DNA of 50,063 nucleotides. It comes from Saksenaea vasiformis B4078 (taxonomy: Eukaryota; Mucoromycota; Mucoromycetes; Mucorales; Saksenaeaceae). The DNA is taken from assembly GCA_000697055.1 (NCBI GenBank), contig JNDT01002250.1, positions 1 to 50,063 of the forward strand. The letters are read 5' to 3'. Under the pieces are notes generated by a model. The model ran no database searches and was not told the DNA's origin. It worked only from the letters and a program-made list of their open reading frames with translations. Shown here one piece after another: positions 1 to 50,063 of this stretch. How positions within the stretch are numbered: position 1 is the first letter of the stretch; each line of letters starts with the position of its first letter. The translations under genes were made by a program, and so were the position numbers.

Positions 1-28
1 GGGGGGGGGGGGGGGGGGGGGGGGGGGG
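1..28. other. Poly-G run at the window edge
   Basis: The first 28 bases are all G. They directly adjoin ordinary sequence and the 3' flank of the WD40 gene. It is not a telomere-like repeat. The simplest reading is a low-quality contig edge or a two-colour sequencing artefact, but a real homopolymer cannot be excluded from sequence alone. Confidence 0.6.
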
Positions 29-130
29 TACAAAAAGGTCGAGCACAAATCGCCCCTAGCTGCAAAAGTTGATGATCCGAATATCTTCTAATGCCACATG
101 ATCATCCGCTGATACAACTGGCTCTGTATT

Positions 131-2499
<2,369 letters not shown>

Positions 2500-3005
2500 G
2501 TTTATTGAACAAGTTTTACGCTAATCTATATAAAATTTTGGGTCTATGAGGAGCCGCTTTTACGCTAAAAAGAATCAAGTATGCATTCGTTATGCATAAG
2601 TTGGCAACAAATCCATACACTTACTTACATCAACGCGGCCCCTCGATGGACGCGAAATTCATACAGACAGCATAAAGATTTGTTCATGGTTAGTAAATGG
2701 ATAAACACTTGGATGTCAATTTAATTACCCCGAAGGGTATTTTTATGAATTCATGTCGGCCGCACCCCGCACCGCGATGGGTGGGAGTGGGAGGAGAGGA
2801 GGAGATTGGCACTAAAGAGTGACCAATTGAAACGCATTGCAGAGGACTTGAAGCGATACAACGTCCAGCGATCTATTGTACAAGATGAGTGATGCTGAGT
2901 GCGACAACGTTTATTTCACTTACTTAAGTGACGAGCAAAAAACGCCACCACAGCTGAGACGGTTCAGGACAGAGATCATGCAAGCTAAACAATACGTCAA
3001 AAGAC
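2500..3005 (+). repeat. Dispersed repeat, copy A (left arm around the farnesyltransferase gene)
   Basis: Divergent copy of a repeat seen at least three times in the window. Shared landmarks in order: TACTGTTTATTGAAC, a TTTTACGCTA..TCTATATAAA block (about 2513-2533), TTGGCAACAAAT, CTTACATCAAC, a GGCCCCTCGA block, CATAAAGA, a small hairpin TACCC-CGAA-GGGTA near 2727, then TTGAAGCGATACAA and AGGCTAAACAATAC-like blocks near 2850-3000. The copy at about 6070-6590 carries the same blocks in the same order on the other strand. No transposase is recognisable within it. Boundaries are approximate. Confidence 0.65.
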
Positions 3006-3843
3006 ATGAGTGATTCTGGATGCGTATTCCATTAAAAGTACATACCGGGGATGTAAAATGAACACAGCCAAAGAAAAGAAGGAAGGATTCATGCGTCCCT
3101 TTACATACTGCCCATTTTACGCGTTCCGATTGGTACATTGGGATTATCTTACATGATGATCCTCCTATATAGCGTAATGCTCCGCTACAGCTGTTTGCCA
3201 AGGTCTTATCAGAAGTTGTTTCCAGGCTCCTATCAAAGGGGATGGACGTTATTTGCGCTTCTTTCTGCTAAATTTGTCCAACTTTGCGAGTATGTTAGAG
3301 CTACACAATGAAGCTGTCTACAAATGAAAAAAAAAGGGAATGTTAGTGACGCTCCAACAGGACACTCCAGCTTCCTCATAAACAAAAGCTTCTCGAGATA
3401 CGCGCCCTGTTTCTTTCCAAAAATTGATGGAATATCACGTTGTTCGCATTACTGGGGCGCTGTGAGCGGCGGAGGCCGGAAGTTGGAACGCTTTTCAAGG
3501 CGGAAGCGTTTCAAAAAGATAAGATGCCTTGGGTGACAGGGAGCACAAAGCAGATGTTCACGTCAAATAGAATATCTTTAGGAATAGTGAGATATATTTA
3601 AATTTAACAGTAACTTTTGACTTCATCTTGTCTTAAACGATGGAGTGTCCCGTTGGGACGGTCCCTAGCAATTCGCAAAAACATAGGGTCATCGAAAGAC
3701 GTACCTTGATTTTTCGGCTCGAGAACAAAGATGCGCTCTGACTGCCCAATCATTTTTTGTGGTGTGACTTACCGTACATCTGACGGTTCAGGTCCCGGAT
3801 TTCATGCAGAGATTTTTCCTTAGCCATCTTTTCGGCATCAACC
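3006..3843. other. Gene-free stretch before the farnesyltransferase gene
   Basis: Nothing recognisable. Short ORFs on both strands show no family resemblance. The last 200 bases should contain the promoter and 5' UTR of the farnesyltransferase gene. Confidence 0.45.
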
Positions 3844-5714
3844 ATGGGCATTCTTGACGGGAAGATTGCTCTGCATCAGTTAAAGTTCCAAGACGACGGT
3901 ATACCCACAGAGACGTCGATTGTGCAGGTTGGCTGGGTTCGCCATGCTAATTTGCTTATTCACCGCGTTACACGTAGAAACGTACAGAAGAATCAGTTCT
4001 CCAGTGTTTTGTCGATTATGCACCAAACAACCCTCTAAGGAAACCACTCGAGAGGTACATTGCTACCAACAGAAAAGGTTTCAAGTTTACGCAGTATCTT
4101 TTAGCGTGCAACTCGACCGCAAAAACCACGTGGCCTATTTGAAACGCGGTCTGGACGGACTCAGTCGATGGATGCTACAGTTGGATGCTAGTAAACCGTG
4201 GTTGATCTACTGGATTATTCATTCGCTTGACCTTCTTGATGTGAAACTGAGCCCGGAGATGACAGTCAGGTACAACGTAACGAATACCGTTGCTGGCTAA
4301 AGGAAAAGTTTAGAGGTATATCTACGTTAAGCAAATGGCAACATCCCGAAGGAGGGTTTTCCGGTGGACCAGATCAGTTGGCACATCTTGCGCCCACATA
4401 CGCCGCTGTGAATTCTCTTGCTATTCTTGGCACCCCAGAAGCGTATGACGTGATCGACCGGTAGGAGATGAGAACACGATGGGCAACGACTTAAACTATT
4501 GTAAACATTAGTGACGCATTATACAAGTTCTTACTTCGGATGAAACAACCAGATGGATCTTTTACAATGCACGAAGGTGGTGAGATTGATATACGGTACG
4601 AACAAGGCAGGAATACGTTTTAAGGTGTTCATAGAACTTGCTTAGCGGATGCTACTGTGCCTTGTCCGTCGCAGCGTTGACCAACTTGTTGACACCGGAA
4701 CTGACAGAAAACTGTGCAGAATTCATTTGCAGGTGAGTAACGGATGAATGCTTGCAAGAACGAAATTGAGCATGAAACAGAGCTCAGACGTATGAGGGAG
4801 GTATTGGTCCTTACCCTGGAAAGGAAGCGCACAATGGATATACTTTCTGTGGACTTGCGGCAATGGAAATACTAGGTGCTATGTCGCAGCTGAATCTGGA
4901 TAAACTGATGGTAAAAGTATCGCTGAATCTTGCCGGTATCCTTATATTTTGATAGAAATGGTGTAGCAGTCGCCAAATGGCGTTGGAAGGTGGATTTCAA
5001 GGACGAACAAACAAGTTGGTCGATGGATGCTATTCTTTCTGGGGAGCAGGTGATTTCCCCCTTATTCACGCGGAAATACAGAGACAAATGCCAAACGTAG
5101 AAACGGGTAAGTGCTATTTAGCTGGCTGTCGTGGGGCTAACCGTTTATCTATATATTAGATTATTTATTTGATCGAGGTACCACATCGTTACTTATTGTA
5201 CGATGGCTAAAAACGTATTCTTAGAGGCGTTGCAGGAGTATGTGCTGATCTGTTGCCAGTCAGAATATGGTGGATTGATCGACAAACCTGATAAGTAAGT
5301 TCTAATTTTGTTTGTATTTCATTTGCATAACAACGGTACCTAGGGGTGCTGATTACTATCATACTTGTTACTGTCTTTCTGGACTGTCGACCGCCCAGTA
5401 TTCAGTGCAGTATGACACAGAAAAGGCAAATTTGGTACGCGAACGTGGCTTCGATTCGGTTTCCGGAGGCATCGGATCTCTCATGTGGCGATATTCAAAT
5501 GATTTTGTTATTGTCGGTGACGTCGATAACCTTCTGGTAAGGATGGCAAGTTACTGCTGTGGAATGAGACGCTGACGTACTACAGGCACCAACACATCCT
5601 GTTCATAATATTACTATTAGCAAGGCACGAGCGATGATACATTATTTCTATAAGGATCAGGTGGCTGCTATTCGGGATCTGTTACCGACAGATGAGGCTC
5701 CTCATGATGAATAG
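3844..5714 (+). CDS. RAM1: Protein farnesyltransferase beta subunit
   Basis: Catalytic zinc-bearing beta subunit that, with the alpha subunit, transfers farnesyl from farnesyl diphosphate to CaaX proteins (Ras, Rho, pheromones) in the cytosol. Twelve exons give 444 residues: 3844-3927, 3978-4054, 4105-4269, 4314-4460, 4512-4595, 4646-4732, 4781-4910, 4956-5106, 5160-5177, 5225-5294, 5344-5536, 5586-5714; all splice junctions are phase-consistent. Visible family blocks: DDGIPTETSIVQ, LDASKPWLIYWIIHSLDLL, GGFSGGPDQLAHLAPTYAAV, KQPDGSFTMHEGGEIDIR, GYTFCGLAAMEIL, EGGFQGRTNKLVDGCYSFW (the Asp and Cys zinc ligands), then YYHTCYCLSGLS (the His ligand). Exon nine is an 18-base microexon. The length matches the family. 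The gene sits between inverted repeat copies A and C. Substrate for this enzyme derives from the mevalonate pathway, which includes the ERG8 product at 38,200. Confidence 0.93.
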
Positions 5715-6069
5715 GTTTCTAACATAGAAAAAGGAGCATGTGAGGAACTACTGGATTTTTCCTATTATTCTACGCTATCTTTAAACTAGTTGGCGTTGGC
5801 TCCAAATAAACTTTACGTTAGGAAATGGTTCTTTTAGCGTACTGTGCGCTTGAAGCTTGTGTGAACAAGTAGTTCTTTTATGCATCAACTCGACGTGCCT
5901 TGTGCTGGTGCATCATCCGTTCGCCGTCTTCGTTCACTGCTTCATTGATTTAATGTCCAGCTGTGCCATTTGCGTTGGATGATGAGGTGTAATAGGTATT
6001 TAAAAAGGACGCATAAATCTTTCCTTTTTCTTTTTCTTCTCGTTTTCCCTTCATTCCTGGTATTATCTA
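5715..6069. other. 3' flank of the farnesyltransferase gene
   Basis: T-rich downstream region with no coding signal. It presumably contains the 3' UTR of the farnesyltransferase gene. Confidence 0.4.
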
Positions 6070-6590
6070 CATTTAAGATCAGCTAGGTCGTTCTGTGTAT
6101 TGTTTAGCCTTGATGACCTCTGTTCGAAAACGTCTTGGCTATGATGGTGCTTTTTCGTCAGTCGTTGAAGTAAAGTGGATGCGGTCACACACCGATCACC
6201 CTTCATTTTCTCCATTAGATTGCCAGATATTGTATCGCTTCACGTCCTTTGCAAAACGTAGCAATCTATCACTGGCCTTTGTCGCCACTATCTTTCTGCA
6301 TGTCACTCCCCACCGACCATAGTACAAGATCAACCTCCGCCGTCGGCGGAAGTACCTTTTGGAGTAAGTCAACCGGCATCCAATGTGATTCCATTGATTA
6401 ACCGTGTATTTTTATGCCGCTGTATATGAAGTTTATGGTCGTCGAGGGGCCGAGCAGACATAAGTAAAGTAGGGGCTTCTCGCCGATCCGTATAGCAAGG
6501 ACCGTATATTCACTAGTGTTAACTTGGACTGCCCGCTGATGCAAAATTTATATAGACTAGCGTAAAAAATCGGTCGATAAATAGTAAGAA
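6070..6590 (-). repeat. Dispersed repeat, copy C (inverted, right arm)
   Basis: Read on the minus strand this matches copy A at 2500-3005 block by block: TTTTACGCTAGTCTATATAA near 6563-6544, CGGCCCCTCGA near 6445, ACTCCAAAAGGTA near 6365, GTGAAGCGATACAA near 6240 and AGGCTAAACAATAC near 6100. The similarity is obvious but interrupted by many substitutions and indels, so the copies are old. Together with copy A it makes a roughly 4 kb inverted-repeat-flanked segment containing the farnesyltransferase gene. Confidence 0.65.
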
Positions 6591-7792
6591 GCTATGAAGA
6601 CATATCAGGTGCAATTTTGTAGAAACAAAAGATTCTCCGACGTAGTAGAAGATTTATGCATTCAAATGTTAGCTTATCAAAAAAGACAAAGTTTTCGGCA
6701 CGCTGCTCCGGAACGCAGTCGATTTCTTTTACACAACGTCTCTCCCATTTGTATATTACAACGTAAACAATGAAACATCCAATGTAGTTCCAGAGGTAAA
6801 CCTTGTCTTTGTGGGAATATTTTCATGCACGGTTAAACCTGCAAGAACGTGGATTCCTTTGTATGCATGGAGAAGATGTTTTGGCAATCATAGACTGCAT
6901 ATGACACGGGTTCTCATTCTTATTGCGTGATAGTGGAGGATTCAGCGTCATGGCGGATTCTCAAATGGATTACTTGACGGTGTGGTTCAGGATACACTTT
7001 GGAAATCGCTGTCGATCCTTCTACCAATCAAAAGACGGTGGTTAAATCCATTAATGGGAAGATCGCTATGGATACACAAGGTACATCGTCACGATACGTA
7101 ACTGAGAATCTTCCAGTTTATCTTTATCCATGAGATTCTAACTGATCATCTCGTTGATCGCTGTAGGCGGCCCAACGTAAGTCAAGCTACTCCTATAATC
7201 TATTTTTCTTTGCTTTTTTTGGTGTATGTGTCGGACCACGAGCTTAACTAAGCCTTCCAAGTTTTTGTACGGAAAGGGTAAAGAGCGACCAAAAAAAATT
7301 TTTTTTCTATAGAGTCACCTTGTATCGTTTAGAAAGCGTCGGGTGGAAGAGGAAGCAACGAAGAGGAAAAAAGGTCAGCTGTATGTTATCTGTTCCAGCA
7401 TTAAAAAGGAAGATATATCCTAACTTGTTTACAACATGATCTGTTGAAGTAAGTAAGAGGACTCCGGGATTGTAACAAGGTGGTTTGACTTGTACGCCCA
7501 TCGGCTGGAGATCGTTGTAGTTATTCATTAGGATATGAGCCCATGACGTTGTGAGAGTCATCCCTGCATTGCTGGAAAATGCTGGTATAAGATGATGTAA
7601 AAAAGATTTGACCATAGATCGAATTCTCACGATAGAAAAAAATGTGATTGAATCATGCGTCATAAAAAAAAAAGGGCGATATTTTTTTTAAAAACCCTGC
7701 TTTGGTTTGTAACACCAGTAAGATCAAATGAATATTTCTTTTTTCTTCCACTTCTCTCTTTCACTTCTCTTTTTTTCACTTCACTTCCCGAT
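6591..7792. other. Gene-poor stretch with an unassigned minus-strand ORF
   Basis: A 118-codon ATG-initiated ORF lies on the minus strand at 7307-7663, with patches such as TLTTSWAHILMNNYND, but I recognise no family and it may be a relic or chance. The last 100 bases are pyrimidine-rich and read as a 5' leader for the gene starting at 7793. Confidence 0.35.
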
Positions 7793-8278
7793 ATGACTAT
7801 AACCAACATCCGTAACCATGCCTATACTTTTGAACATGCTTTACAGCTTTCAAGCGATTACTCTCCTATTCCTTTGGTCACAGGCACCAGGAAGACAACC
7901 GCTTACTTCACCTGGCTTGTTTTTATGCATGCCAAGTGGGTTCCTTTTGATGCTGGCAATCAATCCAAGTTAGAACAGACACTGAATCTCGGTGGCACTT
8001 TTGTCGATATTCAAGATTCGCACTTTCCCGATGTCAAGCGCGTGCGTGTTTTTCCAAAATCCAACTATCTCAGCTATCTCGGCGTAAAGTACCGTCTATC
8101 ACGAGTGATGCAACCCGACGCCTGGATCGATCCACCTGATCATGATGAATCCGCTTCCAACAGCTCCTCTTTTTCGTTCATGGATGATGATGATTTCTAT
8201 CGCATGCCACCACCACCAGAAACCTCTTATCAGCATGACTCTGTCTCATCGAGACCTATCACTTCCAGAGTCTCCTGA
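7793..8278 (+). CDS. Small protein, possible WWE-like domain
   Basis: A single-exon ORF of 161 residues starting at the first ATG after a long CT-rich leader, typical of genes in this genome. Residues about 45-115 have a pattern reminiscent of WWE domains: aromatic positions in YFTWLVFMHAKWVPFDAG, then LEQTLNLGGTFVDIQD, ending with the basic YRLSRV segment. WWE domains bind ADP-ribose-type ligands or mediate protein contacts; that role is only a suggestion here. The C-terminal 45 residues are acidic, Ser-rich and probably disordered. The tentative fold call rests on recollection of the motif, so it could be an unrelated lineage-specific protein. Confidence 0.6.
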   Translation: MTITNIRNHAYTFEHALQLSSDYSPIPLVTGTRKTTAYFTWLVFMHAKWVPFDAGNQSKLEQTLNLGGTFVDIQDSHFPDVKRVRVFPKSNYLSYLGVKYRLSRVMQPDAWIDPPDHDESASNSSSFSFMDDDDFYRMPPPPETSYQHDSVSSRPITSRVS

Positions 8279-9249
8279 GAAAAAAATTTTTTTTGTGTCA
8301 TAGAAACGTGGATCGCTTATCTTTTTTTTTTTCCTCCTTCCCTCTTTTTCCCATCCTTTACAGCCTATACACACTCGCACATGATGCTGACTCACATTTA
8401 CTATCACCCAGCACGCGTTATCTGTTACTTTTATTCCCAACCTTCCATGTATATACAGCAGCGATCGTGCTGCAAAACAAAAAGCGAAAAGAAAAAAAAA
8501 AGTATTCGCTATACCATCTTTAACCTCTGCTTATCACTGGACTAGAATGCTGTCAAGGATGTTGGGTTGTTTTGGGGTCGCACATGAAGATCACCCACGT
8601 AAAAAAAAAGTGGTCCATAATAGATACCGAAATCCGGGGCGATGGATCCAGATATGAGCCTTTGTAGTTGTTACCTGAAGATTGATATCTATTCTATTAA
8701 CAATGAAAAATAGGACGAATGCCGAAGAAAAGAAAGGACAGTACAGTAGAACAAACAGATCACTCTTCTAAACATTAACCGAGAAACGCAAACACATTTA
8801 TCGCTTAGCTACAGATCATTTTTTTCTCTTTTTACCCAAAGGGCAAGCGTCCCTTGACCAGTCAACTGACCATGGCTTGCTGTGGCTGGGTTATGCGGTT
8901 GTTTTAGTTTCAAGTAGGTAAACTCTAGTTTCAAAAGCCTAGGTTGAACAAAGAAAAACAGAGAAACAGAAGAGTGACATTTGTTTCCATTAAATTCTTC
9001 ATTTAATCTATGTGCACATCTCTCGCTTCACTGTTTTCCACTTTATGTCGCCTAATGTCTTCTTGAATGGATAGAAGAAAGCATTCCGTGCTTTTTCGTG
9101 AAATGGGTCGCTTGTCGGAAATGCATGTGATAGCACGTAAAGATAACGGATGATAAAGTGCAGTTAATAGGTATCTCTCACACTAAAACTTTATCCCGGA
9201 TCAGTGTTATTCTTTGATAGTTATAAAAACGCCATGCGCAGAGAGAGAA

Positions 9250-9296
<47 letters not shown>

Positions 9297-9830
9297 GCGG
9301 GGCGTGTTCATGTCACAAAGAGAAAAAGACAAAAGGAAACAAGGAAGAAGCACAAACCGTACGGACGTGAGACAAACGTTATGTGTATATTGAAAAAGAA
9401 GATTCTTAGGTTAAGACTTGGCATGAACAATGAAGTGATCCTTCATCCGCGCCACCTTCCACCTGCGCCTTGCTTTGCCAAAGCTAAATCCAAGCTCTCG
9501 TTTTAACTGAACTTTCTCTTAGGTCGATGATTGTACGTTTTTTCCCGATCATCATTGCCTTTTCTGTTCTATAGAACTTAAACCTGAGCCTAATCACTTT
9601 TTGAGTAGTACGACGTTTTCGTGGCAGAGCCAGTACCCCTCGGGATGTGGGTTCGCTCAATTAAACATTTCACTTTCCGTTCCAATGGAATGAGGAGCAT
9701 GGCTACATTCAACCTGAGCAATTGGATCGAGTCAACGCTTCCTCTACTTTTGTCGGCCAATGGTGTATGTTTCTGGTTCCACGTTCCTTACTGTTTATTG
9801 AACGTTAAGCCATATGAACTTTGTGTCCAG
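8279..9830. other. Gene-free stretch
   Basis: No convincing coding region on either strand. It contains a (GA)n microsatellite (about 9239-9292) and otherwise unremarkable sequence. Confidence 0.45.
9239..9292. repeat. (GA)n microsatellite
   Basis: About 54 bases of nearly pure GA dinucleotide, with two GAAA interruptions near its start. Confidence 0.9.
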
Positions 9831-10110
9831 TAGGAGGCAGTTTTGCACTAAGAAAAAAGGATCGGATATGCAGCTGTTAGTACATAACTTGGCAACAAAT
9901 TGCATACACCGCTTACATCAACTCAGGCCTTCAATGGGCGCGAGATCTATACAGAGCATCATAAAGACTCATTCATGATGTAAATGTCATAATACGTGGA
10001 TGACAGTTAGCTTACTCCCCAAAGGGTAATCCTACATATATGTGCATGCTACACTCCACGCCGCTTTGGTGGAACCGGGGCGAATGGAGTTGACAGCGTA
10101 AGCTCCTGCG
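9806..10110 (+). repeat. Dispersed repeat, copy B
   Basis: Third copy of the repeat described at 2500 and 6070, in the same orientation as copy A. Shared blocks: GTTTATTGAAC (9791-9801 region), TTGGCAACAAATTGCATACA, CTTACATCAACTC, AATGGGCGCGA, ATACAGAGCATCATAAAGA and the CTCCCCAAAGGGTAAT hairpin block near 10,016-10,031. Similarity fades after about 10,110, so this copy appears shorter than A and C. Confidence 0.6.
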
Positions 10111-10839
10111 TGTATATTCAATCCCAGTACGTATCGGGATGTTTTTTTTTTGGAGAACAACACGTTCCGATTAATGCACTGAGAAACCTATTACAATGAA
10201 TCAGTGTAATACACCTTTGATTTGACGTTAGAAGTATCTGACTCTCTCTGCACAAAAGCTCAATGTTTCTCAGCACAAGGTTAGCGTGATGTCTAACTCA
10301 AAGTAATACTTGGGTGACGCAAACGTATCTTCAAAAAAATCCAGTATTTTCGGTGCTCGCAGCTTTGTCGATCTGGATGATGAATGATCTGGATCGAGAT
10401 ACGGACTTCCTTATTTGGGCATCTGGCACTGAAATAGCTGCTACTGAAAACGTACCTAAACTGTGCGACACGTTTCTCTTCACATGTAGATCCTCCACAA
10501 GCGTAGAAATAAAAAGAAAAAATAAAGGTGAGGATAACTGACTTGCTGTTTTCTATCCGAAATTCCGATCTTTTTCTCGTGGAGTTCCGCTTAATGAAGT
10601 CCGTACTATGCGACGATTAAGCAAGCCAAGGTGTAACGTCGAAAAGTGCTGCGGTGCGGGTAAACCAGCGGGATCTGGTCACCAAATCGTAGGCGATGTC
10701 AGTGATAAACACTGATAGACAAGGTGGGCAGAAGCAACAATGCCGTTACTATGATGGGCAGATGTTCTTCCGTTTCTTACTTTACAAGAGTAAATTCCCA
10801 GATGGTTTAGCCATTGGAACAATTCCCGAGCGGCACTGT
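10111..10839. other. Gene-free stretch
   Basis: No supported gene. A short open stretch (about 10314-10541) lacks family resemblance. Confidence 0.4.
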
Positions 10840-11455
10840 ATTGCCAAACCGATCAATTAGTATTACGTAAATAAACAAGAATGGTTTCCTATCAGCTGGG
10901 CTATGTTCCTATTTCCCGTGTTTCTACGCCGGTGTACATGAATGTTTCTTACTGACATGCTTCATGATAAGATTCCTAGGCAGAATCTATGCGATGATAG
11001 AGAGGAATGTACTTTCCTTCATAGGAAATGCTCTGCGTTACAAACAAGCATGACAGCAGGTTCATCTGACACGATTACTTTGAGAAAGTCAGATGAAATC
11101 TTTGTTTCCGCAAGAATCGGACGCATAATGAAAATAGAAAGAGATGGCTCCACCTCGTACAATAAACAAATGCATTTTTGACTGATGCTGAAAGTTCAAG
11201 ATAACGTCGCACCAGTCAGCGCTAACCATGTGTGTCTCAAGGTTCGACAGATTCGACATGGTGGTAAAATGAAATATGCTTTCCCGGAGGATGTCGGCGA
11301 AGTGAACCAAATGATAGTTTTTTTTTTTTCATAGCATACTTGGCGAGATGGCTACACAGCGACGCTTCGGGGGTGGCTATCATTGGCCCTATCAAGCGAA
11401 ATCTAACCTGATTCCTGTTGGACGCGTGATGTCGTGAACTTTAAAAAATGAAAAA
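10840..11455 (+). repeat. Dispersed repeat D, copy 1
   Basis: Shares long blocks with 15905-16492: AGTCAGATGAAATC, GGACGCATAATGAAAATAGA, AAACAAATGCATTTTTG, AGTTCAAGATAACGT, GCTAACCATGTGTGT, ATGGTGGTAAA and GCTTTCCCGGAG. An open stretch over the second half reads like decayed coding sequence (HVCLKVRQIRHGGK) with frame differences between copies. It looks like an old mobile-element fragment; the family is not recognisable. Confidence 0.7.
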
Positions 11456-12528
11456 CGCTTCTTCTCCTTATCACAACAGGTGCAGCGATTGCAAAAAGCG
11501 ATGTCAACATATTCAGACATGATATGTCATCTGCTTAGCGATCAAGGTCATGTTATCTCGAGGCAAACCATATTCGAGATTTAGAAGATCTCTTCCACTA
11601 TTACGATTTTTCAGAGTAGGTAAACCCGATTGTTATATAAAGATGAGGAAGTTGACTATATACTGATGATGGGTCAAAAAGCTGAGTAGCCCTTCTCTTG
11701 ATATTGAGCTTTCCATGGCTGTTACGCCATTGTGCCTCAACGACGATCGACTTGCAATTCTGAATAGGAGAGCGTGTTCAGGATGTTTTCGGTCATCAGG
11801 TAACTGTGGAAATCGGTATATAACCGAGAGCGTGAAGTAGTTGGAGGTTGCGAGTATTCGGATATCCACACACAGGAAAATAAAGGGTATCGTGCAACGC
11901 GCCCCAGAAAGCGTTATCCCGATTATCGATCGTCTACTTAACTACTAGTCTCTGCAGACGTAACAATTAACTTTTTGAACATGTCTCTTGACACAGGATT
12001 AAACGTTGAAGTACACATCTCGTAGGATAGACAACTTCGTCCAAGATGCTTAACCTCTCAAATTCTATTGAAAACTTCCATATTCAAATCGCGCCTGTGC
12101 CCATATCGACTCGCTCTCGTGCCTGCCGCTTCTCCCATGATATGACTTGCTGTTCAATTCTTTCGTCAGGTTATCCACGTTTGAGGCATGTCAAGTACAA
12201 AACAGATACCCGGAAGATGTGACAGAAGTGATTCTGTCATCCATATCTAAAATATACAGACGCGAGTACCTTGATCGCATGGTTCCTGTGTTACCGAGGA
12301 CGGTTATTACTATGTTACTAGGTGCGTTGCCATAACGATGGCTGCATAATTGCGCATATAAAGGATCGGGAAAATACCAGCATAGATTCATGTTTCTAAC
12401 CTCGCATAAACTCGATGACTAACCAAGGTAGATATGTGAAACGATTGCCAAACTATAATCCGTTGACAGATGATGATTGCTTGATGAGAAAAAAAGATAT
12501 GTAGTGAAAGAATGGCACAGAGGTATAG
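11456..12528. other. Gene-free stretch
   Basis: No exon chain with family resemblance could be built on either strand. Short ORFs near 11633-11869 and 12147-12335 are unsupported. It includes the 3' flank of the minus-strand gene ending at 12529. Confidence 0.4.
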
Positions 12529-14604
12529 CTAGCAGGTCAAAACTTGAGACAACTCGTCAGCCTTCCGCTTTCTGGATACAGTCTGTGGAATGAACGTGCT
12601 GAGCACAGCAGGAAGTGAGATTGTGGCAGACCTTTGCGGTTGCTTGCATTTCAGACCAACTTTGCCCTTTGATGTTGCCTTGTACGTATCGACGACTCGA
12701 GATGTCTCCTTGACAATAAGCTAATTCCAATGTAAGATACAATCGCTACCTGGATCCAATTGGCGAACCTTTGCTTTCAAAGTAAGCTCCAAGATCGGGC
12801 GAACCTGGACAAGAAACATCTGTGGCTTCAAGGGTATCTCGTACTGAAAACTCTGCATAATGCGGCAGGTGTATCCTGCTGGACAGTCCATTATGGACAA
12901 CTTCATTCGTCGGTCTACTTGTCATATTAGTTGTCTAATATATGCCCAATTCAATCAGTATTACTGGTCTCATGGAAGCATACGACTTTTAAAGCTCTTG
13001 TGATGCTTAAATCTTTGTCAACGCCCATTACCGCCCGGTCAAATATCTCTTTCATCGTCTTAGGAGCGTGAAGTTGTGTTTCGACAATCTCTTTCTTTGT
13101 CGCAACAATATCTTCTGCCTTCCCAAGCTCAGAGCAACCAAACTCCAATTCGTTCTTCAGAAGCAAGAGGTCAGGCCGGGTACTTTTCTTCTTCCGTTGT
13201 ATGGATGACATCCCGCTGACAGCACGATCTCCGTTAATACGTAGCGACGACGCGATGCAACTTCGATCCCTTGAATGCAAAGCATGAATCAATTTAACGT
13301 TTGACGAAAGAACAGTACAACGTGTACTAATTTACTTACCTCGTCGTTTTCATCATGATGTCGTCAAAGCAACGGTCGAGTATAGACCAATACCTAGCGA
13401 CAAGGTCGATCTCACTGTGATCATTTTCCATGCTAGCTATGACGTCGTACGCATAGTAAGAAATAAGCTGCACCATGGCTGACGACAGCCAAAACAAGTC
13501 AAAGTGTGTTCGAGGGTCGTAGGTACCCAATTGAAGGCTTGCTTGGATCAGTCCGTCCAAGACAGCTGCATCAAGTTCGCTCTCTTCTTTGTCCTTAATG
13601 GCGTTGGTCGTTATCTCCTCAAATTTAGTAAAGAAATTCTCCACGTCTTCACTGAGATCGGGAAGATCTGTGCTCCCTTCTTCAATAATCTCCTGCAGTT
13701 GAGTTTCAGAGAAAACAGATGCCCAGCAGGGATCATCGACCCATAGAACAAAGGAGTGCACCGGGCTATTATCGATGAGATTTTCCAGCTTCGATTACAG
13801 TGCCAATATAATTTACTTACTGCTCGTGTGTACACAGGCATCCATACTCATACATCTTGTCCTCAACCACCGTGCCATCCTTCAGCATCCACTTCTTCTC
13901 GTTTTCTAATGCCTGATATTTCGCATCAAACTCCGCTCTTGCCTCTGTACTCATCGGATATGAGTCTACTTTGGACGCCTGCAAAATAACTATGAGTATG
14001 CTGTCTCTTTCTGGATGACGCTACAAAACACTTACTGCCGAGGAAGAACTACTACGCGAGGAGGGAGTTCGGCTGCTTGTGCTAGACCGGGGGGCTGACT
14101 CGACTACTGGTGTGATCGCTGTTAACTTATACATGTTCCTGAAAGCCTGAGGCAATATTTTATACATACGGTCTGTACCTTGGTCCATACTACCCGACGT
14201 CTGACTTGCAATTCGTTCCAAGATTGCTAATCCGACGGGACCCCAATCGGGCTTCTTCTTTGTACCCGTCTGAAATGAGCGTTATGCTAACTATTTAAAC
14301 CAAGTATATTCAAGAGCCGCCGCTTACCACTACAACGTTTAGCTTGCTAGCAACTTTGCCGAATCTGGCGGACCAGATATTCTGCAGGTTACCGCATTCC
14401 GCGACAGATGTGTTATTGATTATCAGATCGCGCTGATCCTCTACAAACTGATAGAAGGTGATGGGAATGTTTCTTTCCACTAAGCTTGCTATATAAGCTG
14501 CGATTCCTACTCTTAGGTATAAGCATATATCAAGTGCCACGGTAAGCTAATCAACCTTCGTCGTATTGTGTATTCATTGCAGTGGGTGAGCTGCGGGTTG
14601 CCAT
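12529..14604 (-). CDS. Uncharacterised multi-exon protein, possible fungal expanded family
   Basis: Function unknown. Eight exons give a 563-residue product with consistent phases: 14556-14604, 14328-14506, 14036-14269, 13821-13978, 13340-13765, 12965-13269, 12769-12917, 12529-12720; introns are 42-64 bases. Landmarks: N-terminal MATRSSPTAMNTQYDEG, a GTKKKPDWGPVGLAIL block, a Ser/Thr-rich low-complexity linker (about residues 140-155), a conserved-looking central part (HFDLFWLSSAMVQLI, ARYWSILDRCFDDIM), a basic RKKKSTRPDLLLL followed by ELEFGCSELGKAED, and a C-terminal SRKRKADE that could be a nuclear localisation signal. The central PD...E-x-G...E...K spacing vaguely recalls PD-(D/E)XK-like cores, but the canonical lysine is not evident. 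It resembles hypothetical proteins I recall as multi-copy in Mucoromycota. The start ATG and last intron (48 bases) are chosen because they alone keep the frame. Confidence 0.7.
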
Positions 14605-14789
14605 GAGAACTAGGTCGCCTAGGTGATACGTGACTGTCTTCAGAAGTTGTGATTTATGAGGGGGAACTGTTGTTCTGGAGACTTGATGATTGACGAGAGA
14701 TTGCGATGTGACTGGGACAGTTCTCAGTCATGAGTCTCTCTATAATATACTGTGAAGTAATCAGAACAGATGGCGCAGCTTCCCTAGAC
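14605..14789. other. Promoter region of the unknown gene
   Basis: Non-coding flank between the start codon at 14604 and the tandem repeat. Confidence 0.35.
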
Positions 14790-14795
14790 TCACGC

Positions 14796-15120
14796 TCTCT
14801 CTGTGCTTGGGACTATGTGTGTTATATGGTAAAGATTAGGGCGGTGTTCTCTGATGTTGACCCAGCTTTGAGCCTGCCCGAGTAAGCGCAGATGTACAGA
14901 TGACAAGGTGTTTGCTTTACTGGCTTTCCCGAACTCATGCTGTCTCTCTGTGCTTGCGACTATGTGTGTTATATGGTAAAGATTAGGGCGGTGTTCTCTG
15001 ATGTTGACCCAGCTTTGAGCCTGCCCGAGTAAGCACAGATGCACAGATGCACAGATGACAAGGTGTTTGCTTTACTGGCTTTCCCAAACTATTATACTCT
15101 CTCTCTCTCTCTCTGTGCTT
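14796..15120. repeat. 147-bp tandem duplication with a (CT)n edge
   Basis: Two nearly identical direct units with a 147-base period (for example TGTGCTTGGGACTATGTG near 14803 and TGTGCTTGCGACTATGTG near 14950), each containing GGTAAAGATTAGGGCGG and GAGCCTGCCCGAGTAAG. A third partial unit begins near 15110 after an expanded (CT)n run. The second unit carries an extra CAGATGCA step. No coding role seen. Confidence 0.9.
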
Positions 15121-15422
15121 GCGATCTCAATAATGACTACGAGATAGAAGCAATTAAACATGGATATGACATCAACAAGGCAAGCGTGTCTGCCATTGTA
15201 AGGTATGCGATTCGACAGTGAATGTTGTTTTGTTTAATCATCATATATTTCATTATGCATGCATGCGACTAATGAAGAAAGCTGGTATAAATTAGACGGT
15301 ATCGCAAGCAAGACTTCGATGCATTGAAGAATTGTTTAACATGTACTACATGCGCTCGAGATACCTATAGGAGAACATGACAAATAATTCGACTAGATGG
15401 CTAGGCATACGGAACGCTACAT
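15121..15422. other. Gene-free stretch before the Fanzor relic
   Basis: No intact gene. It may include further decayed Fanzor sequence, but I cannot align it by eye. Confidence 0.35.
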
Positions 15423-15530
15423 AGCGTGCTCAATTGTGGAACCTACGACACCTTGTGGCAACGTGATGTCAACGCGAAGAGAAATACACGCATACTTGCA
15501 ACAGTTTCTCGATGTGGACAAGGTTGACCA
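15423..15530 (+). pseudogene. Fanzor relic (RuvC-III segment)
   Basis: One frame reads LNCGTYDTLWQRDVNA followed by KRNTRILA, then a stop. The W-x-R-D-V-N-A-x-x-N block is the RuvC-III signature of TnpB/Fanzor proteins and aligns with FWNRDVNAGRNIRILVA in the full-length copy near 49,881. No RuvC-I or RuvC-II block could be found upstream, so only the C-terminal end survives. A chance match is unlikely given the length and the preceding Cys-containing segment. Confidence 0.6.
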
Positions 15531-15904
15531 ACCACGACTCAACATTGATCACATCTCTTTCTAGCAAAGGCAGTAGTCGGTTACAGGTGGGCCCTATTCG
15601 TCTTTAATTGTTTTGCAATTCATGCAAAAAAATTTTTTTTGCCAGGCTACTGTAACTGCCGATCGAAGGTTTAGAAAACGTTTTGTTTCCTTGACGAGAA
15701 CGACAGTCCAACTCGCAGAGGCCTTTATTCTGAGAGTGAACACACGAATAAGAGATCTGCTACCATGTCACTTTGTCACAAAGTCTCAAGCAGTGTCAGC
15801 GATAGATATGTCAGCGATAGACATGTCAAATAGGTGCGACAAACTTTAGCGTTGGGATGAGCAGGTGCTCTTTTTTTTCATTTTACTTTAAATTCCTAAA
15901 CGAC
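15531..15904. other. Gene-free stretch
   Basis: A 78-codon open stretch (15613-15849) has no recognised family. It carries a 15-base perfect-but-one tandem duplication (TCAGCGATAGAYATG) near 15795-15825. Confidence 0.35.
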
Positions 15905-16492
15905 AAGACTATCATTGTCAAACCGATCGACCGGAATTGCACAAAATAAACAAGAAGCCCTTCATGTCATTTCCATTTTCCGTGCTTCTAGGTCTCAATG
16001 GATTTCTATTGGAAACTAGGTTTCGGAAAGGCTTCTACGCAAGGTATATGCTACGCGCACAGCAAGAAATGTAGTTTCCGGTTTGTGTTACAAACAGATT
16101 CGTCTGATGCTAATGCCTCTGAGAAAGTCAGATGAAATCCTATTTTCGCAAGACAGTCAGGACGCATAATGAAAATAGAAAAAGATGGCTCATCTCGTAC
16201 AGTAAACAAATGCATTTTTGTCTGATGCTAGAAGTTCAAGATAACGTTGCACCAAGTTGGCGCTAACCATGTGTGTGTCAAGGTTGGACAGATTCCACAT
16301 GGTGGTAAATTGAGACATGCTTTCCCGGAGAACATCGGCGAAGTGGACCTACTGACAGCTTTTTCCATAGCATGCTTGCCGAGATGGCTACACAGCAACG
16401 GCTTCAATCGCGATAAACCATTGGATCATCAATCGAAAACTAACCTGATTTTTGTTGGGCGCGTGATGTCGCAAACTGAAAAAAAAAAAAAA
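15905..16492 (+). repeat. Dispersed repeat D, copy 2, ending in poly-A
   Basis: Second copy of the repeat at 10840-11455, in the same orientation. It ends with a run of about 15 A (16479-16493), while copy 1 ends with a shorter A-rich segment. A poly-A end suggests a retroposed origin, but no reverse transcriptase is visible. An open stretch reads GANHVCVKVGQIPHGGKLRH. The copy lies about 240 bases upstream of the RNase P-type gene. Confidence 0.7.
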
Positions 16493-16734
16493 AGAAATTG
16501 CAGAATGCTCCCACTCATTTCATGATAGCGTGTAGCATTTTTGGCTATGGTGCCAATTGTCTATGCGTCTGCTTTGTCACACAAATTTCCTGTCATTTGT
16601 TTTGTGGTTGCTTCCTGTTGCTGAAAGAACCGATGCGGGTGGAGCCCAGTCTCCGCCCCCAGCTTAGGTTTTCATGTACAGACAAGCCACTCTTATCTGC
16701 TTTTGTCTTGTCTGTGTACAAGTATTCTGTACTT

Positions 16735-17277
16735 ATGGCCACCCAACAGCAAAACAGTCGACTTGATTTTCTTTTTCGAGCGAGCCATGCCGTTTTCTCA
16801 GAATGTCCTGCCCTTTCTCGGTTTTACATGAGTGAATTTCAACAGTCGGTGCGGCAACATAATGTAGCAACAGCAAAAGCAATTAGGCGGGTGGCCTGTT
16901 CCCGATGTGGACAGGTGTACGCACCCGGTCTCAATACTTCGGTTAAGTTTCAAACTAAACGAAAACGAAATCAACTTGCCTATCGTTGTCAGGCATGTCA
17001 TTATACCATTCGTCTTAATGGATCTCGTAAAGTAGCCATTGCAAAAGCAACAGCAACGGCTGGAACAGTGTCAGCAACACCACCAGCAGCAGCAGCAGCA
17101 GCGGCGGCGGCGGCAATAACGTCCGTTCCGACGAAAAAAACGGAAGTTGTACCACAAGATAAAAGCAAGAAAAAGAAAGGGAAAAAGAATAGTTTACAAG
17201 CCATGCTCGCGAAGCGAAAAGAACAGACGCAACAAACTAGTTTACTTGGATGTGGTGATCCTTTCCAACCATTCTAA
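16735..17277 (+). CDS. RNase P/MRP subunit, Rpr2/Rpp21/Snm1 type
   Basis: A single-exon 180-residue protein. Family members bind the RNA of nuclear RNase P or MRP and help in tRNA or rRNA processing. Visible: N-terminal helices with RLDFLFRASHAVF and LSRFYMSEFQQSVRQ, then the zinc-ribbon halves CSRCGQVYAPG and CQACHYTIRLNG, spaced as in Rpr2-domain proteins. A poly-alanine run (about residues 121-130, encoded by GCA/GCG repeats) is followed by a Lys-rich tail and a short conserved-looking end. I choose the ATG at 16735 because the domain begins right after it and an upstream ORF extension to 16498 has no similarity and runs into repeat D. Which subunit (Rpp21, Snm1 or Rpr2) cannot be settled. 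Confidence 0.8.
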   Translation: MATQQQNSRLDFLFRASHAVFSECPALSRFYMSEFQQSVRQHNVATAKAIRRVACSRCGQVYAPGLNTSVKFQTKRKRNQLAYRCQACHYTIRLNGSRKVAIAKATATAGTVSATPPAAAAAAAAAAITSVPTKKTEVVPQDKSKKKKGKKNSLQAMLAKRKEQTQQTSLLGCGDPFQPF

Positions 17278-18150
17278 CAATAATGATGATAATAATAATA
17301 ATAATAAAAATGAGGCAGAGAGCCTATGTACATACGACGTTTTCTGTTTATGAATCGATCTAACTGGGAACGCAAGTCGGGGTTCTATGGATTCATGGAT
17401 GGTATTACTTTTTGCGTAAGGACGGAGTAGGAAATGTCATTTTGAGAAAGAGGGAAGGGGAGGGGGGGGGGAAAGACGATGTGATGAAAGAAAAAGGTTT
17501 ATGGGGGTTAAGGGATTGTCTATTGACTTTGTAACCTCGTGCATGGGCGTGCCCTTAACACCACAATAAAAACTTTTTACTGCTTTTGCATCTCAAAATG
17601 GACTTCGATTAAAATAGTGCTTTCACCTTCTAAATTGGACCTTTCTCCTTAAACCCGGACAAGAGAGAGACAGAGAGACAGAGATACAGAAAGAGAACAG
17701 AGAGAAGGTACAAATACAGAAATAGATAGATAGAAAATACAGGATGAAATGGTCCTTATAGATCTAAACTTTTTTGAGCAACAAAAGTTATGGTAAGAAC
17801 CGTGTGCGTAATTAAAGCATTTTATACAATAAAAACGGGTCTATGCATGAAGGAACCAACAAAAGAAAAAAAAGATTGTACTTCCTAGTGAAGTAATTGC
17901 GCGTAAAAAGAGAGAGAGAGAGAGAGAGAGAGCAAAAAATAGAGACAAACAGAGAGATAGAGATAGAGAGATCGAGAGAGAGAGAGGAAGGAAAAACAGA
18001 TCATTGAGAAACAGGTGTTCTTTCCCTTAAATATCATGACAGTTGTAATTCTTGTTCTTTTTCATCTCTTTCGCTCCTTTCCCAAGTCCTTCCTCTCCTT
18101 TCCTTTCTCTATCTTTTCGTTTTTTCTCTCTCTTTCCTTTTCTCCTTGAC
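17278..18150. other. Intergenic, GA-rich
   Basis: 3' flank of the RNase P-type gene (with a CAATAAAA polyadenylation-like signal near 17563) and 5' leader of the zinc-finger gene. It includes (AAT)n near 17283-17308, a G-rich tract near 17455-17472 and several (GA)n tracts between 17660 and 17990. Confidence 0.6.
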
Positions 18151-19113
18151 ATGTCGTCTCCTTGTGTACAGTCGATGAATCACAACACGCAACCGAAAAC
18201 ATTCATCGGTCCCACGGCTGTGAATGGATATCCAAGTTCCTCCTACGACTACAAGGGAATGTGCATGAAAAGTAGTGACAAGGAGGAAGAAGACCCATAT
18301 CGACGTTTCAGTTATGATCTGGTCTCATCTCAGGATTACAACCATTACATAACAACTCCACCTGCCAGTGGACCTGGTCATGGTAATGGGATCAAGTATG
18401 AATTTACAGAAACACCTCGTCCCGGCCCAATGCCATTGATTGATCCATCGTCTGCTGCTGCCAATCATTCCGGTCTTCAACCCTCTTCCGCCTTGATGTC
18501 CTCCTTTAATATGTTTGGTTTGCCATCACCTCACCATCATCATCATCATCATCAGCAACAACAACAACAACAACAACCGCAACATCCTCATCAACAGCAA
18601 CAGCAACAGCAACAACAACAACAGCAGCAGCATCAGCCTTTGCAGCATCGTCATTCGATTTCGGCATCGTATTTTGGTTATCCAATGTACACTCAGCCGC
18701 CACGACACAATAGTTTTAGTCATCCTCTTCCGTCTTCCGAAGTATGTATTTCGTCTGGCATTACGAAATCTCAGGGTATGACGACGACTCCACCAAAACG
18801 TTCACGAGGTCGTCGCGTCTCCAATGTTCCTACAGGCAATATTCGGATGTTTACTTGCAAAACAGATGGATGCGGAAAAGTCTTTAAGCGGTCGGAGCAT
18901 CTCAAACGACATATACGTTCGATTCATACATTGGAAAAGCGTAAGTTATTACTATTATTATTATTATTTCTGGGTTGTCTAAACACCAGTCTATCTATTT
19001 TAGCGTTTGAATGTCCCTATCAAAATTGCCATAAACGATTTTCACGTTCTGATAATTTGAACCAGCATATCCGGATCCATCGCTCTGCCAAACCTCACAT
19101 GACACACCAATAA
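18151..19113 (+). CDS. C2H2 zinc-finger transcription factor, Msn2/Seb1-like
   Basis: A predicted nuclear DNA-binding regulator of 299 residues, from exons 18151-18940 and 19004-19113. The N-terminal 210 residues are low complexity with His runs and long Gln/His tracts (about residues 130-165), typical of activation regions. A basic PPKRSRGRR segment (about 212-220) precedes two adjacent C2H2 fingers: CKTDGCGKVFKRSEHLKRHIRSIH and CPYQNCHKRFSRSDNLNQHIRIH, joined across the intron by LEKPFE. Two C-terminal fingers with RSEHLKRH and RSDNLNQH recognition helices match stress-type regulators such as Msn2/4 and Seb1. The ATG at 18151 is the first after a pyrimidine-rich leader. The 63-base intron has no stop and is a multiple of three (see findings). 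Confidence 0.85.
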   Translation: MSSPCVQSMNHNTQPKTFIGPTAVNGYPSSSYDYKGMCMKSSDKEEEDPYRRFSYDLVSSQDYNHYITTPPASGPGHGNGIKYEFTETPRPGPMPLIDPSSAAANHSGLQPSSALMSSFNMFGLPSPHHHHHHHQQQQQQQQPQHPHQQQQQQQQQQQQQHQPLQHRHSISASYFGYPMYTQPPRHNSFSHPLPSSEVCISSGITKSQGMTTTPPKRSRGRRVSNVPTGNIRMFTCKTDGCGKVFKRSEHLKRHIRSIHTLEKRKLLLLLLLFLGCLNTSLSILAFECPYQNCHKRFSRSDNLNQHIRIHRSAKPHMTHQ

Positions 19114-19606
19114 TTAATAAAAAATGAAAAAGAAACGTGTGTGTGGTATGAGGATGAAAGGCAAACTTTTTTTTTCCCCCAAAAAAAAGAAAGACAAAAA
19201 AAATAATAATTACACATTTGATTCAATACTGTTTATTGAAAAAGATAGTTACGCTTATTACAAATAAATTTTGCTTGTCAATTTGAAAGAAAAAGAAGTA
19301 TTTGGTTCTCGGGAAACACAAAAAGAAACGAAATGTACAGGCTCTCCCGGGGGCTATTAGGTAAAAAGTCATCATCATTATTTTCATTAAAAAATTGTTT
19401 TTTTTTTTTCATAGGACAAGGTGTATTTTCTATGCCGGAGTATTTTTTTTTCTTTGTCGAAAATAAAAAATAAAAAGAAGAAAAAGAAAAAAAAAGGAGA
19501 GAGGAGGAGAGTTTAACAGATGATTAGGGGATGCAGTATGTACAAAGCGGGAAAAAAAAAAAGAAAAAATGTATGTTCATAAGATCAGTAAGCTTACTAA
19601 AGAAAT

Positions 19607-19637
<31 letters not shown>

Positions 19638-19716
19638 GAAAAGTTCTTCTTCACTACTGACAATAATAATAAATCATATAAAAAAGAAGAAGAAGAGAAG
19701 TAGGTTAGTTTGTTTC
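19114..19716. other. Intergenic between convergent zinc-finger genes
   Basis: AT-rich shared 3' region with A/T homopolymers, a (GA)n tract near 19606-19634 and no coding signal. Confidence 0.6.
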
Positions 19717-21352
19717 TTAGTAGATAGAAGACCATGGGGTAGTAGTGATGTTGTTGTTAAAGTTGTTTGATGGTGGCTGTGGTGATTTAATATGGTAATG
19801 TTCGGGTATCATCATGGATTTGAAATGAATGGATGGCATAGCGGAGGCGGAGGAAAATGTATCTGGCGTCTCGATGGCGCATTCGGTGTGTACAACAGCA
19901 ACATCGTGTGATTTGGTATGTTTTCGTAAGGAACGGGAATGAAAGTAAGCTTTGTTACAACCATGGAATGGGCATACATAAGGTCGTACGTCAGAATGTG
20001 TTCGGATATGTGTATTGAGTGAATCAAGTCGAGAAAATCGCTTATCGCATCCCTTGACAGTACAAGCAAATGGCTTTTCGCCTGTATGAGTACGCATATG
20101 ATTATGCATTTTATGGCGTTTCATAAAAGGTTTCATTTTACGAGGACAACCACTCCATTCACAGTAGTACGCCGCCTACATAAGAAAGAAAAAAAAAGGA
20201 TCTAAGTTGGTTGTTGATCTCTCTCTTAATATGCTTGTGTACCTTGCCACTTCCAATATGTTCTTCTCGGAGATGAGTCATCAATTGTTCTAGTGAAGAC
20301 ATTCGACTGTGGCAGTTTCCCCAATGACATGAAAATAATTCCTCTTCATCTCCTTCGGATGGCAGTGGCGAAGGAGGTATAGTGACAGCTGGAAAAATAA
20401 AATACAAAGAAAGTTGGCATAAATAACCTCGCCTCTTTTTCTTCTTTCTGTTTTCTTTTTTTTTTTTTGTTTTACCTTGTGGTTTTAGTTTTCCCATTCT
20501 TTTTTCATTTTCAAGATGAACCACACGACGGATAAGCTCTTCTTTTGATAAATGACCAAAGAGCGATAAGCCATCTATTTTCTTTGCAAAGGACTTTCTT
20601 CGCGGCATCTTGCCGCCTGTGTCACCATCTGATGAACCACTTGTGCTCTGGTTGGTACGACATAGAACGGAAGTCGTCTCGCGATGATGATCGGGCTTTG
20701 TGGAATTATCCGCATTCATTGGTTTATTCTAAATAGTAATAGTAGCAGAAACCCTTTATCAACCAACCCGTTTCTTTTTTATATCTATTTATGCGGAACT
20801 CACATCGTAAGGTTCAGGCGTGACTTCATGTAAATGAGGTGTCCACGCGTGTTGTTGTTGTTGTTGTTGTTGTGGTTGTTGTTGGTCTTGTACTCCAACT
20901 GGTTCCTGCCCCAACGTATAATTGGTGGCAGGCAAATAAAGAACGGAAGAGGGATCGATCGTTGTTCCTTCCGTATCGGTAGGCGAATAACATGCATGAA
21001 GATGTGGTGTTGTTGTGTCGGCTACAGAAAGTATCTCCGGTGTTCGAATTTCCATGGAAGATGCCTCGGACAAAGATTCCTGAAACGGACAGTTTAACTC
21101 GACATTATGCATCGGATTTGCATTCTGCCAGTAGTATCCAGACTGCTGAGTGTAAATGCAGGCCTGATCCGAAGTAACTAAATAGATAAACAAGTTATAG
21201 AAAAAAGATTGGAACTTGACATTTTCTATCTCCTCCTTTTTTTTTATTTTACCTTGTGCACTCGTCGCAATGCCGGAATGATGCGTTGGAAAACTTTGAT
21301 GATCGACAGGAGAGAAAGGAGGCATCGAATGGTTCACATGATACGTATCCAT
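19717..21352 (-). CDS. C2H2 zinc-finger transcription factor, Zap1/Gli-like finger array
   Basis: A predicted nuclear regulator of 443 residues from five coding exons: 21253-21352, 20804-21177, 20476-20728, 20243-20388, 19717-20175. All introns are GT-AG and phase-consistent. The N-terminal half is low complexity with a Gln tract (about residues 140-147). A leucine-rich segment (LSKEELIRRVVHLENEK) precedes four fingers: an atypical pair CHWGNC...HLREEH and CEWSGC...HNHMRTH, as in Zap1, Gli and Zic proteins, then two canonical fingers, CTVKGCDKRF and CPFHGCNKAY. The paired-finger layout suggests a Zap1-like zinc-responsive or related factor, but the target is unknown. A further upstream splice (donor near 21420, acceptor just before 21373) fits a 5' UTR intron. 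A TATA-like TATATA lies near 21538. Confidence 0.85.
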
Positions 21353-21535
21353 GAAATTATCTGACCCGCTTCTAATCAGTACAAAACTAATCAATCTTTT
21401 TCTTCTTCTTTGACGTACCTTTTTTAGTTAAGAATAAGCTAGAATGGATGGGATGATTTAAAGCTCACGTGTAGCGTTCTAATTCGAAAGAAAAGAATGG
21501 AAAACAAAAAAGTTATCGATGAGCTTTTTAGAGGG

Positions 21536-21548
21536 TTCTATATATGGC
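21536..21548 (-). promoter_or_regulatory. TATA-like element for the Zap1-like gene
   Basis: On the minus strand CCATATATAGAA lies about 115 bases upstream of the putative 5' UTR intron. Position and orientation fit a TATA box, but short AT motifs are common by chance. Confidence 0.35.
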
Positions 21549-22099
21549 CTCCCGATCGGAAAACAGTCCCATCCTTATTGTAGCACTATTTTACATACAA
21601 CGTTTCGTCATGCTTACTATCTTAAACAAACAAGAAAGTACTACTACTACTACTACTATTTCCTACTTACTTACTTCTTACTCCGCAATAGTAACAAGCA
21701 ACACATACACAGACAGTGCGTTTTCTCTTTTAACCCACTCTTTTCTACTAAGAAGAAAAAAGAAAAGATGGAAATGGATATGGTTGCTATTCTACTATCT
21801 GGTCCTTGCGTGATGTTTTTACCTTTTTTCACATGTATTCATTTTCACATGCTTTGCTGATGACACTGATAAAAAAAAAAGAAAATTTAGGCTTGTGTCG
21901 ATCTCAGATAGGGCTCGTGCGTAGATAAATGTCATCCAAACCAGCAATGACAACACGTGTAAATTCATCCACGTTAAAGAAATAGTGAATGAATGAACCT
22001 TTCTTTTTTCCCATCGGCTCACTTATGCTCTTCCGAACCTTCTATCGTGATCTTTCTTAAATGGGAAAAATGCCGATGATGAATTTTCATACTAGCAGT

Positions 22100-22130
<31 letters not shown>

Positions 22131-24321
22131 GGTCCCTGGTTCGTCCTACCAATGACCCACTTTGTCTATGACAAGTTTTCATCTGACAAAACAAACACTC
22201 TCCTCCACAACTAACAAAAGCCAAGTTGTTCGATGGGAAAACCACGCTCAAAAAAAAGACTAACGCTTATTAAACCCCAGCCAAATATACCTTTTCAGGC
22301 TATCTTTACTGACATCCCGCTCGTCCTTTCCTTCAATGCCATCCAACCTTCCATCAAACAAAAAGAAAACACGTGTATAACACAATTCTCGTTTGTCAAC
22401 AAGGTCATACTCAATGACTAAGACACCCCAATGGACAACAACCATGCCATTGCTCATGCCAAACGTCCGTCATTGAGCATCCCATTCTCTCTTCATGATC
22501 TCTCTTCATGTGAATACACAGTTTTACAGACAGGGCAATAGGATGGAGTACACTCTGTCCCATGTTGTTTTGTTGGTCATCGAGGGCCTAGAATCAGTAA
22601 CAAAGAAGAGTGATTGTTTCTTTTTCGTCGTTGTTACACAAATTTTCTTTTTCGTTGTTGCTTCGGCTGCTCGCTTCCGCTGTTTGACAAACAGTAAAGT
22701 CGCTCAAACAGAGAGCCCTTTTTTTTTTGGGCATTATCTACGTGAAAATCAAAGCTATGTTCCATGCTTCTTGTAGGCGATGAGCGACAAATTTACAACA
22801 ACACTGGCTCTGATCGCAGCGAGATATATCTATTTGGAATGAACTAAACGTATTTCTACATCTTTATGCCAGACTCATTTAAGATACTTATGAACTTGCT
22901 GGTGATCATAGAAATGCCAGTGTATTTACATCTAAATGTCCAATAGATTTGAACCGAAAAAGAAAATAAGAGTTCTCTTCATTTATTGATCAAAGTGTGT
23001 GCAAATGCAGATTGTCGAATGAAACTTTACAGACCCTGGTTATCGCTCTAACCGGGAATTTTTGTTGTTGTAAGATGACAGCCTATTTACATGGAGTCAG
23101 TCTCGGAAGGAAACAGTCAGCATGGCTTCCTTCCCCAAAGATTGAAAAATGGTCGTCTGAACACGTGCTCGTGTCATGTTGAGAAATGCAACTAGCCTAA
23201 GGTCTTAAAAAGACCACATAGGATAACAGCGAATGCGGCTGATAAAGCAAGGAAAGCTCGCCTATGAGTGCATGCAAAGGCATTGTATACGCATAAGACT
23301 GTAAATATAGAATATAAAACGCGATGTCTTGTTATTGTTTTCTGTGACAGCAATGTCTATGTTGGGGTCAAGTTTATCTTTTTTTTTCTTCTTCTAGGAA
23401 TCGCATTGTGTTGTCAACTTCTATTTTTTTTGTCTTTTTTGAAAAGCGTGGGAAATAGACTCCGCTTGAATTGGTTTTCTGCACAAGTTTGAGAATGCGT
23501 ACGTCTCTGATGATGGTACAGGAGAAAAGGGTAAGAAGGCATGCAGAAGAATGGAAACAACGGGTGGCGACCAAAGGGGACGAGTGGGTCTTGTTTCCTC
23601 CGTGGTGACGACGATGACTTCTTCACAAGGTTGATCCTGATCTTTTGTTCTGTCTATTCTACATCGCCGTTCCTAAGTATAAAGAAGTTCCTGCTAACTA
23701 CTATGTCGCTGTTAACTTTTTACAGAAGAACACGCGTTTGCGAGTTAATAGCATGTGTTTGCTCTGACGTTCTCGTCCTGGAACGTTGTACATGAATGGG
23801 AAATCTATTCACCGTTATTTGGTTATGCAACGCTTATTCGACGCCTATCCTAATATATATATTCATGAGCGAGCCGACTGGTCTATAACAAATCGAGTCC
23901 TGCTTTGCAAACCCTACCAATTGGCATCACGTAGTGATTGATCATGTTGACGGTTTTATTGCAGTCGATCTTAGGAGATAAACGAGGATAGTGCTTTGGG
24001 CCCGTTGGTTGTAACGATTGGAAAGTAGTAGCAACGAGAAGTTTTTGGTAATAAGTTCTATGAAATTGAGACCATTTGACCGTGTACTCTGACGTTCACA
24101 CCGCCGGTACGTGAACCTCTCTCAGATCATGCGTGACACAACAGTTGTTTGTTAGCTCAACTTTCCACTTTCGTGAAATGATAGCCTCCTCGTTCAAGTG
24201 CTGCCTTCTTTATTTCAAAGAGTCACCGCTTGGTCTGCGGTCAGTGAACAAATTCGGATGCCGCCGTATATAATTGTTGAAGGTCGCACCCTGACATCCA
24301 AAAAAAAAAAAACACTTGACC
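21549..24321. other. Long gene-poor stretch upstream of COX20
   Basis: About 2.8 kb without a recognisable gene. It has (CTA)n near 21640, poly-A near 22100-22121 and several short ORFs on both strands with no family resemblance. It should contain promoters for the Zap1-like gene at its left end and for COX20 at its right end. Lineage-specific small genes or non-coding RNAs cannot be excluded. Confidence 0.45.
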
Positions 24322-24885
24322 ATGTCAACCTCAGACAATTCCTCCACAGAGCCCAGCTATGTCGATGCACTCAAGGTAAAAAGAAAAGGCACCAGTTTCT
24401 TTCTAATAGGTTTGCTCATTGAAAATTAGACGGTGAAATTGGAAGATTTCAAAAATGTCAACCGCATTCCATGTGCTCGTAATGCATTACTTTATGGCAT
24501 GGGTGGGTTACCAAAAAAAAAAAAACAAACTATGAAATTAAAAAAGAGGTTATTAATGTACGATTCAGGCGCGGGACTAGGACTTGGAAGCATTCGTTAC
24601 GTTGCAACTTGTAAGTTAGCTGCGCGACGGAATAAAAATAAAAACGAAATTAACAGAAGGGGTTCCTATTTAGCTAAAGTGCCTACTGCAGCCAATTGGG
24701 CAGTGGCAGCATTTTGTGGTGTGTCTGTTATTGCATTTGAAATGTGTCAGATGCAACGTAAACAAAAACTGGAAAAACTGCATTTGGTTGTCAAGGAGAC
24801 AGAATCTCGCCGACCTACAGTGGTGAATGAAAAGAAAGGAGCGTTCCAGGTCGTGGTCGATGCACCTCCCGCAAAGGAAGAATAA
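24322..24885 (+). CDS. COX20: Cytochrome c oxidase assembly protein Cox20
   Basis: An inner-mitochondrial-membrane chaperone for Cox2 maturation in complex IV assembly. Four exons, 24322-24375, 24430-24502, 24569-24610 and 24674-24885, give 126 residues with consistent phases. The family signature IPCARNALLYGMGAG is seen at about residues 30-44, followed by a first hydrophobic segment and then AANWAVAAFCGVSVIAFEM as the second membrane span. A charged Lys/Glu-rich tail follows. Length fits Cox20/FAM36A (about 110-205). The stop at 24883 lies 300 bases from the convergent stop of the perilipin-like gene. Confidence 0.88.
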
Positions 24886-25182
24886 ACAAAAAAAAAACAA
24901 AAACAAAAAAACAACTGTGAATTGTTTCCTCTTCTTTTTTTTTTATTATTATTTTATATTTTCTTTTTCTGTAACTGAGAGGGGGATAAATGTGTGTTGT
25001 GGGGTTGTTGTTGTAGTTGTTGTTGCGCGTTGCCATTTTGTGTATTTTTAATGATTTTCGCGAATAAAAGAGGTTAATACAATGAGTGCCTGCCTTAATA
25101 GAAAAAGAAAGGAAAGAAAGAAAGAAAGGAAAAAAGAGCTTCTTTTTTGAATGTCTGGATTTTTTTTTCTTCTTTTTCTTTT
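24886..25182. other. Intergenic between convergent COX20 and perilipin-like genes
   Basis: A/T homopolymer-rich shared 3' region with a (GTT)n patch on the plus strand near 25005-25023 and an AATAAA signal near 25063. Confidence 0.6.
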
Positions 25183-26506
25183 TCACTGAACTTTTGTGTG
25201 GATAAAGCCAAGATATTCCAAGGGCCATTTAAGTTCTTTTTGGGCTTTTTGAGAGTAGTTTTGGAGTTGAAGTTGGATTGCTTGAATCGAGGGCATGACT
25301 TGATCTTGCAGTCGTTGAGCCACATGTTTAGCCTTGTCGTAAGAATGGATGTCTGTCCTAGCATATTCTTGTTGAACAAAGACAATTTGTTCATGGGTAA
25401 TGTTCACCAAGGATTGGAGACGTGTCTTGAACCAATCAGGCAATTGGGGAGAATGGGTTTGGATGTAGGTAAGTAGTTGGTCCAATTGGGATGACGTGCG
25501 CTCGGTCAAGTGTTGCAGATGGTCGCGCAACCGCTGCATACGCTCAGCCACGATAGGTGAGACACGTTCTTGAGCTGCACGCGTATAGACCACGACAGAA
25601 TGACGAAGGGTTTCTTGTAGAAGAAGAATACTTTCTGTCGTCGACTGGAGCAGTTCGGAGAGACGGTCGACAGGTAACTTTTCACGCACTTGGGCAGAGA
25701 CGCGGTGTCCTAGACGAAGAGAGGTGTCCGTCAACAGGGCATAGCCACGCCAGAGTTGATTCACTTCTTCATCATCAGCGGTGGTAGATGATGATGATGA
25801 TGATCGTTGTTGTTGTTGTTGCCGTTGTTCTTCTTCTGGCGGAAGGTACCTGTCAATGATGGTTTCCATGCGATCCATCACCGAACCAAGACGTCTGTTT
25901 GTTTCGCGCGTGACCGCATAAGCAGGGGCAGTGACAGTATCAATGGTGGAACCGATACGGACCTTGACACCATCGATAACAAGATAAGTGGGAGTAACCA
26001 CCTTATTGACAATCTCTTGGGTTGGTTCTGTAATAATAGGGAAGTTCCTTTGCAAGAGATCTAACGATCGGCAACCTAGGTCATCTGCTTGTTGAACATG
26101 TGGTTGGACATAGGATTCATAGTAGTTCCGAACGTATGCTGGTTGATGACTTGTGTATCTAGACACCACTGTAGACCATGTAGTTGTAGCCGTAGACAGA
26201 GCCAATCTGCCTAGTTTTGTTTTATTGGCCAATGCATTGGCTGTAGAGACACCATCCTTGACCAACGGATATGAACTCACTCTTGTGACAAATCGACTCG
26301 CTGCCTGTTGTCTTTGAGCTTTTTCCTTTCCAGCCGGAAGACCATTTGCTTCGGAATGTTTAAAATGTCCATTTTGACCTAGAAAGAAAGAAAGAAAGAA
26401 AGAGAGTGTGTATACTGTATGAACACCTGATTGTCTTTTTCTTTTTTTCTTTTTTTTGTAACTCACCATTTTCATGTTGACGATGTTGACGGTGGTGTCG
26501 AACCAT
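25183..26506 (-). CDS. Perilipin-like lipid droplet protein (Mpl1/Cap20 type)
   Basis: A predicted lipid-droplet surface protein that would control access of lipases. Two exons, 26467-26506 and 25183-26378, give 411 residues. Family-like features: an N-terminal PAT-type segment FVTRVSSYPLVKDGVSTANA, then repeated amphipathic helices with ADDLGCRSLDLLQRNFPII and EIVNKVVTPTYLVIDGVK, a Gln/Ser/Glu low-complexity loop (about residues 195-220), and a long helical C-terminal part. Length is near the upper part of the family's range. The first exon encodes only 13 residues rich in His/Arg, so an alternative start in exon two is possible. The nearest relatives would be fungal Mpl1/Cap20/Pln1. Confidence 0.78.
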
Positions 26507-27832
26507 AATGTAGTTTTTTAAAAAAGAAAAGAAGAAAAAAAGAAATGTTGTTGAAAAAGAAACAAAGAACACAACAAGAAAAGAAGAAGAAGAAGAAGAA
26601 GAAGAAGAAGAAAAAAAGAAAGAAGAAGTGAAGGTTTTAGCGTGAGAGTTCAAAGGGGATGGCGTAAGTGATTCAGTGAAAAAATAGGGAATAAACAATC
26701 TCTTGAAACAATCCTCCGTTGATAAGCACAACTTTTTTTTTTTTTTTGCGATACGTCTTTGATCATTCCCCTATTTGGTTGGTTTATGCAATTTACATGT
26801 GAAAAAGATTCTCGACTGCATTGATCACTCTATTTTGTAATTACTATAGTCACTTATATACAAACTGGTTGAAAATAACGCCCTTTTTTTCGGCATGAAA
26901 TAATAATTCAGTTTTCTTTTTCTTTTAAGAAAAACCAGTATCAAAAGTAGTAGTTGATTTACTGACAAAACCTTGAAGAAAGAAAGAAAGAAGAAAAAAG
27001 CACATGATAAAAAAGTTCGCACATGATACCTATCCGAGCGTGAAGTAAGCCCGAACTTTAAAACCTGAATTCTCTCGGTCTTCTAAATCTCTCTTTTACA
27101 TTTGCTATCTTGATAAACATTTAGTGTGATGGGTTGAAATGGGATTGCATTGGTTAAGTTATGCAGTGATTCTAGATTCTTCTGTGACAGGTAACTAACA
27201 TTATTACTTCTTACTTTTAATTCCATAACAACGAGGAAAAAAAAGGTTGTTATAGTAAAAAGGTAATTATAAGATAAGAAATGAATTCATTGCATCGTTT
27301 AAAGAAAAGAGAGAGAGAGAGAGAGAGATAAGCAATCGAAATCTTTCTTTTTTTGTTTTCACGTGCAGCTCAATTTACAACTTTTTCACTTTCGGCCCTC
27401 TCTTGGCCTACCAGGGTTATGCTTAAAAGATGCGTCTATCGTCCAAATCAGAACATCATATTGTTCAATATCGATCAATTCAAGAATTCTTTACAATGAC
27501 TCCCAATTTGAGTAAAGTTAACATTTTCAAAAAAGAACGCGGATCAACGCGAAATCGCTTAAGCCCGATAGTACGTACATGCATTGAGATACGAACTAGA
27601 AAGTAAGGGTGAATCTAATCTTCCTTACCTTTCCATTTGTTATTCTTTTGACAAGAACGACAAATGACGCCGACAATATAATAATTTATATACTAAAGAA
27701 AGAACTAACGGATCGAGGAACTTGACCCCCTCTTTTCCCTTTTGGCATTATCTCTATTATCTTATGCGCTGATATGGCGCGTACCTTTTTTTTTTCGGCT
27801 TGTACAAGATACTGCCGCATTGTTTGAGAACA

Positions 27833-27881
<49 letters not shown>

Positions 27882-28120
27882 CTCTATGCACGTCATGTAA
27901 TGCAAAAAGGAAAAAAAAATGCTTTCCTTTCGATCGGCATAACAACGGAAATCGATATTTTAAGAACGTGCTTTTTTGCTTGGATGGTGTTCAAATGACG
28001 AGATGTCACACTTGTGGGAAAAAGGGGGAAGAGATTTCCGTCCGATAACCTTTTTCCCTTTTTTCACATCGACAACATTATAGGTAATCGTCGTCACAAT
28101 AAAGAAAAAAAATACATCTG

Positions 28121-28160
<40 letters not shown>

Positions 28161-28364
28161 GACACTAACGTACAAAACATACAAACATACCAACTTACTC
28201 ACACACACACACACACACACATACATACACACAGGCAAAAAAAAAAAAAAAGCACGCAGAAAGATAAATAGATAGATATAAGATAGACGGTTTATGTGGA
28301 TGTATTGATTGTATATATTTTTTTGTTTCCTTTTTCTTCTTCTTCTTCTTCTTCTTCTTCTTTC
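26507..28364. other. Intergenic with (CA)n microsatellites
   Basis: Promoter side of the perilipin-like gene and 3' flank of PMA1. It has (GAA)n near 26583-26615, two (CA)n tracts and a (CTT)n tract near 28337-28362. No coding exon seen. Confidence 0.55.
27834..27878. repeat. (CA)n microsatellite
   Basis: Twenty-two CA units; a second shorter tract lies at about 28126-28155 and a third at about 28199-28221. Confidence 0.95.
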
Positions 28365-28939
28365 TTAACCAGTCTTTTCATGATACTCTTCACTCTGGCC
28401 GAACTTTTGGAATGCAGCAATAATTTGATAGACCTCGACCGTGCTATTATAAGAAAAAAAAATAGTAGAGTAAAAATAGAGTGCGTTAGTTTATCAGTCC
28501 AAAATAATAAAGGTTCGGAAACGTTACCGATTGATCTTTTGCCAGGCAATGTCCACGCGATCTTTCTTGTCATATTCAATTTCGCGTCGAGCCAATTTCC
28601 TCTTTCGTTGGGGTGTGGGCGCCAATTTGGCAGTCAATTCGAAACTCCAGTAACGGAAAATATAGACCTTCACAACATCGAGAATCATAAAGTACACAAG
28701 GGAAATACCAAGTACAGCAAAGCCCCAACCATAACCACAAGGGGCTACTTCTTTCTCTTCACCAAAGACACCATAGACAGAGAAGAACAATGCCACGATC
28801 TGGGTACCAATGATACACACTGCGAAAATCCAATGGGGCATGTTTTCCCACCAGAATCCAGGAACTCGGGTCGAAAAGATGACAAAGTGAGGGGCTATCA
28901 TAATGATATTGGATCAGTACTTTCTTAAAAGGAAGATTT

Positions 28940-28981
<42 letters not shown>

Positions 28982-31353
28982 TGAGGAGAGATGAAGATAG
29001 ATAATGGAATGCAACTCATTATTGGTGACATGAAAGACATCACGGGCCACATAGAAATGAGCAAAAGAAAGCGCAGCCAGGCAAACAGCGAGGATGGTGG
29101 ATAAAGTTAACAATTGACCAATTCGCCATTTATCAGGTCGATCGGAGATTTCCGTATTGTCCACAGAAATAACCAAGGTAGCCGCATCGTTCTAATGTGC
29201 AAAAAAAAAAAGTGAGCCATTAAAAATACAATAATAAAATAAAATAAAAAAGGAGAGAGAGAGAGAGGTGTGCTTACCAGGACACAAATCATGATCAGCA
29301 GGACGGCAGGCATATCCCAGTTATGGGCCATGGTGACGATAAACATGAACAGCAAAAAGTGGATGGTGGAGGTGATTCGGTAGAGAGCATAGGACCGGAG
29401 ACGTTGGAAAATGGCACGCGAGGTCTTGACACCGTCAATGATGGTGGAGAGACCAGGAGCAAGCAAGACAATATCGGCGGCGGAACGGGCGGCATCGGTA
29501 CAGCCTGAGACGGCAATACCGACATCGGCTTTTTTCAGCGCAGGTGCATCGTTGACACCGTCACCCGTCATGCCCACAAGAAGACCTTTGTTTTGCAACA
29601 GTTCTACCACGCGGTACTTGTGTTCGGGAATCACCTGAGCAAAGCCGTCCGCACGTTGACAATGTTCGGTGACTTCTTCTTCTGTCTTGGTCGGGTCGAC
29701 CAAGTGATTGGCGTCTAAAATCACGCGACCCATACCGAGACGGGTAGCGACTTCTTTGGCAATGATCAGCTGATCACCCGTAATCATTTTGACATCGACA
29801 CCCAGCGCATTGCAGTCACGGATGGTTGCAGCCGAGTCGGGACGAGGCGGATCCAGCAAGGAAATCATACCGACAAGCTCGAATTTCTCGAGATTGCCTG
29901 GTACGGTCTTGGCCACACCCAGAGCGCGGAGACCACGGCGAGCCAGCGCGTTGACGGCATGGACGGCTTCATCATGACCACCCACCAGACGGGTGATGAC
30001 CTGGGGAGCACCTTTGGCGACGCGGAAGGATTCGTTGGTGTCGAGATCTTTGATCGTGGCCTGGGTCATCTTCGTCACGGGATTGAAGGGCTGGAAGGCA
30101 GTGACTTTGAAGCCGGGCACATCGCGCTGGTTGGAAGGGCGGTTGCGCAAAATATCGAGAGAACCTTCTGCTGCACGACGCACAGCTGCCTCAATGGGAT
30201 CGTTGGCACCAGGTTCGGCTGCCAGATAAGAGTAGAGCAGGATATCATCTGCCGTATAGCCATCGTTCAACCAGGGTTCATCAAAGGTGAGCTCATTCAG
30301 CGTCAATGTACCCGTCTTGTCTGAGCACAGCACAGAGACGGAAGCCAGTTCTTCTACGGCCGTCAGACGCTTGACGATGACCTTCTTTGCGGCCAGCTGT
30401 TTGGAGCCAATGGCCATGGTGACGGACATCACCGTGGGCAGACCGACGGGAATAGCCGCAATCGTCAGGACCAGACAGTTCACCAGGACACGTTTCCAGT
30501 CACCCTGCGGAGTACCTCGGAAGCTAACCAGCTGATAGACAAGGACAATGACGACCAGAACAATGGTGGACCAGATGAGGACGTTTCCAATTTTGGCAAT
30601 GATTTTTTGGAAGTGACCTTCTTCGGCAGTAATGGCAATCAGGTTTGCAGCACGACCAATAAACGTATTGGGACCTGTTTTTGTCACGACCACAAGTTGT
30701 TGACCCTGCTTGACAATACTGGAAGAATAAACGGTATTTCCTTTCTTTTTGGCAACGGGCAGCGATTCACCGGTGAGGGCCGACTGGTCGATTTGGAGTT
30801 CGGCTTCGCTTTCTTCACCATTGACACCCAGTCCCAGCAGACGACCATCGGCGGGCACAATGTCACCAATACGGAGCACAATCACATCACCGGGAACCAG
30901 TTCTTGTACGGCGATCTCGACCAATTCACCATTGCGAATACATCTTGTATGAAGAGCCAAGGTTTGTCTTAAGGCCTCCAGCGCCGATTCAGCTTTGGCT
31001 TCTTCGATGTAACCGATCAAGGCATTGATTAACAAAAGGGCTAAAATAATGGCGAAGTCTAACCAGTCTTCGACCACACCCGCAATGATACAAGCAATTT
31101 CAATTAGGTAGGCAATAGGACCAGTGAAATAGCTAAAGAATTTTAAAAAAGGATTTGTCTTGCGTTCTGGTAATTCGTTCCTGCCAAATTTCGCTTCACG
31201 TTCTGCCACCTCGGCGGAAGAGAGACCAGTACTTGGATCTGTATGAAGAAGCACCTCTAATTCGGGAGGAATATCATCTTCATGTTCCACATGTTCTTGC
31301 TCTTCGAACTGTACGCCGGTTTTCTTCTCGTCCTCTTCTCTTTGATCACCCAT
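28365..31353 (-). CDS. PMA1: Plasma membrane H+-ATPase (P3A-type)
   Basis: Pumps protons out of the cell at the cost of ATP and sets the membrane potential for nutrient uptake. Four exons, 29278-31353, 28981-29191, 28528-28894 and 28365-28443, give 910 residues, matching fungal Pma1 (about 900-1000). Seen in order: acidic N-terminus, membrane segments about residues 70-118 and 255-320, TGES at 194-197, phosphorylation site DKTGTLT with Asp345, and TGDGVNDAP at 596-604, followed by the C-terminal membrane domain. Intron two carries a 35-base poly-T tract on the plus strand. The C-terminal tail ends AFQKFGQSEEYHEKTG and lacks the yeast tandem Ser/Thr regulatory site. The 3.2 kb gene-free region upstream likely houses a strong promoter. 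Confidence 0.96.
28944..28978. repeat. Poly-T tract inside PMA1 intron two
   Basis: About 35 consecutive T on the plus strand, just downstream of the donor in gene orientation (poly-A on the coding strand). Length is likely polymorphic or imprecise in assembly. Confidence 0.9.
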
Positions 31354-31596
31354 GATACAAAGTACAGATCAAGGAAAAAGGGAATAGAGGGTAAAAAACG
31401 AAAAAAGGAAAAAAAAAAGAGGTAAAAAAAAAAAGGGAAAAAAAAGGAAAAAACGGAAAAAAAAAGAGAACGACACAGAGAGAAAGACAGACAGAGAGAG
31501 GGTGTTGTATGTATCACACTCACTATATGTGTGTATATATGTATAGGAGTGAAAAAAAATGTTATAGATTATAAAATTAACAAATAATGATACTTT

Positions 31597-31635
<39 letters not shown>

Positions 31636-32417
31636 GGGAAGAGAGATAGAGATAAAAGAAGAAAAAATATATATATATACTTTCACTCTTCACACATAGA
31701 ACAACATGCGCAAAGCAAAAAGGAAACAAAAAGTTAACAGAAAAAAAGACGTCTTTATATTTAAAAGGACCCATACACGAATTTCCTATTTGAACTCGTT
31801 TTTTTAGTAACGTTGCAAGCGGATGATCTGGCTTTTTTGTAGTAGAAAATCATCTGTATTCAACATAATAAGGGGGTCATGCTTCAAATGCGGACGTTCT
31901 ATAGAAAACCCTGTGAGTTCCCATCTTTCTACTAACATAGTGCATGTAAATTTTTTTTCTTCTTCTTTGCGTATGCAAGTGACGAAGCAGGAGAACTAAA
32001 TGTTGCATAATGATTCAATGGGAAAGAAGATGATAAATTTTTTCCTTTTTACCTATTGCTAACAAATGATTTGGAAAAAATTATCCATAAAGTTTTATCA
32101 TGAATGAAACGAGTTTGCTTTCTTTTGTTTGTTATTCTGTGAATGGGAAAATAAGCAAAAGTGGATTTAACCTACTACTCATTCATCTTTCTCTCTCTCC
32201 CCCAATATTTTTTCCCGCCATAGGTTCTAAAAAAAGGAGGTGAAGGGGCGCGGGGGTTGGGGGGGGACCTGGTTTCTTTTTCTACATACATTTTAACTCA
32301 GTCATTCTAGTACCATGATCTTTATTTGGGAGGAACTGGAACCGATGGATCGTCAATACGTTGATGATTGGATAAGAGTACTTTGAACTACCACGTGGTT
32401 CTATGTGAGAAAGTCGT

Positions 32418-32451
<34 letters not shown>

Positions 32452-33609
32452 TGTATAGAACAGTGAGTTGAAATTGGTTGTGTGTCTTACTGAAATAATC
32501 ATGCAGTCATTTTTGTATAACTTGAAACCAAAAAGTTTAACAGATCAGGCAATGGATAATAACAACGAAAAGGAATAAAGGGAGAATTGCAAACTATGCG
32601 AGCATTTGAACGATCGACAGTGCGCGTTGTGTAATTCGTGCGTTACAAGTCTTTTGTCTATCTCGCTCTCTCCCTTTCTTTTTTAAAAAAGAAAACAAAA
32701 AAAGGAAAAAAAAAGAATCACGTTACCATGACGATGATTAAAAAAGAAAAGAAAAGAAAACTTCTTTTATTTTGATCTGTGCACCCGAAGAAAAAACCAT
32801 AGAGTATTAAATTAAAAGGGAGTGAGTGAGAGGAAAAAGTGGAACGCTGAGACCTGACCGCATTCCCTCCCCCTTAACTTTTTTTTTATCTTTTTCTTTT
32901 TCTCGATACAATGGAATAACTTCTTATGTAGCAAACATAAAAAAAAGTTGTTAAAGGCATTATATTTTGCAACATTCGTTACGTACGTTTTTTTTCTACT
33001 CCGTATGCCCCTTAGTTCCCTTTGTGGCGTAATCCTCTCCCGATCTTCCCAATGACCTCTATGACGTGAATCGTCCGTTTATTCCGGCCTTTAGGGCAAT
33101 ACAGATATCTTTTTTACTTCGGAACCATCTAAGGTATCTGGTCCAGAGACATGCACGTTGTGCCATTCATCATTTCAATTACGACTGCAGATCAAACGAG
33201 TAAAACAGTAATGATAACCCACGTTTAAGAACAACGAAATAGAATTTCTGTCATTTGTTTTCTTTTTCTTTTCAGTTCTAATTGATTTCCAAAGCAGATC
33301 TAGCTCTCTTACTTTTGCGTCTCATCGGTATACGGACAAATCAGTGATTTGTACAACCGTTTTACACCTGACATCTTGCATCGCGTGAGTTCATACCACA
33401 AAATACTATATTTAGTAGATATAAGAACATTGTCTGTTTTGAATTGCACGAGTATATATTCTGACCGAGATCTATCCCGATCATTTACGTAGGTTCCAGG
33501 CAAAAACACCGACTACTCTTTCTTCCTCTAAATGAACAAACAAAGAGAAAAGACGACGTTATAGTAAGATTGGAAGGAAAAACAAAAAAAGTTAATATAG
33601 AGAAAGAGA

Positions 33610-33655
<46 letters not shown>

Positions 33656-34576
33656 TGTGTGTGTATGTTAGTTTCATTTTGTGTGTGCGAAGGTAGCAAA
33701 AGGACCAAGAAAGCATAGGGTTGTACGCAAAACCCAGGAGAAGTTTGTTCTTTCTCCCTTTTTTGTTATTTTTCCCTTTTAGCCGCGGCTGCATAATGAT
33801 GTTACCTTAAACAATCATGATCTTGTGTCCTTTTTCTGTTTCACTCAAGGAAAAAGGCACCCTCACTCGGGGACTGCCGGATGCTGGAATGATGCCGTCT
33901 CTATTCCCGCATTTCCCGTTTCACTCCCCCAATCATTCATGCATCTTACTCGTCCCCACACAAACAACAACAACGTACAAATCATCATCATCGTCATCAT
34001 CCTCACTCTTTAAAAGGACCCGTCCTACAATAATAAGTATTATAAACGTATAGAAATCTAGACCAAAAACAAAAAGAAAAACGAAAGATGAATGGTACGT
34101 TTTTTTTTCTTTTTTACCAGCTGGAAAAATGACGGAATATTTTTTGCTCTCTTTTTTTCTCGAGATCCTTGATCTTCTGATTTACGAAAAAAAAAAAAAA
34201 AGAGAGTACACTTATTTTCAATGACTTTTGTCTCATGTACAATACTTCTATCCTGTGCAATCATTTTGTGGCGTATCGTCTGGTTACTTCTTGTAACGTT
34301 GCAGAAGGTCTCCTGAGAAGGACTGCGTTATTCGAGAGGAACTCTTTTTTTTTTTCTTTTTTTGCTTTTTTTGACGGACCCTTTTGAATTGCCTTTCTTT
34401 TTTTGACAGTTAACGCTATTCCGTTCTCTCATTGGCTAGGACATCCTCATCCAGAAATGCACGTGCTCTGTAACACACACACACACACACACACACACAG
34501 CACACACCCCCTCTCTCTCTTTTCTTCCTTTTTTCTCTCCACCTTCTCTTACTTTTGATTGTATTCAAGCTTGAAG
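31354..34576. other. Long divergent intergenic region between PMA1 and the SDR gene
   Basis: About 3.2 kb without a recognisable gene. It holds (GA)n at 31600-31630 and 33613-33651, (GT)n near 32418-32448, (AT)n near 31666-31678, a G-rich tract near 32236-32266 and (CA)n near 34471-34499. It probably includes promoters for both divergent genes. Short ORFs seen here do not resemble known families. Confidence 0.55.
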
Positions 34577-36216
34577 ATGACACTCGACAATGCTACTAGT
34601 TGTACTGTCTTGGTTCTAGGTGGTGTTGGCTTCATTGGTCGTCATCTGGTCGATTATCTTGTACGAAATGACTTGGTTATGCCCGCCAACATTCGCGTAG
34701 CCGATAAAGTCCTTCCTCAAACAGCCTACTTGTCAGATGCACATAAAGAAACCTTTTCAAGAGTCGAGTTCAAACAAAGCAACCTTATCAATCCAAGTAA
34801 GCCTATCATTTACTTTGTTACCCAGTCAAACCAACAACAACAACCCTTCCATTCATCCATACAGCATCCATTCAAACATGCTTTCAAAGAGATGACGGAA
34901 AAGAATTCGACTATGTATTTAATCTTGCTGCCGAAACAAAATATTCCCAAGTACCTGAGGTAAGGGGGAGTGGAAAACCAAAAAAGAAGTCATTGAAAGA
35001 AAGAGAGAGAGAAAGAGAGAAAGAGCGAGAGCCGGTTGACAGAATCAATGGGATATATGATAGGTATACCAAGAACGTATCTATCAGTTGTCTGTCAACT
35101 GTGCTAAGGAAGCAGCCAAACGAAACATTAAGGTGTTTGTGGAAATGTCTACAGCTGAAGTTTATGACAGTGATCAGGTGAAAATAAAAAAAAAACACAT
35201 CTTTCTTTCTTCCTTTTTTAACCTTTTTTTTCTTCTTTTTCGGTTTAGGGTGCCTCTACTGAGACATCTAAGATCAAACCATGGACTGTCATTGCGAAGC
35301 ACAAGTATCAAGCAGAAGAAGAATTGAAAAAAATACCAGGGTAAAAATAATGCAAACTTCTCTTCTTTTTTCTCACCCTAGATAAATTAGGCTGAATCTT
35401 GTCATTCTGAGACCTGCTGTGGTGTATGGACCAGGGGCATTGCTTGGCCTAAGTAAGAAAAGACTTAAACCCAAAAAAGAGAGAGGATGGGGACTCCCTT
35501 ACGAATATGCATTTTTTTATCTTATTTTATTTAGCACCTCGTCTTATTATTGGTCGTATCTACAAGCATTTGAATGAAGAGATGAAATTACTATGGTCGA
35601 AAGATCTCAAGTTGAACACTGTCCATGTGGATGATGTGGCAAGAGCCACGTGGCATGTTGCTACGTGGTATGTGAAACGCGACAAAAAGGAGAGCCAAGT
35701 CCCCATCTTCAATCTCGCTGACAAGGAAGATACAGGTAAAGTTAAAAAAATGGCATCATTATCAGGCAACTCATGGTGAGCTTGTCGACATGTTTTGTAG
35801 ATCAGGAAACAATTAACAAACAACTCCAAACCATCTTTGGCATTAGCACAGGTTATCATGGAAGTGTCGTATCTAGTTTTGCCAGGGTAAGTTAGTGCTT
35901 TTTTTTTTTTGGGTTGGATGGAACTGAGTTTTGGGGGTTTTTTTTCTAGTTGAATTTGGAGTCAGTGATTGAGGATGTCAATGAAAAACATTTGGCTCCT
36001 TGGGCAGAATTACTACGCGAATCCAACATCCGTGTGTCACCCCTGTCACCCTATCTCGATGAGGAGTTACTGTACAATAATGCATTATCCGTTGACGGGT
36101 CCAAAATTGAGAAAGAAACAGGATTTACTTATACCGTGCCGAAACTTACGCAAGAGAAATTGCAAGAAATCATCAATGGTTACAAGGCTTTGAATGTCTG
36201 GCCCAAAAGCGAATAA
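34577..36216 (+). CDS. Extended short-chain dehydrogenase/reductase (NAD-dependent epimerase family)
   Basis: A predicted NAD(P)-binding Rossmann protein; substrate unknown. Eight exons, 34577-34796, 34865-34959, 35064-35177, 35249-35340, 35391-35452, 35535-35735, 35801-35886 and 35950-36216, give 378 residues. The nucleotide-binding loop reads VLGGVGFIGRHL (about residues 12-23). NLAAETKYSQ and VEMSTAEVYDSD match the extended-SDR NAA and Ser-containing strands. At the usual Tyr-x-x-x-Lys position the sequence reads IAKHK, so the catalytic Tyr appears replaced. RPAVVYGPG and TVHVDDVARA are typical of epimerase-type members. The ATG at 34577 follows a CT-rich leader. Confidence 0.88.
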
Positions 36217-36384
36217 GATATCTCTTTACTTTGATACCATCACAACGTAGAAGTTTTGCCATAAAACGAGTCGCATTGTTTTTCTTTTTTCGTTGTTCTT
36301 TTTTTTCTTTTTTTGTTTCCTGGATGATCATCGTCAGCACACACACACACACACACACACAGAGAGGGAGAGAGAAAAGGAATT
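36217..36384. other. Convergent 3' region
   Basis: Short shared 3' flank with T-rich tracts and a (CA)n tract at about 36339-36360. Confidence 0.6.
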
Positions 36385-36727
36385 TTAGTTTCGTGTTATC
36401 TTTTGTACATGATCCATTGCCATGGCTAAACCCGTTAAGGTGGTCAACACTGTATTCAATTCGGTATATTCGGGATCGATAGTATCTGTATGTTTCAAAA
36501 GATCTTTAGGAAACGGAGTGTGTGTGAGTGCACCTATTAGAAGTAGCAGCCAGTGATAATTTACCTTTAATCAACAAACAGTACCGAGGCACACGTTGGA
36601 TCGGGGCAATAAAGTAATCGGACATCCCCATTCGATTGGTATCTTTTCGTGCTAAGGATTCCTTGATTGAAAGCTTTAGTTTTTTTTTTGTTGGGTTTAT
36701 TATTATTACTATTACTATTACTATTAC

Positions 36728-36758
<31 letters not shown>

Positions 36759-37815
36759 TGGTCAATTTTCATAAACAAAGCATTGTGACATGCTCGACGA
36801 ATCGTTTTTAGATTGGCTTGGTAATGAATGGCGTATTTTAGAAACACAACAATCTCGGATTCAAAAGATTTGAAAACTGAACCAATGCAACGACCACTCT
36901 CGAACGCAACTAAAAGTTTTCGTGACAGAGTGATCAATTCGGGCAGATGACGGAAAAGGACCGGGATGTCGCCTGATTTCACAAGTGGATCCTTTGCCTC
37001 GGAAGCCGCCATCATAGGCTCCAAATAACGCTACAAATTGGATGTTTGTTGTCACATCAACCTATGGTTTTTGCCTTTTTGTTTTACATACCATTTGAAT
37101 GAGACTCAGTAATCGGTAGTAAGATTGCTCGGTTGTGTAAAGTTCATGAATAATTAGATTTCTTAATGCCAAGTCTTTTGGGGACAAACACTGTCGTCTT
37201 GCCTATGTAAATAAAAACAAATAGAACAAAGCCTGACCATGGAATTTTTATTATTATTACCTTGTGCTCTCGTTGTGCCGAGTCTTTTTTTTGTTGTTGT
37301 GCATCTTGCATCAATTGTGCTACGGCGTTCTGCCATACCGTGATGGCTTGGAGTTCTTTGTCAACCAATCGAAACACAGATCGCGCTTGCTCCGGTAAGG
37401 TTTGCTTGGCTTTGTACAACGAAAGATGGCGCGTGGCTTGGTGCGGAGAAGCAGAATAGTCGTGCGCATTGTCGATCGTTTGTGTGTTATAGGATTCCAT
37501 TTTCATAGAGGATGAACGAGATAAGATCGATGAAAAAGGTGTCATTGTATTATGATGATGATGATTATGATTTCCCGGTGGTGCTTCTTCCTCTTCTTTT
37601 TTTCGAAATAAAAATTCAGATCGTGAACGAAATCGGTTACTGCTATGGCATGCGTGTTTTCGACGTGCAATACGATCAAAAAAAGACTGAAAACATCCAA
37701 AAGGTGCACTACGAATGCCCGTTTGGTTTATTACTACTTCTTCTTCCTTTTCGTCTTTGTCTTCTTCATGATGTGCCGATTTTGCATGATCCAATTTTTT
37801 TAATGACATAATCAT
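36385..37815 (-). CDS. RhoGEF, DH (Dbl-homology) domain protein
   Basis: A predicted activator of Rho-type GTPases. Five exons, 37261-37815, 37092-37202, 36758-37030, 36565-36661 and 36385-36503, give 384 residues. The N-terminal 185 residues are mostly low complexity (acidic and His-rich runs) and probably disordered. The DH domain follows: LALRNLIIHELYTTEQSYYRLL (CR1, about residues 195-216), PVLFRHLPELITLSRKLL (CR2), and SDYFIAPIQRVPRYCLLIKDLL (CR3, about 327-348), then the last helix. The protein ends about 35 residues after CR3, with no PH domain, unlike most Dbl family members. The (ATT)n tract lies in intron three. Confidence 0.85.
36697..36757. repeat. (ATT/ATTACT)n tract in RhoGEF intron
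   Basis: About 60 bases of ATTACT and ATT units, ending at the splice donor of exon three on the minus strand. Confidence 0.85.
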
Positions 37816-38199
37816 TGGTGAAAAAAGGGAAAAGAAGAAAAGTAATAAAAAAAGAAGAAGCAGAGTAGAAGAAGAGAAAAAGAAAAAAAGAGAGAGAGAG
37901 CTGTAGGTCCATTGAAAAAGGAACGAATCCCCTCTTTTCCCTTTTTCAGAGTGGTGTACCTCTTTCTCTCTCTATCATTTCCTGTTGTCACGGTTGTACA
38001 GTAAACTCAATGTACAAATCAATCACTCATCCGAAGAAGAAGGTCCATTGTTTATCAAAGTAAAAAAGAGTGTTAAATTATTTATCGTGGAAGCAGGAAT
38101 GGAACAGGTTAAAGACATGATCCAAGTTTTCCAGGATTTTTTGATTCCTGCTCGTGACTGTCCCTGTCTCCTTCTCGTCCCGTTCATCTTTCTTTCATC
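37816..38199. promoter_or_regulatory. Divergent promoter region, RhoGEF and ERG8
   Basis: Both start codons face away from this 384-base region. It contains upstream ATGs for ERG8 at 38010 (18 codons) and 38098 (overlaps the ERG8 start out of frame). A coding-like open stretch on the plus strand (about 37983-38160) is described in the findings. Confidence 0.5.
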
Positions 38200-40058
38200 A
38201 TGGTCCATCATTACACCATTGCATCCGCACCTGGCAAAGTGCTACTGACAGGAGGTTATCTCGTACTTGACCAAGCATTTACTGGTTTAGTTGTGTCCAC
38301 TTCCTCTCGTTTCTATACCGCTATTCGTCCCTCCAGTACCGCCACAGGTCATATTGAAGTCCATTCCCCCCAGTTTGATCAGGCATCGTGGTCCTACTCC
38401 GCTACCGTTGCAAAGGATCGTCTGGCATTCTCTGCACTGTAAGTGTCCCAGCATACACCATAATCCCCTCCCTACAGCTATTCACATATAATATTATTAT
38501 CTGTTAGACCTAGTCCTTCGCGTAACAAATTTGTGGAGACGTGTCTTTTCTTTTGTCTCTCTCTTTTATTGGAAAAATTGGGCAAAGAACGCTTTGATGA
38601 ACGTCTCCATTCTGGATTAACAATTACCATTGTTGGCGATAATGATTTTTATTCGCAACGTGCTCAGGTGAGGAACGGAGAAAATAAAAAAAGAAAAGAA
38701 AAAGCGATAGATCTCATTTCTGTTTTAAGCTCGCAGATAAACAACTCCCTAACACAGCGGCTGCACTTGAATCCCTTGATCCATTTTGCAAGACACATGC
38801 GACATTACAGACTGTCCATAAGACAGGTCTCGGCAGCTCTGCCGCACTGATCACTTCGCTTGTTGCGACTCTCTTTCTTCATTTTGGTGGTGTGACATCG
38901 GTTGAGAATGAACAAGACCGAGCATTGATTCATAATGTTGCACAATTCGTCCACTGTTATGCCCAAGGCAAGGTAGGCAGTGGCTTCGATGTATCCTCTG
39001 CTGTCTGGGGAAGTCATCAGTACCGACGCTTCAGCCCAGCCATTCTTTCCCCTGTCATGGTAAAAGAAAAAAAAAGAAAAGGAAAAAGGAAATTGGGTTA
39101 ACATTGGAATGATGTAGGACGAGCAAGTGGACCCCAAAATACTCTACGATACCCTGAAAGATGAATCAAAAAAGTAAAGCACTAAAAAAAATGAGAAACT
39201 TACTTAACCCTGTCTTTTTTTTTTATCATAGATGGGATAACAATGTTGTTCCTTTCAAGTTACCGCCCGGATTTGAATTGATGCTGGCCGATATCGACGC
39301 GGGTAGCCACACCCCAACCCTGGTAAGCAAAGTGCTTGCCTGGCGAAAGACACAACCCGAACAAGGTAAGGTTGAAGAAATAAAAGATAAGAAAGATGTA
39401 ACATGGGCACACGCCATTACAGCCAATGCTTTATGGGAAGAACTGGGTGCATTCAATACCAAGGTTGAAAATCACTTCCGTGATCTGCAATCTGCCTATG
39501 TAAAAGACCCTATTGCTTATCAAGAAGCCCTTGGTCAATGCGCAAAGTACAAGACAGCTGAAGTACGTCCCGTTTCTTCTTCTTCTTCTTCTTCTTCTGT
39601 GCGTGTGCTAAGGTCTTTCCTTCTTTTGTAGTGGCATACAATAACCAGCCCGTCTCCGGTGGTCCAACAAATGATCCAATTGGCACAGGATTTTGGTCGC
39701 GTGCGTGAATTGCTGCGCAAAATGAGCCAACTTTGTGACGTACCTATTGAGCCTGCAGAACAGACATGCTTGCTGGATGCTTGTATGAATGTGGAAGGAA
39801 CCATCATGGCCGGTGTTCCAGGTGGTAAGTGTGTGCGCGATGTGAAACCAACGTTGTGCTAAGAAACATGTCATAGCGGGAGGCTATGATGCTATCTTTT
39901 GCATTGTCTTGTCCGACGATGCCAAACGTAACGTACACCGTGTATGGAGCGAATGGACCGAACTCAGCACGGGACCTTTGCTCGCTAAAGAAGATTCCTG
40001 TGGTGTCACTTCTGTTGCACCCGATACTGTTCCTGGCTTATTGAATACACTGGTTTAA
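38200..40058 (+). CDS. ERG8: Phosphomevalonate kinase
   Basis: Converts mevalonate 5-phosphate to the diphosphate with ATP in the mevalonate/sterol pathway. Eight exons, 38200-38438, 38508-38667, 38730-39059, 39118-39173, 39232-39365, 39423-39562, 39632-39824 and 39877-40058, give 477 residues. Family features: N-terminal APGKVLLTGGYLVLD, the GHMP-kinase ATP loop KTGLGSSAAL at about residues 164-173, GSGFDVSSAVWGSH, and near the C-terminus MAGVPGAGGYDAI. The intron at 39366-39422 (57 bases) is stop-free and in frame, so its removal is probable but not certain; retention would give 496 residues. Start chosen as the ATG opening HHYTIASAPGK. Confidence 0.93.
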
Positions 40059-40211
40059 AACACGACGAGTTTATTTTCGGCAGTAGGAGAAGAAGAAAAA
40101 GAACAGAAAGGACGGAAGGATGAATGTGTTGAAAAAAAAGAAAGAAAGGAAAAGGAGAGAGAGAGAGAGAGAGAGAGAGACTAGTGTATAAAAAAAATAA
40201 CGAGTGTTGGC
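40059..40211. other. Convergent 3' region of ERG8 and CDC50
   Basis: About 150 bases between stop codons with a (GA)n tract near 40156-40180. Confidence 0.6.
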
Positions 40212-41761
40212 TTAATGTGTTCCAGAAGTTTGATTCCAAGAGAGACGGTCATGATCGCCCAGTTTTCTACAATAAAAAAAAAGACATTTGAGTCCCTTTC
40301 CCTTTTCTTTCTTTCTTCTCTTTCTCTTTTACCTTGGTTTGATAAAGTGCCATCCCAAAAACAAGACACCTAAGAAGGCACATATACAGCCCATAATAAT
40401 ATAAGCCAGACCCATAAATGGGTTTCTGTCGCCAAGAAACGAGGTGCCGGTAATTACGATTGATTTTGTGCCACCGTAGGCCGAAATATTGTAATCTGAT
40501 TTATCCATTAGCAAACAAAATAGTCATGCGAAAAAAAAAAAAACGACTTACTCAGATCCACCTGGATTTCATAGGTACCGGCTTGAAGTTTTTCGCCATT
40601 GTAGTGCGAGTATAACTTTCTAAAGCTAGGATACCAACTTGTTCTCATCCATACTTGAAAATGTTCGTCTTCCTGTGGATTAAACAGGTTTTCTTGTGTA
40701 TACTCGCCATTAGGGTAACGCTTAACCCAGTTGGGAGGTGGAGCGACCTGGTTGGGCTGCATCTTGGTCGGTCCGAAACGGGAAGCGTCCGAAGGCCAAG
40801 CAATACCCTTTTCCTCAAATGTATATGTCAGGTTGTTCTGGCTACCACCAGGAGGATTCAATAACGTCAGATTTGTGAAAGAATCTGGCCGAAGAAAAAA
40901 AAAATAGATATAAATAAATAAAAAAAAGAGGTCTAAAGGGCCAAGGTTTTACCGTTGAACATGGAATTGGCGATCAGACCGCAGGGATAGTATGTCCTTC
41001 CTGTTGCTGGATCCACATCGACGGGAAAGCAGGATGCATTTACCTCCGTACCACCCACCGCATCACCATGCAACTGATTGTAATTCAAGCTCTTGACATA
41101 TTTACGATGGTTTTGGTAAAAATTCGTCAATTTGTAGTACAGGTATACAGGTGCATTCAATTGCATTGGAATCGAAAATTCAATCGTACATCGAGGAACT
41201 GTTTCTCCTGAAGGAGCAGGCTGTCCATTGATAAAGGTCGCTGAATCCGTGCGCTTATAACTGGGTGCCCGGATCACTAAAAAATAGAGGTGTGTGTTTT
41301 CGTTAACAAACCTTCTTCTTCCCTCCTTCTCTTTCTCTCTCTTTACCTGTCGTATTTTCCGATGTGAATTTGTAACTGTAAAGGTTTTCGTCTAGCGTTT
41401 TGGGGGTTGCTTCGGTGGCATAAAAACAGTCGGTGTAGTCAATGATGATTTCGTTCACCTTTTTTAATCCATCCCAAGATGATTAGTATTATTATTATTA
41501 TTATCTTTTGTTTCCATTGGGTTGCATCGCTCGGTCTGTGTCTCCCTTACCGTATCGCTTTCGTAAAGAAATAAACCACCCAGAGGCGCAAACACGATGC
41601 CGGCTGCGAAAAGGGTAGGAAGTACTGTTTTGGGCGTAAGCAATGGTTGCCAAGCCTTGAGACGTTGTTGCTTAAAGGCCGTGTCTTTTGCAAGATGTAA
41701 GTCACTGTTGAGCAAAGGATACCAACCTACTGGCAGGTTTTCTGCTCTTAATTTCAGCCAT
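40212..41761 (-). CDS. CDC50: Cdc50/Lem3-family P4-ATPase flippase subunit
   Basis: An obligate partner of phospholipid flippases in endomembranes and plasma membrane. Seven exons, 41731-41761, 41551-41684, 41347-41458, 40953-41276, 40552-40884, 40333-40495 and 40212-40266, give 383 residues. Seen: family N-terminal [20 protein letters not shown], first membrane span (about residues 32-52) ending GGLFLY, a large ectodomain with [26 protein letters not shown] and [12 protein letters not shown], several N-glycosylation sequons (ENTT, NAS, NLT), and a C-terminal span [20 protein letters not shown]. The short C-tail ends SGTH. Whether it corresponds to Cdc50, Lem3 or Crf1 of yeast cannot be decided from the sequence alone. 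Confidence 0.93.
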
Positions 41762-42668
41762 GGCGAAGATGAGCGGGGAGGAAAGGTTCCACGGAGAAGA
41801 AGCAGAAAAGAAATAGAGTGAAAAGAGAGAAGAGGCAAATTTTGGCTGTGTCACACGGCTTCGAATGATTTCGCCCCCAAGCTTCATTGTGACTTTTCGT
41901 GATCCGAATCCAAAAAAAAAAGCCGGACGTTGAGGAATGATCAGCTACGCACACAAAGAAAACTACTACGTAGCGATGAAATTTACTTAACGCCAAAAAA
42001 AAAAAAAGGAACTATACACACTGAGCTAAAGATTCACAAAACTGTCTACTGTGGGGCTTCAACACCAAGATAGCCCACCTGTAGAGGCAAAAAAAAAAAA
42101 CGGATTACTTTCTAATAGCTGAATTGCATTTCTTGCGTTCCCTCTTCCCTCCCCTTTAAATAAATCACATCCGTTCACTCTAGTTAACCCAGACAAACCC
42201 ATGGTATACTCTTTGCCAACACAGGTTGTGCGGAGTTGCGTATTTTTCTATTTACAGCAACATTTCTGCAGATTCCCGGAGGCTGAAAGAGGGATTTGTT
42301 AAGATGTGGCTAGCAAAATAATCTTTCCATCGTTAGATTTTGCCCAGAAAAACATCATCCTGCCTTGAAGCAGCTAGCCAGCATGGTTACAACACAACTA
42401 AACGGGAGGATTCCTTCGGAAAACGCCTTGGCTTCTTCTTCTTCTTCTTCTTTCCAGTGTGCTAATTTGTTGATGACAGGGGTTCCCGTTTTTGTTGTAA
42501 GTTTGGGAAGGTCTAGGAAAGGTATGTTATTATTATCAGTTCTCCAGCGAAGAAGAAAACTGAGTCTTTTTTCCCCTGTGGGATGTCTGCTAGTGCGGAG
42601 TTCATAAAAAGGATAGAAGTGAGTGTGTTAAGGGACATGAACCGCCAACCCGCCTTGTAAACTCCACC
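41762..42668. promoter_or_regulatory. Divergent intergenic region, CDC50 and PFA4
   Basis: About 900 bases between two start codons facing away from each other. No supported exon. Short plus-strand ORF at 42365-42607 contains a Ser run and has no recognised family. Confidence 0.5.
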
Positions 42669-44167
42669 ATGCTTGAATCCATTCCCGGTCGCATTTTTGT
42701 AGTGGGAGTATGTCTTCTCATCGCCACCATCGCCTATTCATCACAAATTATGATCTTTATACCGGCATTAGGCCAGCATAGCTTTGCTGTGTTGCTGCCA
42801 TTCAATCTGCTGGTACTGATGATCTACTACAACTACTACTTGGCTGTCACCACCGATCCCGGAAAAGTGCCTGTCGACTGGGTAAGGGCATTGGCATGAC
42901 AGGCTTCTTCCTTCACGTTTTAAACTCTGGTAAACAACAACCTTTTCGACAGGAACCGCCTACATCACTGGTGCCGTCCAAAGAGAACCGTGCAGAGGGC
43001 ATTACAGGCCCTCGGTTTTGCAAAAGTTGTAACATATACAAACCGCCACGCTCACACCACTGTCGCTACTGCAAACGCTGTGTACTCAAGATGGATCACC
43101 ATTGTCCATGGATAAACAACTGTGTGGGCCATGGGAACTACAATCATTTTCTACGCTTCGTCTTCTACGTCGATTTTGCATGCTCCTACGTGGTTGTATT
43201 GCTGGTATGGCGGATACGAAGCATCATGGATGATCTTCGTCATTTCAGGGTAAGGTTACTGAACGCATCACTTGACAAGAAAACATGACTTATGTGTGTG
43301 TTTTTTTTATATTTTATTTATTAACAGTTTGACGCTGAACCGACGACAACAGAAGTGGTCTTTATGGTGATCAATTTTGTGCTTGCCTGTGTCGTTTTGT
43401 TTTGCGTGGGCATTTTAAGCATGTACCATCTTTACTGCGTTGCAAGAAACCAATCTTCAATTGAAGCATGGGAACGTAATAAGGTGGAATCCCTCATTCG
43501 AAGAGGCAAAATTGCACCTGTAATTGTTTTCATGAGATCCTTGTGTTCCCTTTTTCCGACAACTCATCTTTTGCTATTTAGGTCAATTATCCTTTTGATC
43601 TTGGTTTCTATCAAAACATATGCTCTGTTCTTGGAAATAATCCACTCCTATGGTTATGGCCACAATCCATGACGACAGACGGGTTGTCCTTTCCGGTCTG
43701 TGCGCATACAGGTAAGGCAAAAAAAAAAAAAACGTATGGGGGTTCCTTTTTATCTAGACAATGCTTTAGATCTTAGACTGCCTTTTTATTGGCCACCCCG
43801 CGATCCGGATGATCTACGTCCTTCAATCTTTTCTGCAGAATACCGTCGTGCACAACAACGACGTTACGAAGCAGAAATGGATGCTGCCGATTCAGAAGAT
43901 TACTATTATGATTCCGGCAGCGGTATCACGGATAGTGAGGCAGAGTATTCGCTCAGTGATGAAGAACAAAGTATGCGACGACTGATGCGAGACCATATCG
44001 ATGGTTTATCAGGCGGCGACTATATAAAAACCGAGAGACCTTACCGCCATCGACGACAATGGGAACAAGAGGTGGATGAAGACGAAGAGGAAGGAGGTGA
44101 TGATACCGTGCCATTGGCCAACATTTACCCTCGCAAATCACCAGGAAAAGAAGACAAAGAAGACTAA
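42669..44167 (+). CDS. PFA4: DHHC palmitoyltransferase Pfa4-like
   Basis: Transfers palmitate to cysteines of membrane proteins; yeast Pfa4 works in the ER on chitin synthase Chs3. Five exons, 42669-42881, 42953-43249, 43328-43519, 43582-43711 and 43758-44167, give 413 residues. Two N-terminal membrane spans (about residues 8-28 and 37-57) precede the cysteine-rich domain [15 protein letters not shown]...C and the DHHC box in [21 protein letters not shown]. After the DHHC box come two more spans and the Pfa4-type motif [19 protein letters not shown] then [11 protein letters not shown] and NPLLWLWPQ. The last 130 residues are acidic and low complexity. Length matches Pfa4 (about 380-450). Confidence 0.92.
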
Positions 44168-44359
44168 AACAAAACCAAAAAAAGAAAAAAAAATCCCCCA
44201 TCGTAGTGCATTTCATTTCTCTTTTCTTTTCTTTTTTTCCCACGACCTTTGCATTTCAAAATCGTTAGATATCTATAATAATCATTTTATGATAAACTTT
44301 TTTGGAAAAAAAAAGAGAGAGAAAGAAAGAGAGAGAGAGAGAGAAGCGTTTATCTATTT
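44168..44359. other. Convergent 3' region of PFA4 and TIM23
   Basis: About 190 bases between stops with A-rich, T-rich and (GA)n tracts. Confidence 0.6.
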
Positions 44360-45095
44360 CTAGAATTTGTCCGCAGTCATGGACACCAAAAGAGACCACA
44401 CACCAGCAACACCTCCGCACACAGCGGATGCCATCAATGTCGCGCGGGGACCTAAAGGGAAGTTGAGTTTTGAGGGATTGTTTTGGTTATCTCGGGAACT
44501 TACCTGCCGTGCTCTTGAAGATGGCTCCAGAAATGGCACCACCAGCGATGCTATTCAACATATCATGTTCACCTCTTGCGTAATCAATCATTGCTGTTGT
44601 GCCATTATACATCATAGCAACCACACCCACAGCGTTACCCCATCCAGGTCCGCGACGTGTAATCGTGTTGAGGGTTGTGTTAAGACGAACTCTGGCGTTG
44701 GGTGAGTTGGCGCTTCGTCGGAGACCTTCAGCCAAACCAAAGGCGCCACCCAACGTCAAACCGGCCAAGTAAGTCGCACCTGTACCATAACACAGATCAT
44801 CGGTCCAACCACGCGAAGGTGTCAGTGCTGCACCACCATGGCCAGTGGCTTGATCTTCAATTTGCAAAAAGTCAATGCCTCCTTGAAGAGCAATAGGCTG
44901 CAGTTTCGTGGGATCGTAGGATACGTTGGAAAGGAAATCCGGCATTTGTTCATACGAGTTTTCCATTACAGGCGCGGAATCAAAACCCTGATTGCCGGTT
45001 GGTGAATAGATATCGTCAACATCTTGGGAGTTGAACTCGGAAGAGCTGTTGTCGTTGGTAGGTGCGCTGGTGGATCCGAAGCCAAAGATACCCAT
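44360..45095 (-). CDS. TIM23: Mitochondrial inner-membrane translocase Tim23
   Basis: Channel-forming subunit of the TIM23 complex that imports presequence proteins. Two exons, 44504-45095 and 44360-44451, give 227 residues. The N-terminal half is a polar intermembrane-space domain with LSNVSYDPTKLQPIAL and GGIDFLQIED. The C-terminal half has the Tim17/22/23 membrane domain: TYLAGLTLGGAFGLAEGL, RRGPGWGNAVGVVAMMYNG, SIAGGAISGAIFKSTAGPRA and a final span. Length matches fungal Tim23 (about 220-240). The last 60 bases encode a short C-tail DKF. Confidence 0.95.
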
Positions 45096-45261
45096 GTTTG
45101 ACGAAGGGGAACAACAAGACGAAAAACTCTGGACGGAGTGAGAAAAATCGCGCAAGCCTTCGAAGTTTTGCCGGGGTGACGTTTTCTTGCCTAAACCCCG
45201 ACCGGGAACGATTTAACTTTTATTCGGTCATTGAAATCGAAATGTGATCATTTTTCTTTAT
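45096..45261. other. Intergenic between TIM23 and the SWIM relic
   Basis: Contains the TIM23 promoter region; no other signal seen. Confidence 0.4.
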
Positions 45262-46145
45262 TTATCTTTGCGTTGACAAATTCGTATTGGGGAACACTTC
45301 TTCTTTGCTCCAAGCATACTCCATAGCATCAAAATACTTCTTTATCTCCAAGAACTTTTCAGGCGAGCATCCTTCACAGCTTTGGAACTCTTGCAGGAAG
45401 TTTTGCATTCTCTGTTCCAAGACTGTCTTCTGTGACGCGAAGTCCAATGTGCCATCTTCCGTGTTTTGAACTGGAACAGTTAATGTCACATGTGAGTAAG
45501 TAGACACTATTAACAGCATTACGCGTTAGAAGCTGTATGCAAGTAGTTTTCTACAATACCTTGAAGGACGTTTAGGTTGGGATTGGCACGCTGGAGGAGA
45601 TACATATGTTTGCATGCTACTTGGCGCCAGACGAAGTCTCTGCAGGTGCATGCTGTCATGTTCGAATTTTCGACAGAAATATTATATGCTACGCCCTCCT
45701 GTGTGAATGATCTGACAGTATGACCCGAGACCATATCGTCAACTACAGCACTAGGTATCTGGGCAGCTGCAATCTCTCGTCGTCTTCTCTCTCTTTCTGC
45801 GGGCCCCATTCTTCCGACATTTGCGCTTACGCGTGCCGTGGTCATTTGGAAGTCGAACTCCACATCGTGTATTAAGATCAAGTCAGCAATGATCTTCTTG
45901 GGATCCGTTTGCTCTTTGCTATATTTCCAATGTCGATTCACTTGCGAGTATTATCCCTACACGATCTAACTACGTGGGAAGAGCCATAGTTGGATACATA
46001 CGTTCAGATGTGCAAATCTGTCTTGCAGCTGGTTTTCGTTGAATCTTACTGAAAATGATTTTCTTCCACCCCTTGCATTCTGCTTATTTTCGGGTACATT
46101 TGCACTTCATTTTGCAAAGTTTTTATCACATCATCGAGATCCAAC
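45262..46145 (-). pseudogene. SWIM zinc-finger C-terminal part of a MULE-like transposase
   Basis: Coding segments on the minus strand: LDLDDVIKTLQNEV (about 46145-46050), RFNENQLQDRFAHLN (about 46035-46000), NRHWKYSKEQTDPKKIIADLI through VEFDFQMTT and NVGRMGPAERERRRREIAA, the SWIM finger CTCRDFVWRQVACKHMYLL (C-x-C and C-x-H ligands) at 45941-45519, and a helical tail (about 45480-45262). This arrangement matches the C-terminus of fungal MULE-like (Mutator) transposases or SWIM proteins. The DDE catalytic domain is absent upstream. The junction between the finger exon and the tail needs a frame shift or a non-standard splice, since the obvious GT-AG pair leaves the wrong phase. It is either a truncated relic or a domesticated fragment. 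Confidence 0.6.
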
Positions 46146-46474
46146 TGTGGCAACGTCTACCTGTGTCCCAATTATTGCTGCACTACACAATCGCTTATTA
46201 TCTTCAATATGGAAGATAGCTCTGCATCTGCAAGCTTCTTGCAGGTTATTTTCTCTTTAAATAAAAGGGATAGTTTCTTTTGAGACAGGATAACACTTCC
46301 CCAGAGACCAGTTTCTGACAGGAATTGTTTGTTTGTGATTAGCTGCAGGAATATCTTTCCGATCTGACGGACAAAGAACAGGATTTACTCGCACGCAGCG
46401 ATCAAACGTTGACCAATAGGCTTTAAACAGTACGAAGGTTAATATGGTTTGGTGGCCACACTGCCTGTGTAATT
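46146..46474. other. Stretch upstream of the SWIM relic
   Basis: May include further decayed exons of the SWIM gene on the minus strand (for example near 46200-46260), but no consistent chain was found. Confidence 0.35.
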
Positions 46475-46541
46475 AATCCTGAAACGCTGGCGCCTACTGC
46501 TGAAGTTATATGGTAGGCGTAAGGTTGATAAATCCTGAAAC
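46475..46541. repeat. Hairpin flanked by 11-base direct repeats upstream of Fanzor
   Basis: AATCCTGAAAC occurs at 46475-46485 and again at 46531-46541. Between them a perfect 7-base inverted repeat, CGCCTAC (46491-46497) and GTAGGCG (46513-46519), can form a hairpin. It lies about 200 bases before the Fanzor start and could mark an element end or a regulatory structure. Confidence 0.6.
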
Positions 46542-46743
46542 ACTAATTTATCATGTGCTTAAAAAGGCGAAAAATTACGTCGACTGATCAGATTACAACA
46601 CAATGAATGCCAAGTGTGACACAAGTTTGCTGCAGTTCATAACAATGAAAACTGGCAGATAAATAAACTCATTTTTTGGCAACGTCTTTTGATCTCCATC
46701 GTTTTCTTTTCCATCACCTGCTGCTTTACGCTGCCGTCAACCC

Positions 46744-49700
46744 ATGGAACCCCTCGCTGAGGAAGGCCCGCCGAGGCAACGGCAACGACAGCGATATCGC
46801 CAATCACTTCTACCGCGAACCGATGGCAAGATAGGAAGAGTTACCAGAAAACTAAAGCTGTCCAGTTTTCTAAACAATGACTATAAATACTTACGAGTGA
46901 GTGTTCATTCCAACAAGCAATATCTTGTTAACACGCTATTGACAGGAGCAATTGCGACTTGTTGCCGAAGAATACCACGTCATGAAACGTGATGCAGTTA
47001 ACCTTGTGAACCTTCATTTGCGTCGCTGGGTCGAAGGACTCGGCACAGAGAATGCTTTTCAGTTCCCACCCATTACGACTAGAATATTTTGGAGTAAAGC
47101 CTACCGGTTCGCCAACAACCGAGTCAGTAGGGTGACCCGAGGCGTAGATGTAAGTACAGTATAGTTCTATCAAGATGTCTAACGGAAAGCTACGTTGTTT
47201 AGCCGGAATGGCAGATCGATCTACTCGAAACTTTCATGTCGCACTTCCATCCTCTCCGTAGGAATGTCGATGCTAATGAACGTAAGATATATATACTGCT
47301 GCCAGCTGCTCATATGCATCGATTATTCCTAAAAATATACGTAATAGCGTTTTACGAGATCGTAGAAGTTCAAGGAGTGTACGGTTCATTTGCAGATACT
47401 TTTCCCGCTCAAATAATTCAAAGTACTCTGATGATCATATTATCAATACCCGACAATCATTCATAATTTGCACCAATAGATGTAAAACGACATTTGGTGG
47501 TCAATGTCCCTATATTTCTGAAAATGGTCTTCCGCGCGTACTTTGTCCATCTGAAGGAACAGATTGGAGGGAACCTCCCCGGTGGCGGCCCCGCTCACCA
47601 TGGTAAATAAACTCTGTTCAAAGGTCCAGTGATCTCATATCTATCATTTATTGCTGATGTAGCTGTAGCAAACGTTCTCAACCATGAACCATTGCAGGAT
47701 AACGTATGGGAAGATATGCCTCGTCGAGCAGAAGTGGCAGAGTTTTACCGGTAAGTACGACGGACTAACCGTCTGTAATTGATTAACATTTACGCCACTT
47801 TCGTAGTGTCCAGCATGAACTTTACGAACGTCAATGGCTGGAGTGGAAATCCATGATTTGGATCCAGAAGACGACGAAGCTGTTCCGCTCATGCCGGGTA
47901 TTGTTCAGTATATATATCACTTGCATCATTACAGTACGGAATATAACGGGAAAGTCTGGTCTTTACTTCCGATAACCGACCATCAGATTGGCCATTTTCC
48001 TATATTCACGAGAGTGCTGTGGTATCTACTGCGAGACGCTTACTTAGCAAATCAGCACGTACCCGAGCGCTTTCTGGTAACAGAGTTTGTGCAATATATA
48101 CAACTAATGATTTTCATTCTAGGGCCCACAACGAGGTCCACTGCGAAGGACATACATGCCTCAACAACAATTCGAGCATCGTTGCCGCGACAGCGAGTGG
48201 AAAGAGGCACTTTGGGAAGAAATTTTTAATATTGATAAATGCCAAGCGAAACGTCGACGATTTGATCCTGAACGTAAGCAATATTCTGTTTTAAGTCCAT
48301 CGTCCAAATGATTTTGTTTTTTGAAGATGATCAACCAGAAGTGCAGTTGGAGTTTGCCTATTACTTGCAAACCGATGGAGTGTCTGTCTCTGTACAATTT
48401 GACCGACGACGCTCAGGTACGCCAACGGAAGGTCTCCAATAACTCACTGTGTTTCATTAGAACGTTACCCATCTTCGAAGCGAGATTTCCGACTTCTTCC
48501 TCGAGAGATGGATCTGAGTGATTGGCAAAGAGGTATATATCACCTCAACAAAGAACCTCATGGGATGGATGAAGACAGACTGGCTCATTCCAGGATCATC
48601 GGTGTAGATCCAGGTATAAGCCAAGTAGCTATTCTCTTGCTATACTAAAATTTTGACAGGGATCCGATCAATGTTCACAGCCGTAGATACAAATGAAGCT
48701 ATGGACACCCCCGAGCTTCGCAGCGCTCATTCTGCCACGATCAGTAACAAAGAATACCAGTAAGCGACCAATATCTGTCGCTTTTTGAGCTAATCGTCTG
48801 ATGTATAGATTGCGATCAATGTTTACATGGTCAAAGCAAAATGAATTGAAATCTCGTACAACAGCGGAAATACAACCTCATTATGACCTACTGTCGAACA
48901 ATCCTCCTACTGTCATGAGCGTACAAGGCTTTCAGCGGTATATCACTGCTTTGAGCATCATCCACAACACGTAAGAAAAAGTATCTTAAAACCACTTCTC
49001 ACAAACCTTTATTAGACTACATAACTTCAACAAGAGCTACCGACATCGGGAAAACCGACTGCTTCTGTACTCCGCAAGACGGAGCACACTCGACGTACTG
49101 GCAGACCGCATTGCTAATTGGACTCCGCGAGACGTAAGTTTGTAACGCCTTCATATTATGCTAACTTAACTAAAAAAAAAAAAGCCGGACGTTCGACCAC
49201 ACTACAAGTCAACCCCATCATCGCGGAAGCATCGCCGTCGTAAGGCCCGCCGACAACATCCTCGGCCGGGACAGCCAGCAATCATTGCGTATGGTGACGC
49301 GGATTTGCGACCTACAATGCGGGGCCAGGGTCCAGTTCCAGTGAAGGTGAGCATTTACAAGTTCTTATAGACAAGTCTCACGCATTCCAAATACTAGACA
49401 TTCCGGCAAGTTCTCGCAAGGCACGCTCTCGTTGTTCTGGTCGATGAATACAACACTAGCAAGGTGTGTTCAAACTGCGACCATGACACGGAACAGTTTC
49501 GAGCACCAATAGCACGATGTCCGCACGAGTATGTATCAAACCGCTGGAAATATTCGAAAATTGACTTCATCAATAGAACCAAAGTAGTTCGGTTTGTCGG
49601 GGCTGGGAGAGCCAAACTATATTGTCTTGATGAAAACGAACGAACGATGCATCCGACATCACAATGCCCAGAGCTTCAACCATTAGGCAAGTAAATATCA

Positions 49701-50027
49701 GGCTGCCTACTTGTTACTCTAACTGGATCTTTTAATATAGCCATTACAGATAATCGCAGCAGCGTGTATCCGATCAAGGTGTGCCACCACCATCGGTTGG
49801 GACAAGCTGCCGATGATCAAGCTCTCAGACCATTAGTAAGTGTTCTTATATCTGTTGTTCTGTTCTCATTAAATGTATAGTTCTGGAACCGTGATGTGAA
49901 CGCGGGAAGAAACATAAGAATTCTAGTTGCCTACATGGAAAATGGACATCAGCTAGAGTCAAGACCCCTCTCATTACAACGACCGCAGCAGCAGCAACAA
50001 CCGCCCCATATCGGGGCTAGGCAGTAA
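46744..50027 (+). CDS. Fanzor (eukaryotic TnpB-like RNA-guided nuclease), possibly damaged N-terminus
   Basis: Fanzor proteins cut DNA guided by an RNA from their own locus. Proposed exons: 46744-46896, 46946-47149, 47203-47281, 47480-47581, 47624-47750, 47807-48076, 48123-48273, 48327-48416, 48461-48613, 48660-48759, 48809-48970, 49016-49133, 49185-49346, 49398-49686, 49741-49835, 49881-50027. From 48123 onward all junctions are phase-consistent. Diagnostic blocks: YYLQTDGVSVSVQF, RuvC-I IIGVDPGIRSMFTAVD, RuvC-II VVLVDEYNTSKVCSNC with its Cys pair, a later KVCHHH pair, and RuvC-III FWNRDVNAGRNIR, so the Asp-Glu-Asp triad is kept. The tail is Gln/Pro rich. N-terminal exons are uncertain: one needs a 42-base intron (47582-47623) to avoid a TAA, and a one-base frame change is needed near 47840. 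Confidence 0.88.
49687..49740 (+). other. GC-AG intron in Fanzor
   Basis: The 54-base intron begins GCAAGT and ends ATATAG with a CTAAC branch-like site. Only this GC donor gives the frame PLAITDNRSS; the nearby GT (49691) leads to a stop. Confidence 0.65.
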
Positions 50028-50032
50028 GGAAC

Positions 50033-50056
50033 TGCCAACAAGCCTCTCGTTAGGCA
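50033..50056 (+). other. Hairpin just after the Fanzor stop
   Basis: TGCCAAC (50033-50039) can pair with GTTAGGCA (50049-50056) with one bulged A and a 9-base loop. Fanzor guide RNAs and element ends are usually located at or after the 3' end of the gene, so this is a candidate piece of the guide RNA scaffold; the window ends 7 bases later. Confidence 0.4.
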
Positions 50057-50063
50057 CCTGGTG

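Follow-up and report, generated by a model that had tools for sequence, protein, structure and literature searches.

Fanzors connect bacterial TnpB with eukaryotic genomes and are under development as genome editors, and RNA-guided cutting of guide-matched DNA has been shown for Fanzors other than the one described here. To our knowledge, little is known about how Fanzor guide RNAs are produced in their native hosts. Among Fanzor1 proteins, SpuFz1 (Spizellomyces), PpFz1 (Parasitella, Mucorales), and GtFz1 (Guillardia) have been solved. As given in PMC10711439, DPG together with a Glu six residues before a CxxC is a Fanzor signature, and the TDG of the WED domain is a Fanzor1 trait. In turn, a 2013 report describes the MuDr-type elements ROr-4, PBl-3, and MCi-4 as being without MuDR transposase and having clear terminal inverted repeats and 9-bp duplications (PMC3627910).

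The window, i.e., the whole 50,063-nucleotide stretch analysed here, appears to carry a damaged Fanzor1 copy within a probable MULE-type transposon family, whose working members would make both the protein and an omega RNA for guided cutting; from sequence comparison, we give this reading a probability of about 0.85.

Structure and identity of the Fanzor1 gene

The gene limits proposed in an earlier note on this DNA (46744..50027) were exact, with an ATG at 46744 and a TAA ending at 50027 on the forward strand, whereas its sixteen exons and introns of 42-57 bases are replaced by 18 exons and 17 introns of 44-66 nt in our exon model (Table 1). Sixteen introns are of the GT-AG type and one is GC-AG, exon phases agree except at exon 7, and exons 8-18 alone read through 472 residues free of stops. 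Since introns are dense and their sites are common to aligned copies wherever the copies span them, the long nuclear residence suggested earlier is a fair inference.

The motif blocks previously named were all recovered in the order given: TDGVSVS (48371-48391), GVDPG (48601-48661, its coding interrupted by intron 10), VDEYNTSKVCSNC with RuvC-II and zinc ligands (49440-49478), and WNRDVNAGRN (49884-49913), the TDG being invariant in the alignment with homologues. The Asp/Glu/Asp triad aligns with D383/E541/D606 of SpuFz1 at a single offset of 394; these residues lie in the DPG of RuvC-I, six residues ahead of the first CxxC, and in the RD of RuvC-III (WNRD), respectively. Additionally, the 201 residues from D to TS fit the D-X(125,275)-[TS][TS]-X-X spacing given in PMC3627910. 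Unlike the solved Fanzor1 proteins, the window protein has three aligned zinc-finger Cys and no fourth, with HHH after the third, a difference that speaks against the main reading; at this site 9/10 homologues have a second Cys, the tenth being too short, and it is possible that a His serves as ligand instead.

A profile led by the catalytic half of the window protein, with ten homologues included, matched SpuFz1 (E = 9.4e-53), PpFz1 (3e-52), and GtFz1 (4.2e-43), against 4e-4 to 1e-3 for TnpB/Cas12f, which places the protein nearer to the solved Fanzor1 set. The Pfam Cas12f1-like_TNB domain was further detected in the window protein (28.5 bits; cut-off 26.3). Two results of these searches count against the main reading: the same domain reached 23.5 bits, under the cut-off, in the intact sibling L017, and the catalytic half of the window protein as a lone query matched one solved structure, weakly (E = 0.0013). 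Searching with the whole L017 protein gave no match at E <= 0.001 among the 7995 candidates with most shared words, which were the ones scored, and its residues 385-775 gave 24 matches. Between the window and L017, dN/dS was 0.08 across 472 codons (exons 8-18), indicating that purifying selection acted in the family. The assignment as a Fanzor RNA-guided nuclease is thereby supported, and is narrowed to Fanzor1 by the motifs and the profile matches to three solved Fanzors.

In the 18-exon model the frameshift in exon 7 ends reading at codon 297 and, because this stop precedes the catalytic half, the window copy cannot yield the full protein. Thus, the earlier suggestion of an intact catalytic half in a copy that may be active is not supported for the window copy: the triad letters are present, but they stand behind a stop. 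Among the eight copies aligned over the gene, L017 alone reads through all 18 exons, which requires an intron 5 acceptor 6 nt downstream of that in the model; L010, L011, L012, L014, and L020 each have their own lesions, and the repeat family is largely decayed. We regard it as very unlikely that the frameshift is an assembly or sequencing error in an intact copy; although the basis is one assembly and the element is repeated, with a contig that stops at 50063 within it, the site is outside any homopolymer run and the lesions in siblings make decay usual in the family.

Table 1. Coordinates of features annotated in the window.
Feature	Position	Strand	Basis
Transposon copy, left-end motif 45216 to contig end; right end past contig	45216..50063	+	left-end motif, siblings
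MULE-type transposase C-terminus fragment with SWIM zinc finger, opposite to Fanzor	45522..45908	-	PF04434
Fanzor1 gene, ATG to stop, 18 exons, exon 7 frameshifted	46744..50027	+	exon model, sibling alignment, profile search
Exon 1	46744..46896	+	exon model
Exon 2	46946..47149	+	exon model
Exon 3	47203..47281	+	exon model
Exon 4	47348..47422	+	exon model
Exon 5	47480..47602	+	exon model
Exon 6; alternative start 47669 is the acceptor needed by L017 and L020	47663..47750	+	exon model
Exon 7, 1 base short vs 7/7 aligned siblings; in-frame stop 47973	47807..48076	+	exon model, alignment
Exon 8	48123..48273	+	exon model
Exon 9, TDGVSVS motif, WED domain	48327..48416	+	exon model, motif position
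Exon 10, RuvC-I DPG; Asp codon 48607-48609	48461..48613	+	exon model, profile mapping
Exon 11	48660..48759	+	exon model
Exon 12	48809..48970	+	exon model
Exon 13	49016..49133	+	exon model
Exon 14	49185..49346	+	exon model
Exon 15, relocated RuvC-II Glu (codon 49446-49448) and first CxxC	49398..49528	+	exon model, profile mapping
Exon 16, GC-AG intron next	49577..49686	+	exon model
Exon 17, third zinc-finger Cys (VCHHH)	49741..49835	+	exon model, homologue alignment
Exon 18, RuvC-III Asp (codon 49893-49895) through stop	49881..50027	+	exon model, profile mapping
Putative omega RNA, start part	50003..50063	+	sibling comparison, folding; cut by contig end
Hairpin 1 of putative omega RNA	50003-50017	+	sibling comparison, folding
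Hairpin 2 of putative omega RNA, contains stop codon	50020-50036	+	sibling comparison, folding
Hairpin 3 of putative omega RNA	50042-50055	+	sibling comparison, folding
Terminal stem, first strand; remainder known from siblings only	50056-50063	+	sibling comparison, folding

The transposon family carrying the gene

Scoring of 40 out of 61 candidates gave at least 45 repeat matches to the element within its own genome, and siblings put its right end ~80 nt past the end of the window contig; among the genomes searched, the family was found in this one only, which counts against the main reading. A MULE domain was detected in sibling L015 (32.9 bits; cut-off 27.6) and, more weakly, in the L012 and L018 regions, with MULE pieces occurring in both orientations across family copies. 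In the window copy, the transposase remnant is the SWIM fragment only (PF04434, 20.8 bits; cut-off 19.6). The right-end pattern occurs at right ends only (19/19), and left flanks carry, by eye, a partly similar ACTTATGTCAC-like stretch, the terminal repeats being just partly alike. Inspection by eye of the flanks of six copies with uncertain exact ends (L010, L011, L014, C272, C445, and C606) revealed no target-site duplication, which, like the limited likeness of the terminal repeats, speaks against the main reading. Shared ends and the sibling MULE domain argue for a eukaryotic transposon other than IS607 as the carrier, probably a Mutator-like (MULE-type) DNA transposon family in a Mucorales fungus. 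The CTGG at the right end in subfamily A led us to consider a Helitron, which was dropped by eye in view of the MULE domain and the variable bases after CTGG. The left end of the window element lies 61 bases upstream of a Tim23 ORF.

A putative omega RNA and the segment within its last stem

A four-hairpin block that overlaps the Fanzor stop codon looks like an omega RNA, and its identity between subgroups (93%) exceeds that of exons (82%) and introns (71%). For the 3' end, 41 A and B copies gave 34 rows, 27 of them distinct, of which 21 were aligned and counted; seven of the 41 were set aside because sites in them are absent or changed (the window copy, L022, L028, L035, L041, L065, and L067), and the 21 rows leave out four B rows of little difference as well as L038 and L045, whose damaged first strand or right end would oppose the pairing. 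Compensatory change was found at hairpin 2 in 10/21 rows, and the terminal stem covaries; hairpin 1 was uncounted because the aligner placed its A and B versions two columns apart, and by eye it pairs in both. Rfam gave no matches at gathering thresholds across the whole window, and the same block was not seen by eye in the other Fanzor lineages inspected (L074, the same as C580; L001/L002/L004; L003/L005-L007).

In working members, a single transcript would carry the protein code in its body and, over the stop codon at its 3' end, an omega RNA with three short hairpins and a terminal stem-loop finishing at the transposon edge. The guide would be a copy of flanking host DNA 3' of this stem-loop and, by analogy with other Fanzors, the protein-RNA complex would cut DNA matching the flank. 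In the window copy the contig is cut ahead of its own guide end, and the full protein would be blocked.

In sibling copies the last stem is broken by a 53-60 nt segment with a GTAAG donor and an AG end, close in length to the introns of the gene, and its interior (61% identity) is as diverged as introns are. In A, the donor scores higher, and the acceptor lower, than those of every one of the 17 gene introns; in B, the donor exceeds 10/17 and the acceptor is fair, in the top quarter. Of 5000 shuffled sequences, 2, 0, and 28 equalled the donor-acceptor pair. When the segment is deleted in silico, subfamily A retains a flush stem of 13 bp, and the bases that pair across the segment covary. On this weaker evidence we tentatively propose, at slightly below even odds, that in this lineage splicing produces the guide RNA. 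The last stem-loop would be split by a spliceosomal intron that contains most of the terminal repeat, and removal of this intron would take out transposase-facing sequence and link the scaffold to the flank-derived guide, with expected junctions of ...GGGCAG to TGCACTGG plus flank in A and ...GAGCTTC to GGCCCTTCC plus flank in B; in that case the host spliceosome would be needed for the guide to mature.

It is also a real possibility, if somewhat short of an even chance, that the omega RNA is genuine and unspliced, with the segment kept in a scaffold of ~143 nt and GTAAG/AG reflecting coincidence plus terminal-repeat conservation. The unspliced RNA is also able to pair the element end with the strand ahead of the segment, and in B it keeps hairpins 2 and 3, which the spliced minimum-energy fold, undistinctive in itself, loses. 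Fanzor1 scaffolds including the terminal repeat are proposed in PMC10711439, the A acceptor is poor, and DNA copies precisely without the segment were absent from the own genome for A, the search for B giving one 3-mismatch match, about chance by estimate, in surroundings (L075) without the block. The strength of the donor, the rarity of equal shuffles, the intron-like divergence and length, and the flush stem in A nevertheless speak for splicing.

A strong donor with a weak internal acceptor in A, along with the nearness of Tim23, would also suit a splice outlet, in which the Fanzor transcript is joined to acceptors in the flanking host, sparing host genes and building no guide. We consider this unlikely, as the internal acceptor of B is fair, the AG is retained in 18/19 A and 16/16 B copies (although the terminal repeat alone could account for that), and the element end would no longer pair with the bases ahead of the donor.

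Meaning and comparison with known systems

If splicing builds the guide, a transposon could keep its transposase-facing end and the guide RNA be rid of it; an RNA-guided nuclease would be bound to the nucleus of eukaryotes, and in intron-rich hosts the calling of omega RNAs from genomic DNA alone could mislead.

The gene resembles SpuFz1, PpFz1, and GtFz1 in RuvC triad positions, DPG, relocated Glu, and TDG. As in the known Fanzor1 systems of PMC10432273 and PMC11423790, the putative omega RNA occupies the 3' end and its last stem-loop would adjoin the guide, and it overlaps coding sequence, as described for GtFz1; unlike in the solved Fanzor1 systems, an intron-like segment lies within the last stem-loop of the siblings. 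The carrier is comparable to ROr-4, PBl-3, and MCi-4 of Rhizopus, Phycomyces, and Mucor, Mutator-type Mucoromycota elements with Fanzor1, but some siblings here have a MULE region and duplications were unseen in six copies; a MULE region beside Fanzor bears on the transposase-less MuDr-type elements reported in PMC3627910. As in the MCi-2 Fanzor1 family of Mucor from the same source, a conserved Fanzor-bearing 3' part is joined to varied 5' regions, which include a partial Crypton transposase in MCi-2A and MULE pieces here. Finally, in bacterial IStrons (group I intron plus IS element), one transcript unites an intron with the end of a TnpB-type transposon, as proposed here; IStrons are self-splicing, whereas the family described here has signals of spliceosomal type.

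State and identity of the window copy

The window is the entire contig C537 (50,063 bases; the assembly holds 38.7 Mb in 666 contigs), and its Fanzor1 locus fits a model of 18 exons, with 17 introns of 44-66 nt (GT-AG in 16, GC-AG in one). The earlier note had placed the limits of this gene and its motifs correctly; its count of sixteen exons was too low, and its hint of an active copy failed, since the reading frame of the model ends at codon 297 (47973), ahead of the catalytic half. Exon 7 is one base shorter than in 7/7 aligned siblings (related copies of this genome), and exons 8-18 alone give 472 stop-free residues. A GC start of intron 16 is shared by the window and all seven aligned siblings.

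The assignment to Fanzor proposed in the earlier note was borne out. The window half scored 28.5 bits with Pfam Cas12f1-like_TNB (cut-off 26.3), the divergent sibling L017 scoring below the cut-off at 23.5 bits, and as sole query it matched one solved structure, Parasitella Fanzor1 (E 0.0013). With L017 residues 385-775 as protein query, 24 proteins were matched, the top one from Fennellomyces (46% identity) and further ones from Amoeboaphelidium, Trebouxia and others (21-26%). When the window half was aligned with 10 of these 24 proteins, T-D-G, the RuvC-I Asp, the Glu, T-S, C-C and the last Asp were invariant; the resulting profile matched SpuFz1 (9.4e-53), PpFz1 (3e-52) and GtFz1 (4.2e-43) and, at 4e-4 to 1e-3, chains of Cas12f, TnpB and TranC. 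Metal ions are bound by D383, E541 and D606 of SpuFz1 (PMC10432273), and the predicted Asp/Glu/Asp alignment is retained in the window, as counted along the profile alignment with a single offset of 394 (Table). Furthermore, DPG with a Glu six residues ahead of the zinc finger is given as the Fanzor signature, and TDG as a Fanzor1 trait, in PMC10711439. The second Cys pair is present in 9/10 homologues, the tenth (Fennellomyces) being too short for a judgement; the window departs from them with a single Cys of this pair followed by HHH. In brief, the window locus holds a genuine Fanzor1 copy that is broken.

Table. Positions of the gene, its catalytic residues, neighbouring genes and other Fanzor-like loci
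Feature	Contig	Position	Basis or remark
RNase P Rpr2-type subunit, host gene	C537	16498-17277	Pfam
C2H2 zinc finger protein, host gene	C537	18052-19113	Pfam
P-type ATPase, host gene	C537	29107-31353	Pfam
RhoGEF, host gene	C537	36506-37024	Pfam
Tim23 ORF start	C537	45155	
Left-end motif	C537	45216	
Fanzor1 gene	C537	46744-50027	18-exon model
Asp, SpuFz1 D383	C537	48607-48609	profile alignment
Glu, SpuFz1 E541	C537	49446-49448	profile alignment
Intron 16	C537	49687-49740	GC start
Asp, SpuFz1 D606	C537	49893-49895	profile alignment
L001, other Fanzor-like family	C531	66927-70091	
L004, other Fanzor-like family	C599	883-4047	
L074, distant Fanzor lineage	C580	149700-150400	
Distant Fanzor lineage	C565	171177-171470	
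Distant Fanzor lineage	C500	31652-31840	

The element family and its surroundings

With 46300-50063 as query, a DNA search against the same genome (40/61 candidates scored) gave at least 45 matches, including the window itself: four copies with near-full query coverage at 91-95% identity, one on C214 with most of the query covered at 96%, and L017 at 81%. In the gene alignment of eight copies, a frame-breaking length change relative to the 18-exon model was found in each of the window, L010, L011, L012 and L014, with additional stop codons in L010; L020 is open in exons 1-7 and has a single stop in exon 8, and L013 begins within the gene and lacks one of the donors. All exons of L017 are open (802 residues), provided that the acceptor of intron 5 is shifted 6 nt downstream; in this copy intron 7 starts with GC. 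The family is thus largely decayed. Over exons 8-18, the comparison of the window with L017 gives a dN/dS ratio of 0.08 (dS 0.62, dN 0.05), which indicates that strong selection acted on the protein earlier in the history of the family.

An 18-base left-end pattern common to the copies (up to 2 mismatches) gave 25 matches, against 7 in a reversed control, and the common right end gave 19 against 0, all 19 on contigs with family matches. The 5' modules vary: the window type carries a SWIM fragment on the minus strand, and L012, L015 and L018 a MULE region on the plus strand. In L015, the left end is followed by a 473-residue open frame (PF10551, 32.9 bits; cut-off 27.6) and Fanzor, the right end being cut by the contig; in L012 the right end is present and a search for the left end found none. 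No 9-bp duplication was seen by eye in six copies with both ends. MuDr-type Fanzor1 elements without MuDR transposase have been described from Rhizopus, Phycomyces and Mucor, as have exchangeable 5' regions in the MCi-2 family (Bao and Jurka, PMC3627910). Many contigs begin or end within the element (the window at 50063, L013, L016, L018, L019, L021, L023 and L025), and since the assembly breaks at element copies, copy numbers are lower bounds. The left flank of the C272 copy (L058) and the right flank of the C197 copy (L070) both carry CCAAGCGTTGG beside the element ends, as if the two ends of one insertion sat on separate contigs.

In the stretch 44487-45216, the left-end motif sits upstream of the adjoining Tim23 ORF, 61 bases from its start, so the insertion may occupy that gene's promoter. 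The best match of this ORF is in Apophysomyces sp. BC1034 (86% identity), which marks the host as Mucorales-like. Elsewhere in the genome, Cas12f1-like_TNB was matched at 137 places at least (150/388 candidates scored), the window's contig not among them; Fanzor-like genes are therefore abundant. L001 and L004, copies of another Fanzor-like family, each lie about 270 bases from a MULE domain carried by the opposite strand and form a second Fanzor-MULE neighbourhood. A more distant lineage (L074 and loci on C565 and C500) is 52-58% identical to the window protein by exon; the hairpin block was absent from the 3' end of L074, the only one read in this lineage, which could represent a host-retained gene without omega RNA.

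The 3' RNA block and its intron-like segment

The aligned 3' ends share a block that overlaps the last codons and the stop, 93% alike between the representatives of A-main and L017; the corresponding figures for L012 against L017 are 82% in gene exons and 71% in introns. A block-derived pattern occurred at 45 places in the genome and at 0 in the reversed control. In subfamily A the block folds as four hairpins, and its layout is the same in subfamily B (C272, C445, C606 and others; about 60-70% protein identity by exon); hairpin 2 has an A-U pair in 11 rows and C-G in the remaining 10. The SpuFz1 omega RNA has a 75-nt scaffold and a 14-15 nt flank-derived guide (PMC10432273), and SpuFz1 and PpFz1 have one stem-loop between first stem and guide (PMC11423790); the GtFz1 omega RNA overlaps the coding end (PMC10432273), as the block does here. 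Given these layouts and its conservation and covariation, the block can be read as a putative omega RNA.

In siblings whose end is present, GTAAG or a variant comes after the first strand of the last stem, and then come an AG, 8-9 nt and the element end. The segment thus bounded spans 56-60 nt in subfamily A and 53-55 nt in subfamily B, except in L045 (end lost), C445 (38) and L070 (31). By eye, GTAAG is retained in 19/22 A and 15/17 B copies showing the place, and the AG in 18/19 and 16/16; the interior is 61% alike between A-main and L017, comparable to introns. On a matrix derived from the 17 introns of this gene, the donors of A exceed all 17 (top 0.03% and 0.00% of window GT sites) and the B donor exceeds 10/17 (top 1.8%). 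The A acceptors fall below all 17, and 88% and 80% of window AG sites score as well; the B acceptor is in the top quarter. A higher-scoring AG in A-main, 26 nt past the donor, is too near by this gene's intron sizes. Shuffling produced an equally good donor-acceptor pair in 2, 0 and 28 of 5000 trials.

With the segment removed, the predicted stem in A is flush, spans 13 bp and is closed by a UUCG loop (z -3.8 and -5.5); arbitrary 40-70 nt deletions did as well or better in 22/651 and 13/744 cases (this one counted), and among GT-AG choices it ranked first of 4 and first of 3. In B, removal was not distinctive (187/351; second of 2; z -1.2): the spliced minimum-energy fold deviates from four hairpins, the unspliced one retains hairpins 2 and 3, and, judged by eye, joining the two sides would create a UUCG loop at the junction.

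Pairing across the segment was evaluated in 21 of 27 distinct rows, for nine outer pairs between the pre-donor strand and the element end. These were 92.1% paired, against 75.3 when shuffled (0/500 reach) and 37-60% when slid, and cells altered on both sides numbered 32 against 14.3 (0/500 reach). Pairs with a double change numbered 5, within the shuffles (187/500 reach), and one outer pair fails in 9/21 rows; independent covariation events are few because the rows form two main clades. The comparison shows a predicted pairing of the element end with sequence ahead of the segment, and it does not demonstrate splicing, since unspliced RNA could pair alike.

No description of a Fanzor guide RNA freed of its terminal repeat by splicing was found in the literature searched, most subscription journals being outside reach. 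The Fanzor1 copy itself is of an already known type, and the part worth pursuing is the possibly spliced guide RNA of its siblings. In PMC10711439, Fanzor1 scaffolds are proposed to include the terminal repeat; here the intron-like segment contains the greater part of the conserved right-end repeat GTGACTTAAG, so this Fanzor1 lineage may instead splice it out, a reading to which we give slightly less than even odds (about 0.45).
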